Positions 1 to 64,000 of a stretch of DNA of 64,000 nt are shown one piece after another. The notes beneath the pieces were generated by a model. It was not told the origin of the DNA. It made no database searches and saw only the letters and a program-made list of their open reading frames with translations. Numbering within the stretch: the stretch's first letter is position 1; every line of letters starts with the position of its first letter. Source of the DNA: Acidimicrobiia bacterium (GTDB lineage: Bacteria > Actinomycetota > Acidimicrobiia > Acidimicrobiales > Bin134); the NCBI GenBank assembly GCA_022826705.1, contig JAJDUJ010000015.1, positions 1 to 64,000 on the forward strand, written 5' to 3'. Position numbers and translations under genes: made by a program.

Positions 1-170
1 CCTCACCGCCCCCGAACCCGCCCAACACAACCCCCCGACCCAACACGCCCAAAACCCGAAACCCCCGCCCCGAAACCCCCCCCGCACCCACCCACACGCA
101 AAAACCCCCGCAACACACCCAAACCCAACCCCAGCACAACCCACCCGACCACCCACACCACCCGGCGTAA
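1..170 (+). other. C-rich low-complexity tract, possibly the Pro/Thr/His-rich tail of a gene entering from the left
   Basis: The plus strand is almost devoid of G and T. One frame (codons starting at position 3) is open from the window edge to a TAA at 168-170 and would encode a Pro/Thr/Asn/His-rich tail of about 55 residues. Such tails occur at the C-terminus of DUF222/HNH proteins, and the one at 46.7 kb also ends in a Pro-rich stretch. Compositional bias alone can keep a frame open, so coding status is uncertain. Confidence 0.3.
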
Positions 171-538
171 TTCAAACCGGTGGATTCAGGCTAAGCAACT
201 GCCGGGCCGAGGTCGTCGATCTACGGCATCTGCTCCCAGATAGCCCGCGAGAACCCAGCTCACTTGTCGATGGTTGTATGTGTGCTAAAGACGCAAGTTG
301 CTACGGCTGCCTGCGCACCTGTCGCAACCAAGTTCACCACGACGATTTGGTTCGTGGCGAGGCGCTCGAGACACTCAACAGCCTGCTGGCGGGGCAGACC
401 TGAGCACGACATGCGGAGGTGCCATCCGGCACTGTGGCAACCGCATTGGAGGTGGCGGGGGAGCGGTCACTTTGATGTGTAGAAGTGCAGGGTGGGGCTA
501 CTACTATCAATCGCGAACGCACCCACAAGGGGAGGACC
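171..538 (+). other. non-coding leader of the respiratory operon
   Basis: No convincing coding frame. Short frames here lack ribosome binding sites and protein-like composition. TACTAT at 502-507 fits the actinobacterial -10 pattern TANNNT and would give a leader of roughly 25 nt before the GTG at 539. No good -35 is seen at the right distance. A second weak candidate is TTGTCG near 263 with TAAAGA 16 bases downstream. This region should hold the promoter for the whole bc-nuo operon, because no gap of useful size follows until 21.84 kb. Confidence 0.35.
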
Positions 539-1123
539 GTGGCCGCTCGTAGGCCCATAGACATCGCCGTCACCAAGTTCTACATGGCCCTCGGAGGATG
601 CTTCGTCCTCTACTTGGCGCTGTGGGCTTTCATCGCCGTCCACCAGTACGACGAGGGCTTGGGTGCGCCGTACTTCAACGTGGCATTCACCGCCTCTTTG
701 GTGGTGTCGGTGCTGGGCATCGTCGCCTTCTTGGAATACGCACGTCGCCGTCCGGTGGGCAAGTACCACACCTGGGGCGAGGCCATGTTTGGCGCCGCTT
801 TGGTCTTCTTCCTGTTGTTCTGGATCTACGGCGTGGTGCCCCATCAGTGGCTGGTGTACGCCGACAGCGAGTTGGGCTGGCGCAAAGACCGTTTGATCGA
901 GGGCTACTACGTGGGCAACCAGGGCATCATCTCCTGGGCTCTGCCCTTCGACCTGCCTTACCTGGTATTGCGCGATGTGATCGCGGTGTTGATCTACGGT
1001 TTGGCTCTGGCCGGGAACATCGCCGGCTGGATGGTGTGGCAGAACCGGGGCAAGACCGCTCCGGTCGAGGTGGAGAAGTCTGAGTATGGACGACCGATCG
1101 TGAGAGAGGGGGCACCAGTCTGA
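539..1123 (+). CDS. integral membrane protein, first gene of the cytochrome bc/nuo operon
   Basis: Function not recognised. The GTG start at 539 is chosen over the GTG at 485 because GGGGAGG lies about 4 bases upstream and the extra residues are not protein-like. The product of about 194 residues has roughly four hydrophobic segments: near residues 15-35, 48-65 and 85-105, and a C-terminal one around 145-170. A soluble stretch between the third and fourth contains an ELGWRKDRLIEGYYVGNQG motif. Its stop overlaps the ATG of the ferredoxin gene (TGATG), so the two are translationally coupled. Its place at the head of a bc-complex operon suggests an accessory or quinone-interacting membrane subunit; this is inference from neighbours. 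Confidence 0.75.
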   Translation: MAARRPIDIAVTKFYMALGGCFVLYLALWAFIAVHQYDEGLGAPYFNVAFTASLVVSVLGIVAFLEYARRRPVGKYHTWGEAMFGAALVFFLLFWIYGVVPHQWLVYADSELGWRKDRLIEGYYVGNQGIISWALPFDLPYLVLRDVIAVLIYGLALAGNIAGWMVWQNRGKTAPVEVEKSEYGRPIVREGAPV

Positions 1124-1539
1124 TGGCTAGCAGCGACGCCAACCCCCCCATGCCGGAGTTCCGCGACGACTATGTGTTGGTGGAGGTGGACAACGACTAC
1201 CTCCAGAGCAAGGTCAAGCCCAAGCAGTTCATCCACATCGACCAGTCCGAGTGCATCATGTGCGAGGGATGCGTGGACATCTGTCCGTGGAAGTGCATCC
1301 ACATGGTCACTCCCGAGGCGGTCGACGTGGCAGTGGGCGCCGAGCAGCCCGGCGTTGATCCCAGCGACCATGTGATCTTCACCATCGACGAGGACGCCTG
1401 CACCCGGTGCGCCCTGTGCGTGGACCGGTGCCCCACCGGAGTGATCACCCTGGGCCGACTGGGCGACCCCGGAGGCGATGGCGACCCCCACCAGCGAATG
1501 ACCAGCTACGGCTACGGCTACGGCATGCGGTTGACCTAG
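1123..1539 (+). CDS. 2x[4Fe-4S] ferredoxin
   Basis: A 138-residue iron-sulfur protein. Two cysteine sets are visible: C44-x2-C47-x2-C50-x3-C54-P and C93-x2-C96-x2-C99-x3-C103-P, the classic bacterial pattern for two [4Fe-4S] clusters. There is no signal peptide or membrane segment, so it should be cytoplasmic. The start ATG overlaps the preceding stop. The gene sits between a membrane protein and cytochrome b and ahead of complex I. This suggests it passes electrons to or from the membrane complex, perhaps docking on the cytoplasmic face of the b subunit. The C-terminus is Tyr/Gly-rich (YGYGYG). Confidence 0.9.
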   Translation: MASSDANPPMPEFRDDYVLVEVDNDYLQSKVKPKQFIHIDQSECIMCEGCVDICPWKCIHMVTPEAVDVAVGAEQPGVDPSDHVIFTIDEDACTRCALCVDRCPTGVITLGRLGDPGGDGDPHQRMTSYGYGYGMRLT

Positions 1540-1578
1540 AACTTAGGCCCGGAACGGATAAGAGGACTCAGGAGTAAC

Positions 1579-2364
1579 GTGGCAAAGCAGCCCAAACCAC
1601 CGGCGAGCGAGCGAGCCAAGCAGGCCGCGAGCCAAATGATGAGCGACATGCAGGGGTCGCAAGCCTGGTCGTCCATCTTCCGACCCGGCTCCATCTTCCG
1701 CAAGGGCTACAGCGACAGCCCCCGGAACCGCAGCTACGTGATCATGAACAGCGTGCTGTACCACCTTCACCCGGTGAAGGTGAAGCGCCACGCGGTGAAG
1801 GTCAGCTACACCCTGTGCCTAGGCGGTCTCAGCTTCTTTTTGTTCATCCTGCTCACCGTGACCGGCATCTTCTTGATGTTCTTCTACCGACCCACCGCGA
1901 CGCAGGCCTGGGATGACATCTACGTCCTCCAAACCTCGGTGGCCTTCGGGCTGTTGGTGCGCAACATGCACCGATGGGCCGCCCACCTCATGGTCATCAC
2001 CGTGTTCTTGCACATGGCCCGGGTCTTCTACCACGGGGCCTACAAGCCACCTCGAGAGTTCAACTGGGTCATCGGCGTCATCTTGTTGACCCTCACCCTG
2101 CTGCTGTCGTTCACCGGCTATCTGCTCCCCTGGGACCAGCTGGCCCTATGGGCGGTGACGGTGGGAACCAACATGATGGGGTTCACCCCGGTTTTCGGCG
2201 ATCAAGTGCGCTTCGTGCTCCTGGGCAGCGTGGAGATCGGCACCGACACGCTGCTGCGATGGTATGTGCTTCACGTGCTGATGCTGCCCTTTGTGATCGT
2301 CATATTCATGGCCATCCACTTCTGGCGAGTAAGAAAGGACGGAGGTATTTCCGGGCCGCTCTAG
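1579..2364 (+). CDS. cytochrome b6-like N-terminal cytochrome b subunit (petB type)
   Basis: A 261-residue, four-helix haem-b protein of a quinol:cytochrome c oxidoreductase. Haem ligands are visible as the helix-B pair in [18 protein letters not shown] and the helix-D pair in [13 protein letters not shown] and MAIHFW. The LLPWDQ loop and the C-terminal GGISGPL closely follow chloroplast cytochrome b6. Cys80 in LCLGGLSFF aligns with Cys35 of b6, which covalently holds haem c_n. The GTG start at 1579 has AGGAG about 5 bases upstream. An N-terminal extension of about 60 polar residues precedes the first helix. The C-terminal half of cytochrome b is the separate next gene, as in b6f and unlike the one-piece QcrB of most actinobacteria. 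Confidence 0.92.
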
Positions 2365-2406
2365 AAACGACGTCGCACCGACGTTTCTGGCCCGATCCGA
2401 AAGCCC

Positions 2407-3192
2407 ATGGCGGAAGTCCCCGAACACCTCCTGAAGCGAGCCCAAGAGGCCCGTGAGCGCGCCGAAGCCCAACAGGGCGGCGGGGGCGGGGCCGCGCCCG
2501 AATCCTCCGAAGCGGCGTCGTCCGAACCCGCCGGGGAAGGGGACGCGGGCGGTCCCAAGATCCCCGACCACCTGCTCGACCGGTCGAAGTCGGCCCGGGA
2601 CCAAGCCGCGGCCGGCGGCGGTGCCCAAGCAGCCGCCGCGGTGGCCACTGCGCCCATGCCCGCCGGTCCGGCCCAGCCCGAGCCCACCGGTCCCGGCGGA
2701 GGCACCCAGCGGCTGCTCACCGTGGTGAAGTCGGGCTCCATCCAAGACGTTAAGGCCACCCCCACCGACAAGGTCCACGTCTGGCCCCACTTGCTGGTGG
2801 TGGAGTTTGTGGCCGCCCTTATCTTCACCGCCTTCACGCTGATCTTCTCGATCTTCGTGAACGCCCCTCTGCTGGAGTTGGCCAACTTCAACGAGACGCC
2901 CAACCCGTCCAAGGCCCCGTGGTATTTCCTCGGCCTCCAGGAACTGCTCACCATGTTCCACCCGATGGTGGCCGGGGTGACCATCCCCGGAATTGCGCTA
3001 TTCCTGCTGATCCTGGCCCCCTACGTCGACCGCAACCCCAACAAGAAGCCCGAAGATCGCAAGTTCGCCATCTCGCTCATGACCATCCACCTGATGTTCT
3101 GGGCGATCTTGGTGCTGATCGGCTCGTTCTTCCGAGGCCCCGGTTTCAACTTCGTCTTCCCGTGGGAAGTCGGCCTCTTCTTCGATCTGTAG
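2407..3192 (+). CDS. cytochrome b C-terminal subunit (petD/subunit IV type) with long N-terminal extension
   Basis: A 261-residue protein. Residues about 120-261 contain three hydrophobic helices and the quinol-oxidation-site region, read here as NPSKAPWYFLGLQELL, so APWY replaces the usual PEWY. The first ~110 residues are hydrophilic and Ala/Gly/Pro-rich. They carry a duplicated motif: VPEHLLKRAQEAR at about 4-16 and IPDHLLDRSKSAR at about 52-64. It follows the petB-like gene by 42 bp and precedes the Rieske gene by 9 bp. The membrane part is confidently a cytochrome b C-terminal half; the role of the extension is unknown. Confidence 0.9.
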   Translation: MAEVPEHLLKRAQEARERAEAQQGGGGGAAPESSEAASSEPAGEGDAGGPKIPDHLLDRSKSARDQAAAGGGAQAAAAVATAPMPAGPAQPEPTGPGGGTQRLLTVVKSGSIQDVKATPTDKVHVWPHLLVVEFVAALIFTAFTLIFSIFVNAPLLELANFNETPNPSKAPWYFLGLQELLTMFHPMVAGVTIPGIALFLLILAPYVDRNPNKKPEDRKFAISLMTIHLMFWAILVLIGSFFRGPGFNFVFPWEVGLFFDL

Positions 3193-3201
3193 GAACTGAC
3201 T

Positions 3202-4074
3202 ATGGGCGTCGCACTCTCCATCGCCATACCGATCATCGTGGTGGCCGCAGTGATCGTGCTGATCGGCGCGGCCCGTCGTCGGGAGACCATGGCAGCCGAA
3301 GGGCGACTCACTCGGGAGACCCGCCGGCGAGACCAAGGCCGGGTGGATATCGACGATCCTTCCGGAGCAGCCGATGCCCCCACCGGGCGAGAGGTGGAGC
3401 GAGCCGCGGTACTGGCCCGGCAGACCGCAGGCACCGAGTTGGTGGAGGCGGCCGATGCGTCGGTGGAGGAGTGGACTCCGCCCGACCCCGAGGCTGTCGG
3501 CGTGAGCCGCCGCCAGTTCCTAAACCGCAGCACCGTGGCCATGATGGGCTTCAGCCTCACCGGCTTCGGCGCGGCCTGCGTGGCGTTTCTGTGGCCCCCG
3601 TTCGTCACCGGTTTCGGCGCCGATGTGAACGCCGGGCTGGTGGACGACGTGAAGTCGAAGATCAGAGACGAGAACGGCTTCTTGTATCTGCCCAATGCTC
3701 GCGCCTGGGTTACCGAGTACCCCGCCGCGGCCCTGCCTAAGGCACAAGCCACCTATAGCGCCCCGGAGTTGACCGGAATGGAGTCTGGCCTGGTTGCCCT
3801 GTTTCAGAAGTGTCCCCACCTGGGCTGTCGGGTGCCGAATTGTTTGACCTCGCAGTGGTTCGAGTGTCCCTGTCACGGTTCCCGCTACAACCAGGTGGGC
3901 GAGAAGCGGGGCGGACCCGCCCCCCGGGGCATGGACCGGTTCGCCATGTCGGTGAACGCCAAGGGCGAGTTCATCATCCGCACCGGCACCGTCATTCAAG
4001 GGCCGCCCATCGGGGTGAACACCACTGGCCAGGAGCCTGAAGGGCCGAGCTGTCTTGGGGGAGCATCGCACTGA
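3202..4074 (+). CDS. qcrA: Rieske [2Fe-2S] protein of the quinol:cytochrome c reductase
   Basis: 290 residues. There is a hydrophobic helix at about 4-22, a charged linker, then a twin-arginine motif SRRQFL at 102-107 followed by a second hydrophobic segment (about 112-135), and a C-terminal Rieske domain. Cluster ligands are C204-P-H-L-G-C209 and C222-P-C224-H225-G-S. An extra Cys lies between them (PNC). The extended N-terminus before the Tat-like segment is typical of actinobacterial QcrA. The protein shuttles electrons from quinol to cytochrome c on the outer face of the membrane. Its TGA overlaps the next ATG (TGATG). Confidence 0.93.
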   Translation: MGVALSIAIPIIVVAAVIVLIGAARRRETMAAEGRLTRETRRRDQGRVDIDDPSGAADAPTGREVERAAVLARQTAGTELVEAADASVEEWTPPDPEAVGVSRRQFLNRSTVAMMGFSLTGFGAACVAFLWPPFVTGFGADVNAGLVDDVKSKIRDENGFLYLPNARAWVTEYPAAALPKAQATYSAPELTGMESGLVALFQKCPHLGCRVPNCLTSQWFECPCHGSRYNQVGEKRGGPAPRGMDRFAMSVNAKGEFIIRTGTVIQGPPIGVNTTGQEPEGPSCLGGASH

Positions 4075-5459
4075 TGCACCTCATTGCCGCCTCAACCCAG
4101 CGCAACCTGGGCATGGCCATCGCGGTGGTGGCCATCGTGGGTTTTGCCATCTACCTCATCTACAACGTGTTGTGGGCCGGCCGTGGCGAAAGGGGCTCGG
4201 AGGTGGAGCTGGCCCCTAACCGCAAGCCCTACCTGAGCGACGAGGAACTGGAGACCTCCAAGCTCGACCTTGCTTTGGTAAGCGGCCTGGTAACCCTGGT
4301 CATCATCGGAGTGGCCTTGCCCCTGTACTGGCTGGGCGAGCCCGGACGCCAACAGGGATATTTGGAGGACTCCCGTCGGCAGTTCACCAGCCGGGGGAGC
4401 GAGCAGTTCGAGGAGCGGTGCGCTAGTTGTCACGGCGGGGGCGGCTTGGGCGGCACCACCGCCACGTCGGTCACCGATGACAGCGGCAACTTCATCGCTG
4501 CCATCGAGTGGGAAGTTCCCGCCCTCACCACCGTGCTGTACCGATTCTCCGAGGAAGAGGTGCGCCACATCCTGAATTACGGCCGCCCTCCCACTCCCAT
4601 GCAGGCTTGGGGTTCCCCCGGCGGCGGTCCGCTCACCACCCAGCAGGTGGACGAGCTGATCCAGTACATCCAGAGCATCCAACTCGATCCCGACCAGGTA
4701 CAGGGCGAGGTGCTCGACGGCCTTGTCCTCCAAGTGCGCGACGACGTGTTGGCGGCCAACCCTGATCTGGATACCCGGCTCAGCGATGCCAACGATGCCG
4801 TGAGTGCCGCGGGGGCCGACGAGGCCGCTGCGGAGGCCGCGGCCCGGAACCTGGCCGCGGTGGAGCAGGAGATCCGAGAGACCAGCGAGCAGCACATCCG
4901 CGCCTTACCCGAAGTAGATGGGGCATCGGCCGATCGGGGTGAGCTGCTGTTCAACAACGGGGAATACGGCTGCGCCCGGTGCCACACCCCCAGGGATTCC
5001 TGGCGGTTCACCGGACCCGAAGAAAAACCAGGTGCAGGTCCGAAGGTTCTGCCGGAGGGTTCGCCGGAAGAAGCCGAAATAATTGCCCGGTTGGGTAGCT
5101 TGATTCCCGCCGACATCCCCGGCGGTGGGGCGTTCGGGCCCAATCTCACCAACGAGGCCACCCTCCGGCAGTTCGATACCGCCGATGGCCACGAGGGCTT
5201 TATCACCATCGGCTCTCAAGAGGGTGTGGGCTACGGCAACTTCGGCCAGGGCGATGGCGGGGGCCAGATGCCGGCCTTCGGCGTGTGCGTGGGCGACCGG
5301 GACTCCGGTGAGCGCAGCCCCATCCACGGGTTCTGCACCCTGGAGGACGGCAGTTCCCGACCGGGCATGCTGAGCGATCAGCAGATCGCCGACATCGTGG
5401 CCTACGAGCGGTCGAAACGCTTCAACCAGCCATTAGCCGAAGCGGAGCAGGGGCAGTGA
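4074..5459 (+). CDS. membrane-anchored di-haem cytochrome c
   Basis: 461 residues with two hydrophobic segments (about 13-33 and 64-86) and two c-type haem sites, C116-A-S-C-H120 and C300-A-R-C-H304. Met ligands may lie in the PTPMQAW and GGQMPAFG stretches. A long acidic, Ala-rich linker (about 215-285) separates the two haem domains. As the partner of the Rieske/cytochrome b genes it probably takes the place of the di-haem QcrC of actinobacterial bcc complexes. Its topology (two helices ahead of the first haem) differs from QcrC, which has a C-terminal anchor. The start overlaps the Rieske stop; the stop overlaps the next GTG (GTGA). Confidence 0.88.
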   Translation: MHLIAASTQRNLGMAIAVVAIVGFAIYLIYNVLWAGRGERGSEVELAPNRKPYLSDEELETSKLDLALVSGLVTLVIIGVALPLYWLGEPGRQQGYLEDSRRQFTSRGSEQFEERCASCHGGGGLGGTTATSVTDDSGNFIAAIEWEVPALTTVLYRFSEEEVRHILNYGRPPTPMQAWGSPGGGPLTTQQVDELIQYIQSIQLDPDQVQGEVLDGLVLQVRDDVLAANPDLDTRLSDANDAVSAAGADEAAAEAAARNLAAVEQEIRETSEQHIRALPEVDGASADRGELLFNNGEYGCARCHTPRDSWRFTGPEEKPGAGPKVLPEGSPEEAEIIARLGSLIPADIPGGGAFGPNLTNEATLRQFDTADGHEGFITIGSQEGVGYGNFGQGDGGGQMPAFGVCVGDRDSGERSPIHGFCTLEDGSSRPGMLSDQQIADIVAYERSKRFNQPLAEAEQGQ

Positions 5460-6661
5460 GCATGGGCTCGGTTCTTTCGGCAGTGAGCGCCCTAGGGGCT
5501 ATCTCGTTCGACAACGAGATCCGCGGCCTGCTGACGGTGCTACTGGGCTCGGCCATCCTCATGGGATCGGTATGGCTCATCATCTCCACCAACACCGGCT
5601 TCCGCCTCGGCACCCTCATCGCCATCTCGGCCATCTTCGGATGGACGGTGATGATGGCGTTCATCTGGTCGTTGTACGGCATCGGCCTCCAAGGGGCCCG
5701 GCCCACCTGGGAGGTGCAGGCCATCCATATCGGCAACCCGTCGGTGACCGACAACGAGGCCAACCCGCCCCCGGAGATTCTCGACGACCTGCCCAATCCG
5801 ATCACCTGCGTCACCTTGGGCGATCCAGACTGCCTGCCCAAGGCCATCCAGGTGGTCCGTGTCTTGGGCGACAGCAGCCAAAAAGCCGAACTCGACTCCA
5901 TTGACGCCGGTGCCATCCGCGCCGAGCTGACCGTCTTCAATGACGGTTTGGCCGACGGCGACCCTCGGAAGCTCTCGACCGCCAGTTCTGGGGAAGCTTC
6001 GGAGTGCGAGTTTGAGAAGGGTCTGAACGGAACCTCGGTGAAGGAACTGCATTTGGAGTGCGAGGTGCAGCGCTTGGCCGAAGAGCAGCGCATCCGCAAC
6101 GAAGACCTCACCCTGAGCGAGCTGAAGGGTGTCGCTCCCGAGCTCACCGAAGAGGCCGAGCAGCTGGGCTGGCTGGAGTTGGGCGATTGGAACCTCCAGA
6201 CCACCCAGGCCGCCGGCGAGGCCATCACCGCGGCCAGCGATTATCTGGCCGAAGCCGATCTGGGTTTTGCCTCGACCGACGAGCAGAGCAACACCTTCGT
6301 GGTGCTGGATGCCTTCCAGCAGGGGGGCAAACCGAAGCGGCTCAATAACGGGGTGTGGGAACGGGTCAGCAACAAGGTCATCACCAGCGCCATGCCCCGC
6401 CATCCCACCAACTACACCGTGGTGCAAGTGCAGCGGTCGATCTACGAAACCCCGGTGGCCGGCCAGGCGCCGTCCCCGGCCCAGGTGGATCCCGACGAGC
6501 CCGTCATCTCCGTGCTATTGCGGCGCAACCTGGGCCGGTTCCGTCTGCCCGGTATTCTGGTGACCATCGGCTCCGGTCTGTTGTTCTTGGCCTCTCTTTT
6601 GATGCTCCACACCCGCGATCTGGAAGTCCGCCGTCGCCTGGAAGGCGAGGGTTCGGGGTAG
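5456..6661 (+). CDS. membrane protein of the bc/nuo operon, function unknown
   Basis: 401 residues. Three hydrophobic segments lie in the first ~90 residues (about 20-40, 45-65 and 68-85). A long, acidic extracytoplasmic domain follows to about residue 355, then a hydrophobic segment (ILVTIGSGLLFLASLLML) and a short basic tail. The start is GTG 5456, overlapping the cytochrome c stop, or ATG 5462 two codons later. No cofactor motif is seen. Two cysteines in the soluble part (C at about 119 and 127) could form a disulfide. Its position between the bc genes and nuoA suggests an accessory subunit of the reductase or of a supercomplex; this is inferred only. Confidence 0.78.
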   Translation: MSMGSVLSAVSALGAISFDNEIRGLLTVLLGSAILMGSVWLIISTNTGFRLGTLIAISAIFGWTVMMAFIWSLYGIGLQGARPTWEVQAIHIGNPSVTDNEANPPPEILDDLPNPITCVTLGDPDCLPKAIQVVRVLGDSSQKAELDSIDAGAIRAELTVFNDGLADGDPRKLSTASSGEASECEFEKGLNGTSVKELHLECEVQRLAEEQRIRNEDLTLSELKGVAPELTEEAEQLGWLELGDWNLQTTQAAGEAITAASDYLAEADLGFASTDEQSNTFVVLDAFQQGGKPKRLNNGVWERVSNKVITSAMPRHPTNYTVVQVQRSIYETPVAGQAPSPAQVDPDEPVISVLLRRNLGRFRLPGILVTIGSGLLFLASLLMLHTRDLEVRRRLEGEGSG

Positions 6662-6667
6662 ACCGCG

Positions 6668-7135
6668 ATGACCGGCCAATACCTGCCGATCTTCGCCCTC
6701 GGGGTTTTGGCCGTGCTGTTTGCCGCCTTGAGTTTCGGCGCTTCCCGGCTATTGGCGCCCCGGCGTCAGACCAAGGCCAAGCTGGCTCCCTACGAGTGCG
6801 GTGTGGGAGAGAGCACCGACGCCCCGGAGCGGTTCGGGGTTCGATTCTTCCTCATCGCCATGATCTTCATCGTCTTCGACATCGAGATCATCTTCTTGTA
6901 CCCCTGGGCGGTGTCCTACCGGGGGCTGGGCCTGTTCGGCCTGGTGGCCATGGGGATATTCGCCCTGGCGGTGTTCGAGTCGTTCGTCTACCTCATCGGC
7001 AACGGCGCTCTCGACTGGGGGCCGTCGCGCCCCACCTGGCGGCGTGATCCCCAGGTGTCGGCCCGCCGCACCAGCGATAGCACCATCCGCCGGGTGGGCT
7101 TGGACGGACGAAGCGCCCCGAAGGAAGCAGCATGA
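6668..7135 (+). CDS. nuoA: NADH-quinone oxidoreductase subunit A
   Basis: 155 residues with three hydrophobic helices. Diagnostic motifs are APYECGVGE in the loop that contacts NuoH/NuoD and [21 protein letters not shown] in helix 2. The C-terminus is about 35 residues longer than in E. coli NuoA and is basic. It is the first of 14 nuo genes in the order A-B-C-D-E-F-G-H-I-J-K-L-M-N and overlaps nuoB by 4 bp (ATGA). Confidence 0.97.
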
Positions 7136-7728
7136 AGTTGCCACTATTGGGTGATCCCAAGGTCGTTCTCGATCAAGGGCTGGAGGGAGTCGACCACAAC
7201 TTCGTCACCGGAAAGCTCGAGGATCTGGTCAAGTGGTCCCGGGCCCGGAGCTGCTGGCCGGCCACCTTCGGCTTGGCCTGTTGCGCCATCGAGATGATGG
7301 CCACCGGCGGTGCCCACTACGACTTGGCCCGCTACGGCATGGAGGTGTTCCGGGCCTCTCCCCGCCAAGCCGACCTGATGATTGTGGCCGGCCGGGTGTC
7401 CCAGAAGATGGCCCCCATCCTGCGCCGCATCTACGACCAGATGATGGAGCCCAAGTGGGTGATCTCCATGGGGGTGTGCGCCTCCAGCGGCGGCATGTTC
7501 AACAACTACGCCATCGTGCAGGGAGTGGACCAGATCGTGCCGGTGGACGTTTATGCCCCCGGCTGTCCCCCCGGCCCGGAAACCCTCATGCACGCCATCT
7601 TGACCCTTCACGACAAGATCACCAGCGGCGAGATCACCCGCCGCCGAGAAGAGACCGGGGCCGGGGCCAACCTCACTGTCGATCAGCGCGACGGCCAAAG
7701 CTCGACTGGCGTGGCGATTCGTACATGA
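7132..7728 (+). CDS. nuoB: NADH-quinone oxidoreductase subunit B (N2 cluster subunit)
   Basis: 198 residues. It carries the ligands for the terminal [4Fe-4S] cluster N2: the adjacent Cys pair in [11 protein letters not shown], the Cys in [10 protein letters not shown] and the Cys in [10 protein letters not shown]. The quinone-proximal segment [18 protein letters not shown] is conserved. The C-terminal ~35 residues are a polar tail. Start and stop overlap nuoA and nuoC by 4 bp each. Confidence 0.98.
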
Positions 7729-8171
7729 GCGACGTCGTCGAAACGCCGGTATTGCACGTATCCCGCGACCAGCTCATCGAGACGGTGGCGGGTTTGCGCG
7801 ACGAGGGCTATGTGTCGGCGCTCGACGTGACCGCGGTGGACTACATGGAGCACCCCGGCCGCACCGACCTGCCCCCCGAGGTGGAACCAGAGCGGTTCGA
7901 GCTGGTGGTGACCCTCATCTCCCACACCACGCCGGGCCGCATCCGGCTGCGGGTGCAGGTGCCCGCTGACGATCCCACCGTGCCCACCCTGTTCGACCTC
8001 TTTCCCGGCACCGAGGCCTTGGAGCGGGAGGTGGCCGACATGTACGGCATCGTCTTCGAAGGCCATCCCGATCCCACCCGCATCCTCATGCCCCCCGACT
8101 GGGAAGGCCACCCGCTGCGAAAAGACTTCGCGGTGGGCCGCATTCCCGTCCAGTTCAAGGCCACCCGATGA
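7725..8171 (+). CDS. nuoC: NADH-quinone oxidoreductase subunit C
   Basis: 148 residues, a compact form of the 30-kDa subunit. The signature [24 protein letters not shown], followed by [15 protein letters not shown], is characteristic. The ATG at 7725 overlaps the nuoB stop (ATGA), which fixes the start; the same frame is open much further upstream inside nuoB, but that part is a shadow. It forms the hydrophilic Q-module with NuoB, D and I. Confidence 0.95.
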
Positions 8172-9457
8172 GCGCACCGGAGACCACGGTGGAAACCGCC
8201 ACCGACGAGGCCGTCCGCCGCCGGGAGGACAGCGCGGTGCTTCGCATCGGCGAAGACGACGGCGAGCGCCTCGAAGCCGAATCCAACGCCAGCGACACCA
8301 GCATGATCATGAACATGGGGCCCCAGCACCCCAGCACCCACGGCGTGCTGCGGCTCATGCTGGAGATGGAGGGCGAGACGGTGATGCGCTCCAAGCCGGT
8401 CATCGGCTACCTCCACACCGGCATGGAGAAGACTGCCGAAACCCTCACCTACCTCCAAGGCCCCACCAACGTGACCCGCATGGACTATGCCGCCCCGCTG
8501 TTCAGCGAGCTGGCCTTCTCCATGGCCACCGAGGCGCTGCTGGGCTTGGAGCTTCCTCCCCGGGCCACTTGGATCAGGATGCTGATGTGCGAGTTGAACC
8601 GCATCAGCTCCCATCTGCTGTTCCAGGCCACCAACGGCATGGACATCGGTGCGGTGTCGATGATGCTCTACGGCTGGCGGGAGCGGGAAGAGGCCCTTCG
8701 CCTGCTGGAAACCATCACCGGCCTGCGGATGAACCACAACTACATCCGGCCCGGCGGGGTGGCCGCCGACCTGCCCGACGGCTGGCGCGACGAGGTGCTC
8801 ACCCTGATCGACGCCCTGCCCGCCCGGCTCAAGGAGTTCGACACCCTGCTCACCGGCCAGCCCATCTACCGGGAGCGGCTCCAGGGCGTCGGCGTTATCA
8901 ACACCGCCGAGTGCCTGGCGCTGGGGGTGACCGGGCCCATCCTCCGCTCCACCGGCTACGCCTGGGACCTGCGCCGGGACATGCCCTATCTGGCCTACGA
9001 CGAGGTGGACTTCGACGTCGTGGTGGGCACCTACGGCGACTGCTTCGACCGCTACGACATCCGGCTGAACGAGATCAGGGAATCGATCCGGATCCTGGCC
9101 CAAATCCTCGACCAGATGCCGTCGGGCGACTACCGGGTGCAGGACAAGAAAGTCACTCCGCCGCCCCGAGCCCGCATCGACGAGTCGATGGAGGCCCTCA
9201 TCCACCACTTCAAGATCTTCACCGAGGGGTTCAAGGTGCCCGCCGGTGAGGTGTACGCCGCGGTGGAGTCCCCTCGGGGCGAGCTGGGCTGCTACATGGT
9301 GTCGGACGGCTCCGCGGTGCCCTATCGCATGCACATCCGCGGCCCCAGCTTTGTGAACCTGCAAACCCTGCCCCACCTGATGCGAGGCGGCATGGTGGCC
9401 GACGCGGTGGCCATCATCTCCTCGGTCGACCCCATTATGGGGGAGGTGGACCGCTAG
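8168..9457 (+). CDS. nuoD: NADH-quinone oxidoreductase subunit D
   Basis: 429 residues. The family signature NMGPQHPSTHGVLRLMLEMEGE is at about 43-64. HTGMEKTAE, the catalytic Tyr/His quinone-site region, the ESPRGELGCYMVSDG stretch and the C-terminal DPIMGEVDR are all present. A ~40-residue acidic N-terminal extension precedes the signature. It forms the quinone-binding cavity with NuoB at the junction with the membrane arm and overlaps nuoC by 4 bp. Confidence 0.98.
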   Translation: MSAPETTVETATDEAVRRREDSAVLRIGEDDGERLEAESNASDTSMIMNMGPQHPSTHGVLRLMLEMEGETVMRSKPVIGYLHTGMEKTAETLTYLQGPTNVTRMDYAAPLFSELAFSMATEALLGLELPPRATWIRMLMCELNRISSHLLFQATNGMDIGAVSMMLYGWREREEALRLLETITGLRMNHNYIRPGGVAADLPDGWRDEVLTLIDALPARLKEFDTLLTGQPIYRERLQGVGVINTAECLALGVTGPILRSTGYAWDLRRDMPYLAYDEVDFDVVVGTYGDCFDRYDIRLNEIRESIRILAQILDQMPSGDYRVQDKKVTPPPRARIDESMEALIHHFKIFTEGFKVPAGEVYAAVESPRGELGCYMVSDGSAVPYRMHIRGPSFVNLQTLPHLMRGGMVADAVAIISSVDPIMGEVDR

Positions 9458-9459
9458 CC

Positions 9460-10080
9460 ATGGCCCGCCTCAACGCCAACAGCCTCGGGGTGGCCCAGGA
9501 GATCATCGCCCGGTATCCGGTTCCTCGCTCTGCGCTCATTCCCCTACTGCACTTGGCCCAAGAACAAGACGGCTACGTCACCGAGGACGCCATGGCTCAC
9601 ATCGCCGAGCTGGTGGGCGTGACCCCCGCCGAGGTGATGGGCACATGCAGCTTCTACGAGATGCTCAAACGGGAGCCAGTGGGCGATTACATGGTCAACA
9701 TCTGCAACGGCATCTCCTGCCACCTCCTGGGCTCATCTGATCTGATCCACCACGCCGAGGCCACCTTGGGGGTGAGGCCGGGCGGGACCACCGACGATGG
9801 CAAGATCACCCTTGAGGCCGTGGAGTGCATCGCGGCCTGCACCGAGGCTCCCTGTCTCCAGGTCAACTACCGCTACCGCAACCGGGTCACTGCCGAGGAC
9901 TTCGACCAGCTGGTGTCGGAGCTGCGGGACGACACCGCCAAGGTGGCCTCCCATGGCCAGCTGGCCAGGGTCCGCCAGCACATCGGCGACGACCGCCGGG
10001 CCGGGGTGTCACCCCCCGACGGCCAAGGCGAGCCGGCCTGGATGGCCCGCAACCCCTCCGACAACGGAGACGGCTCGTGA
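9460..10080 (+). CDS. nuoE: NADH-quinone oxidoreductase subunit E ([2Fe-2S] N1a)
   Basis: 206 residues. The thioredoxin-like 24-kDa subunit has cluster ligands in the order TCSFYEML, NICNGISCHLLG and ECIAACTEAPC. The C-terminal ~45 residues are polar and variable. The presence of NuoE, F and G shows that this is an NADH-dependent 14-subunit complex and not the 11-subunit form. It starts 2 bp after nuoD and overlaps nuoF by GTGA. Confidence 0.96.
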   Translation: MARLNANSLGVAQEIIARYPVPRSALIPLLHLAQEQDGYVTEDAMAHIAELVGVTPAEVMGTCSFYEMLKREPVGDYMVNICNGISCHLLGSSDLIHHAEATLGVRPGGTTDDGKITLEAVECIAACTEAPCLQVNYRYRNRVTAEDFDQLVSELRDDTAKVASHGQLARVRQHIGDDRRAGVSPPDGQGEPAWMARNPSDNGDGS

Positions 10081-11405
10081 GCGCGCCCGCCCCCCCAGAC
10101 CTGCGGATCATCACCTCCCGCTTCGACATCGAAGACGGCCACACCCTGGCCGGCTACGAGCGCACCGGGGGTTATGCCGGGTTGGGGCGGGCACTGGAGA
10201 TGGCCCCCGCCGACGTCCACAGCGAGGTTCGCACCGCCAGCCTGCTGGGCCGGGGCGGCGCCGGGTTCCCCGCTGGGGTCAAGTGGGGGTTCTGCCCGCC
10301 GGGGGTGTGGCCCCGCTATCTGGTGGTAAACGGCGACGAGTCCGAGCCCGGCACCTACAAAGACCGACTGCTCATGGAGCGCGATCCCCACCAGCTCATC
10401 GAGGGCTGCCTGATCGCCTGCTACGCCCTCGGTCTGTCGCAGTGTTTCTTATATGTGCGGGGCGAGATGGCCCACGCCCAAGAGCGGCTGGCCGCCGCCC
10501 TCAACGAGGCCTATGAGGCCGGCTTCGTGGGCCGCAGTGTGCTTGGGGCTCCCGATTTCTCGGTGGACATCACCCTCCATTGGGGGGCCGGGGCCTACAT
10601 CGTGGGAGAGGAGACCGCCCTCATCGAGAGCCTGGAGGGCAACCGGGGGATGCCCCGGCTGAAGCCGCCCTATTTCCCGGCATCCATCGGTCTGTACGGC
10701 AAGCCCACCATCGTCAACAACGTAGAAACCCTGGCCAACCTGCCGTGGATCGTGTCGAACGGCGGGGAGGCCTTCGCTGCCATGGGGGCCGACAATTCCA
10801 CCGGCACCCGGGTGTTCGCGGTATCGGGCCACGTGGCCTCGCCCGGGGTGTTCGAGGTTCCCTTCGGCACCACCACTTTCCGCGACATCATCTTCGACCC
10901 CCGCTACGCCGGCGGCATGCGCCCCGGCCGCACCCTCAAGACCTTCATCCCCGGCGGCGCATCGGCCCCGTGGTTCTTCGAGGAGCACCTCGATCTGCCC
11001 CTGGAGAAGACCACGGTGGACCAGGCCGGCTCCATGCTGGGCTCGGGGGCCATCGTGGTTATGGACGACACCACCGACGTGGTTAAGGCCTGCCACAACG
11101 TGGTGCGGTTCTTCGCCCGGGAGTCCTGCGGCAAGTGCACCCCCTGCCGGGAGGGAACCTCCTGGCTGGAGAAGATCCTTAGCCGCCTCCTGGCCGGCCA
11201 GGGCCGCCCCCAGGATCTGGACCTGCTCATGGACGTGTGCGACAACATCAGCCCCGGCATCAACTGGCCCCCCCGCCAGACCACCATTTGCCCGCTGGGT
11301 CCGTCGGCCGTGTCGCCCATCGCCTCGGCTTTGGAGCGGTTCCGCGCCGAGTTCGAGGCCTACCTGCCTGCCACTGCGGTGACCGTTACGGGGGTGGCGT
11401 CGTGA
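10077..11405 (+). CDS. nuoF: NADH-quinone oxidoreductase subunit F (FMN and NADH site)
   Basis: 442 residues starting at GTG 10077, which overlaps the nuoE stop (GTGA); the open frame extends further upstream inside nuoE but is not used. The glycine-rich NADH/FMN region GRGGAGFPAGVKWGF, the FMN loop VNGDESEPGTYKDR, GAGAYIVGEETALIESLEG and the [4Fe-4S] N3 ligands in SCGKCTPCREGT plus a distal Cys (TTICPLG) are all visible. It oxidises NADH in the cytoplasm and passes electrons to NuoG and NuoE. Confidence 0.98.
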   Translation: MSAPAPPDLRIITSRFDIEDGHTLAGYERTGGYAGLGRALEMAPADVHSEVRTASLLGRGGAGFPAGVKWGFCPPGVWPRYLVVNGDESEPGTYKDRLLMERDPHQLIEGCLIACYALGLSQCFLYVRGEMAHAQERLAAALNEAYEAGFVGRSVLGAPDFSVDITLHWGAGAYIVGEETALIESLEGNRGMPRLKPPYFPASIGLYGKPTIVNNVETLANLPWIVSNGGEAFAAMGADNSTGTRVFAVSGHVASPGVFEVPFGTTTFRDIIFDPRYAGGMRPGRTLKTFIPGGASAPWFFEEHLDLPLEKTTVDQAGSMLGSGAIVVMDDTTDVVKACHNVVRFFARESCGKCTPCREGTSWLEKILSRLLAGQGRPQDLDLLMDVCDNISPGINWPPRQTTICPLGPSAVSPIASALERFRAEFEAYLPATAVTVTGVAS

Positions 11406-13945
11406 GCGAGAACGAAGTCGTGGTGAATATCACCGTCAACGGCCAGCCGGTGGAGGCCAAACCCGGTGAGTGGGTGATCGCCGCCGCCGAGCGGGCTGGG
11501 GTGTACATCCCCCACTTCTGCTACCACCCCCGCATGAACTCGGTGGGCATGTGCCGCATGTGCATCGTGGACATCGACGCCGGGCGCGGTCCCGCCCTGC
11601 AACCGTCCTGCATGGTGGAGGTGAGCGAGGGCATGGTGGTGGACACCACCTCCGAGCAAACCCGCAAGGCCCAAGACGGGGTACTGGAGTTCCTGCTGCT
11701 GAACCACCCCCTCGATTGCCCGGTGTGCGACAAAGGCGGCGAGTGCCCCCTCCAAGACCAGACCATGGCCTACGGCCCCGGCGAGAGCCGGTTTGTCGAG
11801 GAGAAGCGTCACTTCGAGAAGCCCATCCCGGTGAACGATCTGGTGTACCTGGATCGGGAGCGCTGCATCCTGTGTGACCGCTGCACCCGGTTCGCCGACG
11901 AGGTGGCCGGCGACCCGCTCATCACCTTCCAAGATCGGGGCGACCAAACCCAGGTGAACACCTTCCCCGACCTGCCCTTCTCCTCCTACTTCAGTGGTAA
12001 CACCGTGCAGATCTGCCCGGTGGGCGCCCTCACCGCGGTGCCCTATCGGTTCAAGGCCCGCCCTTGGGACCTCACCGAGGTGGAGTCCACCTATCCCAAC
12101 CCGATGGGCGACCGGGTGGTGGTGCAGGCCTCCCGCGACCAGGTGCTGCGTTATCAGGGGGTGGACAGCGACGCGGTGAACTGGGGCTGGCTAACCGACA
12201 AAGACCGATTCGCCTTTGAGGCCACCGCCAGCGAACTGCGGCTGCACACGCCGCTGGTGCGGGGCACGCCGCTGGGCCGACTCGACCCCGGCGGCTCCGA
12301 GCTGGTGGAAACCTCTTGGGGCCAAGCCCTCAGCCTGACTGCCGATGCCATCAAGGCAGCAGTGGCCGACAAGGGACCCCAGTCGGTGGCGGTGTTGGGT
12401 GGGGCCCGCCTGACCAACGAAGACCAGTACGCCTGGGCGCGGCTGGCCAAAGGAGTCATCGGCACCGACCACGTCGACGCCCAACTCGACGACGGCCTGC
12501 CGGCCGAAGGCGTGCTCAGCCTGCCTCGAGCCACCATCAACCGGGCCTGCACCCCCGGCGGCACCGTCATCCTGATGGCCCCCGACCCCAAAGAGGAGCA
12601 GGGCACTCTGTATCTGCGGCTTCGTCACGCCATCGTGAACGACGGCGTGCAGCTCATCGAGCTCACCCCCCGGGCCACCGGGCTGAGCCATCTGGCCGCA
12701 TTCCGGCTGCACCATCGCCCCGGCGAGGCCGCTGCCGTGGCTGCCGCCTTGATGGGCGGCGACATCGAAGCCGGACCCGACGGTGACATCGGCGGTACAC
12801 CCGTTTCCGCCGTGGCCGCCGCCGCGGCGGCTATCGCCGACCGGGCCGACCAGCCCCTTACCGTGGTGTTGGGTCGGCCCTCGCTGGCCGAGCCGGCCGA
12901 CTTCACCATGGATGCCGTGGCCGAGCTGGTTCGGTTTGCCAATCTGCTGAGCGCGGGCGGACGACCAGGCATCGCCTTTTTGCCCGCGCTGCAGCGGGGC
13001 AACGTGCTGGGAGCGCTCGACATGGGCTTGGCGCCCGGGCTGCTGCCGGGACGAATCACCCTGGCCGACGGCGGACCGGCGCTGGCCGAGGCGTGGGGCT
13101 CGGTGCCCTCCAACCCCGGAGCCGACGCCCGCGGCATCCTGCAAGCCGCCGCAAACGGCCAAATCGAGGTGCTGATCCTGCTGGGCGCCGATCCGCTGGG
13201 CGATTTCCCCCATCGAGAGCTGGCCGATGAAGCCCTCAGCCGGGTGGGCACCATTGTGGCCTCCGATCTGTTCTTGAATCCGTCCACCGTCCGGGCCCAC
13301 ATCGTGTTCCCCGCCGCCGGGTTCGCCGAGCGGCGGGGCACTCACACCAACCTGGAGGGGCGGATCACGGGCCAGCGCCAGATCGTCACCCCGCCAGGCA
13401 CTGCCCGGGCCGATTGGGCCATCGCCACCGAGTTGGCCCGACAACTGGGCGCCGTTTTCGGCTTCGGCGCCCCCGAGGACGTGTGGGACGAGATCACCCG
13501 GGTGGCCCCGTCGCACCGGAACCTGTCCATGGAGGCCATCGACGCATCCGACGACGGGGTGGTGGCAGCCGACAGCTCCATCGCCTTCACCCCGCCCGAA
13601 CACGCCACGCCGGTGCCCCATGTGGATGCTTATTCCCTGCGGCTGGTGTCGGCGCGGCGCATGTACGACCGGGGCACGCTGCTCCAGCACGCTCCCTCGC
13701 TGGCCGGGTTGGCCCCCACCGCTATATTGGCCGTGAACCCCTACGACTTTGACCGCGTCGGCGTTGAACCGGGTGCCGACGTGCAGGTGATCTCCAACGC
13801 GGGCGAGGTGGCCATGCCGGTGGTAGCCGACCCCGGCGTGCCCCGGGGCACCGCGGCCTTCGGCTACAACTATCCCGATCTGGATGTACGGGATCTCGTC
13901 GATCCCGATGCCATGGTTACCGATCTGAGGATCCAAACCCGATGA
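11402..13945 (+). CDS. nuoG: NADH-quinone oxidoreductase subunit G
   Basis: 847 residues from GTG 11402, overlapping the nuoF stop. An N-terminal [2Fe-2S] ferredoxin domain (HFCYHPRM, GMCRMC, QPSC) is followed by the His/Cys cluster region (HPLDCPVCDKGGECPLQD) and a [4Fe-4S] site (RCILCDRCTRF and QICPVGAL). A C-terminal molybdopterin-oxidoreductase-like fold runs from about residue 220. The additional N7 cysteine motif (CxxCxxxC) seen after the ferredoxin part in some bacteria is absent here. It is the largest hydrophilic subunit and overlaps nuoH by 4 bp. Confidence 0.97.
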   Translation: MSENEVVVNITVNGQPVEAKPGEWVIAAAERAGVYIPHFCYHPRMNSVGMCRMCIVDIDAGRGPALQPSCMVEVSEGMVVDTTSEQTRKAQDGVLEFLLLNHPLDCPVCDKGGECPLQDQTMAYGPGESRFVEEKRHFEKPIPVNDLVYLDRERCILCDRCTRFADEVAGDPLITFQDRGDQTQVNTFPDLPFSSYFSGNTVQICPVGALTAVPYRFKARPWDLTEVESTYPNPMGDRVVVQASRDQVLRYQGVDSDAVNWGWLTDKDRFAFEATASELRLHTPLVRGTPLGRLDPGGSELVETSWGQALSLTADAIKAAVADKGPQSVAVLGGARLTNEDQYAWARLAKGVIGTDHVDAQLDDGLPAEGVLSLPRATINRACTPGGTVILMAPDPKEEQGTLYLRLRHAIVNDGVQLIELTPRATGLSHLAAFRLHHRPGEAAAVAAALMGGDIEAGPDGDIGGTPVSAVAAAAAAIADRADQPLTVVLGRPSLAEPADFTMDAVAELVRFANLLSAGGRPGIAFLPALQRGNVLGALDMGLAPGLLPGRITLADGGPALAEAWGSVPSNPGADARGILQAAANGQIEVLILLGADPLGDFPHRELADEALSRVGTIVASDLFLNPSTVRAHIVFPAAGFAERRGTHTNLEGRITGQRQIVTPPGTARADWAIATELARQLGAVFGFGAPEDVWDEITRVAPSHRNLSMEAIDASDDGVVAADSSIAFTPPEHATPVPHVDAYSLRLVSARRMYDRGTLLQHAPSLAGLAPTAILAVNPYDFDRVGVEPGADVQVISNAGEVAMPVVADPGVPRGTAAFGYNYPDLDVRDLVDPDAMVTDLRIQTR

Positions 13946-15159
13946 CCGCGGCTTTGGGCCCGAGCGTATTCGGCCTCGACCCGCTGTACGACGGGGGAGT
14001 GGGCCTGGCCGAGGTTCTCATCACCCTGCTCAAGGTGGGAGTGGCCTTCGCAGTGCTGCTGGTGGCCGTGATGCTAATGATCTGGTTTGAGCGCAAGCTC
14101 ATCAGCGACATGCAGAACCGCATCGGCCCCAACCTGGCCGGGCCGTTCGGCATCTTCCAGACGCTGGCCGACGGCATCAAGCTGTTCTTCAAAGAAGACC
14201 TCATCCCCGAGCAGTCCGACCGGTTGGTCTTCAAGCTGGCCCCCTACCTGTCGCTGGTGCCCGCCTTCTTGGTGTTCGCCGTGGTCCCCGTAGGGGGCGA
14301 CTTCAGCGGTGGCAACGGCGGAATCTCCTTGTTCGGCCACGAGACTTTCCTCCAAGTGTCCGACCCGCCGGTGGGGATCCTGCTGGTGCTGGCCATGTCG
14401 TCGGTGGCCGTGTACGGAGTGATGCTGGCCGGCTGGTCGTCGGGCTCCAAATACCCGCTGCTGGCGTCGGTGCGGGCCTCGGCCCAGATGGTGTCGTATG
14501 AGGCCGCCCTGGGCCTGTCGCTGGCCGCGGTGTTGTTGAAGTCGGGCAGCTTGTCTACCAACCAGATCGTGGCCGAGCAGTCGGTGTGGAACTGGAACCT
14601 GTGGGTTACCTGGGTGGTGCCCATGGTGATCTTCTTGATCGCGGCCACCGCCGAGCTGAACCGGCCCCCGTTCGATTTAGTGGAGGCCGAGCAGGAGTTG
14701 GTGGGCGGCTTCCACACCGAATACAGCTCCATCCGGTTCGCCCTGTTCTATTTGGCCGAGTTCATGAACACCATCACCATGTCGGCCATCGTGGTGACGC
14801 TGTTCTTGGGCGGCCCCAATGGCCCCGACTTCACCACGGTGGGCTGGCTGTCGGGCCTGTTGTGGTTCTTCATAAAGCTGATGCTGTTCCTGTTCTCCTT
14901 CGTGTGGCTGCGGGCCACCCTGCCCCGCTTCCGCTACGACCAGCTCATGGACTTGGGCTGGAAGCTGCTCATCCCCCTGTCGCTGGGCTGGCTGCTGGTG
15001 CTGGCCTCCTATGACGTGGCTGGCGACCGGGGCTGGAACCGAGCCGCCGCAGTGATCGTGATGTTGGCCATCATGGCTGCGCTGGCCGGGCTGCTGGCCT
15101 TGGCCCTGCGAGCCGCCCGCCAACGCCGAGAACTCGACCCCCAAGGAGGATTCGCCTGA
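13942..15159 (+). CDS. nuoH: NADH-quinone oxidoreductase subunit H
   Basis: 405 residues and about eight to nine membrane helices. Diagnostic motifs are ERKLISDMQNRIGPNLAG, the quinone-channel stretch AATAELNRPPFDLVEAEQEL with conserved acidic residues, and GGFHTEYSS. It links the Q-module to the proton-pumping arm. Both ends overlap neighbours (ATGA at the start; TGATG at the end). Confidence 0.98.
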   Translation: MTAALGPSVFGLDPLYDGGVGLAEVLITLLKVGVAFAVLLVAVMLMIWFERKLISDMQNRIGPNLAGPFGIFQTLADGIKLFFKEDLIPEQSDRLVFKLAPYLSLVPAFLVFAVVPVGGDFSGGNGGISLFGHETFLQVSDPPVGILLVLAMSSVAVYGVMLAGWSSGSKYPLLASVRASAQMVSYEAALGLSLAAVLLKSGSLSTNQIVAEQSVWNWNLWVTWVVPMVIFLIAATAELNRPPFDLVEAEQELVGGFHTEYSSIRFALFYLAEFMNTITMSAIVVTLFLGGPNGPDFTTVGWLSGLLWFFIKLMLFLFSFVWLRATLPRFRYDQLMDLGWKLLIPLSLGWLLVLASYDVAGDRGWNRAAAVIVMLAIMAALAGLLALALRAARQRRELDPQGGFA

Positions 15160-15830
15160 TGGGATACCTCCGAGGATTCGCCGTCACTCTGCGCAAGCTG
15201 TTCAAGGGCACCGAAACGGGCCGGGTGGTCACCACTCAGTACCCCGATGAGAAGCGCCCCAAGCCCGAGCGTTTCCACGGCCGCCACGTGCTCAACCGCT
15301 ACGAGGACGGCATGGAGAAGTGCATCGGGTGCGAGCTGTGCGCTGGCGTGTGCCCAGCCCGCTGCATCTACGTGCGGGGGGCCGACAACCCGCCCGACGA
15401 TCCGGTGTCCCCCGGTGAGCGCTTCGGGTACGTGTACGAGATCAACTACCTGCGGTGTATCCACTGCGACTTGTGCGTGGAGGCCTGTCCCACCGAGGCC
15501 ATCACCGAGTCGAAGCTGTTCGAGTTCTCGTTCACCAACCGATCCGACGCCATCTACACCAAAGACGAGCTAGTGGTGGACGACGACGGCCGGCCCCAGC
15601 AGCTTCCCTGGGAACACTGGGAACCCGGTGACGATGAGCACACCTCGGCGTGGGTGCGGGCCACATCGCCGTCGGGCCAAGCCGCCTACGAGGGTCAGGT
15701 GGCCTGGTCGGGCGAACTGGGCTATGGCATCCGCTCACCGGAGCGGGGCCAGTCGGCTGAAGACGAAGCCGACGAAGCCACCGAGGACCATAGCCAGCAC
15801 CATGACGACGACCACGGAAGACACCACTGA
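15159..15830 (+). CDS. nuoI: NADH-quinone oxidoreductase subunit I (2x[4Fe-4S])
   Basis: 223 residues. Two [4Fe-4S] cluster motifs for N6a/N6b are present, CIGCELCAGVCPARC and CIHCDLCVEACP, with the usual N-terminal amphipathic region (GYLRGFAVTLRKLFKGTET). The C-terminal ~45 residues are strongly acidic and His-rich (EDEADEATEDHSQHHDDDH), a variable tail that could bind metal by chance. It overlaps nuoJ by 1 bp. Confidence 0.97.
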   Translation: MGYLRGFAVTLRKLFKGTETGRVVTTQYPDEKRPKPERFHGRHVLNRYEDGMEKCIGCELCAGVCPARCIYVRGADNPPDDPVSPGERFGYVYEINYLRCIHCDLCVEACPTEAITESKLFEFSFTNRSDAIYTKDELVVDDDGRPQQLPWEHWEPGDDEHTSAWVRATSPSGQAAYEGQVAWSGELGYGIRSPERGQSAEDEADEATEDHSQHHDDDHGRHH

Positions 15831-16384
15831 TGGAGACCGCGGTCTTCATAGTGTGCGCGGCCATAGTGTTGGCCGGGGCGCTGGGCGTGGTGTTGGCCCG
15901 CAACCCGGTACACGCCGCGTTGAGCCTGGTGGGAACCCTGTTCGGCATGGCCGTGCTGTTCTTGAACCTGGAGGCCCACTTCCTGGCCGCGGTGCAGATC
16001 ATCGTGTACGCCGGCGCCATCGTGGTGCTGTTCTTGTTCGTGATCATGCTGTTGGGTGTCGACCGGCTGGAAGACCTGTCTGTGGAGCCCATCACCGGCC
16101 AGCGCACCCTGGCCGCTTTGGTGGGCTTGGGCACCTTCGGGCTGGCGGTGGCCTTTATCTTGAGCAGCGACATCGGCGCGGTGGGCCACATCCAGGTCTT
16201 GACGCTGGACATCACCGACCAGTACTCCAATCTCCGCCAGATCGCCGACGTTTTGTTCACCGACTACGTGTACGCCTTTGAGGCCACCGCCGCCCTGCTC
16301 ACCATCTCGGTGGTGGGCGCGGTGGTCATGTCCCGCCGCATGGCCCGAAGCGACGAGGCCCAAGAGAGCGCGGGGGACGACTGA
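15830..16384 (+). CDS. nuoJ: NADH-quinone oxidoreductase subunit J
   Basis: 184 residues with five hydrophobic helices. The helix-3 region [23 protein letters not shown] contains the pi-bulge motif YAGAI typical of NuoJ/ND6. It overlaps nuoI and nuoK by 1 bp each (TGATG), as expected for tightly coupled membrane-arm subunits. Confidence 0.97.
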
Positions 16385-16686
16385 TGGTCACCGCCTCCTG
16401 GTATCTGATCCTGGCCGCCGCGCTGTTCACCATCGGCGCGGTGGGCCTCTTGGTGCGGCGCAACCCGCTGATCATGTTCATGTGCGTGGAGCTGATGCTC
16501 AACGCCGTAAACCTCACCTTCATCACCTTCGGGCGGGAGCTCAACGACATCGGCGGGCAGGTGTCGGTGTTCTTTGTGCTGGTGGTGGCGGCCGCCGAGG
16601 TGGTGGTGGGCTTGGCCATCGTGGTGGCCATCAACCGCCGCCGCCCCCAGGCCACCGCCGACGACCTATCGGCGCTGAGGGGATAG
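16384..16686 (+). CDS. nuoK: NADH-quinone oxidoreductase subunit K
   Basis: 100 residues and three membrane helices. The conserved Glu in [14 protein letters not shown] and a second Glu in [15 protein letters not shown] form the membrane proton path. Size and motifs match the family exactly. A 7-bp gap separates it from nuoL. Confidence 0.98.
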
Positions 16687-16693
16687 CGCCGTC

Positions 16694-18664
16694 ATGAGCA
16701 CTCTTGTCGATCTCGTCTGGTTGATCCCCGCCTTCCCGCTGGCCGGGGTGCTGATTCTGATGGCGCTGGGCCGCCGCTTGGGCGAGCCCCGGGCCGGCTG
16801 GCTGGCCACCGCCATGATGGGCGGATCGTTCGTGGCCACCTTGCTGGTGTTCATCGGGCTCATTGGCCACGAGGGCGATGAGCGGGAGACGGTGGTCACC
16901 CTGTTCGAGTGGGTGCCCGCCGGGAAGCTGGCGGTGGACATCGGCTTTCTAGCCGACCCGCTGTCCATCACCATGGCCCTGTTCGTGACCGGGGTGGGGG
17001 CCCTCATCCACCTGTACTCCATCGGCTACATGCACGGCGACGAGGGCTTCTCCAAGTTCTTCATCTATCTCAACCTGTTCGCCTTCTCCATGCTCATGCT
17101 GGTGCTGGGCGACAACCTGCTGCTCACCTTCTTGGGCTGGGAGGGAGTGGGGGCCTGCTCCTACCTGCTGATCTCGTTCTGGTTCACCGACGAGGCCAAC
17201 GCCTCGGCCGGGAAGAAGGCATTCGTCACCAACCGGGTGGGCGACTGGGGCTTTCTGGTGGCCATGTTCCTGGCCTTCTTGACCTTCGGGTCGCTTCAGT
17301 ACGGGGAGATCTTCTTCGAGGTCGAATCGCATGGCGTGGCCGCCGGCACCGCGTCGGCCATCGTGGTGCTGCTGCTGGTGGGCGCGGCCGGCAAGTCGGC
17401 CCAGTTCCCGCTGCACATCTGGCTGCCCGACGCCATGGCCGGCCCCACCCCGGTATCGGCCCTCATTCACGCCGCCACCATGGTCACCGCCGGGGTGTAC
17501 CTGCTCACCCGCATGAGCCCGATCATCGCCGAAGCCCACGGCTGGGTGCCCGACCTCATCATGTGGGTGGGCCTGGGCACCGCGCTGATGGCCGCCACCA
17601 TCGCGGTGGCCCAAAACGACATCAAGAAGGTGCTGGCCTACTCCACCGTCAGCCAGCTCGGCTTCATGTTCGTGGCCGTGGGCTCGGGGGCCTACGTGGC
17701 CGCCATCTTCCACATGGTCACCCACGCCTTCTTCAAGGCGCTCTTGTTCCTGGGGGCCGGGTCGGTGATCCACGGCATGGACGGCGACCAGGACATCCGC
17801 CGCTACGGCGGGCTGGCCCGGCTGCTGCCCATCACCTCGATGACCTTTGTGGCCGGCTGGCTGGCCATTGCCGGGGTGCCGCCGTTCTCGGGTTTCTGGT
17901 CGAAAGACGAGATCCTGGCCTACGCCTACGGCGAGAACAAGGTGCTGTGGCTGCTGCTGTTGGCCACCGCCATCCTCACCGCCTTCTACATGACCCGGCT
18001 GGTGCTCATGACCTTCTTCGGCCCGCCCCGCTGGGTTGAGGCTGGGGCTCAGGTTGAAGCTGAGGCTGATGAGGAAGCTGAAAATGCGGCCGAATCCGCG
18101 GTCGAAACCGGTCCACCTCGCCGTCATCCCCACGAGTCCCCTTGGACCATGACCGTTCCGCTGGTGCTGCTGGCCGGGTTGGCCATGGTGGCCGGGGTGA
18201 TCAACCTGCCGTTCGCCTCCGATGTCCACTTCCTGGGCAACTGGCTCAAGCCGTCGCTGTTCGGCAACGAAGGCCATCTCCCCTTCGGCGGGGGCACCCA
18301 GTGGGTGCTGGCCATCGTGGCCATCGTGGGCAGCCTGGGCGGGGTGTCGGCCGGGGCCGCGGTGTACATCCGCCGCCGGATCGACCCAGCCCGCATTGAG
18401 CACCCCTTCTTGGCCCGGGCGTGGCGCATCGACGAGACCGTCACCGATTTCATGGGCGGCCCCGGCCGCCGGGCGTTCGAGCGCACCACCCAGTTCGATG
18501 AGCGGGTGGTGGACGGCGCAGTCAACGGTACCGGCACTCTGATCCGCCGGGCCGGTTCCCGGCTGAGGGTGTCGCAATCCGGCCTGGTGCGCAGCTACGC
18601 CCTGGGCATCGCCATCGGCGCGGTGGCGCTGCTGGCCTGGTTCATCTCGAGGGCGGGGTTCTGA
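16694..18664 (+). CDS. nuoL: NADH-quinone oxidoreductase subunit L (antiporter-like)
   Basis: 656 residues with many membrane helices. Motifs include LGWEGVGACSYLLISFWF, NRVGDWGFLVAMF, KSAQFPLHIWLPDAMAGP and LIHAATMVTAGVYLL. An acidic insertion (about residues 450-475, rich in Glu/Ala) sits in a cytoplasmic loop, and a long amphipathic C-terminal part follows, as expected for the lateral helix of NuoL. It acts as one of three proton-pumping subunits and overlaps nuoM by 1 bp. Confidence 0.98.
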   Translation: MSTLVDLVWLIPAFPLAGVLILMALGRRLGEPRAGWLATAMMGGSFVATLLVFIGLIGHEGDERETVVTLFEWVPAGKLAVDIGFLADPLSITMALFVTGVGALIHLYSIGYMHGDEGFSKFFIYLNLFAFSMLMLVLGDNLLLTFLGWEGVGACSYLLISFWFTDEANASAGKKAFVTNRVGDWGFLVAMFLAFLTFGSLQYGEIFFEVESHGVAAGTASAIVVLLLVGAAGKSAQFPLHIWLPDAMAGPTPVSALIHAATMVTAGVYLLTRMSPIIAEAHGWVPDLIMWVGLGTALMAATIAVAQNDIKKVLAYSTVSQLGFMFVAVGSGAYVAAIFHMVTHAFFKALLFLGAGSVIHGMDGDQDIRRYGGLARLLPITSMTFVAGWLAIAGVPPFSGFWSKDEILAYAYGENKVLWLLLLATAILTAFYMTRLVLMTFFGPPRWVEAGAQVEAEADEEAENAAESAVETGPPRRHPHESPWTMTVPLVLLAGLAMVAGVINLPFASDVHFLGNWLKPSLFGNEGHLPFGGGTQWVLAIVAIVGSLGGVSAGAAVYIRRRIDPARIEHPFLARAWRIDETVTDFMGGPGRRAFERTTQFDERVVDGAVNGTGTLIRRAGSRLRVSQSGLVRSYALGIAIGAVALLAWFISRAGF

Positions 18665-20250
18665 TGGGCGGCTCCACCGTTCTTCCGGTCATCATCTTCC
18701 TCCCCTTGGTGGGGGCGGCGGCAATCGCGCTCATCGCCCCTTCCCGCGCGACGGTGCTCAAGCCGGTGGCGGTGGCCACCTCCGCGGCCACCGGAGCGCT
18801 CACCCTTTGGCTCATGGGCGCCTTCGACAAGAACGATGGCGACTTCCAGTTCACCCAGCTCACCGAGTGGATCGGCTCAGCCGGAATCTCCTGGCACGTT
18901 GGGGTGGACGGCATCTCGCTGTTCCTGGTGGTGCTCACCGGTTTGCTGTTCCCCATTGCCATCGTGGCCTGCGACCCGCCCCACGACGCCAAGGCCTATT
19001 ACATCTGGATGCTGGTGCTGGAAACCGGCTGCCTCGGGGTGTTCCTGGCCCTGGATCTGGTGCTGTTCTTCCTGTTCTTCGAGGTCGTGCTGATTCCCAT
19101 GTACTTCCTCATCGGCAAATGGGGCCACGAAAACCGCAAGTACGCGGCCACCAAGTTCTTCCTGTTCACCATGCTGGGCTCGGCCCTCATGCTGGTGGGA
19201 ATGCTGACCCTGGCGCTTCTCACCGCTCGGGAAACCGGCGGGGCGGTCACGTTCAACCTCATCGAATTGGCCAACAGTGCTGGCGAGCTGCCCACCATCA
19301 CCGCCCGCTGGATCTTCCTGTCGTTTGTGCTGGCCTTCGCCGTGAAGGTACCGCTCTTCCCGGTGCATACCTGGCTGCCCGACGCCCACACCGAGGCCCC
19401 CACCGCCGGCTCGGTGATCCTGGCCGGGGTGCTGCTCAAGCTGGGCACCTACGGGCTGGTCCGCTTCGGCCTGTATCTGTTTCCCGAGGCGTCCCAGTAC
19501 TTCGCCCCGCTGCTGTTCACACTGGGGGTGATCGGCATTCTCTACGGCGCGGTGGTGGCCACCATGCAGCGCGACCTGAAACGCCTGGTGGCCTACTCCT
19601 CGGTGGCCCACCTCGGGTTCATCGTGTTGGGCATCTTCTCCATCAACACCGAGGGCATCGAGGGCGGGCTGCTCCAGATGGTGAACCACGGCCTGTCCAC
19701 CGGGGCGCTGTTCTTGCTGGTGGGGTTCATCTACGAGCGCCGCCACACCCGCCAGATCTCCGAGATGATCGGACTCCAGAAGGCCGCCCCAGTGCTGGCC
19801 GCGGTGTTCACCGTGGTGATGCTGTCGTCGGTGGGCCTGCCCGGCCTCAACGGCTTTGTGGGCGAGTTCTTGATCCTGGCCGGGGCGTTCGTGGCCCACC
19901 GCTGGTGGGCGGTGGTGGCCGCCGCCGGGGTCATCCTGGCCGCGCTGTATCTGCTGTGGGCCTACCAGCGGGTGTTCCACGGCACCCCCGACGATGCCAA
20001 CCGTTCGATGCCCGACCTCAACTGGCAGGAAAAGCTGGTCATGGTGCCGCTGGTGGGGCTCATCGTGTTCTTGGGGGTGTATCCCAAGCCGGTGATCGAG
20101 CGCATGGAGCCCTCCGTCAACGCGTTGATCGAACACATGGAGGAAGTCGAGGGAATCGAATCGCCCACCGTGGGTGATCGGCCCGAGGGCAGCTTTGAAG
20201 AACTCCGCAAGCTCAAGGCCGACTACGGCGACGAGGGGGAGGGCCACTGA
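18664..20250 (+). CDS. nuoM: NADH-quinone oxidoreductase subunit M (antiporter-like)
   Basis: 528 residues. The conserved Glu in FEVVLIPMYFLIGKWG and Lys in AVKVPLFPVHTWLPDAHTEA are the proton-path residues; GSVILAGVLLKLGTYG and KRLVAYSSVAHLGF are family signatures. About 14 helices. The C-terminal ~45 residues are charged. It overlaps nuoN by 1 bp. Confidence 0.98.
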   Translation: MGGSTVLPVIIFLPLVGAAAIALIAPSRATVLKPVAVATSAATGALTLWLMGAFDKNDGDFQFTQLTEWIGSAGISWHVGVDGISLFLVVLTGLLFPIAIVACDPPHDAKAYYIWMLVLETGCLGVFLALDLVLFFLFFEVVLIPMYFLIGKWGHENRKYAATKFFLFTMLGSALMLVGMLTLALLTARETGGAVTFNLIELANSAGELPTITARWIFLSFVLAFAVKVPLFPVHTWLPDAHTEAPTAGSVILAGVLLKLGTYGLVRFGLYLFPEASQYFAPLLFTLGVIGILYGAVVATMQRDLKRLVAYSSVAHLGFIVLGIFSINTEGIEGGLLQMVNHGLSTGALFLLVGFIYERRHTRQISEMIGLQKAAPVLAAVFTVVMLSSVGLPGLNGFVGEFLILAGAFVAHRWWAVVAAAGVILAALYLLWAYQRVFHGTPDDANRSMPDLNWQEKLVMVPLVGLIVFLGVYPKPVIERMEPSVNALIEHMEEVEGIESPTVGDRPEGSFEELRKLKADYGDEGEGH

Positions 20251-21839
20251 TGCTCCCCGTCCTCGCTGAAGCCAATTCGCTCCCCCAAGCGAACATCCCC
20301 GACATCCAGTGGCTGCCGCTCATCCCCCACATAGTGATGGCGGGGGCCGCGGTGGTGCTGTTGACCATCGTGTCGGTGGCCGGTCGCTGGCTGCCAGGGT
20401 GGTTCGCATCGGCCTGGACAGCGGCTGCCGGGCTCGCAGTGCTGGCCACCGCCATTCCGGTGTGGATACGGGTTGACCAGGAGGGAGAATCCTCGACTAT
20501 CGCCGGGTCGATCGGCGTGGACCAGTTCTCGGTGTTCATCATCGTGCTGCTGGCCTGCTCCGTGGTGCTGACCGCGCTGGTGGCCGACGGCTTCTTGCAC
20601 CGGGAGAGCCTCGACGGCCCCGCCTTCTACGTGTTGTTGATGCTGTCGGCCGCCGGTGGCATCACCATGGCCTCGGCCAACAACCTCATCGTGCTGTTCT
20701 TGGGCCTGGAGATTCTGTCGCTGGCGGTGTACGTGCTGGTGGCCATGCACCTGCGGAGGGCGGAGTCGCAGGAGGCGGGAATCAAATACTTCGTGCTGGG
20801 GGCGTTCGCCTCGGCATTCCTGCTCTACGGCATTGCTCTGGTTTACGGGGCGACTGGGTCTTTGAATTTGGCGGACATCCGGTTGCGACAAGGCGGATGG
20901 TTTGCCTATGCAGGATCGGAGTCGTCGTCGACAGATGCGGGGATGCAAGGCGTGCCTGAAGGCGTTGCCATGCTGTCTGCCGACAACGGCCTGTTGTTGG
21001 CCGGGATGGCCATGCTCCTGGTGGGGTTCGGCTTCAAGGTGGCCGCGGTGCCGTTCCATGCCTGGACCCCCGACGTGTACCAGGGGGCGCCGTCACCGGT
21101 GGTGTCGTACATGGCTGCCGGGGTGAAGGCCGCCGGATTCGCCGCTCTGCTCCGGGTGTTCTTTGGCGGGTTCTTGGGAGTGGCCGATGACTGGCAGCCG
21201 GTGATGTTTGGCTTGGCCATCGCCAGCTTGGCGGTGGGCTCGATGTTGGCCATTGTCCAGACCGACGTCAAGCGTATTCTGGCCTACTCCTCGATCAGCC
21301 ACGCCGGGTTCATTCTCGTTGGCGTGCAGGCCGCCACTGATGACGGCGTGGCCAGCGTGCTGTTCTACCTGGCCGCCTACGCCGCCATGGCCATCGGCAG
21401 TTTCGCAGTGATCACCGTGGTGAGCGGCCCGGGCGACGAGGGCACCGGCCTCGACAGCCTGCGGGGATTGGCCGCCCGTCGCCCGCTTCTGGCCGCCGCC
21501 TTCACGGTGCTGTTGCTCTCGCAGGCTGGCATCCCTTTCACCGTCGGGTTCTGGGCCAAGTTCGAGGTGATTACCGCCGCGGTGGACGCCCGCTCCTTCT
21601 GGCTGGCGGTGATCGCCATGCTGGCCGCGGTGGTGGCCGCCTTCTTGTACTTGCGCATCGTGGTAACCATGTTCCTGGAGTCCCCCGATGCTGATGCTCC
21701 CCGCCTCAGTATTCCCCGCGGCCCGGCGGTGGCTGTTGTCATCGTGGTGCTGTTCACCCTGGCCTTCGGCATCTACCCCGAGCCCCTCCTCAACCTCGCC
21801 GACGACGCCTGGCTAAATCTCCGCCTTCACGCCCACTAA
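20250..21839 (+). CDS. nuoN: NADH-quinone oxidoreductase subunit N (antiporter-like)
   Basis: 529 residues and about 14 helices. Family motifs are FLGLEILSLAVYVLVAMHLRR, the channel-Lys segment GFKVAAVPFHAWTPDVYQGAP and VKRILAYSSISHAGFILVG. It is the last gene of the nuo operon. A 66-bp gap with its own promoter-like elements follows before the lipoprotein gene, and no strong Rho-independent terminator is seen. Confidence 0.98.
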   Translation: MLPVLAEANSLPQANIPDIQWLPLIPHIVMAGAAVVLLTIVSVAGRWLPGWFASAWTAAAGLAVLATAIPVWIRVDQEGESSTIAGSIGVDQFSVFIIVLLACSVVLTALVADGFLHRESLDGPAFYVLLMLSAAGGITMASANNLIVLFLGLEILSLAVYVLVAMHLRRAESQEAGIKYFVLGAFASAFLLYGIALVYGATGSLNLADIRLRQGGWFAYAGSESSSTDAGMQGVPEGVAMLSADNGLLLAGMAMLLVGFGFKVAAVPFHAWTPDVYQGAPSPVVSYMAAGVKAAGFAALLRVFFGGFLGVADDWQPVMFGLAIASLAVGSMLAIVQTDVKRILAYSSISHAGFILVGVQAATDDGVASVLFYLAAYAAMAIGSFAVITVVSGPGDEGTGLDSLRGLAARRPLLAAAFTVLLLSQAGIPFTVGFWAKFEVITAAVDARSFWLAVIAMLAAVVAAFLYLRIVVTMFLESPDADAPRLSIPRGPAVAVVIVVLFTLAFGIYPEPLLNLADDAWLNLRLHAH

Positions 21840-21850
21840 CCTCTCCCGCG

Positions 21851-21878
21851 TTGGTGCTGAGAACCTCACTGGTAGCCT
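21851..21878 (+). promoter_or_regulatory. possible promoter of the Cache-like lipoprotein gene
   Basis: TTGGTG at 21851-21856 and TAGCCT at 21873-21878 are 16 bp apart, a plausible -35/-10 pair. The -10 fits the TANNNT pattern seen elsewhere in this window. GGAAAGGAAG (about 21893-21902) is the ribosome binding site of the ATG at 21906. Confidence 0.35.
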
Positions 21879-21905
21879 GAATCAGCCATTTTGGAAAGGA
21901 AGAAT

Positions 21906-22841
21906 ATGACCAAGCGCATGAGCGACAGCTACGGACGCGTGAGCCTCACTGTGCTGGCGCTGTTGCTGGTTTTCGGTCTGGTGGCCGCGGGGTGCGGCAA
22001 CGATGACGACGACGGAGCCACGGCTGGCCCGCCGCCCAAGACCGAGCGGGACGCGTACACCAAGTGGTATGTGCAGAAGGCCGTGGATCGATACCAGGAG
22101 ACCGGCCGGCAAGCCACCATCGACTACTACAACAACGAGGCCGGCGCCGACGACCAGTGGTACGTCTTCATCGCCGACGTCAACACGGGCATCACCTTGG
22201 CCCACGCCACCATTCCCTCGCGGGTAGGCCAAAATTCAAGCCAGCGAGTGGACATCACCGGTCACGCTTACGGTCCGCTGCTGTTTGCGGCGCCCGATTC
22301 AGGCCACTGGGTGGACTACGTGTTCTACAACCCCCAAACCGACACCGGCGGTACCAAGCACACCTGGGCCATCCGACAGGACGACCTGATCTTCGCTTCC
22401 GGCTGGTACGAGGACTCCCATCCCGTTCCTCCCCCCACCAAAGCCGAGCCCGGCTCTTACACCAGAGCCTTCGTCGAAGACGCCATTTGGTTTTATGAGT
22501 CCAACGGACGCAGCGCCCTGATCGAGCACTTGCATTCTCCCGACAGCACCGACCCCCCCAGCGTGGACGGTCAATGGTACGGGTTCGCCTTTGACCTCGA
22601 CGGCATGGTGCTGGCCCACCCCACGGTTCCCGACAATGTGGGCCAGACGCTCCACGAGATTCTCGGTGGCACCCCCGAGGGCCTGGCTGCCGCTGATGAG
22701 ATGGTGACGGCCACCGAGACCGGCAAGTGGGTTGATTACACCTATCTCAACCCCCAAAGCGGAGATTGGGAGACCAAGCACACTTGGATCGTCAAACGAG
22801 ACGACATCCACATCGCCTCCGGCTGGTACGAATCCGGCTAG
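21906..22841 (+). CDS. lipoprotein with two Cache-like sensor repeats
   Basis: 311 residues. The start at ATG 21906 follows a clear purine-rich ribosome binding site. A signal peptide ends in the lipobox LVAAGC, so the protein should be anchored outside the membrane. The mature part has two related halves (about 45-165 and 180-310). Each contains a helix with YxE-x2-GR, then DxxWYxFxxD, AHxxxPxxVGQ, a GKWVDYxxxNPQ-type strand and KHTWxxxxDDxxxASGWYE. This arrangement is that of Cache-type ligand-binding sensors, usually fused to kinases or chemoreceptors but here free-standing. The ligand is unknown. It follows nuoN but probably has its own promoter. Confidence 0.8.
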   Translation: MTKRMSDSYGRVSLTVLALLLVFGLVAAGCGNDDDDGATAGPPPKTERDAYTKWYVQKAVDRYQETGRQATIDYYNNEAGADDQWYVFIADVNTGITLAHATIPSRVGQNSSQRVDITGHAYGPLLFAAPDSGHWVDYVFYNPQTDTGGTKHTWAIRQDDLIFASGWYEDSHPVPPPTKAEPGSYTRAFVEDAIWFYESNGRSALIEHLHSPDSTDPPSVDGQWYGFAFDLDGMVLAHPTVPDNVGQTLHEILGGTPEGLAAADEMVTATETGKWVDYTYLNPQSGDWETKHTWIVKRDDIHIASGWYESG

Positions 22842-23053
22842 ACGCCCGTGTTGCCCTTGTCCTGTGCGTCAGCCGTCTCAGGAGAGTGCTTGCAAGCGTT
22901 TGTGCAAATCCGGGACGGGTGCTAGGGCGTTGCGTCTTCCGAAAGAAGTGAGCGCGCAGTCGTAATCGTCTCTGGCACGTCGAAGGTGTCGAACGATGTC
23001 AATGCCCCACAAACTCCACCGATGGTAATCAGCCCAAACCATCTACAATGCCC
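22842..23053 (+). other. intergenic stretch between the lipoprotein gene and R-M system 1
   Basis: No gene recognised. GCTTGCAAGC near 22889-22898 is a short palindrome without a T-run, so it is not a convincing terminator. Base composition becomes visibly more AT-rich toward 23 kb, marking the left side of the R-M system. Confidence 0.3.
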
Positions 23054-23263
23054 TCAGCTGCAACCACCAATAGAGCTTGTCCACCAATAGAGCTTGCCGT
23101 CCCTTTGCCTGTGAACTCCGAGCATCTTCAACATTTCGTCGCTACCCGCCCAACACACCCAGAATCGCGTCAAATTCTGGATATTTCGCCACCAATGGGG
23201 TGCTGCCACTCCCAAGATGGCTCCGAGAAGAGTGAAAAGTGCCGCACTGGGCCATTCGACCAT
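23054..23263 (-). CDS. small hydrophobic protein coupled to the methyltransferase gene
   Basis: 69 residues, function unknown. Its ATG overlaps the stop of the C5 methyltransferase gene (TAATG), which suggests coupled translation. A hydrophobic stretch (about residues 6-25, AALFTLLGAILGVAAPHWW) could be a membrane anchor or hydrophobic core; the rest is Trp-rich and polar. The last codons fall in a short tandem repeat. It could be a small partner of R-M system 1 or a chance ORF. The tight overlap and the lack of another gene on this strand argue for coding. Confidence 0.4.
   Translation of the reverse strand: MVEWPSAALFTLLGAILGVAAPHWWRNIQNLTRFWVCWAGSDEMLKMLGVHRQRDGKLYWWTSSIGGCS
23064..23096 (+). 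repeat. short tandem direct repeat, about two 17-bp units
   Basis: CCACCAATAGAGCTTG occurs at 23064-23079 and again at 23081-23096, separated by one T. It lies within the last codons of the small minus-strand ORF 23054-23263. It is probably a slippage duplication. Confidence 0.7.
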
Positions 23264-24444
23264 TACTGAACCCTGTGAGATAGCATATCAATCACGGATT
23301 CGGCAATCGCTTGCCCGAGGAGTGGCGGGACAGCATTTCCAATTTGCTTTGAAATTTGTGTTCTGGACCCCGCGAAATGAAAGTCGTCGTCAAAGGATTG
23401 GAGCCGAGCACCTTCTCGAAGTGTCAATGCTCGATCTTGGTACGGGTGTATGCACTTGTTGGATGCTGGATGTACGAAGTTGACCGTTAGCGTTACCGCT
23501 GGGCAATCAGGATCGAGACGCGAGTAGCTTGAAGAAAATCCTGAAGAGATCATGTGTTGTGGAATCGCCGTGATATTTGAACCCGCATGACGGATGATGT
23601 CCAACATGCGTTTGGTGTGCCCCGTTGCTACATGCCAATCGAGGCGAGTTGCATTCATTCGACGTGCTGCCTGGTAGTCATTCTGAGGTGGAAGGTCGTA
23701 GTCGGAGATGCACTCTCCTGCGGCTACGGGCGGTAAATCACCGATGGCTTCCATAACGGTGAGTGCTTCTGGAAGTTTTGATTCTTCACTTGTGAACAAC
23801 GAAGGTGCGTCTGAGATGAGCGGTGGTAATAGCAGACGCGAACGGTCTTTTGTCCCAATAGTTTTGAATTCACCGGCGTGAGTTGGCGAAGGGAATAGGA
23901 TGTCTATGCCAGATTGTGCACCGATCATCACGAGTCTCTCACGCTTTTGTGGAACGCCAAAATGTGCGGCATTCACGATACGCCAGTCCGACACATATCC
24001 CAGAGAGTCAAAACACTCCTGTATCTGCTCAATAGTGGAGCCCTTCTTATGCGTAGCTAAGCCGACCACGTTCTCCATCACAAAGACAGGAGGTCGAAAG
24101 TAGTTCACATAGCTAGCAAACTCTTCGAAGAGGGAATTGCGAGGATCGTCTTCGTATGTGGAACGAAACGGCCGAATGGATGAAAATCCTTGGCATGGGG
24201 GGCCGCCCACGATTACGGAGGGCCCTCCAGGTGAAAAACCCGTTCGGTCGGCGACGGTGGATAGTCGGATTTCGCGGATATCGGCTGCGAGCGCGACTGC
24301 TTGGGGATGGTTCATCTGGAAGGTTTCCACCGCTACCGGAAGGAGGTCGACTCCATAATCCACTCTGAAGGCACCGGAGTTCTCGAACCCCTTTGAGAAT
24401 CCCCCTGTTCCGCAGAACAGGTCCATTACCTCCAGCTTGGCCAC
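23263..24444 (-). CDS. DNA (cytosine-5) methyltransferase of R-M system 1
   Basis: 393 residues from GTG 24444, preceded on its strand by GGAGAGGAGG about 8 bases upstream; the frame is open further upstream but crosses the operator region. Motifs in order: DLFCGTGGFSKGF (I), VGGPPCQGFSSIRPF with the catalytic Cys (IV), VFVMENVVGL (VI), VPQKRERLVMIG (VIII), a target-recognition region, then QIGNAVPPLLGQAI (X). It should methylate cytosine at C5 to protect the host from the divergent endonuclease. Base composition is clearly lower in GC than in the flanking operons, consistent with transfer. Confidence 0.93.
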   Translation of the reverse strand: MAKLEVMDLFCGTGGFSKGFENSGAFRVDYGVDLLPVAVETFQMNHPQAVALAADIREIRLSTVADRTGFSPGGPSVIVGGPPCQGFSSIRPFRSTYEDDPRNSLFEEFASYVNYFRPPVFVMENVVGLATHKKGSTIEQIQECFDSLGYVSDWRIVNAAHFGVPQKRERLVMIGAQSGIDILFPSPTHAGEFKTIGTKDRSRLLLPPLISDAPSLFTSEESKLPEALTVMEAIGDLPPVAAGECISDYDLPPQNDYQAARRMNATRLDWHVATGHTKRMLDIIRHAGSNITAIPQHMISSGFSSSYSRLDPDCPAVTLTVNFVHPASNKCIHPYQDRALTLREGARLQSFDDDFHFAGSRTQISKQIGNAVPPLLGQAIAESVIDMLSHRVQ

Positions 24445-24471
24445 TTGAGGTTCCTCCTCTCCTAGGATTGC

Positions 24472-24493
24472 TTGGGAGACTATAGTCTCCCAA
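24472..24493. promoter_or_regulatory. perfect 22-bp palindrome, probable controller-protein operator of R-M system 1
   Basis: The half-site TTGGGAGACTA is followed directly by its exact reverse complement. The core GACTATAGTC closely resembles the GACT...AGTC boxes bound by R-M controller (C) proteins. It lies between the divergent methyltransferase (start 24444) and the XRE-endonuclease gene (start 24527). A second inverted pair, CGGCAT (24494-24499) and ATGCCG (24522-24527), flanks the endonuclease start. Binding by the endonuclease's own HTH domain is inferred. Confidence 0.7.
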
Positions 24494-24526
24494 CGGCATG
24501 TAGCGGGTTTCATACGATGATATGCC

Positions 24527-25432
24527 GTGGCAGTGACAACGAATGGCGATCCAGCCGAGGAAGCTGCAAAGGCTGTTGCCCGTTCGTTGGGCAGGCTCAT
24601 AGCCGAGCTTCGGCGTCAACGAGGGTGGTCACTCGAGGACCTCGCTGATGAGGCAGGTCGGCACCGTACCCATTTTGGGTTGGTCGAACGCGGTGAGCGG
24701 TATCTAAGTGTCGCTTCGGCCTATCGCGCCGCGGAGGCGCTCGGGGTCTCGCTCTCTGACTTGATTCATATGGCAGAGGCAGAGAGCCCTGTTGCCAGTC
24801 CTAGCGTCCACTTTGAGCCTAGGGCAGTTCCTCCCGGTGCGGCCCGTGGACTAGATGCTGTCCGAGAGTTTACTGGTCTGGGAGAGACATGGGTGCCAAA
24901 GGCCGTAGAAGCGACTTACCGAACTTTGGATCGAATCGACGAGCAGTTGATGAACACGGGGTCACTGCCTCTCGCTGAAGTGGTCGAACTAGCAAACCTC
25001 TCGGCGATCATCGGAAATCTGTTGCGGGCAGCCTTGGCAAGGGGCTCAAACGGTCGATTCGAGAGCAACGAGCCGCACACCTACCCCGACCTCATATCGC
25101 CGTCAGGTGACGCTGGAGGTCTTGAAATCAAGGTTGCTCTGGAGACAAACAAGCCGAAGGGCCACCTCCCAAAGCCCGGCCCACACCTCGCTTGTCGATA
25201 TGTCCTAGCTGACCGCGCAGGGAACTACACCAGGAAAGAGCGGGGCAACGTAGTTTGGGTCTGGGAGGTTCGGCTGGGGGAGTTGTCAGCAGAGGATTTC
25301 AGTCTTTCCAATACTCCCGGTGATTCAGGAAAGACGGCAGTCATCAAGACGGGCTCATTGGACCGGCTTGAGTGCGTTTACTATGACAGCCGGTTTCTCC
25401 CATACGCCAAGCCCCGTCCAGGCCACAACTAG
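24527..25432 (+). CDS. XRE helix-turn-helix / PD-(D/E)XK restriction endonuclease fusion (controller plus nuclease)
   Basis: 301 residues from GTG 24527. Residues about 18-78 form an XRE-type HTH (LIAELRRQRGWSLEDLADEAG, then HFGLVERGERYLSV, then ALGVSLSDLIHMAE), the same fold as R-M controller proteins. The C-terminal part contains D188-x11-E200-I-K202 (YPDL...LEIKV), a PD-(D/E)XK nuclease signature, followed by ETNKPKGHLPKPGPHLACRYVL, typical of type II restriction enzymes. It is divergent from a C5 methyltransferase with a C-box-like palindrome between. The inferred role is cleavage of unmethylated sites plus autoregulation by the fused HTH. The recognition site cannot be told from sequence. 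The stop overlaps the convergent ThDP gene stop (CTAG). Confidence 0.85.
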   Translation: MAVTTNGDPAEEAAKAVARSLGRLIAELRRQRGWSLEDLADEAGRHRTHFGLVERGERYLSVASAYRAAEALGVSLSDLIHMAEAESPVASPSVHFEPRAVPPGAARGLDAVREFTGLGETWVPKAVEATYRTLDRIDEQLMNTGSLPLAEVVELANLSAIIGNLLRAALARGSNGRFESNEPHTYPDLISPSGDAGGLEIKVALETNKPKGHLPKPGPHLACRYVLADRAGNYTRKERGNVVWVWEVRLGELSAEDFSLSNTPGDSGKTAVIKTGSLDRLECVYYDSRFLPYAKPRPGHN

Positions 25433-27114
25433 AACGCGATCAGCCCCTCCTGCGGATGGGCCCACGGAAGCCGGGGAACGTGCTCGATCTGTTTGGGCCG
25501 AGCCAGCGGTATGTGGCCGATAGGGACATCGATGACTACTGGTGCCTGCTGTTCGAGCGCGGCCAGGATCATCGCTTCGAGATCCATGGGATCGTCGGCC
25601 CTCATTCCGATGGCGCCGAACGATTCAGCGAGTTTCACGAAATCAGGATTGGCGAGGTCGGTTCCGTAGGTGCCGTCGAAGAAATCGTCTAGGTCGCGGG
25701 CAACGTTGCCGAAAGCGTCGTCTCTGAAGATGACGGTGGTGACATTGATGCCGTACTTGATCGCGGTCGACAACTCAGATGAGCCGAACGAGAAGCCTCC
25801 GTCCCCGGTGACGCACACCACGGGGCGATCCGGTTGGGCCAGCTTTGCTCCCAGCGCAGTTGGGAACGCGTATCCCAGGTTGAAGGAGTACCCGGAGTCG
25901 ATGAAAGTACTCGGCTGGTTCACCTGCCAGTGGGTGCGAGCGTAGAAGCCGAATTGCGTGACATCCCAGACAGTTAGGGCATTTTCAGGTGTGCCCTTTT
26001 GCAGCGCCTCCAAAATGGGGTACTGCGGTTCTCTGGATCGGATGTCGTAGTAGGCGATGAGTTGGCGGGCGGCGGTCACTGCCTCAGCAGGCGACGGGCG
26101 CTCGTGGCATCCAGTATCAATGAGAAGTGGCAAGAGCGCATCAATGGTTGCTTGGGCGTCGCCGTGCAGGGGAATTGTGTTTGCTTGAATCCGGGTGAGG
26201 TCGAAGTCGTCAATGTTGATGTTCACCAGCGTCGACGACTCCCCGGCGGGGTTGCCCAACGAAAAGCGTGTTCCAATGCCGATGACCACATCGGCGGACT
26301 TCATCACGTCTAGCAGCTGGTTCAGTTCATGCCGCTCTCCACCGGGGCCGACGCAGGAGCCGTAGCACAGCGGGTGACTATCCGGTATAGCCCCCTTTCC
26401 GCCTCCCGACGTGATTACTGGGATGTTTGTGGTTTCGACGAGGTCGAGAAGAGCCTGCTCTGCGCCCGACAGAGCTACTCCGCCTCCGGCGACGATCAGG
26501 GGTAGACGAGAGTGTGCGATGGTCGAAGCCGCTTCTTGCAGTTGTTCACGGCTGGGAATGATTCGCGAGATGGGGGTGGGACCCATCAGTTCGACTTCAT
26601 CTCGTTCCACCAGGGCATCCGGTGGGCATTCGATGTAGGTCGGACGGGGGCGGTCGGTGCGCATTTGTCGAAATGCCTCGGATACGGCCGCGGGAATTTC
26701 CATTGGCGCAAGGGCTTGCTGGCGCCATTTGGTGATGGGTCGCACAATGTCGATTTGGTCGTCGACCTCATGGACGGCGCCGAGATTCTTGCCCATCTGA
26801 CCCCGGGGGATTTGTCCGGCGATGAGCAACAACGGACTAGAGCGGGCGTAGGCCGTGGCCAATCCCGCAGCTGCGTTGTATACGCCGACACCGGGAACCA
26901 CTAGGGCTACCCCCGGCTTGCCCGACGCTCGGGCGTATCCGTAGGCCATGTAGGTAGCGGCTTGTTCGTGGCGGGTGACGACCAACTGGATGCCGGGTTC
27001 GTCACGCAGCGCAGCGACGATTCCGTATACCTGGATGCCGGGAATACCGAAAACGATCTCGACTCCCTCTCGGGCCAACGACTTGACCAGCGCCTCTCCG
27101 CCGCTCATTTTCAC
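25429..27114 (-). CDS. thiamin-diphosphate-dependent enzyme (acetolactate synthase / decarboxylase family)
   Basis: 561 residues from GTG 27114, or 559 from ATG 27108; no strong ribosome binding site separates them. The N-terminal Pyr domain has the catalytic Glu in TRHEQAATYMAYGYAR (E50). A central domain carries GGGVALSGAE. The C-terminal PP domain has GDGGFSFGSSEL followed by DDAFGN, the Mg/ThDP-binding GDG motif. This is the acetolactate synthase / oxalyl-CoA decarboxylase / benzoylformate decarboxylase superfamily. The substrate is not evident, and no ilvN-like regulatory gene is adjacent. It lies 48 bp downstream of the PQQ-dehydrogenase-like gene on the same strand, so it may share its transcript. 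Confidence 0.85.
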   Translation of the reverse strand: MKMSGGEALVKSLAREGVEIVFGIPGIQVYGIVAALRDEPGIQLVVTRHEQAATYMAYGYARASGKPGVALVVPGVGVYNAAAGLATAYARSSPLLLIAGQIPRGQMGKNLGAVHEVDDQIDIVRPITKWRQQALAPMEIPAAVSEAFRQMRTDRPRPTYIECPPDALVERDEVELMGPTPISRIIPSREQLQEAASTIAHSRLPLIVAGGGVALSGAEQALLDLVETTNIPVITSGGGKGAIPDSHPLCYGSCVGPGGERHELNQLLDVMKSADVVIGIGTRFSLGNPAGESSTLVNINIDDFDLTRIQANTIPLHGDAQATIDALLPLLIDTGCHERPSPAEAVTAARQLIAYYDIRSREPQYPILEALQKGTPENALTVWDVTQFGFYARTHWQVNQPSTFIDSGYSFNLGYAFPTALGAKLAQPDRPVVCVTGDGGFSFGSSELSTAIKYGINVTTVIFRDDAFGNVARDLDDFFDGTYGTDLANPDFVKLAESFGAIGMRADDPMDLEAMILAALEQQAPVVIDVPIGHIPLARPKQIEHVPRLPWAHPQEGLIAF

Positions 27115-27162
27115 GATGCTGATCTTGTCAGAGCGGGAAGATGTCAGGTCGGATGGAAGCGG

Positions 27163-28506
27163 CTATTCCTCCGGTTCCAGCCGGTACACGGTGTCGTCGA
27201 AGCTCAACACGTACAACTCGCCCGCCGCGTCCTCGCCGAAGGAGACCAGCGTGACCGGATCGACGGAGAGGCCGAGTTCTATTTGGGTAGCCTGCCCTTG
27301 GTCATCGAGCGTGAGACCCCACAGGCGACCTTGGCAGAAATCGCCGAATACGTAGGTGCCCACCAGGCTGGGTATGGCCGAGCCCCGGTACACGTGGCCG
27401 CCGGTTATGGAGCAGCCCGTGTCGTGGTCGTACACGTGAATGGGGAAGTCCAAATCTTCGGGAGTTTCGACGCCGGAGAACCGGACGTGGCCTTCGAATA
27501 GCGGCCATCCCAAGTTGGCCCCTGGCTTCCAGCCGTCGGCGGCCCGCAGTACGTGGACTTCCTCCCACTCGTTTTGGCCCACATCTGCGATCCACAGATC
27601 GCCGGTGGTCCGGTCGAAGGAGAATCGCCACGGGTTGCGAGCCCCGTAGTGCCAGATCTCAGCTCGCCCCCCGCCGTCGGCAAACGGGTTGTCGGCGGGA
27701 ATGGAGTAAGCCGAGTCGCCGCTGGCCTCGGGATCGATACGGAGCATGGCGGCTAGCAGGGTGTCCAGATTCTGGCCCTGGTTGAACATGTCATCTCGGC
27801 CGCCGCCGTCGCCAAATCCGATCCACAGATAGCCGTCGGGACCGAAGGCGATATGGCCGCCATTGTGGTTGCAGGCTGGCTGGTAGGCGTCCAGCACCGT
27901 CCGGCCCTGGTCGCCCTGAACCCACTGCCCGCTCATGGGGTACTCCACGATCAAGCTGTCGCCCCTCAAGTCGGTGGAGCTCACGTAGAGCTTCGATCCG
28001 TCGGGGGAGAAGGCGATGCCCAACAGTCCTTCTTCGCACTCTGGATTGGTCTGGTCGCTGATATCCAACACCATCTCGGGTGGTTCATCCCCGTCTGCGC
28101 TTATGAGCCACACCTGGCCCTCCCGGGTGGCCACGTAGAGGTCTCCACTGGTGCCGCCGGTGCCCGGTCGGGCGACCAGCGCCATGGGGTCGGGCAATGA
28201 CGCCACTGGGGTCAACACCAAGATTGCCTCTTCAGGCTGGTTGGTCCCCGCGGCTTGTTCGTCCTCGCCTTGGTCGGGAGCCGGGTCGGTCGCGGGTGAG
28301 TCAACTGGCTGGTTTCCGGCAACGGTGGGGGCGTCCAGGGCCGAACCGGGAGCAGGGCCTGTCGGTGCTGCTGCACCAGCGGTAGCCGCTATCGTGGCTG
28401 CGATTTGTGGCTGGGCGTCGCGTCGGTCTTCGTCGCTCTCGCCGCATGCGCTAACCAGCAGGCAAATCGCGGCGACTATCGCCACCATTTGCCAGTTACG
28501 GCTCAT
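27163..28506 (-). CDS. PQQ-dependent sugar dehydrogenase-like lipoprotein (glucose/sorbosone dehydrogenase family)
   Basis: 447 residues from ATG 28506, which overlaps the tesB stop (ATGA). The signal peptide ends in the lipobox LLVSAC, followed by an Ala/Pro/Thr-rich linker (about 25-95) and a six-bladed propeller. Family motifs: EGLLGIAFSPDG, NGGHIAFGPDGYLWIGFGDGGG, RIDPEA, RNPWRFSFDR and DLWIADVGQNEWEEV. The enzyme would oxidise sugars or related compounds outside the cell, but YliI-like members of unknown substrate share all these motifs. It forms a tight run with tesB. Confidence 0.88.
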   Translation of the reverse strand: MSRNWQMVAIVAAICLLVSACGESDEDRRDAQPQIAATIAATAGAAAPTGPAPGSALDAPTVAGNQPVDSPATDPAPDQGEDEQAAGTNQPEEAILVLTPVASLPDPMALVARPGTGGTSGDLYVATREGQVWLISADGDEPPEMVLDISDQTNPECEEGLLGIAFSPDGSKLYVSSTDLRGDSLIVEYPMSGQWVQGDQGRTVLDAYQPACNHNGGHIAFGPDGYLWIGFGDGGGRDDMFNQGQNLDTLLAAMLRIDPEASGDSAYSIPADNPFADGGGRAEIWHYGARNPWRFSFDRTTGDLWIADVGQNEWEEVHVLRAADGWKPGANLGWPLFEGHVRFSGVETPEDLDFPIHVYDHDTGCSITGGHVYRGSAIPSLVGTYVFGDFCQGRLWGLTLDDQGQATQIELGLSVDPVTLVSFGEDAAGELYVLSFDDTVYRLEPEE

Positions 28507-29348
28507 GGCTTCTTCCGCAGGGGCCGGATCAATCCCTCTTGCACCACTGAGGCCACCATCTCGCCGGTGCGGTTCCATGCCGTGCCCCACGCCAGGCCCC
28601 GGGCATTGGATGCCGAGTGGGACACCTGGTCCAAGAAGATCCAGTCATCCATGCGCAGCGGGCGGTGGAACCACATGGCGTGGTCCAGGCTGGCTGCCTG
28701 GATGTCGATCTCGTTCCCTTGTACTGGAAGGGCCTTGGTGGCAGTGTCCAGCACTGTCATGTCGCTGGCGTAGGTGAACATGCAAGTGTGCAGCACTGGA
28801 TCGTTGGGCAGCGTGCCGGTGGCCCGCAGCCACACCTGCAAGCGTGGCTCTCGGCTCTGGCCCCGTTCTGCGGGCGAGCCGGTCACGTAACGCAGCTCGA
28901 TGGGGCGGATCATCCGGCCTTGGTCGTCCACCGGGAAACCGGGCCAAACGTGCGGTTCCAACTCCTCGGGATCGGGGATTCCTGCGGGAAGGTTGGTTTG
29001 GCGCTCGAAGCCCTCTTCTTGTTTGTGGAAGGAGGCCGACATGGTGAAGATGGGCTGGCCGTGCTGGATGGCGGTCACCCGGCGGGTGGTGAACGAGCGG
29101 CCGTCGCGCACCCGCTCAACCAGATACACCAGGGGGGCCGACACGTCGCCGGGTCGTATGAAGTAAGCCTGAAGGCTGTGAACCGAGCGGTCTTCCACTG
29201 TGCGGGTGGCCGCTACGAGGGCTTGGCCGGCTACTTGGCCGCCGAACACCCGTTGGCGGTCCTCTTGGGGGCTGACTCCCCTGAAGATGTCCTCCTCGAT
29301 GGGTTCCAGATCCAGCAGTTCGATGAGCGCATCTACCTCTGCTTGCAT
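28503..29348 (-). CDS. tesB: acyl-CoA thioesterase II
   Basis: 281 residues with the double hot-dog layout. Signatures are VFGGQVAGQALVAATRTV, VHSLQAYFIRPGD, VYLVERVRDGRSFTTRRV, IFTMSASFHKQEEG and, in the second half, LDHAMWFHRPLRMDDWIFLD with the catalytic Asp/Thr/Gln region. It hydrolyses acyl-CoA to free acid and CoA in the cytoplasm. The ATG at 29348 is 9 bases from a TAGGAT -10 box, giving a very short leader. Confidence 0.93.
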   Translation of the reverse strand: MQAEVDALIELLDLEPIEEDIFRGVSPQEDRQRVFGGQVAGQALVAATRTVEDRSVHSLQAYFIRPGDVSAPLVYLVERVRDGRSFTTRRVTAIQHGQPIFTMSASFHKQEEGFERQTNLPAGIPDPEELEPHVWPGFPVDDQGRMIRPIELRYVTGSPAERGQSREPRLQVWLRATGTLPNDPVLHTCMFTYASDMTVLDTATKALPVQGNEIDIQAASLDHAMWFHRPLRMDDWIFLDQVSHSASNARGLAWGTAWNRTGEMVASVVQEGLIRPLRKKP

Positions 29349-29357
29349 GACCGACTG

Positions 29358-29363
29358 ATCCTA
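29358..29363 (-). promoter_or_regulatory. -10 box (TAGGAT) of tesB
   Basis: TAGGAT on the minus strand lies 9 bases upstream of the tesB ATG; no ribosome binding site fits between. This implies a leaderless or near-leaderless transcript. On the other strand TACGCT at 29420-29425 could serve the divergent GtrA-like gene. Confidence 0.4.
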
Positions 29364-29436
29364 CCGTCAGAGTTAGGCAAACCTTATGGCCTAGTAGTCG
29401 GATTTGAGAGGGGCTGGGGTACGCTTGTTTCTCCCC

Positions 29437-29931
29437 ATGACGCTTCTTGTCTCTGCCCGCGCTCACGTCTTGGAAAACTGGCGCCGCCTGCTGCGCTACT
29501 GCGGCACATCGGCGGTGGGAGTGGTGCTGGGTCAGACCATTCTGCGGGTGTGCTACGACTTGCTTGGCTGGTCGGGGCTGTTGTCCAACTTGGTGGCTTT
29601 TATGATCGCCAACATCCCCGTCTACTTCCTGTACCGGGGGTGGGTGTGGGACAGCAGCGGCCCAACGCAATGGGGTCGGGTGGTGCTGCCCTTCTGGCTG
29701 GTCTCGCTGGCTGGGCTGGCCCTGTCGTCGCTGGCCGTGGGCTTGGTGGACGCCGCCACCGACAACGGCTGGTTCATCACCGCGGCGTCGGTTGGGGCAT
29801 TCGGCACGGTATGGCTGGTGAAGTACGCGGTGTGCGACCAGTACTTGTTCGGTCCAGCGCTCGACGGAGAGTCTGCTGACAAGGGCCTAGAGACCCAAGA
29901 CGATGGAACCCAGTCGGCGGGCGTTCGCTGA
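29437..29931 (+). CDS. GtrA-like small membrane protein
   Basis: 164 residues from ATG 29437; an upstream in-frame start at 29404 has no better signal. There are four hydrophobic helices in the GtrA pattern: LLRYCGTSAVGVVLGQTILRV, SNLVAFMIANIPVYFLYRGWVW, a third near residues 85-105, and FITAASVGAFGTVWLVKYAV followed by the DQYLF motif. GtrA-family proteins are thought to help move lipid-linked sugars across the membrane. The 3' end overlaps the next gene by 29 bp. Confidence 0.8.
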   Translation: MTLLVSARAHVLENWRRLLRYCGTSAVGVVLGQTILRVCYDLLGWSGLLSNLVAFMIANIPVYFLYRGWVWDSSGPTQWGRVVLPFWLVSLAGLALSSLAVGLVDAATDNGWFITAASVGAFGTVWLVKYAVCDQYLFGPALDGESADKGLETQDDGTQSAGVR

Positions 29932-30532
29932 GGCCGCCCGGGGGTTCATGCCCCCCGATGAGGGAATGGCGCTTCACCAGGCCGCCTGCGACTTGGAGGT
30001 GGCCGGGCCGCTGCTGGAAGTGGGCAGCTATTGCGGCAAGTCGTCGGTGTATCTGGGCGACGCCGCCCAAGCCCAAGGCCGAATGCTGTTCGCTCTCGAC
30101 CATCACCGGGGATCGGAGGAGAACCAGCCGGGCTGGGAGTGGCACGAGCCCGATCTCGTCGATCCCGCCGTCGGGCTGATCGACACCCTGCCCCATTTCC
30201 GCCGCACGGTGTATGAGGCCGGGTTGGAGGGAAGCGTGGTGGCTTTAGTGGGCGATTCGGTGGCCATTGCCCAAAACTGGTCCACCCCGTTGGCCTTCTT
30301 GTTCATCGACGGCGGCCACGGCACCGAGCCAGCCCACGCCGATTACGAGCACTGGGTGCCCCACTTGGCGACGGGGGGCCGTCTGGCCATTCACGACGTG
30401 TTTCCAAACCCCGCAGATGGCGGTCGCCCGCCCTATGAGATCTACTGCCGGGCCATGGATTCCGGTGCCTTCACAGAGCTCTCCATCACCGGCTCCCTGA
30501 GGGTCCTCACCCGCCACGCCCCCGGCATCTGA
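29903..30532 (+). CDS. class I SAM-dependent methyltransferase
   Basis: 209 residues. The SAM-binding GxGxxxG-type loop is read as LLEVGSYCGKSSVYLGDAA, followed by acidic residues in FALDHHRG, then FLFIDGGHGTEPAHADYEHW and LAIHDVFPN. This is the pattern of the Methyltransf_24 (macrocin/cephalosporin hydroxylase-like) group. The substrate is unknown. It overlaps the GtrA-like gene by 29 bp, so the two are probably cotranscribed. Confidence 0.82.
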   Translation: MEPSRRAFAEAARGFMPPDEGMALHQAACDLEVAGPLLEVGSYCGKSSVYLGDAAQAQGRMLFALDHHRGSEENQPGWEWHEPDLVDPAVGLIDTLPHFRRTVYEAGLEGSVVALVGDSVAIAQNWSTPLAFLFIDGGHGTEPAHADYEHWVPHLATGGRLAIHDVFPNPADGGRPPYEIYCRAMDSGAFTELSITGSLRVLTRHAPGI

Positions 30533-30568
30533 CCTGCTCCGTACCGAGCAGGCCTCCCGCCGCCTAAC

Positions 30569-30574
30569 TACCGT
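30569..30574 (+). promoter_or_regulatory. -10 box (TACCGT) of the DUF1214 gene, leaderless type
   Basis: TACCGT is followed by 6 bases (TGCGGC) and the GTG start at 30581. The spacing places the transcription start at the start codon. Confidence 0.45.
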
Positions 30575-30580
30575 TGCGGC

Positions 30581-31762
30581 GTGAATCAAGAACAGAGGCT
30601 GGAATCAGGTGAAGCGTGGCGGGAGTTCTGCGATCGATTGAAAGCCGCAGGTAACCGGCTGCTGGAAGACGACTTTCCGGCGGAGGCGGCTGATCTGGCC
30701 GAGGGTTATCGACATCTAGGCCGGCTGCTGATGCAGGGGTGGATCGAGCAGGTTGAGTTTGCCGACCGGGACTTTCCGGTGATGTACCGCCACAACGACG
30801 ATGTGATGCGCTGGGGCGGCCCCAACGTGGACAACACCTACTGGCGGGCCCACGTGAGTGTTGAGCACTCCTATCGGATCAATGGGTGGCTGCCGCCAGG
30901 GGCGATGTTCGTGATCCAAAGCGCCCACGGCGAGATGCACCAGAACCGTCTGGGCATCACCGCCGAACGCTCGAGCGACGATTTCGCGGTGGATCCCGAT
31001 GGCAGTTTCACCTTCATCGCCAGTGCCACTCCCCACGACGGCAACTGGCTCCCCATCGACGAGCACACCGACCACATCTCAGTGCGGGAGTACAACGTGG
31101 ACTGGGGAGTAGACGAGCCGGGCCGGTTTGTGATCGAGCGGGTGGGCAGCGAGGGGGAGCGCCCGGAGCCGCTTGATCCGGCTGGCTTCGCCGAGGGTTT
31201 GGATCGGGCCATGGCCTGGGCCGAGGACGCCCTGGTGTTCTGGAACCAGTGGATGGAGCGCAGCCGCCGGGCCGCGCCACCCAATGTGTTCTACGGCCCC
31301 CGCTCGGTGCCCGGTGGGGCCGATGCCATCGGCTACGGCGGCTGCTCCTACGAACTGGGGCCCGACGAGGCCCTGGTAGTGAGTTGCGACGTGCCCGACG
31401 CCCAGTACTGGTCGTTCATGCTTTACAGCTACGCCTGGTTCGAGTCACTGGACTTCGCCAACCGCACCGTGAGCCTCAACAACGCCCAAATCGCAGTGGA
31501 CCCCGACGGCCGATTCCGCATTGTGGTGGCCCACCAAGATCCCGGCGTGCAGAACTGGCTCGACACCGAGGGCCGCCCCGAGGCTCTCATCACCTTCCGC
31601 TGGGTCCTCAGCACCACTATGCCCACCCCCGAGGGCCAAGTAGTTCCCTTCACGGAGGTCGACTCCCACCTCCCCGACTTCGTGACCCGCGTCACCCCCG
31701 ACCAACGCGCCGCCCAAATCGCCGCCCGCCGCCAATCCCGCGCCCACCGCTTCCGCTGCTGA
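30581..31762 (+). CDS. DUF1214 domain-containing protein
   Basis: 393 residues from GTG 30581. The C-terminal half (about 270-375) has the DUF1214-type strands: ALVVSCDVPDAQYWSFMLY, SLNNAQIAVDPDGRFRIVVAH and PGVQNWLDTEGRPEALITFRW. The N-terminal part contains YRHNDDVMRWGGPNVDNTYW, reminiscent of the DUF1254/1214 pair of acyl- or hormone-related proteins. There is no signal peptide. The biochemical role is unknown. It is monocistronic by its own leaderless promoter. Confidence 0.75.
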   Translation: MNQEQRLESGEAWREFCDRLKAAGNRLLEDDFPAEAADLAEGYRHLGRLLMQGWIEQVEFADRDFPVMYRHNDDVMRWGGPNVDNTYWRAHVSVEHSYRINGWLPPGAMFVIQSAHGEMHQNRLGITAERSSDDFAVDPDGSFTFIASATPHDGNWLPIDEHTDHISVREYNVDWGVDEPGRFVIERVGSEGERPEPLDPAGFAEGLDRAMAWAEDALVFWNQWMERSRRAAPPNVFYGPRSVPGGADAIGYGGCSYELGPDEALVVSCDVPDAQYWSFMLYSYAWFESLDFANRTVSLNNAQIAVDPDGRFRIVVAHQDPGVQNWLDTEGRPEALITFRWVLSTTMPTPEGQVVPFTEVDSHLPDFVTRVTPDQRAAQIAARRQSRAHRFRC

Positions 31763-31796
31763 ACTTCATTGGCGCAGTTGAGCCTGTAGCGCGATA

Positions 31797-31802
31797 TAGC
31801 CT
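31797..31802 (+). promoter_or_regulatory. -10 box (TAGCCT) of sodC, leaderless type
   Basis: TAGCCT is followed by 7 bases and the ATG at 31810. There is no room for a ribosome binding site. Confidence 0.4.
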
Positions 31803-31809
31803 CGCCCCC

Positions 31810-32382
31810 ATGAATACTTGGAGCATCTGGAGAATCCCTGCTCTTGTTGCCTGCCTCTTCTTGATGGCCGCGGCCTGCGGGAGCGACGACAACGGGCAGG
31901 CTTACGAGGCTGACCAGGTTGGTGCTGCTGCCTCGGCCAGCATTGTCAACCCCGATGGCGATGTCGTGGGCAGCGCCGACTTTGAACAGGGACCGACAGG
32001 GGTGCTGATTACGATGTCGATGAGCGGCCTCACTCCCGGCGCGCACGGCATCCATCTGCACGAGGTTGGTGCCTGCACTCCTGACTTCAAAGCGGCTGGC
32101 GGTCACCTCACGGCTACCGACGAAGCGCAGCACGGCTTGAAGAACCCTCAGCGCACGGTGGACAACCACGACAACGGCGACCTGCCCAACCTGTACGCAG
32201 CGGCTGATGGCATTGCCCAAGCCGAGTTCTTCACCTCGCTGGTGACCATTTCCGGCGGGTCAATGCCCGCACTGCTCGATGCCGACGGCTCCACGTTGGT
32301 TATCCACGAGAACCCCGACGATCACCTCACCCAGCCCATCGGCGGTGCCGGTGGCCGCGTGGGTTGCGGCATCATCCGCTAA
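31810..32382 (+). CDS. sodC: Cu/Zn superoxide dismutase lipoprotein
   Basis: 190 residues. The signal peptide ends in the lipobox MAAAC with Cys23 lipidated, so the enzyme is anchored outside the membrane. The SOD_Cu signatures are GAHGIHLHEVGACTPDFKAAGGH (Cu His ligands, first Cys of the disulfide), then LKNPQ, GDLPNL and STLVIHENPDDHLTQPIGGAGGRVGC. The bridging-His and Zn-Asp positions appear to be filled. It removes extracytoplasmic superoxide. The open frame extends upstream into the DUF1214 gene but is not used there. Confidence 0.92.
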   Translation: MNTWSIWRIPALVACLFLMAAACGSDDNGQAYEADQVGAAASASIVNPDGDVVGSADFEQGPTGVLITMSMSGLTPGAHGIHLHEVGACTPDFKAAGGHLTATDEAQHGLKNPQRTVDNHDNGDLPNLYAAADGIAQAEFFTSLVTISGGSMPALLDADGSTLVIHENPDDHLTQPIGGAGGRVGCGIIR

Positions 32383-32396
32383 CCAGCGAGCAGTTC

Positions 32397-32840
32397 TCAG
32401 CGATTCCCTAGCCGTAAGGCAGCGCGTACCGATCGTTCCACCGCATCGGCCACAGTTTCGGGATCTTCATGCTCCCAGAAACGCAGCACGGTCCAGCCGG
32501 CTTCTTGGAGGTGGGCGTCGGTGTCTTGGTCGCGGGCGATGTTGCCGGTGATCTTGGCTGACCAGTATTCGGGGTTGGTGGCGGGCTGGGTGTGGTGTTC
32601 AGGGCAGCCGTGCCAATAGCAGCCGTCCACAAACACCGCGATCTTGGCTCTGCGAAACACCAGATCGGCCGTCCGCCGCAGCTCCGGTAGCGGTCGTGCC
32701 GCCACCCGGTAGCGCAACCCCCGCCGATGCACCGCCGAGCGAACCGCCAATTCCGGTTTGGTGTCGCGACTCCTGTTCCCCTGCATCGACTTCCGAGTCG
32801 CCTCCGACGAAGCCCAAGATCCCTCCGGCAGCCCGCTCAT
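32397..32840 (-). CDS. vsr: very short patch repair endonuclease (Vsr)
   Basis: 147 residues from ATG 32840. Family motifs: RSRDTKPELAVRSAVHRRGLRYR, then ADLVFRRAKIAVFVDGCYWHGCPEH (catalytic Asp and zinc-binding Cys/His residues) and the C-terminal GWTVLRFWEHEDPE. Vsr nicks at T:G mismatches arising from deaminated 5-methylcytosine. It is divergent from the C5 methyltransferase gene at 32916, so it most likely serves R-M system 2. Start choice is supported by the TACCAT-N6-ATG promoter. Confidence 0.93.
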   Translation of the reverse strand: MSGLPEGSWASSEATRKSMQGNRSRDTKPELAVRSAVHRRGLRYRVAARPLPELRRTADLVFRRAKIAVFVDGCYWHGCPEHHTQPATNPEYWSAKITGNIARDQDTDAHLQEAGWTVLRFWEHEDPETVADAVERSVRAALRLGNR

Positions 32841-32846
32841 GGTCCG

Positions 32847-32852
32847 ATGGTA
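32847..32852 (-). promoter_or_regulatory. -10 box (TACCAT) of vsr, leaderless type
   Basis: On the minus strand TACCAT is followed by 6 bases and the ATG of vsr at 32840. Confidence 0.45.
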
Positions 32853-32903
32853 CACAGACTGCTGTAAGCCCTGTTGATCCCCGTAACCGTCGCAGGGTGG
32901 GGG

Positions 32904-32909
32904 TATGGT
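32904..32909 (+). promoter_or_regulatory. -10 box (TATGGT) of the R-M system 2 methyltransferase gene, leaderless type
   Basis: TATGGT is followed by 6 bases and the ATG at 32916. Together with the vsr box it makes a compact 75-bp divergent control region. Confidence 0.45.
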
Positions 32910-32915
32910 CATCCC

Positions 32916-34046
32916 ATGCACACATTCCGTGGGCTAGTTGCCGCCGAATTCTTCGCCGGGATTGGCCTGGTGAGGGCTGGTTTGGAACGGGCGGGTATCG
33001 ACGTGGTGTGGGCAAACGACATCGAGCCGGTCAAGCATGCGGTGTATGCGTCCAATTTTGACGACGCGCACTATGTCTTGGGAGACATCCGGGGTGTGGA
33101 GGGCGAGTCGGTGCCCAGCGTGGATATTGCGACGGCCAGCTTTCCTTGCGTTGACTTGTCGCTGGCGGGGTACAGACGAGGGCTGGATGGGGAGCAGTCT
33201 GGGCTGTTCTTCGAGTTCTCCCGTGTCTTGAGAGAGATGGAGGGAAGAATCCCGCCAGTGGTGATGATTGAGAATGTGTCGTCTTTCGTGTCCTCTAGGG
33301 GAGGGGAAGACCTGCGTGTGTCAATCGAAGAGCTCAACAATCTGGGATACATATGTGATGTGCTTACCGTGGACGCAAGCTGGTTCGTGCCCCAGTCCCG
33401 GCCTCGGCTCTTCATCATTGGCACGCTTGAACGACTCGGTGGGCCCGCTCTGGGGATGGCGGGTCCGCTGCGCTCTGAATCGGTGGCCTCGTTTGTTCGA
33501 GCCCATCAGGATCTGATGCTTCAAGAACTGCCGGTGCCTGTTCCAATTCAGGATAGTCGCCGTCTTGGCGACGTAGTAGAGCGGTTTGACCCCCGCGACG
33601 AGCGGTGGTGGGATGGCGAACGGCTGAGGAAGTTCCTGGACTCACTTCCTCCCATACACCAACGTCGCCTGGACTCGCTCCGACAGGACGGGATCCCACG
33701 GTGGCGCACTGCCTACCGTCGAACACGCAAAGGAGTGGCCGTGTGGGAAATCCGGTCGGACAACATCTCCGGTTGCTTGCGGACGGCACGCGGCGGCTCT
33801 TCTCGGCAGGCTGTCGTCGAGGTCTCCGATGATGAAGTTCGGGCCAGATGGATGACGCCTCGTGAGTACGGCCGGCTACAAGGGGTTACCGACCAATTCG
33901 ACTATTCGGCGGTGACCGATGCTCAAGCGCTGTTCGGGTTCGGTGATGCAGTTTGTGTGCCAGCCGTCGCCTGGCTGGCTGAGCATGTTCTAGTCCCTGC
34001 TGTGGTGGGGATAGGCGGTCAAGCTCCTACAAAGGCCGCTGTGTGA
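32916..34046 (+). CDS. DNA (cytosine-5) methyltransferase of R-M system 2
   Basis: 376 residues from ATG 32916, chosen by the leaderless promoter and because FFAGIGLVRAGLERAG (motif I) lies just downstream. Other motifs: ATASFPCVDLSLAG with the catalytic Cys (IV), VVMIENVSSFVSS (VI), VPQSRPRLFIIG (VIII), and LQGVTDQFDY...FGFGDAVCVPAVAWL (IX/X). Divergent vsr and the coupled downstream gene (GTGA overlap) complete a type II-like system. It has little similarity in its recognition region to the methyltransferase at 23.3 kb, so the two systems should have different specificities. Confidence 0.92.
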   Translation: MHTFRGLVAAEFFAGIGLVRAGLERAGIDVVWANDIEPVKHAVYASNFDDAHYVLGDIRGVEGESVPSVDIATASFPCVDLSLAGYRRGLDGEQSGLFFEFSRVLREMEGRIPPVVMIENVSSFVSSRGGEDLRVSIEELNNLGYICDVLTVDASWFVPQSRPRLFIIGTLERLGGPALGMAGPLRSESVASFVRAHQDLMLQELPVPVPIQDSRRLGDVVERFDPRDERWWDGERLRKFLDSLPPIHQRRLDSLRQDGIPRWRTAYRRTRKGVAVWEIRSDNISGCLRTARGGSSRQAVVEVSDDEVRARWMTPREYGRLQGVTDQFDYSAVTDAQALFGFGDAVCVPAVAWLAEHVLVPAVVGIGGQAPTKAAV

Positions 34047-35026
34047 ACCCAGAGAGCATTGCCGACGTGCTCGATGCTGACATCGAGCGGTGGTATGAGG
34101 CTCAGCGCAATGATGGCACTGTCAACCGCAACGTCATGGCCGTTGGGCTCATCATGTGCGAACACATGAGCACTCACTTTCCACTTGACGAGTCCAAGTG
34201 GTTCACGGGTACTCAAGTCAGTCTGCTGGGCGGCAACCGAATCAAGAAGATTCTCGCTCGCCACGGGGAAGGCCGTCCCTTCGCCAGCGAAGGGGGTCGT
34301 ACGAGTCGCGGGAGTCAAGATCTCGCTCGCTCTTTTCAAGAGGTGGTCAACGGCTCCGTCGCTGCGGGCGAGTTTGGTCAACTGGGTGAGGATGGCCAGC
34401 TCTCAGTCATCGGCCGCCTTCAATCGAGGATGGTAGGGCGCATTCGGGCTGACTTCTACGACCGTCAACGCCTGCCCATGGAAGTCGATTTCAGCAAGCA
34501 AACTCGTCATACGATCGACGCGCTGTTGGCTACCGCCCGAGACAAAGGTGGCAACGCTGTGGGGGCGGTCGGGCAGCACCTTGTCGGCGCAATGCTGGAG
34601 GTAAGACACCCTGATCTTGAGATAGAGAACCAGGGCTACACAACTGCTGACCAGCAGACAGGTCGAGCGGGCGACTTCATGGTCAATGACACCGCGATCC
34701 ATGTGACCATAAGCCCAACCGAGGCGTTGCTCGCCAAATGCCAAGCCAATATTGAGCAGGGCTTCCGGCCAATGATCTTGACGCTCGAAGACAGGATAGG
34801 AACTGCCCGATCTCTCGCCGACAACATTGGAATTGAGGATCGCGTGGCGGTTCGCGGTGTTGAGGAGTATGTGGCATGGAACATCGACGACATAGCCAGG
34901 TACTCAGAAGCTGAAACTCGCAGGGTGCTTCGGCAACTATTCGATACCTATAACGCAAGAGTGGGAGCAGCCGAACCGGATCCATCTCTGCTAGTTGAGA
35001 TTCCCGAGAATCTGACTCAGGCCTGA
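34043..35026 (+). CDS. probable restriction endonuclease of R-M system 2 (DUF4928-like)
   Basis: 327 residues from GTG 34043, overlapping the methyltransferase stop (GTGA). The size, position and the stretch QHLVGAMLEVRHPDLEIENQG...GRAGDFMVNDTAIHVTISPTEALL resemble proteins of the DUF4928 type that accompany C5 methyltransferases; this family assignment is from memory. The core reads D211-F-x7-H220-V-T222 where a PD-(D/E)XK enzyme would have D-Xn-E-X-K, so the catalytic site is atypical. The N-terminal third is helical and may bind DNA. Coupled translation with the methyltransferase strongly suggests the nuclease partner. Confidence 0.7.
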   Translation: MNPESIADVLDADIERWYEAQRNDGTVNRNVMAVGLIMCEHMSTHFPLDESKWFTGTQVSLLGGNRIKKILARHGEGRPFASEGGRTSRGSQDLARSFQEVVNGSVAAGEFGQLGEDGQLSVIGRLQSRMVGRIRADFYDRQRLPMEVDFSKQTRHTIDALLATARDKGGNAVGAVGQHLVGAMLEVRHPDLEIENQGYTTADQQTGRAGDFMVNDTAIHVTISPTEALLAKCQANIEQGFRPMILTLEDRIGTARSLADNIGIEDRVAVRGVEEYVAWNIDDIARYSEAETRRVLRQLFDTYNARVGAAEPDPSLLVEIPENLTQA

Positions 35027-35046
35027 TTGCCCGGTCGCCTGGGCCT

Positions 35047-36165
35047 CTAGCCGATGGTGATTAGTTCGGGGAGGGTGCGGTGGTTGGAGAAGAGGGTGGA
35101 GGCGGGGGAGGCGCCGGAGAGGGCGTCGGCGGCCAGGATGACGGCGGCGGCGGTGTAAGAGGTGCGCTCATCGGCGGGGAAGTGGATCCGCTCAGGGTGG
35201 ACCATGCCGGTGAAGTAGGAGCCGTCGTCGGCTCGCAGGTTTTGCACCCACTCGAACATCTCGGCGGCGATGTCTCTTCGGCCCACGCCGAGATGAGCCA
35301 TAAGGCTCTCGCAGGTCTCCGCGGCAGTGACCCAGGGCCTGTCCGACACGCAGCGCACCCCGAGGCCGTCCATCACGAAGGTGTCGAAGCGAGAGGCCAG
35401 CATGGTGCGGCCCTCCTGGCCGGTGACCACACCAGCCAGAACGGGGTAGTACCAGTCCATGGCCCAGCGGTGCTTGGGGGCGAAGGCGTCGGGCTGGGTT
35501 CGGATCACATCGGCCAGCCGGGCGGCGCTCAGCTCCCAGTCGGGCCGCTCGTGGCCCAACTCCTCGCCGGTGGCGATGGCGGCTCGCAGGCTGTGGCAGA
35601 TACTGGACGACCCGGTCAGCAGGGCGAACGACCACGGCGTGCCGTCGGCGTGGCGGGCCCAGCGGATCTCCCCTCGGGGGAGCTGCAAGTCGAGCACGAA
35701 GTCCACCGCTCGCTCCACCACCGGCCACATGCTCTCCAAGAAGCTCCGGTCGCCGGTACACCGGTAGTGGTGCCATACGCCGGTGGCCACGTAGGCCACG
35801 CAGTTGGCATCGAGCTTGTCCTGCTCCACGCCGTCGGCCACGTAGTACTGATGCCAGGCGCCGTCGGGCCGTTGATGGTCAACCAGCCACTGGTAGGCCC
35901 GCTCAGCGTCGGTCCGGCGGCCCATGACGGTGAGGGCCATGGCGGCTTCCACGTGGTTCCACGGGTCGGCGTGGCCGCCGGGGAACCAGGGGATCATCCC
36001 GTTGGGCAATTGCCAATCGGCGATGCTGTCAGCGGTTTGCGCCAATTCGGATGCTGACAAGACGCCGGCCACGCAAGGCCCGGCAATCTCCTCGCCTTTC
36101 GGGGTGAGGGGGCCAGCATCGGCAAGCTCGGTCTCCCTGTGGTTGTGGGATTCAGACGGCGACAA
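35047..36165 (-). CDS. six-hairpin (alpha/alpha) prenyltransferase/glycosidase-like protein
   Basis: 372 residues. The TTG start at 36165 has GGGAG 7 bases upstream on its strand and overlaps the end of the methyltransferase gene by 14 bp. Repeated helical-hairpin features: LPNGMIPWFPGGHADPWNHVEAAMAL, YQWLVDHQRPDGAWHQYY, WVQNLRADDGSYFTGMV. These are typical of terpene-cyclase/glycosidase six-hairpin folds annotated as prenyltransferase-like. The catalytic function is unclear. It is the last of three genes (GT4, methyltransferase, this one) that probably act on a surface glycolipid or polysaccharide. Confidence 0.72.
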   Translation of the reverse strand: MSPSESHNHRETELADAGPLTPKGEEIAGPCVAGVLSASELAQTADSIADWQLPNGMIPWFPGGHADPWNHVEAAMALTVMGRRTDAERAYQWLVDHQRPDGAWHQYYVADGVEQDKLDANCVAYVATGVWHHYRCTGDRSFLESMWPVVERAVDFVLDLQLPRGEIRWARHADGTPWSFALLTGSSSICHSLRAAIATGEELGHERPDWELSAARLADVIRTQPDAFAPKHRWAMDWYYPVLAGVVTGQEGRTMLASRFDTFVMDGLGVRCVSDRPWVTAAETCESLMAHLGVGRRDIAAEMFEWVQNLRADDGSYFTGMVHPERIHFPADERTSYTAAAVILAADALSGASPASTLFSNHRTLPELITIG

Positions 36166-36178
36166 GCTCGGTCTCCCT
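36123..36178. repeat. 16-bp direct repeat at a gene overlap
   Basis: CAAGCTCGGTCTCCCT occurs at 36123-36138 and 36163-36178, 40 bp apart. One copy is in the end of the methyltransferase gene, the other in the start of the six-hairpin gene. As 40 is not a multiple of 3, both proteins read RETEL from it in their own frames. Confidence 0.75.
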
Positions 36179-36904
36179 TGAACTCTGTGATCCTGGCTTC
36201 CGGCTATAAAGAACCAGGCTCTTGCCCAGCACTGGACTCAGGACCCGTTCGGCTATTCGGGTGATTCTCGGTTGGCGAACAATATCCCATTCCAAGAGCC
36301 GGCGATAAGCCGCCACCAGCCGATGGTCGTCGCGGTTGGGACCCACCGCGCACCGCAACCACCAGTAGGGGCTGTGCAGCGCGTGGGCGTGATGGCCCGA
36401 ATAGGGAGCCAGGCCTGCTTGTCGGAGCCGACGCCGGAGTTCGCTGCGCCGGTAAATCCGCACATGGCCGCCCACCGCCTTGGGAGCGTGGTACTCGTCC
36501 GAGAGCGCCCAGCACACCTTTTCGGGGAACCAGGTGGGAACCGTTACCGCCAGCACCCCGCCGGGGCGCAGAATGCGGGTCAGCTCGGCCAGCGCCTGAT
36601 CGTCGGAGTCCACGTGCTCCAGCATCTCAGAGGCGATGACCCGGTCGAACGACTGGTCGGGGAACGGAAGCCGGGTGGCATCACCCTGGGCGGCTTGGCA
36701 CGTTCCGTGGTACTGCTCTCCGGCATCCGACATGGCCGCGAACGTGGCCCGAACCTCGGCCAACTCGGCCGACGCCAGATCACAGGCCACCACATGGGCG
36801 CCCCGTCGGGCGGCCTCATAAGCATGACGCCCGAACCCGCATCCCAAATCGAGCAGCCTTTCGCCCGGCTTCAGGCCCAAGCGGTTGTAGTCAACGGTCA
36901 GCAT
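36152..36904 (-). CDS. class I SAM-dependent methyltransferase of the GT4 cluster
   Basis: 250 residues. Motif I is LLDLGCGFGRHAYEAARRGAHVVACDLA; motifs II/III are FDRVIASEMLEHVDSDDQALAELTRILRPGGVLAVTVP, the standard UbiE/Methyltransf_11 pattern. The C-terminal half is Arg-rich and may contact a polyanionic or lipid-linked substrate. It lies between a GT4 glycosyltransferase (33 bp upstream) and the six-hairpin protein (14-bp overlap). Confidence 0.85.
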   Translation of the reverse strand: MLTVDYNRLGLKPGERLLDLGCGFGRHAYEAARRGAHVVACDLASAELAEVRATFAAMSDAGEQYHGTCQAAQGDATRLPFPDQSFDRVIASEMLEHVDSDDQALAELTRILRPGGVLAVTVPTWFPEKVCWALSDEYHAPKAVGGHVRIYRRSELRRRLRQAGLAPYSGHHAHALHSPYWWLRCAVGPNRDDHRLVAAYRRLLEWDIVRQPRITRIAERVLSPVLGKSLVLYSRKPGSQSSRETELVAV

Positions 36905-36937
36905 GATCGGACTGGAAATAGCCGAGAGTATTCGTGC

Positions 36938-38203
36938 CTATCGGTTGGGTCGCCACTCGTCGAGCAGTGCCCGGTAGTGCTCCACCGTCTGGTCGGCGGT
37001 GTGACGCCAGCTCCACCGGCTGATCACCCGCTCCCGTCCCGCCGCTCCGATGCGGGCGGCCATTTCGGGATTGTCCAGCACTCTGCTCAGCGCCGCGGCC
37101 AGCGCCTCGCTGTCGCCTGGTGGCACCGACACGCACGTTTCACCGTCGGGGCCGGCCACTTCGGGCAGAGCTCCTCCCGTGGTGGCCACTAGCGGCGTGC
37201 CGCTGCACATGGCCTCGATGGCCGGCAGGGAGAACCCCTCGTATAGCGATGGCACCGCCGCCACCGAGCTGGTGGCATACAGCTCCACGATGCGCTCGTC
37301 GGGCACCCCGGAGATGAACTCCACCACCTGGCTCAGGCCCAGATTGTGGATGGCTTCGGCTGAGGTGCCCCCTTCGCGGGGCTTGCCGATGACGATCAGG
37401 CGAACGTCCCGCTCGGTGCGCAGCTTGGCCACTGCCTCCAACAGGTAGCGCAGGCCCTTCATGGGCACATCCGCGCTGGCGGTGGTGATGATCTGCTCGG
37501 GGCGGCGGTCTACGTCGGGCAGCGGGCGGAACTGCTCGGGGTCCACCCCCACCGGAACCACGTGCATCAGGTGGTGGGGCACCTTTTGGTCCCGGACGAT
37601 GTCGTCGCGCGACGACTCCGAGACGGTGATGATTCGCCGCAGGCGCCGGGCCACCCGGGCCTGCATACGGGTAAAGGAATACCAGCGCCGCTTCCCCAGC
37701 CGCTCTATCGGGCTTCGGGCATGCTCGAGCTCCAGTTGGCGATCGACGGTGATGGGGTGGTGGATGGTGCCCAGCACCGGTAAGCCATCCCGTTCCATGG
37801 CCAGCAGCCCGTAGCCCAGCGACTGGTTGTCGTGTACCAGGTCGAAATCCCCCACTCGGGAGCGCAGCATCTGCCACGCCCGGATGGAGAAGGCCAGCGG
37901 CTCCGAGAAGGCGCCGGTCATGAACGAGCCCACCTCGGCGGCATCGGCCCACGACTTGATCTCCCAGAACCCCGGCATCCGCCCCGGATGGGCGTCGTTG
38001 AAGATGTCCAGGCTGGGGAGCTCGTGCAGCGGCACCCGATCGTCGAGCACCGGATAGGGCTGTCCGCTCAGCACCTCCACGTGGTGACCGAGGTCGGTCA
38101 ACGCCTTGCTCAGATGGTGGACGTACACCCCCTGCCCACCGCAGTGGGGCTTGCCCCGGTACGACAAAAGGGCGATTTTGAGCGGGCGATCCGCCGAGAC
38201 CAT
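36938..38203 (-). CDS. GT4 family glycosyltransferase
   Basis: 421 residues, GT-B fold. The N-terminal domain has LLSYRGKPHCGGQGVYVHHLSKAL, the acceptor-side glycine loop. The C-terminal nucleotide-sugar domain has SADVPMKGLRYLLEAVAKL, VIGKPREGG and the E-x7-E motif in SLYEGFSLPAIEAMCSGTPLVATTGGALPEV. It transfers a sugar, probably from UDP- or GDP-sugar, to a lipid or polysaccharide acceptor. It is the first gene of the GT4-methyltransferase-six-hairpin cluster and diverges from dtd. Confidence 0.9.
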   Translation of the reverse strand: MVSADRPLKIALLSYRGKPHCGGQGVYVHHLSKALTDLGHHVEVLSGQPYPVLDDRVPLHELPSLDIFNDAHPGRMPGFWEIKSWADAAEVGSFMTGAFSEPLAFSIRAWQMLRSRVGDFDLVHDNQSLGYGLLAMERDGLPVLGTIHHPITVDRQLELEHARSPIERLGKRRWYSFTRMQARVARRLRRIITVSESSRDDIVRDQKVPHHLMHVVPVGVDPEQFRPLPDVDRRPEQIITTASADVPMKGLRYLLEAVAKLRTERDVRLIVIGKPREGGTSAEAIHNLGLSQVVEFISGVPDERIVELYATSSVAAVPSLYEGFSLPAIEAMCSGTPLVATTGGALPEVAGPDGETCVSVPPGDSEALAAALSRVLDNPEMAARIGAAGRERVISRWSWRHTADQTVEHYRALLDEWRPNR

Positions 38204-38266
38204 AGCCCCACAAGGCTTTCGGAATTCGGTGGGTTTGGCAAATGCTCAGCTGCTCTGACTGACCGC

Positions 38267-38272
38267 TATCTT
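38267..38272 (+). promoter_or_regulatory. -10 box (TATCTT) of dtd, leaderless type
   Basis: TATCTT is followed by 6 bases (GGCCCC) and the GTG at 38279. Confidence 0.45.
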
Positions 38273-38278
38273 GGCCCC

Positions 38279-38716
38279 GTGCGAGCGCTAGTGCAGCGGG
38301 CCGCCGAGGCCCGGGTTCGGGTAGACGGCGAGGTGATCGGGGAGATCGGCCCCGGGCTGTGCTGTCTGGTGGGCGTGACCCACGATGACGATGCCGACAC
38401 AGTGAAGAAGATGGCCGGCAAGCTGTGGAACTTGCGCATCTTCACCGACGAGAACGGGCACATGAACTTGTCGGTAGCCGACACCAGCGGCGAGCTGCTA
38501 GTGGTGAGCCAGTTCACCCTCTACGGCGACATCAGCCGGGGCCGCCGTCCCTCGTTCCTCGGTGCCGCCGCCCCCGACCAAGCCGCCGCCCTGATCGAAG
38601 ACCTCGTTGTCGAACTCCGCGCCCTCGGTGCCACCGTGGCCACCGGCTCCTTCGGCGCCATGATGGCCGTCGAGTTGATCAATGACGGCCCCGTCACCCT
38701 GATGGTGGAGGTCTGA
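38279..38716 (+). CDS. dtd: D-aminoacyl-tRNA deacylase
   Basis: 145 residues from GTG 38279; upstream in-frame sequence belongs to the opposite-strand GT4 gene. Family landmarks: VRALVQRAAEARVRVDGEVI, GLCCLVGVTHDDDADTVKKMAGKLWNLRIF, the active-site SQFTLYGDISRGRRPSF and the cross-subunit GxP-like DGPVTLMVE. It removes D-amino acids (and mischarged Gly) from tRNA in the cytoplasm. Its stop abuts the convergent lnt stop with no gap (TGATCA). Confidence 0.94.
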   Translation: MRALVQRAAEARVRVDGEVIGEIGPGLCCLVGVTHDDDADTVKKMAGKLWNLRIFTDENGHMNLSVADTSGELLVVSQFTLYGDISRGRRPSFLGAAAPDQAAALIEDLVVELRALGATVATGSFGAMMAVELINDGPVTLMVEV

Positions 38717-40198
38717 TCAGCGGGATTGGCGGCGGGTAGGGGTGGGGTTCCTTGAGTGGGCCATCCAGGCGGCGGCTAGGGCAGCTAGGGCGAGGGCGAT
38801 CATGGGCCAGGGGCCGGCTCGAGTGGCGAGGGTTTGGCCGGTGCGGAGCTCGATTTCGGCTTGGATGACCTTGCGCTCGGAGACGGCGGTGCGCTGGTAG
38901 ACGTTGCCGTTGGGGTCGACGAAGGCGCTGAATCCGGTGGGGGCGGACTGCACTACCCAGCGGCCGGTTTCTAGGGCTCGCAGCCGGGAGCTGGCGATTT
39001 GCTGGGTCTGCACGATGGTGAGCCAGTAGCTGGCTCCGTTGGTGGGGTTCAACAGCACTTCGCCGCCGTTGCCGATGGCGTCTCGGGCCCGATCCTCGAA
39101 GAAGATCTCCCAGCTTATTGACACCCCGAGGCGACCCACCGGGGTGTCCACCACCGCGGGGGTGTCGCCTCGGCGCATGTCCCGGGCGGGCAGGTAGTCG
39201 GGGGCCAGCGGCTCGATCAACGACCGCAGCGGCACGTACTCCCCGAACGGCACCAGCCTCACCTTGTCGTAGCGGTCGACCAGCGTTCCGTCGGGAGAGA
39301 ACACCGCGGCGAAGTTGGCCGCCCCGGTGGCCGACACGTCCTCAACCACCCCGGCCACCACCGTGGCGTTGAGCTCTTGGGACAGCTCAGCCAGCCGGAG
39401 TCGCTCCTCGCTGTTGACGAACAACCCATGCACGTCCACCACGTCTTCGGGCCACACCACCAAGTCCACCGGTGGCTGCACCAGTTGGCTGGCTTCCAAA
39501 TGTCGTTCGAACACCACACCCGGCTCGGTGTTGGCCGCCCGCGTCCGCTGCGGTCCGCCGCCCTGCACTATGGCCACGTCGATGGTGCCGTTGGCTGAGC
39601 CCCGGGGGGCCAGCGCCGCCCAGCCCCAGAATCCCAGCACCACCACCGCCAGGGCCAGCGCCGCCTGCCACCGCCGATCGAGCGCCGCGGCCAACACCAT
39701 GGCGATGGCCACACACACGCCCACCAGCAGCAGCGGCCCGAGCACCCGCACAGTGGTGGCCCACGGAGTATCCACCTGGCTCATCGGCAGGGTGGCCAGC
39801 GGCACGCCGCCGAACGGCCATCGCCATCGGATGGCCCCGACCAGCACAAACAGGCCGGGCAGCGCCAACCATCGGCTGCGCCCCGGCGGACAAGCCGCCC
39901 CGGCCAGACCGTAGAGCGCGGAGAACACCACGCACACCGCCAGATAGCCGGGCAGGGTGAAGTCGACCATCCAGAACGTGGCCGGGAACAGCCAGCCCGC
40001 CCCGAATCCAAACCCCCGCCACGCCCGAGCCCATACCGGCTGATCGGCAAGAAGCCGTTCGAAAGCCACCAACCCGACTAAGGCCAGTGGCCACCACCCC
40101 CACGGCGGCATCGACAGCGCCACCAGCCCGCCCGCCGCCAAAGAGCCTGCCGCAGTCCACCCACTGGTGCGAGCCCACACGGCGAGTCGCGGGCTCAT
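38717..40198 (-). CDS. lnt: apolipoprotein N-acyltransferase homologue with Ser at the catalytic Cys position
   Basis: 493 residues. About seven hydrophobic segments (first ~190 residues), then a nitrilase-like domain, then a C-terminal helix. The catalytic Glu is in VVWPED and the Lys in YDKVRLVPFGEYVP. The position of the nucleophile, normally in an ICYE/ICWE motif, reads ISWEIFF: Ser362, codon AGC at 39113-39115. The family transfers an acyl chain to the N-terminal Cys of lipoproteins. With Ser in place of Cys the normal thioester mechanism would be altered or lost. Several lipoproteins are encoded nearby (21.9, 28.5 and 31.8 kb). It follows hemY by 37 bp. Confidence 0.85.
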   Translation of the reverse strand: MSPRLAVWARTSGWTAAGSLAAGGLVALSMPPWGWWPLALVGLVAFERLLADQPVWARAWRGFGFGAGWLFPATFWMVDFTLPGYLAVCVVFSALYGLAGAACPPGRSRWLALPGLFVLVGAIRWRWPFGGVPLATLPMSQVDTPWATTVRVLGPLLLVGVCVAIAMVLAAALDRRWQAALALAVVVLGFWGWAALAPRGSANGTIDVAIVQGGGPQRTRAANTEPGVVFERHLEASQLVQPPVDLVVWPEDVVDVHGLFVNSEERLRLAELSQELNATVVAGVVEDVSATGAANFAAVFSPDGTLVDRYDKVRLVPFGEYVPLRSLIEPLAPDYLPARDMRRGDTPAVVDTPVGRLGVSISWEIFFEDRARDAIGNGGEVLLNPTNGASYWLTIVQTQQIASSRLRALETGRWVVQSAPTGFSAFVDPNGNVYQRTAVSERKVIQAEIELRTGQTLATRAGPWPMIALALAALAAAWMAHSRNPTPTRRQSR

Positions 40199-40235
40199 CG
40201 GGTGATTGCGCCTTCGGCCACGCGGACGCAGGTCT

Positions 40236-41570
40236 TCATCTGACGATTGGGCCCTCGGTCAGGCCGGCCTGGGCCGCCTGTCGGCCTTGGTTTATGCAGG
40301 CCGGAACCCCCAGGCCCCGTGCCCACGCGCCGGTTACCTGCAACCAGGGGGCGTCTTGGGCCAGCACCTGTTTAATGTCGGCCACCAACTCCAGATGGCC
40401 GGGCCGGAACTGGGGCAGCGACCGCTCCCATCGACTGATGCGCACCGTGTGGGGCTCGGCCTCCAGGCCCATCGTCGCCGCCAAATCGGTCCGCACCACG
40501 TCCAGCAGAGCATCGTCGTCGAAGGACAACGCCCGGTCGTCGCCATAACGGCCAACCGACACTCGCATCACCACTGTGTCGGGCGAGCCCACATGGCCCC
40601 ATTTGCTCGACGTCCATGAGCAGGCGGTAATGGTCCGGCCCTCCACCGCGGGCACCAGATAGCCCGATCCCGCCATGGGGTGATCTACGTCGGCGGCGCT
40701 GAAAGCCAGCGACACCAGCACCACCGAGGCGTAGTCAATCTCGCCCAACAGATCGGCGGCAGCCGACGAAACCGGGGCAATCAGCGCGCTGGCCACATCT
40801 GCCGGGAGGGTCACGATCACTTGGTCGGCATCCAGCTCGCCCAGATCAGTCACCGGGGACGACAGCCGCAGCTGCTGGCCTAGTCGGCTGACCAACTCAT
40901 CGGTCAATCGCCCCACACCGTCGGGCAGGGAGTAAAACACCGGCGCTTCGGGGTCGGCGTTCGACGACGCGGCCAGACGGCTCAATTCCCGCACCAAGCT
41001 GGGGCCCCGAGCCGCGGCTTCGGCCAACTGAGGCACGGCAGCTCGCACGCTCAGGTCGTCAATCGATGAGGCGTTGATGCCTCCGACCAGCGGATCCACC
41101 AGCCTGTCGGCCACTTCGTCGCCCAGCCGCCGCCGCACCAAACTGCCCACCGACTCGTCGCCATCCAGCGGCGACCCGGCCAAGTCAGGTTCTTGGCGGG
41201 CCCGGTCCACCCCACCATCAGACACAATCCCCGAGGCGGCCAAGGCATCGAAATCCAGCGGTACCCCCAGCACGTTGGTCTGAGGCAGCGCCCGCAGCGC
41301 TCCTCGGGAGTACACAAACGCCGCCCGCTGGGCCGGCGAAACCAGCTCGCCCGCCAACCCCAGCTCTTGGCAAAGTTCCACTGCCCACGGCACCCGGGCC
41401 AAGAACGCATCCGCCCCCTCGTCCACCGGCTGACCGGCCAACTCGGTGGTGAGAATCCGCCCCCCCGCCCGCTCGGCGGCCTCATACACCACCACCTCAG
41501 CACCAGCTTTGGCCGCCTCGTAGCCCGCGGCCAACCCGGTGATCCCCGCCCCGACAACGGCGATTCTCAC
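40236..41570 (-). CDS. hemY: protoporphyrinogen/coproporphyrinogen oxidase
   Basis: 444 residues from GTG 41570, which overlaps the hemE stop (GTGA). The N-terminal FAD-binding motif is [27 protein letters not shown], followed by AGGRILT and VDEGADAFL. The C-terminal FAD contact [21 protein letters not shown] closes the fold. It is a monoamine-oxidase-like flavoprotein oxidising porphyrinogen in haem synthesis; in actinobacteria this enzyme commonly acts on coproporphyrinogen III. It is coupled with hemE, with lnt downstream. Confidence 0.92.
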
Positions 41571-42619
41571 GGAGCGGCCTTGTATCCGTGTACCAGCTCC
41601 ACCACCCGTTCCAGCGTCTCGGGATCGGTTTCGGGCAGCACACCGTGGCCCAGGTTGAACACGTGACCCGGCTGTCCGGCGTTGCGATCCAGCACGTCGG
41701 TGGCCCGGTCGGCCACCACCGGCCACGGGGCCAGCACCGCGGCGGGATCCAAGTTGCCCTGCACGGCCACATCGGGGCCGAGCCGCTCTCGAGCGTCGTC
41801 CAGATGCACTCGCCAGTCCACCCCCACCACGTCGGCCCCGGCCTTGGCCAACAGTTCCAGCAGCTCGCCGGTGCCCACTCCGAAGTGGATGCCCGGCGCC
41901 CCATCGCCCCGGTTGCCCAGTTCGGCGAATATCCGTTGGCTGGCCGGTAGCACGAACTGCCTGTACTCATCGGGGGCCAGCGCTCCCGCCCACGAATCAA
42001 AAAGCTGGAAGGCGGAAGCCCCGGCATCGAGCTGCGAGCCGATAGAAGCGACGGCAAGGTCGGCCAGACGATCCAACAGGGCGGTCCACAGGTCGGGTTC
42101 GCTATGCATAAACCGTTTGGTGAGGGCATGGGTGCGAGACGGCCCTCCCTCCACCAAATACGAGGCCATGGTGAACGGCGCCCCGGCGAAAGCGATCAAC
42201 GGCACATCCAGCTCTGCCACCAGGTTGCCGACAGTCTCCAGCACGTACGGGGTGTCGGCGTCGGGATCAAGCGGGCGGAGCCGATCGAGGTCTCGGGCCT
42301 CGCGGAACGGGCGCTCCACCACCGGGCCCACACCAGGCACGATGTCCACCCCGAATCCGATGGCGTGGGTGGGCACCACGATGTCGGAGTACAAGATGGC
42401 CGCGTCCACCCCGTAGCGGCGCACCGGCTGAAGGGTGATCTCGGTGGCTACGTCCGGGCGGGCGATGGTGTCCAGCATCGACCCTTCCCCCCGCATGGCC
42501 CGGTACTCGGGAAGCGACCGCCCAGCCTGGCGCATGAACCACACTGGCACCCGCTCCACCGGCAGCCCGCGACACGCCCGCAAAAAGGCGTCATTGGCGA
42601 TGGAGGAACCGGCGGCCAC
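41567..42619 (-). CDS. hemE: uroporphyrinogen decarboxylase
   Basis: 350 residues from GTG 42619; a TTG two codons further upstream is less likely because TACGGT-N6-GTG gives a leaderless promoter. Signatures: [64 protein letters not shown] and [15 protein letters not shown]. It converts uroporphyrinogen III to coproporphyrinogen III in the cytoplasm. It is the first gene of the hemE-hemY-lnt run. Confidence 0.96.
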
Positions 42620-42625
42620 GCCCAA

Positions 42626-42631
42626 ACCGTA
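42626..42631 (-). promoter_or_regulatory. -10 box (TACGGT) of hemE, leaderless type
   Basis: On the minus strand TACGGT is followed by TTGGGC and the GTG at 42619. Confidence 0.45.
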
Positions 42632-42668
42632 CCGACCGGCACGGCTGGCAGCGCCATTGCAGCCAGGT

Positions 42669-43408
42669 CTAAGCGGGGCCGAACTTCATCGGCGGGTCAA
42701 ACGGCTTAGGTCGACGAGCACTGGGGGATTGAACCCTCATCTGGTACAGATGCCTTCGCAGAGCGGGCGTTCTGGCCTTCAGATAGGCGAGCGTGTCAGA
42801 GGACTGGTAGTCGAACACCCGATCAGGGTCCAGTTCTCCTGGGCTGTCGAGGAGGTTGATGATTCTCTCCAAGTCCTTCGACGCCGACGTGGTCCCATAG
42901 CGGCGCATATGGAAAAGGAAGCCGTCTTCGAGGGAATACGGTCCCACTTCGTCTATGGATTTGAGGCCGATGTAGTCACGCAGTTTGGCCCGGTACATGA
43001 TCACGTCCAACTTGGTGGCCAGCAGATCCGGCAGTGAAGCCACCCTCATGCCGTCGATTTCAAGAGGTTCCTGCAAGGTGTTCTCCACTCCGGGGTTGGA
43101 TCCTCTGGGGGGCGGGCAGAACACCTGGACGGCTACGCCTAAGACTCTGGCATGGAGGATCCCTGAACCAGAGTCGATGACTTCGACATTGCCGATTTCC
43201 CTCGTGAGCGATCTGGCAAGGTGGAGCCCCGAGAACGACTCGGTTGCCAGGTAATCCAAGTCGAAGGATGTTCTATGCCTCAAATGAATGGCGAGCGCTG
43301 TTCCCCCACCAGGAATCCGTCGACTTTTTCGACCGCTCGTCCCAGGATGGGCCACACCTCCCTTGCCGGTTCCGGGATGTAGTCGGCCCATCCGTCAATC
43401 TCAGGCAA
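42669..43408 (-). pseudogene. AbiEii-type nucleotidyltransferase toxin gene interrupted by a frameshift
   Basis: The main frame (from about 43307 down to 42669) starts with GGTALAIHLRHRTSFDLDYL, the nucleotidyltransferase signature of AbiEii/MenT-like toxins, and continues with VASLPDLLATKLDVIMYRAKLRDYIGL. Its missing N-terminus is found in another frame immediately upstream: EPAREVWPILGRAVEKVDGFLVG, starting near TTG 43408, which overlaps the antitoxin candidate's stop. One extra G in the G5 run at 43303-43307 would join them as DGFLVGGTALAIHL, exactly the expected junction. The break may be a true mutation, slippage at the G-run, or a sequencing error. A repaired product would be about 247 residues. 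The family adds nucleotides to tRNA or proteins to stop growth. Confidence 0.75.
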
Positions 43409-44393
43409 TGGACCTCTCCAAGATCGCCGCGTCGATTGCAGAGGCGAGCGGGTCAATGTCGTATCCGCGCATCCCGCGACATCGCTGAAGGGACTCCACA
43501 GGCAGGCATCGAAGTGCCCACTCGCGGGCGACGCGATCAGGTCCGTCCAAAAGTGTGCAAGCCACTTGGAATGCGTCCTCAGGGAGCCTGAGGTCGCCTG
43601 CATGGGAGCCTGACCAGAACAGCCACCAGAACTCCGGCGGGACTTGCTCGGGAAGGGAGCGGTCTACAGGGTCAGGCCTCCTTGGCAAAAATGCCAGGGC
43701 GAGAATGCACTCATCATTGAGATCGAGGGACCACAGGGGAACTGTCAGCGAGCCGTATCCCCAGGCAACGCTCGCTTCCTCGCAGCGGGCGTATCCCCGA
43801 CTTGATAGGGCTTCCAGGCAACTAGTCGTGTGCTCGACGGTGAGCCCGGCAGCGCTGGCGATCTTCTCTGCCTCCGCTCCTCTGGGTCTATTTCGCAGCA
43901 CAGCCATAACGGTCCGCTGCCCGCTGGTCAGATCGGCGATGGGGTTGTCCTCGGGTTGGAGGGTGGCCGGCAGGCGGGCACGCATCGCCTCGGTCAGATC
44001 GTGGTGCTGGGTGAGCAGGACCGCTAGGCGGCCTTCTCCCGGCGGCTGCTCTGTCATCTCCAACGCAGCCGCGATACGGCGTGATGTTGGAGCGGAGATG
44101 CCGAGCTCACACGCTAGAACGGGGGGGCGAGTGTCCCAGGACCAGACCGCGGCCAGCCATTCGGCGAGCCCTATTTTCGATCTGTGCATGGCGGTGTCGG
44201 TCGTCGCGGTGAAGTCCCTCCGACAGGATCGGCACCGCCACTTCAACGGCGGATCCTGGGACCTGACACTGGGATCGGTTGCACCGCACTTGGGGCATAG
44301 GACTCCAGCAGGCCAGCGGAATCCGACGAGATACTCTTCAGCGGAGGTCTCGTCAGCCACCAGCGGGGACAGGAACCCAGCGACTTTTGACAT
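43401..44393 (-). CDS. IS1595-type zinc-ribbon / winged-helix protein, probable antitoxin of the AbiEii-like toxin
   Basis: 330 residues from ATG 44391-44393, fixed by a TAGGAT-N6-ATG promoter. Residues about 17-80 are a transposase-type zinc ribbon: AEEYLVGFRWPAGVLCPKCG, WRCRSCRRDFTATTDTAMH, then SKIGLAEWLAAVWSW, as at the start of IS1595 transposases. No DDE domain follows. Instead there is a winged-helix-like region (SGQRTVMAVLRNRPRGAEAEKIASAAGL...LEALSSRGYARCEE). The C-terminal PPEFWWLFWSGSHAGDL...ACTLLDGPDRVAREWALRCL recalls the toxin-binding tail of antitoxins that pair with AbiEii toxins. It ends 8 bp inside the toxin gene. The antitoxin role is inferred from order and domains. Confidence 0.65.
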   Translation of the reverse strand: MSKVAGFLSPLVADETSAEEYLVGFRWPAGVLCPKCGATDPSVRSQDPPLKWRCRSCRRDFTATTDTAMHRSKIGLAEWLAAVWSWDTRPPVLACELGISAPTSRRIAAALEMTEQPPGEGRLAVLLTQHHDLTEAMRARLPATLQPEDNPIADLTSGQRTVMAVLRNRPRGAEAEKIASAAGLTVEHTTSCLEALSSRGYARCEEASVAWGYGSLTVPLWSLDLNDECILALAFLPRRPDPVDRSLPEQVPPEFWWLFWSGSHAGDLRLPEDAFQVACTLLDGPDRVAREWALRCLPVESLQRCRGMRGYDIDPLASAIDAAILERSIA

Positions 44394-44399
44394 GCCTTC

Positions 44400-44430
44400 A
44401 TCCTACCAGTGTTGGGTTTTTATCGTTCAA
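44400..44430 (-). promoter_or_regulatory. promoter of the antitoxin candidate (TTGAAC / TAGGAT)
   Basis: On the minus strand TTGAAC (44425-44430) and TAGGAT (44400-44405) are separated by 19 bp. The -10 lies 6 bases from the ATG at 44393, so the transcript should be leaderless. Confidence 0.5.
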
Positions 44431-44464
44431 TAATCTGGGGTCGACAAGTGGGTTCAGCCAATGA

Positions 44465-44659
44465 ACGAGCTTTACACGCAGCTCGCCGGTAACGTTCCCC
44501 GAGAAGCATTCCGCCGAACAGCGCGAGTTCGCTGATGCCAACACGACCCGCTTGAACGACTCGGTTCCCGCCATGCCCAACGGGCTGATGAAGGACAAAG
44601 ACGGAGCCATCGGCGGGCAGCCGCAGTACGCCAGGTTGGTCACCAAACGGAAGGGGTGA
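44465..44659 (+). pseudogene. short coding-like remnant upstream of the AbiTii-like gene
   Basis: The frame from 44465 to TGA 44657-44659 is open for 64 codons and ends FADANTTRLNDSV, PAMPNGLMKDKDG and YARLVTKRKG. The composition is protein-like, but there is no proper start codon at its beginning and a stop lies directly upstream (44462-44464). An internal ATG (MPNGLMKDK) could start a 28-residue peptide. It is best seen as the 3' remnant of a lost gene. Confidence 0.25.
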
Positions 44660-44663
44660 TGAG

Positions 44664-45362
44664 GTGTTGGGAACCAAACCCAAAAGGAAGCTCGCTCGAC
44701 ACATTGAAGCGAGACTGGCCAGCGTAGAGCAGAGCTTGCTGGATGACGATGTATGCCAAGCGCTGCTCCTCTGTATGACATTGGGTGATGATGCACGGAC
44801 AGCGCCCCTGCGCGAATGGGTGAGACAGGAACTCGGTGGGTATGAACAAGGGTCCGCTGTTCCGGCGTATAGGACATTCGATCCGATTTGGTGTGTCAAT
44901 CAGAGCTTCGTGCGCCCCGGGTATTCAGTCAGCAACCAGGTGGTCTGTCTTGATATCACCGAGCTAGCGAAAGCCCAAGCGGCCTTGGATGCCATATTCG
45001 CTGACAGCGGCTCAGAACCAATGAGCGTTTCCGAGCCCGTTGCAATTAACTGGCCACTTTCGGGGATCGACGACTTCCTGGTTTCTGGTAAGGACTCGTG
45101 GGACGTAATGCCTCCTTGGGGTCCGTCGGTTGTGAGCCGCATTTACCCGAATGACGGATCGTTCAAGGGGCATATCTTCCTCCCAATCAGTAGAACGCAG
45201 ATAGCCGGGATGCGGGGGGCAGCCCAAGTGGCAGCTATGGATTTCGTGTCTGAAGCTCGGGCACAAAGTCGTGGGCTCTTTGACTACGAATCCCTACAGC
45301 AGGCATTTACGGAAGTGGCCGCAACGTTTGGCATTATCGCCAAACAGATTGCCGCCGATTGA
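44664..45362 (+). CDS. AbiTii-like abortive-infection protein
   Basis: 232 residues from GTG 44664, with an AAGGGG/GATGAGG purine run just upstream. The N-terminal ~70 residues (SVEQSLLDDDVCQALLLCMTLGDDARTAPLREWVRQELGGY) match the AbiTii domain pattern found in phage-resistance loci. The middle (VNQSFVRPGYSVSNQVVCLDITELAKAQAALDAIF) and C-terminus (QAFTEVAATFGIIAKQIAAD) are not assigned. There is no membrane segment. It lies next to the AbiEii-like pair but on the other strand. The last codon overlaps a TTG that could start a 39-codon ORF. A defence role is inferred. Confidence 0.65.
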   Translation: MLGTKPKRKLARHIEARLASVEQSLLDDDVCQALLLCMTLGDDARTAPLREWVRQELGGYEQGSAVPAYRTFDPIWCVNQSFVRPGYSVSNQVVCLDITELAKAQAALDAIFADSGSEPMSVSEPVAINWPLSGIDDFLVSGKDSWDVMPPWGPSVVSRIYPNDGSFKGHIFLPISRTQIAGMRGAAQVAAMDFVSEARAQSRGLFDYESLQQAFTEVAATFGIIAKQIAAD

Positions 45363-45478
45363 CAGAAAGGGCCAGTCATGGACATCCGTTTGAGGGAGGT
45401 GAGTACCAGCGAGCCCGTGGACTGTTTGCCGACGACGGCGACAACGAGTTCTACGAGTGCGCCCTTGCGCTGCCATAA
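45359..45478 (+). CDS. candidate 39-residue protein coupled to the AbiTii-like gene
   Basis: The TTG at 45359 overlaps the AbiTii-like TGA (TTGA), and the frame runs to TAA 45476-45478. The peptide (TERASHGHPFEGGEYQRARG, then LFADDGDNEFYECALALP) has a protein-like acidic/aromatic composition. There is no independent ribosome binding site, so it would depend on coupling. It could also be a remnant of a longer gene. Confidence 0.3.
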   Translation: MTERASHGHPFEGGEYQRARGLFADDGDNEFYECALALP

Positions 45479-45519
45479 TCCCCGCAAAGCCAGAAGCACG
45501 GATGTATCGGAGGTTCCTG

Positions 45520-46206
45520 ATGGGCTGGTTGCGAGACCGCAAGGAGAAGAGGGCGCGGAAAGCCCGCGAGGCTCAGGCAGCCCGCGAGGCCCGCGACAGG
45601 ACCGCCAGAGAGAAGGCCCGAGAGCAGGAGCGGAAGCGGCTGGAGTCGGAGCTCGCCATTGCCAACGACATCAGCGGTGCGTATGACGAATCCGACGGCT
45701 GCCCCATCGTGCTCAAGAAAAACGAGCAGGTCATCGGGATCATTGAAGGGACTGGCCTAGTCGAGGTGAAAGCGGGGAAGACGCAATACCGCGGCGGGTC
45801 GGCGGGCACCAGCATCCGAGTTGCCAAAGGCGTGTCCCTCCGAGTGGGCCAGCACAAAGGGACCGTGTACCGCGAGCCTGAGATGCCCCGCTTGCTCTGT
45901 ACAGGCGGAGCGTTCGTCGTCACTGACGTGCGCGCCGTCTACGTCGGCCCGAAGTACACGCGCGAGTTCGCTTGGAACAAGACGATCTCGATGACCGAGA
46001 GCACGGGCGAGGGCGGCGCATGCCTGTTGATAGCGGTGAACAACAGGCAGAAGGTAAGTGGCGTGCTCACAGGCAGCAGTGCCGATGCCGTCGCGGGCAG
46101 GTGCGAGATAGGGATAGCCATAAGCAACGACAACCTCCCGCAGTTGGTGGCCGAGCTTGAGTCCGAGATAGCAGCGTTGGGCGAGGAATCCGAACAGCGG
46201 ATCTGA
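45520..46206 (+). CDS. coiled-coil / PH-like domain protein, function unknown
   Basis: 228 residues from ATG 45520, which has GGAGG 6 bases upstream; the in-frame ATG at 45502 lacks one. Residues about 4-50 are a highly charged Lys/Arg/Glu/Ala helix (coiled coil). The rest is a beta-rich domain: CPIVLKKNEQVIGIIEGTGL, YRGGSAGTSIRVAKGVSLRVG, GGAFVVTDVRAVYVGPKYTREFAWNKTISM. This is the pattern of PH-like domains common in actinobacterial regulators. There is no signal peptide. It is 41 bp after the 39-codon ORF and may belong to the AbiTii transcription unit. Confidence 0.65.
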   Translation: MGWLRDRKEKRARKAREAQAAREARDRTAREKAREQERKRLESELAIANDISGAYDESDGCPIVLKKNEQVIGIIEGTGLVEVKAGKTQYRGGSAGTSIRVAKGVSLRVGQHKGTVYREPEMPRLLCTGGAFVVTDVRAVYVGPKYTREFAWNKTISMTESTGEGGACLLIAVNNRQKVSGVLTGSSADAVAGRCEIGIAISNDNLPQLVAELESEIAALGEESEQRI

Positions 46207-46306
46207 AAAGGCATCGTTGGTGATGGCAGCACGGTTGGCCACGCCAAGATCACCAAAGCTCGCTGTGCTATCGCCCAACGCCGCCATTCCGGTATCGGCA
46301 CCCCGC

Positions 46307-46312
46307 TACCAT
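46307..46312 (+). promoter_or_regulatory. -10 box (TACCAT) of the 86-residue protein gene, leaderless type
   Basis: TACCAT is followed by 7 bases and the GTG at 46320. Confidence 0.45.
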
Positions 46313-46319
46313 CGCCGGG

Positions 46320-46580
46320 GTGCGCCGGTCTATTGACGACTACCCCTTCGATCCGGCTGACCTGCCCCCCAGTGACGACGACGAGTTCTCCCCGGTGTCG
46401 TGGGCGGTGGCCATTGCCGACGACTACGAAGATGCCGCCCCGCGGGTGGTGCTCACCGTTGAGGAGGTGGGTCAGGCTGGCTATGGCCTAGTGGCCCACC
46501 TGTCCCCTCACCTGGCCCGTCGCCTCCGGGCCGCCATCAACGACGCCCTCAAAGAAATCGGCGAGTCTGAGAGTTCCTAG
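46320..46580 (+). CDS. small acidic protein, function unknown
   Basis: 86 residues from GTG 46320. It has an acidic N-terminus (IDDYPFDPADLPPSDDDEF), then strand-like WAVAIADDYEDAAPRVVLTVEEVG and a C-terminal helix LSPHLARRLRAAINDALKEIGE. The leaderless promoter, normal GC and balanced composition support coding. No family is recognised. Confidence 0.6.
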   Translation: MRRSIDDYPFDPADLPPSDDDEFSPVSWAVAIADDYEDAAPRVVLTVEEVGQAGYGLVAHLSPHLARRLRAAINDALKEIGESESS

Positions 46581-46677
46581 GAGCGTCGATATCCGAGCGT
46601 TGATGTTGCCAGCCTCGGGGTGTGCGGCCGGTCTCTCAATAAAGTCAGCGTGGCTGCGACTGCTTGAACGAGGATTA

Positions 46678-47844
46678 TCAGCGTCTGGGCGGTGGTTCGG
46701 GGGGTTGTTGCCAGGGTGGTCGTAGGTAGGGGCGGCCGGTGTCGGGGTGATGTTCGACGTCCCAGTTGCGGTGGTGGACCTTGTGATGGCAGTCGTGGCA
46801 GAGCTGCACGAGGTTGTCGGATTGGGTGGGGCCGTCGTCTTCCCAGTGGATGATGTGGTGGGAGACGCACCACTCGGGTTCAGCTCGACAGCCGATGCAG
46901 CCTTGGTCTCGAGCGGTAATGGCGGCCCGGAGTTGGGGACTGGGGTGGCGTTGGCGACCCAGTGAGAGGCATTGCAGGTCGGCATCGAAGATCCCGGTGA
47001 GGATTTCGGCGTCGCAGGCCAGCTTGCGGAACTCATCTTGAGGCAACGGGCTGCCATCAGCCAACCGAGGATTGCCGAGTTGGCGGTCGATGGCGTCGTA
47101 GTCAGCCAGGATCAACAAGCTGGTCGGCTGGGGCTGATCGGACTCGCCGTCTGTGGTGCGAGTCAGCAGCTGAGCGATGGCATCGGCCCGGCGGTGGCGG
47201 GCTTCGAGCCGCTCGCGGCCGGTGGTGGCGTGCCAGGCCATGTCGGTCTTGTGGTTCAGCGCAGCCCGGATGCCCTGCGCGGCGACCGGGTCGAACAGGG
47301 CGAACAGCCGCCACATGCCATCGTCCTGCTCAGTGAAGCTGGCGGTGCGTTTTCTTCGTTGGCGCTCGAGCCGCTTGGCACCGTCTGTATCGCCCGACAG
47401 CTCGTCTTGGTGCTCGCGCACCGTGCGCCGCAATTGCTCAGGGGTCTGGTGCTCGGCCGCGGCCAGCATCTTGTCCTCGTCCAAGGGCCCTGCTTGGGTC
47501 GCAGTTCCCAGGATGCGGGCGTGCTCTGAGGTGATGCGACTGTCAGAGAGCGCTCCCCGAGTGGCCGCCAGCGATTCCAACTGTTCAGCGTCGCGCATGG
47601 TGCGCTGGGCCTGCTGGCCCGATTGGCGGAGCTCAGATTTCAGTGTGTTGGCCGTGTCATACGGGCTGGTGCGCCGCTTCTTCTCCGCCACCGCCTCCGC
47701 CAAGAACCCGTCCAACTGATTCCGAGCCCGCCCGATCTGACGCAACCGCAAATCCAGGGAAGCATCGTCCAACCCGGCGATCTCCACCGCCTCAACATGC
47801 ACGCCAGTGCTAGCGTTTCCCCTGGTCAATGTCCCAGATTCCAT
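46678..47844 (-). CDS. DUF222 / HNH endonuclease domain protein (13E12-repeat type)
   Basis: 388 residues from ATG 47844, supported by TAGACT-N7-ATG. The N-terminal and central DUF222 region (LRQIGRARNQLDGFLAEAVAEKKRR...SDSRITSEHARILGTA...TASFTEQDDGMWRLFALFDP) is followed by the HNH motif CIGCRAEPEWCVSHHIIHW...DNLVQLCHDCHHKVHH, with Cys/His metal ligands. The C-terminus is Pro-rich. Such genes are multicopy in many actinobacteria and often linked to mobile DNA; the HNH part is expected to be nucleolytic. It diverges from the RecQ/UvrD gene. Confidence 0.88.
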   Translation of the reverse strand: MESGTLTRGNASTGVHVEAVEIAGLDDASLDLRLRQIGRARNQLDGFLAEAVAEKKRRTSPYDTANTLKSELRQSGQQAQRTMRDAEQLESLAATRGALSDSRITSEHARILGTATQAGPLDEDKMLAAAEHQTPEQLRRTVREHQDELSGDTDGAKRLERQRRKRTASFTEQDDGMWRLFALFDPVAAQGIRAALNHKTDMAWHATTGRERLEARHRRADAIAQLLTRTTDGESDQPQPTSLLILADYDAIDRQLGNPRLADGSPLPQDEFRKLACDAEILTGIFDADLQCLSLGRQRHPSPQLRAAITARDQGCIGCRAEPEWCVSHHIIHWEDDGPTQSDNLVQLCHDCHHKVHHRNWDVEHHPDTGRPYLRPPWQQPPEPPPRR

Positions 47845-47851
47845 GCCCACC

Positions 47852-47857
47852 AGTCTA
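47852..47857 (-). promoter_or_regulatory. -10 box (TAGACT) of the DUF222/HNH gene, leaderless type
   Basis: On the minus strand TAGACT is followed by 7 bases and the ATG at 47844. Confidence 0.45.
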
Positions 47858-47936
47858 CCGACACCAGTGACAGTATCTCCATGGCATATCTCGTGAACAA
47901 TGAGAAACATTCCATTTACAGTCAAAACATATGAAC

Positions 47937-47956
47937 CTCGACAATTTTCAGTCGAG
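47937..47956 (+). promoter_or_regulatory. short hairpin at the possible start of the RecQ/UvrD gene
   Basis: CTCGAC (47937-47942) and GTCGAG (47951-47956) can form a 6-bp stem with an AATTTTCA loop; the last base of the stem is the first base of the GTG at 47956. It could affect initiation if that GTG is used. The surrounding ~90 bp is AT-rich and probably holds divergent promoters. Confidence 0.3.
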
Positions 47957-50900
47957 TGTTGGCAGGGGAAAGCCGACACATAGCCGACACATATCAGTCA
48001 ACGCCTAGCATCCTCCCCGTGTCGGACGCAGTGCCTGCTGATCAGGTTGGGACGCACCGTCGCACTTTTTCGGGTGGTCAACGATCCACAGCCATGCACG
48101 ACGTCGCCAACCGCTCTGGATCGAGTACCTCTGATGGCCTGAGCAGCGAGATCGAAGCCGAGCGTCTACACATGAGACTGTCTCGCTGCCTTGCCATCGA
48201 CCTTGAGGTATCGAAGGAAACCGAGCGCATCCACGCCTTTGCCGGAGTACGCCCTGATACCGAGAAGTCTGTTGTATTCCCCTCAGGAGGTCGCCGGTTT
48301 GAACAGGCGCTGGCCGAGCTAGACCATCTCGCCAGGGGTGCCAATTTCGTGCTCGGCCACAATCTCATCGACTTCGACCTGCGCCATCTGCAAGCGGCCA
48401 AGCCCAATCTGCGCCTGCTGCGACTGCCGGCAATAGACACGCTCTGGCTCAATCCACTCGCCTTTCCTCGCAATCCGTACCACCGTCTTGTCAAGCACTA
48501 TCAAGACGGCGAGCTCAGTTCAGGGCGCGTCAACGACCCCCAGAAAGATGCAGAACTCGCCTTAGAAGTGTTCACCAAACAGCAGGCGAGTCTTCTGGAG
48601 GTGCCGTCAGACTTGTTGGCAGCCTGGCATTGGCTCACTGGTGGGCACCCCAACTCCGGCTTTGACCTGTTTTTTGAGTGTCTGCGTCGCTCCCCGATGC
48701 CGTCGGATGCCGAAGCGAGCGAGGCGATCCAAGCCCGACTACACGATATCTCCTGCCGCACCCATGCCCGGCAGGCCATCGCCTCCGCCGATAAGCATGG
48801 CTGGCCCCTCGCTTACGCCCTGGCGTGGCTGTCGGTAGCAGGGGGCAACTCGGTCATGCCGCCTTGGGTGCGGCACCAATTTCCCGAAGCCGGCGCGTTG
48901 GTCAGACGCCTGCGCGACCGCCGATGTGACGACCGGGGATGCCCCTGGTGCCGGGAGCGCCACAATGCCACCAAGGAACTCAAACGACTCTTCGGCTTCG
49001 ACGCCTTCAGACCCAAACCGCAAGACCCGGAACGGCAAGGACATTCATTGCAGCAGTCCATCGTCGAAGCGTCGATGGAGGGCCAGCACGTCCTCGGGAT
49101 TCTGCCCACGGGTACAGGCAAGTCGTTGTGCTACCAGATACCAGCCCTTTCGCGATACGAGAAGACCGGGGCAGTAACCGTGGTCATCTCGCCCTTGGTG
49201 GCCCTGATGGTGGATCAGGTCGCAGGACTCGAGGCCCGAAGCATCGCTTCCTGTGTCACCGTCAACGGCATGTTGTCGATGCCCGAGCGCACCAATGCAT
49301 TGGAAAAGCTGAGGCTCGGCAATGCCGCTATCGTGCTGACCTCTCCCGAGCAGCTTCGTAGCGTCTCATTTCGACGGGCGCTCGACCAGCGCGAAATCGG
49401 CAGCTGGGTGATAGACGAAGCCCACTGCCTGTCGAAGTGGGGTCACGACTTCCGTCCCGACTACCGCTACGTGGCTCGGTACATCCGGGAGCGGGCAGAG
49501 GCAGAAGGTGGCCCCGTACCGCCGTTGCTGTGTCTGACTGCCACGGCCAAGCCCGAGGTCAAAAGGGACATCATCGATCACTTCTGCAAACGACTCGATA
49601 TCGAGATGCAGGAGTTCGATGGCGGCAGCACGCGTACCAATCTCGAGTTCGTGGTGGTGGAGACAACCAGTTCGAGGAAGCCCAACGATGTCTACGAGAT
49701 GTTGGAAAACCACTTGCCGCCTGATCGCGAAGGCGGTGCGATCGTGTATTGCGCGACGCGTCGACATACCGAGGAATTGGCCAATTACTTGACAGCGCGC
49801 GGGGTCTCCGCCGATCGATTCCACGCTGGATTGCAGCCTGAAGAGAAAAAGACCATCCAACGCTCCTTCATCGATGGTGAGCTGCGGGTGATCGTCGCCA
49901 CGAACGCGTTTGGCATGGGCATAGACAAACCCGATGTGCGGCTGGTGGTTCACGCCGACGTTCCCTCTTCGCTAGAGAACTATCTGCAAGAGGCGGGCCG
50001 TGCGGGAAGAGACCAGCAACAAGCCCACTGTGTGCTGCTCTATACGAGAGATGACGTAGAACGGCAATTCGGCATGTTGGCTCGTTCCCGGCTCACCCGG
50101 CGGGAGATACACGGAGTTCTTCGGGCACTTCGTCGGTTGAGTAAGCGAAACGGTAGCGACGAAGTGGTGGCCAGCACCGGTGAGATCCTCGTCAACGACC
50201 AGGAATACGACTTCAGACGGGATTCGGCCACCGACGACACCCGGGCGCGAACCGCAATCACCTGGCTGGAGGAGTCGGATCTGCTTACCCGTGAAGAGAA
50301 TCGAGTGCAGATCTTCCCCTCTTCGCTGCGCGTGAGTTCGGTCGAGGAAGCGAAGAGGAAGCTTGAGGCCCGACGGCTGGGCGATCCAGCAAGGGAGAGG
50401 CTCCTTGCCATCGTGCAGAAGCTGCTCGAAGCCAACCCCGACGAAGGCATCTCCACCGACATGCTGATGGCCGCCGTCGGTCTTAGCTCCGGACAGGTGC
50501 GGGGTGCGCTCTACGACCTCGAGAAGTGCGGAATCGCCAGCAACGACACGGTGTTGACTGCCTTTGTCCATGCCGGTGTTGCCCGGAGTTCGCGGCAGCG
50601 GCTCACCGAGGCGGCTGGGGTGGAGGAGAAGTTGCTGGAGCTCATGCAGGAGTTGGCCCCCGACATGGGAGTCGGAGATCGTGCCCCGCTCAATCTCCGC
50701 GCAGTTACACAGAGGATCAAAGACGCAGGCCACGAACAGGTCAGGCCAGAGCACATAGTGCGAATCCTGCAAGGGATCGCAGAAGACGGACGTGATGAGG
50801 AGTCTGCCGCCGGCAGCATCGCGGTGAGCCACCCCGATTCCGAGAGCGTTTGGGTGACGCTGAAGCGGGAATGGGGTTCGCTGGGGAACATCGCGAAACG

Positions 50901-51885
50901 ACGGCGGGCTGGCGCCGCTCGCCTGCTCGATCATTTGCTCTCGTGTCTGCCCTCGGGTCGGCAGCGCGGCACCGACCTGTTGGCCGAGACCACACTGGGA
51001 AAGCTGGCGCACGCCGTGGAGAGCGATCTCGCGCTGCAAGCGGAGGTCAGGGATTTCCGCAAGCTCGTAGACCGTTCTCTGCTGTGGCTGCACGAGCAGG
51101 AGGTCATCAGGCTGAATCGGGGCCTCACCGTATTCCGCCCGGCCATGACCATTCGCCTGTCACCCGAACGACGCGGCTTTTTGCAGTCCGACTTCCAGTC
51201 GTTGCAGGTCCACTATGAGGAGTCCGTGCGCCAGATCCATGTCATGGCCGAATACGCCCAACGCGGGCTGGGCACCATGGCCGATGCTCTTCGCCTGTCT
51301 GTCGACTACTTCGTTTTGGGAGAAGCCGAGTTCCTGCGTCGCTGGCTTCCCGACCGCGACCAGGACCTCTCCCGACAGACGTTGCCAGAGTCGTGGCACA
51401 ACATCGTCGAGAGCCTGAGGAATCGCTCGCAGCGAGATTTAGTGGCCGATGACCGCGAAACCACCAATGTGCTGGTGCTGGCCGGGCCTGGTTCGGGCAA
51501 GACCCGGGTCTTGGTGCATCGAATCGCCTATCTGATTCGAGTGAGGCGCGAGGATCCTCGAGGCATTCTTGCCCTGGCTTACAACCGGCATGCCGCAGTT
51601 GAGATACGTCGCCGACTTGCTGAGTTGGTTGGAGACGACTCGCGAGGGGTGCTGGTGCTCACCTGCCATGCCCTGGCCATGAGGCTTGTTGGCGCCAGTT
51701 TCGCAGAGCGAGTCGACCGCCCCGTTGGTGAGCAGTTCCAGGACATCCTCAGGCAGGCCACCGCCCTGCTGCATGGCGAAGGGCTGGCAACAGAGGAGGA
51801 GGCAGAGGAGTCGCGGGCCAGGCTGCTAGCTGGGTTCCGCTGGATTCTGGTGGACGAATACCAAGATGTCGGCCGCGACGAGTAG
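47956..51885 (+). CDS. exonuclease-RecQ-UvrD giant helicase, N-terminal 1309 residues up to an in-frame TAG
   Basis: The frame opens at GTG 47956; ATG 48094 or 48172 are alternative starts. Order of domains: DEDD-type 3'-5' exonuclease (about 75-215; LAIDLEVSKE, LGHNLIDFDLRHL, NDPQKDAELA); a linker with a CDDRGCPWC zinc-knuckle-like motif (about 328); RecQ-type SF2 helicase with GILPTGTGKSLCYQ (about 379), VIDEAHCLSKWGHDFRPDY, LTATAK and FGMGIDKPDVRLVVHAD...YLQEAGRAGRD; winged-helix and HRDC-like regions; then the start of a UvrD SF1 helicase with LAGPGSGKTRVLVHRI (about 1175) and LVDEYQD. The TAG at 51883-51885 cuts the UvrD part just after Walker B. The same frame continues at once in the next entry. 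Confidence 0.85.
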   Translation: MLAGESRHIADTYQSTPSILPVSDAVPADQVGTHRRTFSGGQRSTAMHDVANRSGSSTSDGLSSEIEAERLHMRLSRCLAIDLEVSKETERIHAFAGVRPDTEKSVVFPSGGRRFEQALAELDHLARGANFVLGHNLIDFDLRHLQAAKPNLRLLRLPAIDTLWLNPLAFPRNPYHRLVKHYQDGELSSGRVNDPQKDAELALEVFTKQQASLLEVPSDLLAAWHWLTGGHPNSGFDLFFECLRRSPMPSDAEASEAIQARLHDISCRTHARQAIASADKHGWPLAYALAWLSVAGGNSVMPPWVRHQFPEAGALVRRLRDRRCDDRGCPWCRERHNATKELKRLFGFDAFRPKPQDPERQGHSLQQSIVEASMEGQHVLGILPTGTGKSLCYQIPALSRYEKTGAVTVVISPLVALMVDQVAGLEARSIASCVTVNGMLSMPERTNALEKLRLGNAAIVLTSPEQLRSVSFRRALDQREIGSWVIDEAHCLSKWGHDFRPDYRYVARYIRERAEAEGGPVPPLLCLTATAKPEVKRDIIDHFCKRLDIEMQEFDGGSTRTNLEFVVVETTSSRKPNDVYEMLENHLPPDREGGAIVYCATRRHTEELANYLTARGVSADRFHAGLQPEEKKTIQRSFIDGELRVIVATNAFGMGIDKPDVRLVVHADVPSSLENYLQEAGRAGRDQQQAHCVLLYTRDDVERQFGMLARSRLTRREIHGVLRALRRLSKRNGSDEVVASTGEILVNDQEYDFRRDSATDDTRARTAITWLEESDLLTREENRVQIFPSSLRVSSVEEAKRKLEARRLGDPARERLLAIVQKLLEANPDEGISTDMLMAAVGLSSGQVRGALYDLEKCGIASNDTVLTAFVHAGVARSSRQRLTEAAGVEEKLLELMQELAPDMGVGDRAPLNLRAVTQRIKDAGHEQVRPEHIVRILQGIAEDGRDEESAAGSIAVSHPDSESVWVTLKREWGSLGNIAKRRRAGAARLLDHLLSCLPSGRQRGTDLLAETTLGKLAHAVESDLALQAEVRDFRKLVDRSLLWLHEQEVIRLNRGLTVFRPAMTIRLSPERRGFLQSDFQSLQVHYEESVRQIHVMAEYAQRGLGTMADALRLSVDYFVLGEAEFLRRWLPDRDQDLSRQTLPESWHNIVESLRNRSQRDLVADDRETTNVLVLAGPGSGKTRVLVHRIAYLIRVRREDPRGILALAYNRHAAVEIRRRLAELVGDDSRGVLVLTCHALAMRLVGASFAERVDRPVGEQFQDILRQATALLHGEGLATEEEAEESRARLLAGFRWILVDEYQDVGRDE
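51883..51885 (+). other. in-frame amber codon splitting the RecQ/UvrD gene
   Basis: The reading frame is DEYQDVGRDE-TAG-NLISALAGR. Both sides are in the same frame, and the UvrD domain continues without loss. A CAG to TAG change (Gln) would explain it by one C-to-T transition. Alternatives are read-through or a sequencing error. Confidence 0.85.
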
Positions 51886-51918
51886 AACCTCATCTCGGCC
51901 CTGGCTGGCCGTAATTCG

Positions 51919-53277
51919 TTGGACGCCGATGCCAAGCTCACCATGTTCGCAGTAGGCGACGACGACCAGAACATCTATGCCTTCAGAGGATCGTCGGTAG
52001 AGTTCATTCGCAAATTCGAAGAGGACTACCAGGCCCGACCCGCTTTCCTGGTGGACAACTATCGATCTACCCGCCACATCATTGATGCTGCGAACTCGGT
52101 CATCAAACCATCCCAGAACCAGCGGATGAAGGTGGACAATGACATCAGAATCGACAGGGGACGGTCGAGGGATCCAGCAGGTGGTCGATGGGCGGCACTC
52201 GACCCGGTAAGCCACGGCAAGGTGCAAGTGCTCCCCACCGGTCTCGACGCCGTCTCCCAAGCCCAGGCGGCCATGGCCGAGCTTCAACGACTGGCCAGCC
52301 TCGATACGGGGTGGGACTGGTCGCGCTGCGCCGTCATAGCCCAGGAATGGAACTACCTGCATCCGCTTCGGAGCCTCTGCGAAATCGAGGGCATCCCAGT
52401 GGACATGGCCAACGAGGAAATACCGAGCGTCTGGCATCTCCGAGAGACGCAGGCCCTGTTGGGCTGGCTCCGACGGCGCGATCCCGCCCTCGTAGAAATC
52501 GCCGACCTGCGTGCCTGGCTGAGCGGGCAAATGCCCACCCCATGGACCGAGCTCTTGCAGGAGGCCTTTGAAGACCACGAGGTTGAAGCGGGCCCGGCTG
52601 AGATCCCGGTGGACTCGTTCATCGAATGGCTGGCCGAGTGGGGTCGAGAGGCGCGTAAGCGCCAGCGAGGGCTGTTGCTAGCGACCGCCCACCGCGCCAA
52701 GGGCCTGGAGTTCGACCATGTGATCGTGCTCGACGGCGGTTGGGGTCGCGGCGGGCAAGTTCAAGACCCTGACGCCGAGCGTCGCCTGTATTACGTCGCC
52801 ATGACCCGGGCCCGCCAGACCCTTGCCCTCGGGGATCTCGGCGAACTGAATCCGATGACGGAAGCGCTGCGGGACAGTGCAGCAGTTGTTTGGCGAGAAC
52901 CTGTCGGGATACCTACACCGCCACCAGAGTTGTCTCGGCAATATCGACAGCTCAGTCTGAGAGAAGTCGATCTGGGTTTCGCGGGCCGAAAACCGCCTCA
53001 GCACCGTCTGCACCCTGCCATTGCTGAGTTGTCACCAAATGATCCGCTACGGGTACGGCAACGGTCGGGAAAGTGGGAACTGCTCAACTATGACGGGGTA
53101 GTCGTAGGGAAGCTCGCCCAAGCTTTCGAACCCCCAGAGGGGATGGCCTGTCACCGTGCCACCGTGTTTGCCGTTGTCTCTTGGAGCCGCAACCGTTCAG
53201 AGCCGCAGTACCAGGATCAGGTCCTGTGCGACACATGGGAGGTCGTGGTGCCCGAGCTCATCTTCGAACCATCCTGA
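51919..53277 (+). CDS. UvrD C-terminal part of the exonuclease-RecQ-UvrD helicase, after the in-frame TAG
   Basis: 452 residues from the first start codon after the TAG (TTG 51919), but the frame is open from 51886 and continues the upstream ORF. It holds the remaining UvrD motifs: FAVGDDDQNIYAFRGSSVEFI (motif III region), VDNYRSTRHIIDAANSVI, LLLATAHRAKGLEFDHVIVLDGG (motif V) and RRLYYVAMTRARQTLAL (motif VI). The final ~80 residues are an accessory tail. Alone it lacks the Walker A/B motifs and could not be an active helicase. The undamaged protein would have about 1773 residues. Confidence 0.85.
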   Translation: MDADAKLTMFAVGDDDQNIYAFRGSSVEFIRKFEEDYQARPAFLVDNYRSTRHIIDAANSVIKPSQNQRMKVDNDIRIDRGRSRDPAGGRWAALDPVSHGKVQVLPTGLDAVSQAQAAMAELQRLASLDTGWDWSRCAVIAQEWNYLHPLRSLCEIEGIPVDMANEEIPSVWHLRETQALLGWLRRRDPALVEIADLRAWLSGQMPTPWTELLQEAFEDHEVEAGPAEIPVDSFIEWLAEWGREARKRQRGLLLATAHRAKGLEFDHVIVLDGGWGRGGQVQDPDAERRLYYVAMTRARQTLALGDLGELNPMTEALRDSAAVVWREPVGIPTPPPELSRQYRQLSLREVDLGFAGRKPPQHRLHPAIAELSPNDPLRVRQRSGKWELLNYDGVVVGKLAQAFEPPEGMACHRATVFAVVSWSRNRSEPQYQDQVLCDTWEVVVPELIFEPS

Positions 53278-53375
53278 GTCTCACGGAGATCGGCGAGCCT
53301 GCCACGCCACAACCCGTCAATTTCGTACTAGACTTGAACGTTCACTGATTTTGAACTCAGTCTGAGGAGTCTCCG

Positions 53376-55526
53376 ATTCATCCGGATCACGCCGCGGAAC
53401 AGACATACATCGATCGGGCCCACCAAGCCCTTGAGACGGCCCGGGAGCGGGCGCTGTCGCTTAAGGGAATGGTTGAGGTGGGCGCGGGCGGCACCCATCA
53501 GGCCCGCTATGAGCGGGAGATCATTTGGGATTCGATAAGCACCCGCCTCAGCGTTCTGGACATCGGTGACGCCTCGCTGGTGTTCGGTCGCCTCGACTGG
53601 AGCGACGAGCAGGGCGGCGACCAGCTCTACGTGGGCCGGGTGGCGGTGTGGGATGACGACCAGGAACCGGTAACCATCGACTGGCGGGCCCCGGCGGCCG
53701 AGGCCTTCTACCGAGCCACCGGGAGCGAGCCCATGGGCCTGTCCCGACGCCGCCACTTCGTGACCAGAGGCCAGGAGCTGCTGGGGGTGGAAGACGAGTA
53801 CTTCGGCGAAACCAACGGCCGGGGCCGGATGCCGTTGGTGGGGGAGGCCGCCCTTCGAGCCGGGTTGGAAGCCGGCCGCACCGGCCGCCTCGCCGACGCG
53901 GCCGCCACCATCCAGATCGAGCAGGACGCCATTATCCGCTCCCCGCTGTCCGGCCTTCTCGTGGTGCAAGGCGGTCCTGGCACCGGCAAGACGGTGGCCG
54001 CTCTCCACCGGGCCGCCTATCTGCTCTATACCCACCGCTTTCCCCTCGAAGGCCAGGGAATGCTGGTGCTTGGCCCCAACCGCCTGTTTTTGACCTATAT
54101 CGAGCAGGTGCTTCCATCGCTGGGCGAGGCAGGCGTGGAGGTGTCAATGCTCGCCGACCTGCTGCCCGGCACCCGGGTCAAGGGTCTCGACAACCCTCGT
54201 ATCTCCCGCATCAAGGGCGATCTGCGCATGATCTCGGTGCTGCGCCGGGCTCGCCGGGATCGCCAGCGCCCTCTGCGGACCGACGTGACGGTGGGGTTTG
54301 GCCTGCGTCGGCTCCGGCTCACCGTGGACCAGAGCGCCGAGATCGTGCGCCAAGCCCGCAAACGGTTCCGCACCCACAATCGGGCCCGTCGCTTTGTGGA
54401 AGAACAGGTGTACCAGCACTTGGCCGACAGCGGTGCCCGCACCGATTCCCCCGCCCCTGACATGGAGGCGGTGCGCGAGCAACTCCATGGCAGCATCGAA
54501 CTGCGGGAGGCCTTGGAGTGGATGTGGCCGGTGCTCACCCCATCCCACCTGCTGCACGACCTTTTCGGTTCTCCCGCGCTGCTCCGCTCGGCGGCCGGAT
54601 CGGTGTTGACCTCGGAGGAGACAGACCTGCTCTACCGCTCCCGACAACCCCATGCCTCCGAAGTGGTGTGGACGGCCGACGACGCCCCCTTGCTGGATGA
54701 GGCATTGGCCCTGTTGGGCCCCCGGCCCGGCCACAAGCTGTCTGACTCGATTCGCACCTACGGCCACATCGTGGTGGATGAGGCCCAAGATCTGTCGCCC
54801 ATGCAGCTCCGGATGATCAGCCGCCGCTCGCTCAACGGATCTATGACCGTGGTGGGCGACATCGCCCAGGCCACCTCGGCATGGGGGCACGACTCCTGGG
54901 ACAGCGTGATCGAGCACCTCCCCGACCACGTCGACCCCCGATTTTCCGAGTTGACCATCGGGTATCGCCTACCCGAGCCCATCATGGACGTGGCCGCCAA
55001 GGTTCTCGACGCCGCCATGTCCGGCCTGGTTCCGCCTCAATCGATTCGCATTGAGGGCCGCCCTCCCCGATTCGTTCCCGTGATCGCCCATCAAACCCCA
55101 GCCTCCGGCAATGGCCAGGGCAACGGACAAGGCAGTGTCCAAGACGGCGAACCCAGCCCCAGCAGCCTGACCGCCGCCGTCGTCAGGGAGGTAAAGGCCG
55201 AGTTCAGCGCGTTGGCCAACGGGAACCTGGCGGTGATCTGCCACAACGCACTGGCCGATGCCATCTCTGAGGCACTCACCGTTGCCGACGTCGATCACGG
55301 TTTGGTGTATGAGCGAGGCCTGGAGTCCCGGGTGACCATCGTGCCGGTGGAGTTGGTGAAGGGGCTTGAGGTGGACACCGCCATCGTGGTGGAGCCGGCC
55401 GACATCTGCGAAAAGCTCCCCAAGGGGATGCGAGCTCTGTATGTGGCCATGACCCGGGCCACGCAGCGCCTCGTGGTTGTGTACGCCCGCCCGCTGCCCG
55501 AGCCCCTGCTCACCAAGGAGGCATGA
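53376..55526 (+). CDS. helD: HelD/HelR-like UvrD-family helicase, RNA polymerase recycling type
   Basis: 716 residues if translation starts at ATT 53376, which has GAGGAG 6 bases upstream. The first ATG (53469) would remove the N-terminal helix AAEQTYIDRAHQALETARER, which is typical of HelD. No ATG, GTG or TTG occurs between the in-frame stop at 53352 and 53469. Domains: N-terminal coiled arm; YVGRVAVWDDDQEPVTIDWRAPAAEAFYRAT; Walker A GGPGTGKTVAALHRAAYLLY (about 199); Walker B HIVVDEAQDLSPMQ; VELVKGLEVDTAIVVEP; LYVAMTRATQRLVVVYA. HelD proteins remove stalled RNA polymerase; HelR forms are linked to rifamycin tolerance. Confidence 0.85.
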   Translation: MHPDHAAEQTYIDRAHQALETARERALSLKGMVEVGAGGTHQARYEREIIWDSISTRLSVLDIGDASLVFGRLDWSDEQGGDQLYVGRVAVWDDDQEPVTIDWRAPAAEAFYRATGSEPMGLSRRRHFVTRGQELLGVEDEYFGETNGRGRMPLVGEAALRAGLEAGRTGRLADAAATIQIEQDAIIRSPLSGLLVVQGGPGTGKTVAALHRAAYLLYTHRFPLEGQGMLVLGPNRLFLTYIEQVLPSLGEAGVEVSMLADLLPGTRVKGLDNPRISRIKGDLRMISVLRRARRDRQRPLRTDVTVGFGLRRLRLTVDQSAEIVRQARKRFRTHNRARRFVEEQVYQHLADSGARTDSPAPDMEAVREQLHGSIELREALEWMWPVLTPSHLLHDLFGSPALLRSAAGSVLTSEETDLLYRSRQPHASEVVWTADDAPLLDEALALLGPRPGHKLSDSIRTYGHIVVDEAQDLSPMQLRMISRRSLNGSMTVVGDIAQATSAWGHDSWDSVIEHLPDHVDPRFSELTIGYRLPEPIMDVAAKVLDAAMSGLVPPQSIRIEGRPPRFVPVIAHQTPASGNGQGNGQGSVQDGEPSPSSLTAAVVREVKAEFSALANGNLAVICHNALADAISEALTVADVDHGLVYERGLESRVTIVPVELVKGLEVDTAIVVEPADICEKLPKGMRALYVAMTRATQRLVVVYARPLPEPLLTKEA

Positions 55527-55530
55527 GCCG

Positions 55531-55929
55531 ATGGCCCACGATCCCCACAGCCTCACCCACGAGATGAACGACTTCCTCCGGGATCGCCATCTGGCGTCGC
55601 TCACCATTGTGCGCCCCGACGGCACCCCCCATGTGACCCCGGTGGGGTTCACCTGGGATCCCGACACCGCCACGGCCCGCATCATCACCTGGGCCGGGGC
55701 GAAGAAGGTGCGCATGTTGGAGGCGGCCGGGGGCGGTCGAGCCGCACTGTGCCAGGTGGACGGCGGCCGGTGGGTCACCCTGGAGGGCCACGCCACCGTC
55801 ACCGCCGATCCCGACCAGTGCGCCGAGGCGGTGGCCCGCTACGGCGAGCGTTACAGCCCCGCCAAAGACCGGGGCGCCGACCGGCGGGCCATCATCATTG
55901 ATGTGGATTCAGTGCTGGGACGAGCATGA
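55531..55929 (+). CDS. PNPOx-fold F420/FMN-dependent oxidoreductase
   Basis: 132 residues from ATG 55531, with AAGGAGG 10 bases upstream. The split-barrel flavin fold shows FLRDRHLASLTIVRPDGTPHVTPVGFTWDPDT, then ARIITWAGAKKVRMLEAAGGGRAALCQVDGGRWVTLEGHATV, the usual pattern of actinobacterial PPOX-class F420-dependent proteins. The substrate is unknown. The stop overlaps the next ATG (ATGA). Confidence 0.85.
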   Translation: MAHDPHSLTHEMNDFLRDRHLASLTIVRPDGTPHVTPVGFTWDPDTATARIITWAGAKKVRMLEAAGGGRAALCQVDGGRWVTLEGHATVTADPDQCAEAVARYGERYSPAKDRGADRRAIIIDVDSVLGRA

Positions 55930-56594
55930 CCCCTAAGGGCATCGGCCTCAGCGCCAATGTGCACGAGTACCTGGTGGCGCACGGCGCGGGCATCGACCCC
56001 ATCGCCCAGGAGTTGATCGACGTCACCGCCGAGCTGGGGCGTATTTCTGGAATGCAGGTCGCCCCTGAGCAGGGTGCCTTCATGACCATGCTCACTCGCC
56101 TGCTCGACGTGCGGTTCGCGGTGGAAGTGGGCACCTTCACCGGCTACTCGGCCCTGTCCGTCGCCCGAGGGCTGGCCCCCGGCGGACGGCTGCTGTGCTG
56201 TGATGTGAGCGATGAGTGGGTGAGCATCGGCCGCCCGTTTTGGGAGCGGGCTGGGGTGGCCGATCGCATCGAGGTGGTAATCGCCCCTGCGGCCGAGACC
56301 TTGGCCACCCTGCCCGGCGATCCGCCCATCGACCTGGCCTTCATCGACGCCGACAAGCGGTCTTACCGGATCTACTACGAGGAGATCCTGCGCCGCCTCA
56401 GCCCCAAGGGAATCATCCTGGTGGACAACGTGTTGTGGGCAGGCCGGGTGGCCGACCCCGATGCCGACCTCGAAGAGAACCCCGATACCGCCCACATTCG
56501 GGAGTTCAACGCTTCCGTGGTTGCCGACCCCCGGACAACCCAAGTGATGCTCCCCATCTCCGACGGGCTAACGCTCATAACTCTGGCCCCATAA
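55926..56594 (+). CDS. O-methyltransferase (caffeoyl-CoA OMT-like)
   Basis: 222 residues. VEVGTFTGYSALSVARGLAPGGRLLCCDVS is the SAM loop; IDLAFIDADKRSYRIYYEEILRRLSPKGIILVDNVLWAGRV carries the metal-binding Asp and Asn residues of family 3 O-methyltransferases. It needs a divalent cation and probably methylates a catechol-like hydroxyl. The start overlaps the F420-type gene. The 3' end overlaps the convergent thiD gene by 20 bp. Confidence 0.9.
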   Translation: MTPKGIGLSANVHEYLVAHGAGIDPIAQELIDVTAELGRISGMQVAPEQGAFMTMLTRLLDVRFAVEVGTFTGYSALSVARGLAPGGRLLCCDVSDEWVSIGRPFWERAGVADRIEVVIAPAAETLATLPGDPPIDLAFIDADKRSYRIYYEEILRRLSPKGIILVDNVLWAGRVADPDADLEENPDTAHIREFNASVVADPRTTQVMLPISDGLTLITLAP

Positions 56595-57338
56595 GGTGCG
56601 CCACCGGCCCCCGGCCCGCGCCCAAGTCCCATTCTGCCGAACGAGTGAGGCGATCGCGAACAAAAGCCTTGGCAGCAGTGATGGCTTCCATTGGGTCAAT
56701 TCCCACCGCCAATCCAACGGCCACCACAGCAGAAAAAGTGCAGCCAGTGCCGTGGTCGTTGTAGGAATCGATCACATCGGCGGCCAGCTCAAACCACCTA
56801 TCTTCGTGGTAAATCCAATCGGTAGCGGTGTGTTCGCCAGTAATCACCAGCACGCCTAGGCACAGTGCCGCAAGATCAGCTGGCTCGTCACACCTGCCCG
56901 CCTCACCGAGCACCCTTGCCTCACGGGCATTGGGAGTTGCGACAGCCGCATGCCCCAAAAGCTCCAAATATGCGGCCTCGGCCTCTTCATCGAGCAGTCG
57001 GTCTCCGGTCGACGACACCATCACCGGATCAACCACTAGGTTGGGCAGCCGCCCGGCTGCCGCGTAATCGCCGATCACGTCGATCACCTCCCGACTGCCC
57101 AGCATCCCGGATTTCACCGCGGCCACCGGCAGGTCGTCTAGCACCGAGTCGAGTTGCTGGGCCACGAAGTCGGCCGGAATGGGGTGTATCCCCTGGACGC
57201 CCACAGTGTTTTGGGCTGTTACTGCGGTGATCACCGCGGTTCCGTGTACTCCCAGGGCGGCGAATGTGGCCAGATCAGCGGCAATCCCCGCGCCGCCCGA
57301 GGAGTCCGACCCAGCAATGCTGAGCGCTACAGGAGGGT

Positions 57339-57342
<4 letters not shown>
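56575..57342 (-). CDS. thiD: hydroxymethylpyrimidine (phosphate) kinase
   Basis: 255 residues from ATG 57342, overlapping the preceding stop (ATGA). The ribokinase-like fold has the signatures [63 protein letters not shown] and the catalytic [13 protein letters not shown] anion hole with Asp. It phosphorylates HMP-P to HMP-PP. It is the last gene of the thiamin operon. Confidence 0.95.
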
Positions 57343-58671
<1,329 letters not shown>

Positions 58672-58710
58672 TTACGGCCTACCGTCCGGGGGTTCGCACC
58701 AGCCGCCCAC

Positions 58711-58899
58711 TTATCCTCCCTGGGCCGCTTCGAGGATCTCGACCCGGTCGCCCTCGGCCAGCGGAGCTTCGCTCCACCGGCTGCGGGGCACTATCTCACG
58801 GTTGACGGCCACCGCCACACCCCGTTGGTTGGGGGCCAGGGTTCCCACCGTGGAGTCTGCTGGAACATCCAATGTCTCGCCGTTGACTACAACGATCAC
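58711..58899 (-). CDS. thiS: sulfur carrier protein ThiS
   Basis: 62 residues of ubiquitin-like fold ending in the required Gly-Gly (EILEAAQGG). VVVNGETLDVPADSTVGTL and GVAVAVNREIVPRSRW are typical. The ATG overlaps the thiO stop. No thiF is in this window, so adenylation must come from elsewhere. Confidence 0.96.
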   Translation of the reverse strand: MIVVVNGETLDVPADSTVGTLAPNQRGVAVAVNREIVPRSRWSEAPLAEGDRVEILEAAQGG

Positions 58900-60023
58900 G
58901 CCGTCACCCCGCTGAGGTGCTCAGGTCTGAGGGCATCATCGGTGGGATCGTCCCTGAATCGGTCCGGGCTGAACCGCGACAAGTCCATTGGCGGCTCATG
59001 GCCCTGCACTAGGGCAGCTATTGCGATTGCGGTGATAGGCGCGGTGAGGATGCCGTTGCGGTAATGGCCGGTGGCGTACACGATGCCGTCGCGGCCGGTG
59101 CCGATGATGGGGGCATTGTCGGGCGCTCCGGGGCGCAGGCCGGCCCACGTTTCCACCAGGTCGATCTCGCTGAGCCCCGGCAGCAGGGTCAACACATCTC
59201 GGAGCAGCTCGTAGACGCCCCCCGCGGTCACCCGGGTGTCGAAGCCCTGCTCTTCCTGGGTGGCACCCACCACTATCTCACCGTCGCTGCGGGGCACCGC
59301 GTACACGCTCGACCCCCGCACCACCCCCCGCACCGGCAGTTGCAGCAGTCCCTCCGGGCCACTCAGGCGGAGGATCTGCCCCTTGATGGGCCGGATGGGC
59401 ACCCCCAGCAACCGGCCGCTCCACGCCCCGGCGGCCACCACCACCTGCTGGCCGGTCACCGTGTGGCCATCGCTGGCCACCACTTGGTTCCGGCTCACCT
59501 CGGTGGCTGAGACCGGAATGGTGGGCACTCGATTCAACAGCTCGGCCACCACCCGGCGGGGGTTCACCTGATGGTCAAGCGGAGAGTACACCCCGCCCCG
59601 CACGCCGGGGGCGAGCAGCGGCTCTCGGGCTCGGCATTCCCGGCTCCGAAGCCGCTCCACCGGCAGGCCCTCCTGCTCGTGCAGGTCGCCCAGGTTGTCG
59701 AGCAGTGCCTTGTCGTCGGCGTCGTAGGCGGCCATGAGCATCCCGTCGCGGCGGTAGTCCACGGCATCGGCCCCCAGAGAGTCGGCGAAGGCCGGCCACG
59801 CCTGACTGGCAGCCAGGTTCAGCTCCAAGATGTGGCTCTCTCCCCAGTACGCCTCGTGGATGGGGGCCAGCATCCCCGCCGCCGCGTGGCTGGCCCCGGT
59901 GCCCGGGGCGGGGTCAAGCACCACCACCTCGGCGCCGTCTTGCAGGAGCCGCCAGGCGGCCGACAATCCGATGATGCCGCCACCCACAATAATGACGTCC
60001 GGGTACGAGGGCACGTCAGCCAC
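58896..60023 (-). CDS. thiO: glycine oxidase of thiamin synthesis
   Basis: 375 residues from GTG 60023, overlapping the thiE stop. The FAD-binding N-terminus is DVIIVGGGIIGLSAAWRLLQDGAEVVVLDP, followed by GASHAAAGMLAPIHEAYW; the DAO-type C-terminus has WAGLRPGAPDNAPIIGTG and YATGHYRNGILTAPITA. It oxidises glycine to the imine used by ThiG. The gene order thiE-thiO-thiS-thiG is a common thiamin arrangement. Confidence 0.96.
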   Translation of the reverse strand: MADVPSYPDVIIVGGGIIGLSAAWRLLQDGAEVVVLDPAPGTGASHAAAGMLAPIHEAYWGESHILELNLAASQAWPAFADSLGADAVDYRRDGMLMAAYDADDKALLDNLGDLHEQEGLPVERLRSRECRAREPLLAPGVRGGVYSPLDHQVNPRRVVAELLNRVPTIPVSATEVSRNQVVASDGHTVTGQQVVVAAGAWSGRLLGVPIRPIKGQILRLSGPEGLLQLPVRGVVRGSSVYAVPRSDGEIVVGATQEEQGFDTRVTAGGVYELLRDVLTLLPGLSEIDLVETWAGLRPGAPDNAPIIGTGRDGIVYATGHYRNGILTAPITAIAIAALVQGHEPPMDLSRFSPDRFRDDPTDDALRPEHLSGVTA

Positions 60024-60657
60024 CGAGGACCTCCAGCAGCTCGGCAGTGGCCGCGGCCGGGTCAGCGGCGTGGGCCACTGCCCCGATCACCGCCACACCG
60101 TGGGCCCCAGCGTCCAGCAATTCCGGCACTTGGGCGGCGGTTATTCCGGCGATGGCGATCACCGGGATGTCCACCGCGGCGGCCACCCTCTCCACCCCAG
60201 TCGGCCCCAGCGGATCGGGCAGATCGTCTTTGGTAGCGGTGGCGTACACCGGCCCGACCCCCACGTAGGAAGCCCCATCGTCCTGGTGGCGGAGTGCGGA
60301 CTCGGGATCTCGGGCGGTGCTCCCCACTATTCGGTCTGGGCCGAGTAGGCGACGCATCTCGGCCACCGGCAGGTCATCGGCACCGCCGTGTACTCCGTGA
60401 GCTCCGGCGGCCAGCGCGATGTCGGCCCGGTCGTTCACGATCACCATCGCGTCTGTGGCCTGAGCCGATGCCACAATGCGCTGGCACTCTGCCAACACTG
60501 CGATGTCGCGGGCCTCTTTGATCCGCACCTGCACCGTAGGGGCTCCGCCTCGAAAGGCGGCATCGGCCAATGAGGCGCAGTCGACGATGACATGCAGCCG
60601 GGGAACATGTGTGGTCACCGGATCACTCACGGCTAGCTCATGGTCGATCAGCGTCAT
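60016..60657 (-). CDS. thiE: thiamin-phosphate synthase
   Basis: 213 residues. Motifs in order: PTVQVRIKEARDIAVLAECQRI, MVIVNDRADIALAAGAHGVHGGADDLP, IVGSTARDPESA, YVGVGPVYATATKDDLPDPLG and VPELLDAGAHGVAVIGAVAHA. It joins HMP-PP and thiazole phosphate. It is 24 bp after thiC and overlaps thiO by 8 bp. Confidence 0.93.
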   Translation of the reverse strand: MTLIDHELAVSDPVTTHVPRLHVIVDCASLADAAFRGGAPTVQVRIKEARDIAVLAECQRIVASAQATDAMVIVNDRADIALAAGAHGVHGGADDLPVAEMRRLLGPDRIVGSTARDPESALRHQDDGASYVGVGPVYATATKDDLPDPLGPTGVERVAAAVDIPVIAIAGITAAQVPELLDAGAHGVAVIGAVAHAADPAAATAELLEVLGG

Positions 60658-60681
60658 CGAAGCCGTTGCCCTCGCCCAGCG

Positions 60682-62532
<1,851 letters not shown>

Positions 62533-62580
62533 TGTCGCCCTTAGTCTGCCACAGACGGCTAGCGGTTCCTATGGCAACTT

Positions 62581-63816
62581 CTACTTCCTCAGGGAGACGG
62601 TGAAGCGGGATTCTTCCTCGGAGAAGTCTGGTTCGGTGCCATTGTGCTGCGCCATGGCGGGGATGACCTGTCGGCGGATGCCCATGCCCAACCCCTCGAC
62701 GTAGCCGTAGTCACGCATGATGCTCATCATCACCTGGTTACGCGCATAGCGGGCTCCTTCACGCATACCCTCGACGCTGATGGTGTTCGGCAGGCTCCCA
62801 GGACTCTGTACTTCGATTCGATCGCCGAAGACCGATAACAGCACATCGGTCCCAGTGATGCTGTAGTCGCGGTGTACAAGTGCATTGACCACAACCTCGC
62901 GAACGGCTGACTCAGGGAAATCGGGGCGCTCGACACGGCGGCCGTCCTCCAGCGCTGCGGAGGCACCTGTGTTGCGGCGGACGAAGTCGAGAGCCCTTTC
63001 CACGACTCCGGTTTCGACTAGCTCACCGTCGACCGAGCACAAAGCCACTAGCGGGCCCTTGATGCTCTCATCGGATCTCATGGCATAGTCGGACTCATGG
63101 CCCGGGAAGCACACCGCCCGAATTCCGCATTGCGGCAAGAATCGCCCTGCATTCAGGCCGAACAGGAGCATCCCGTCGACAGTGGCGTACGTTTCACCAC
63201 CGGTTTCGGTTGCAAGCTCGAGGTTGCAGAGCAGCCTGCGCCACGACTCTGAACTGGGGTTGGGCATCTCCGCATCGCCGCGGATGCGGACGAAGTAATC
63301 CTGAAGGCGTCGTGTGTCGAGATCAGCAGCACTGGCTCCTGGTACCGGCTTGAGGCCGTAGCGGAGTCCGCCCGACTGCTGGTACAGCCGTTGTTCTTCC
63401 TCGCGAGTCGCATCGCGTGTTGTGGTGCCGACACGGACCTTGGTAACCCAGTGCGACCCCTGTTTGGACTTGTACGGCTTGTCGGGTGCGTTGGCTGGCA
63501 CGGTCACGATGCCGACCATGATGCCGCCGTCAGACTCGATGACCTCCCAGGTTGGGATGATGGAGGGAGACAGGTGACCGCAAGTGGACTGCATGACCCA
63601 CGCCTCAGCTCTCGCAGTCTCACGCGATAGCCCGGAGATGCCGCCGTCGTCCTCAATACCGAGCAGCACATGTCCGCCGTCGAGGTTCAGCAGCCCAGCG
63701 AGCACCGTGGCAAACTTCCCCGGCTGCACGTCATCCCGCATGAACTCCACGCGCGAGTTCTCGCCACCGGCAATCAATCGGAGCAAGTCGGTCTGATGGT
63801 ACCAGGGGCTCACCAA
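62581..63816 (-). CDS. AlbA_2/Schlafen-type ATP-binding protein (putative transcriptional regulator or defence protein)
   Basis: 411 residues, TTG 63816 or GTG 63813 start. The N-terminal AlbA_2 (Schlafen AAA_4) domain reads SRVEFMRDDVQPGKFATVLAGLLNLDGGHVLLGIEDDGGISG. The C-terminal GHKL-like ATPase part has PDFPESAVREVVVNALVHRDYSITGTDVLLSVFGDRIEVQSPGSLPNTI, then YVEGLGMGIRRQVIPAMAQ. This is the COG2865 arrangement, usually called a regulator but also found in defence islands and anti-phage genes. It is separated from thiC by the riboswitch and a gap of about 50 bp. Upstream DNA turns AT-rich. Confidence 0.8.
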   Translation of the reverse strand: MVSPWYHQTDLLRLIAGGENSRVEFMRDDVQPGKFATVLAGLLNLDGGHVLLGIEDDGGISGLSRETARAEAWVMQSTCGHLSPSIIPTWEVIESDGGIMVGIVTVPANAPDKPYKSKQGSHWVTKVRVGTTTRDATREEEQRLYQQSGGLRYGLKPVPGASAADLDTRRLQDYFVRIRGDAEMPNPSSESWRRLLCNLELATETGGETYATVDGMLLFGLNAGRFLPQCGIRAVCFPGHESDYAMRSDESIKGPLVALCSVDGELVETGVVERALDFVRRNTGASAALEDGRRVERPDFPESAVREVVVNALVHRDYSITGTDVLLSVFGDRIEVQSPGSLPNTISVEGMREGARYARNQVMMSIMRDYGYVEGLGMGIRRQVIPAMAQHNGTEPDFSEEESRFTVSLRK

Positions 63817-63880
63817 TTAGGGATGTTTCTCATACATAGTCTGCATCAGTGTTTGATCCTTCATCTACACATTGAAGTAA

Positions 63881-64000
63881 GTGACTGAAACAAACTTTAT
63901 TCGAGATGCACTAACTGTCACAATACCTGCGTCCTCCAATTCTTCTGCTAAAGATGATTTTGATGCCTTGTATGTTACGGGAGCGACTAAGCAGATCTCT
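63881..64000 (+). CDS. start of an AT-rich gene running off the right edge
   Basis: GTG 63881 opens a frame that stays open for 40 codons to the end of the window (TETNFIRDALTVTIPASS, then KDDFDALYVTGATKQ). Base composition is far more AT-rich than the rest of the window, and the codon use differs. The ribosome site is weak (GAAG). No family can be assigned from this length; it is probably acquired DNA. Confidence 0.4.
   Translation, partial: MTETNFIRDALTVTIPASSNSSAKDDFDALYVTGATKQIS

Follow-up and report, generated by a model that had tools for sequence, protein, structure and literature searches.

The window, by which we mean the whole stretch of 64,000 nucleotides analysed here, carries on its reverse strand, at 38717-40198, a 493-residue open reading frame with an ATG start, whose product is a full-length homologue of the lipoprotein N-acyltransferase Lnt and scores 220 bits against the TIGR00546 profile, above the curated cut-off of 132.9. 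Its features are given below with the E. coli Lnt (b0657, taken from NC_000913) as reference for residue alignment; Ser and Cys rows are those of the Lnt alignment described further on.

38717..40198, reverse strand: serine-type Lnt homologue, the sole Lnt found in the genome (open reading frame, TIGR00546, Pfam)
39701..40135, reverse strand: LNT_N membrane domain PF20154, residues 22-166 (Pfam E 2.2e-15, 57.6 bits, over cut-off)
38834..39577, reverse strand: nitrilase (CN_hydrolase) domain PF00795, residues 208-455 (Pfam E 3.8e-29, 102.2 bits, over cut-off)
39446..39448, reverse strand: Glu251, aligned with the general base Glu267 of E. coli (invariant in 180 Ser and 113 Cys rows)
39263..39265, reverse strand: Lys312, aligned with E. 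coli Lys335 (invariant in 180 Ser and 113 Cys rows)
39239..39241, reverse strand: Glu320, aligned with E. coli Glu343 (invariant in 180 Ser and 113 Cys rows)
39113..39115, reverse strand: AGC codon of Ser362, at the nucleophile position, E. coli Cys387 (codon read and alignments)
39107..39109, reverse strand: Glu364, aligned with E. coli Glu389 (Glu in 180/180 Ser and 107/113 Cys rows, the other six having Asp)
38999..39001, reverse strand: Gln400, at the position of E. coli His425 (alignment; His in 87/113 Cys and 2/180 Ser rows)

The forward strand reads GCT at 39113-39115, that is AGC on the coding strand, in the peptide context GVSISWEIFF. The original prediction, an Lnt homologue with serine as nucleophile and the Glu and Lys of the triad intact, is thus borne out by open reading frame, codon and alignment, Glu251 and Lys312 standing where the canonical catalytic Glu267 and Lys335 stand in E. 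coli. On sequence grounds the protein is a Ser variant inside the Lnt family and is not filed as a canonical Cys-dependent Lnt, because Ser362 was found where the thiol nucleophile of canonical Lnt and of the nitrilase superfamily was looked for. Like the canonical enzyme (E. coli b0657; TIGR00546; PDB 5N6H, 8B0P), it joins an LNT_N to a nitrilase domain, has the triad Glu and Lys and the equivalents of Glu343, Glu389 and Gly447, and is predicted to share the full-length fold (Z about 40); unlike it, the window protein has Ser for Cys387, Gln for His425, Gly for Asp413 and Trp for Tyr388, the two being 23-25% identical.

An AlphaFold model computed from the window protein and 36 related sequences (pLDDT 90.0, pTM 0.90) superposes over its full length on E. 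coli Lnt 8b0p with a Z of 40.3 and 2.7 Å over 473 residues, at 25% identity, and fits the E. coli C387S structures 8b0m and 5vrh equally well. The portion spanning approximately residues 203-470 aligns with chains of the nitrilase family at Z 25-28, as expected of the nitrilase alpha-beta-beta-alpha fold, and Ser362 is predicted to start a helix that follows a strand, in the manner of the nucleophile elbow described for Lnt (PMC5500888). In the pocket, Gln400, Gly388 and Leu134 replace E. coli His425, Asp413 and Trp148, and the Arg139 and Gly145 equivalents and the membrane domain are retained. Ser362, Trp363, Glu364, Thr386, Asn387, Gly388 and Gln400 are invariant in the 37 aligned sequences, the Trp363 position being open to Phe or Tyr more widely in the order.

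The only cysteines of the window protein, residues 89, 103 and 162, all precede the nitrilase domain; of the 180 Ser rows, 35, 39 and 25 have Cys at these respective positions. Inside the nitrilase domain, Cys occurs at two further positions in 49 of the 180 Ser rows apiece. The window protein has Gln217 and Ala222 there, and hence no cysteine can replace the nucleophile. A substitute catalytic cysteine, which the original prediction had named as one of two findings that would overturn it, is in this way ruled out by the alignment. The companion search for a second lnt also left the gene alone: in the window's genome, 95% complete, the profile search returned no other Lnt over the TIGR00546 cut-off, only three weak matches. 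These three nitrilase-family proteins are CN hydrolases that, read by eye, keep their cysteine (ICYD, ICYD and LCND), and the serine therefore concerns Lnt and not the genome at large.

Lgt and LspA of the lipoprotein pathway each occur once in the window's genome, and at E 0.001 both are matched in 33/33 relatives with a completeness of 90% or more and a contamination of 5% or less; over the family cut-offs, Lgt is found in 33/41 and LspA in 39/41 relatives. Lit was matched in 0/21 genomes, the control search matching in 1/14. The gene's neighbours and the candidate lipoprotein substrates of the window are as follows.

38222..38716, forward strand: D-aminoacyl-tRNA deacylase (dtd), convergent neighbour, start uncertain (PF02580 E 2.3e-55; 35/50 loci)
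40236..41726, reverse strand: flavin amine oxidase family protein, upstream neighbour (PF01593 E 2.9e-39; homologue in 47/50 loci)
41567..42625, reverse strand: uroporphyrinogen decarboxylase (hemE), upstream neighbour (PF01208 E 2.2e-123; homologue in 46/50 loci)
21906..22841, forward strand: putative lipoprotein, lipobox VAAGC, candidate substrate (by regular expression only)
27163..28506, reverse strand: putative lipoprotein, lipobox LVSAC, candidate substrate (by regular expression only)
31810..32382, forward strand: putative lipoprotein, lipobox MAAAC, candidate substrate (by regular expression only)

The amine oxidase family protein is, judging by the adjacent hemE, likely a protoporphyrinogen oxidase of the hemG/hemY type. 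The hemE-hemG-lnt block recurs, with a GT4 glycosyltransferase homologue in 43/50 and a methyltransferase in 40/50 loci, all neighbourhood counts being made on the 50 of 79 named loci that are at least 11 kb long. The original remark that several lipoproteins are encoded nearby holds loosely: three open reading frames of the window do have a lipobox, but they stand 6-17 kb off. A fourth lipobox match (54969-55556, reverse strand) looks spurious.

Two further features were noted around the block. At 32874-35026 on the forward strand, an open reading frame resembling, by eye, a DNA cytosine methyltransferase is followed by a DUF4928 protein (PF16280, 308 bits), possibly the two halves of a restriction-modification pair. 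At 42669-44393 on the reverse strand, beside the hem-lnt block, an AbiEii-like nucleotidyltransferase frame (a weak match, 28 bits) adjoins one that encodes a zinc ribbon of the IS1595 type; this may be a fragment of defence or mobile origin.

The serine is a property of the lineage. All 18 Lnt loci read in the window's genus have it; four further genomes of the genus gave no match over the cut-off (G001, where the gene is split across two contigs, G005, G009 and G010), G005 being 92% complete. When 197 genomes were drawn evenly from the class, 79 fell in the window's order; at E 1e-20 a single Lnt was matched in 62 of these and none in the other 17. The nucleophile was read in 60 of the 62 (26 and then 34 genomes, G196 and G224 being left out) and is Ser in 60/60, with no Cys version; to the original question whether Ser is fixed in the clade, every copy read from the order answers yes. 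For the later 34, ten genes were located by the PFGE motif and not by profile-match coordinates, and the automated reading prefers Ser or Cys where several frames fit; it missed one gene (L312), which was read by eye as PYGEY ... VVISWEVFF. The 17 genomes without a match at this threshold, which may have lost N-acylation altogether, belong mostly to one family (13 in f23, 12 of them in genus g30; three in f21 and one in f16), and together with G005 they imply that some members of the order can do without Lnt.

Beyond the order, serine and cysteine coexist. Among the 293 readable rows of the Lnt alignment (one more row is truncated), 180 have Ser and 113 have Cys at the nucleophile site, and no third residue occurs. 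The set includes duplicates, since the window also stands there as L001 and several named contigs are probably identical with G-labelled genomes. One further sequence (L307) was left out, the PFGE motif not being found in it. Other orders of the class contribute 80 rows, 46 with Ser and 34 with Cys (the top-scoring 30 plus 50 selected ones, for the most part a single row per genus, with two second copies among them), and the rest of the phylum together with plasmids 90 rows, chosen and not drawn, with 11 Ser and 79 Cys. Outside Actinomycetota, the E. coli enzyme and six plasmid-borne Pseudomonadota Lnts are all of the Cys type. The genome draws are unbiased, but the count for rows L034-L112 is biased, these having been found by six peptide patterns, one of which includes the serine itself (SWEIFFED); their records are labelled mostly Acidimicrobiia or Acidimicrobiales, some only Actinomycetota and a few oddly (Bifidobacterium, Thermoanaerobacterales), and they were counted as the order in the codon analysis.

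Some Ser-type copies turned up in unexpected places. Four of four plasmid Lnts read from Corynebacterium and Pseudonocardia are of the Ser type, with ISYEV[FL]F: those of Corynebacterium halotolerans (L293), Pseudonocardia alni (L294), Corynebacterium comes (L308) and Pseudonocardia autotrophica (L309). The first two fall inside the window's Ser clade in the tree, a placement that suggests horizontal transfer of a Ser-type Lnt, and L293 adjoins cytochrome c biogenesis and copper-handling genes. A Ser-type Lnt of the window's kind (L176, ISWEVFF) also lies in a genome assigned to another order (G066), whose congener G103 has a Cys-type Lnt (L115); contamination of a metagenome-assembled genome, or transfer, may account for it.

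Several lines of evidence bear on whether the site is under constraint. Neither Ser nor Cys rows vary at the equivalents of E. coli Glu267, Lys335, Glu343 and Pro346, and those of Gly145 and Gly447 are Gly in 180/180 Ser rows. The serine is written with AGY in 50 and with TCN in 130 of the 180 rows, and on the tree no fewer than eight switches of codon set have to be assumed for its 52 Ser rows, and no fewer than five for the order's 29 rows taken by themselves. A switch between AGY and TCN takes two base changes (PMC6872785), and the serine itself has therefore been maintained. Some of the eight could be separate origins of Ser instead, and Cys (TGY), one step from both codon sets, would be one possible bridge between them. 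Across 16 comparisons within the genus, dN/dS ranged from 0.069 to 0.170, about 0.1. Invariant residues, codon switches, low dN/dS and repeated origin all suggest that the active site of the Ser-type Lnt is being kept and is not decaying.

Repeated origin was examined in quick trees. The larger, of 119 rows, was drawn from 295 rows thinned to less than 56% mutual identity (52 Ser and 67 Cys rows, E. coli among the latter) and having 280 or more filled columns each (L049, which is truncated, was left out), and was built without columns 387-389, 413 and 425. By parsimony it demands at least six Ser/Cys changes, three of them forced by starred branches, 43 of its 116 inner branches having support below 80; a tree of 45 chosen rows needs five changes. 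On those 45 rows the AU test rejects a single Ser clade (p 1.4e-86), and from these trees we hold it as firm that the Ser rows do not all form one clade and that at least two switches took place. The rejection appears to be owed to L236, which sits in a 100* clade with Cys rows; L274 is poorly placed. Against many switches, joining the three main Ser groups and the Cys row L121 as one clade was not rejected (p 0.278), and neither was a clade of the other-order Ser rows without L121 (p 0.32), so that L121 may also stand outside its Ser group. Five to six Ser/Cys changes would be the most parsimonious account, not a forced one, and would have L121 and L125 reverting to Cys. These two Cys-type Lnts (of G095 and G076), from another order of the class, have Phe at the His425 position, as do rows of the Ser group inside which L121 is placed, and a reversal from Ser to Cys is a possible reading of both.

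How the serine should behave chemically has been studied with the E. coli mutant C387S (PDB 5VRH, 8B0M), which resembles the window protein in having Ser in an Lnt fold and which forms an oxygen-ester acyl-enzyme from phospholipid (PMC6828757, PMC5500888); the first half-reaction therefore works with Ser in this fold. The second step of the mutant was blocked and the mutant found inactive (PMC5500888, PMC6828757), though a Ser mutant of E. coli Lnt has elsewhere been called of "low activity", not dead (PMC10313180). Unlike the window protein, C387S carries one engineered substitution in a pocket adapted to Cys, and its second step is blocked or very slow. Among actinomycetes, Lnt1/Ppm2 (Rv2051c, MSMEG_3860 and the C. 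glutamicum enzyme) shares phylum and domain plan with the window protein but has a Cys nucleophile, and its N-acylation has been demonstrated in mycobacteria and C. glutamicum (PMC3850990).

A natural Ser-type Lnt is already in print for mycobacteria: BCG_2279c, a homologue with Ser at Cys387 and a second copy beside a Cys-type Lnt, failed to replace the Cys enzyme for the four lipoproteins tested (PMC3850990). BCG_2279c (Rv2262c-Rv2261c) is like the window protein in its serine and unlike it in standing next to a Cys Lnt. In our trees it would be represented by L236, a Ser-type second copy from a probable member of the Mycobacteriaceae (a placement that is itself inferred) and putatively its orthologue, a similar sequence, L237, having been dropped by thinning. 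L236 groups with Cys-type Lnts in one 100* clade and the window protein falls in another, so the failure of BCG_2279c to substitute should not be extended to the window protein, and BCG_2279c probably belongs to a different Cys-to-Ser switch. Literature searches returned no paper on a serine-type Lnt in Actinobacteria or Acidimicrobiia, on serine-nucleophile members of the nitrilase superfamily or on a Glu-Lys-Ser triad, and no biochemistry or mass spectrometry for the order.

The histidine that nearly all Ser rows lack deserves separate comment, as His425 of E. coli is thought to raise the reactivity of the nucleophile Cys (PMC5500888). Gln occupies its position in 19 Cys rows as well, including plasmid copies of Mycolicibacterium (L296) and Rhodococcus (L295); if these are, as we infer, active enzymes of the Lnt1 type, Gln is no sign of inactivity. 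Of the rows grouped with L236, the five of the Cys type have His here, and L236 and L237, the two of the Ser type, have Leu. Though striking as raw numbers, the association between Ser and loss of this His was not significant over three independent pairs on starred branches (sign test, median p 1), and in the same pair test the Asp413, Trp148, Phe416 and Trp415 columns fared no better.

On balance we favour, with modest confidence, the reading that the window protein is a working lipoprotein N-acyltransferase with the Lnt fold, in which Ser362 would be the nucleophile of a Glu251-Lys312-Ser362 triad. Glu251 would take the proton from Ser362, whose oxygen would attack the sn-1 ester of a membrane phospholipid to give an oxygen-ester acyl-enzyme, and the lyso-lipid would leave; the second step would then be aminolysis of an ester and not of a thioester, a difficulty perhaps solved by pocket changes in lineages that have Ser. 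Family, predicted fold, residues, sole copy, fixation in the order, repeated origin and purifying selection are established here, and serine as the nucleophile, with a useful rate of aminolysis in a remodelled pocket (Trp363, Thr386-Asn387-Gly388, Gln400), would go beyond them. Against a working enzyme speak the step-two block of E. coli C387S, the failure of BCG_2279c, the loss of His425 in 178/180 Ser rows and the genomes of the order that do without Lnt.

A conserved triad tells that some reaction is kept; which one is not given by conservation. Ser362 might serve an active acyltransferase or acyl hydrolase with another donor or another acceptor, its stable oxygen ester going to water, to a sugar or lipid, or to some other group on a protein instead of the lipoprotein amine. 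This reading is suggested by E. coli C387S, which makes the acyl ester and halts before the amine, and by a pocket that departs from E. coli at several positions (Gln400, Gly388, Leu134). We consider it unlikely, as Lgt and LspA accompany the protein in 33/33 relatives at least 90% complete, it is the only Lnt-type gene found in its genome, the membrane domain, Arg139 and Gly145 equivalents and full-length fold are retained, and the neighbours (hemE, hemG, dtd, GT4 glycosyltransferase, methyltransferase) offer no defensible alternative substrate.

An Lnt that has lost catalysis and is retained structurally, partnering some other enzyme in the membrane, is in our estimate rather improbable. It has precedents in the contributory role that the authors favoured for BCG_2279c (PMC3850990) and in the use of E. 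coli C387S as a negative control (PMC6828757). Drift would be expected of a dead active site, but the triad Glu and Lys and the second-shell Glu are invariant in 180/180 Ser rows, the site is only ever Ser or Cys in the 293 readable rows, and the serine outlasts codon-set switches and recurs independently. The original caution that a Ser variant may be inactive is accordingly the less likely reading for a protein with an otherwise invariant active site, under purifying selection and present as the sole copy in a genome with Lgt and LspA.

A second, unseen N-acylation system, either an LnsAB-like pair or a Cys-type Lnt in the missing part of the assembly, has in its favour that the assembly is 95% complete; it seems very improbable given that none of the 62 genomes of the order with an Lnt has more than one, that Lit was matched in 0/21 genomes and that the other three nitrilase-family matches in the window's genome are Cys-type CN hydrolases. 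That the serine is a sequencing error (the codon really being TGC), or one TGC-to-AGC change that this strain acquired recently, as hinted by the original mention of one T-to-A change, is to all intents refuted: TGC and AGC do differ by one base, but Ser in 18/18 genus loci and 60/60 order genomes, all separate genomes, takes error out, and the serine is order-wide, written in AGY and, in most rows of the order, TCN codons, and arose more than once.

The favoured reading, of a working N-acyltransferase with Ser362 as nucleophile, bears on how the family is understood. Cysteine is regarded as a defining feature both of Lnt and of the nitrilase superfamily, and the Ser mutant serves as an inactive control (PMC6828757); contrary to what the E. 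coli mutants predict, a natural Lnt probably does work with Ser. More tentatively, and with somewhat less than even confidence, we propose that the Lnt nucleophile has been swapped from Cys to Ser repeatedly in Actinomycetota, perhaps once back, and that the result would be a natural Glu-Lys-Ser enzyme of the nitrilase superfamily, the sole lipoprotein N-acyltransferase in most of an order, with a pocket adapted for ester-to-amine transfer. For annotation, Ser at the nucleophile site alone does not imply an inactive Lnt. If the proposal is true, a sole-copy Ser enzyme would reveal the second-shell residues that permit aminolysis of an oxygen ester, caution would be due over thiol-reactive Lnt inhibitors as a general strategy, and the presence of triacylated lipoproteins in a large actinobacterial group would become a testable question.
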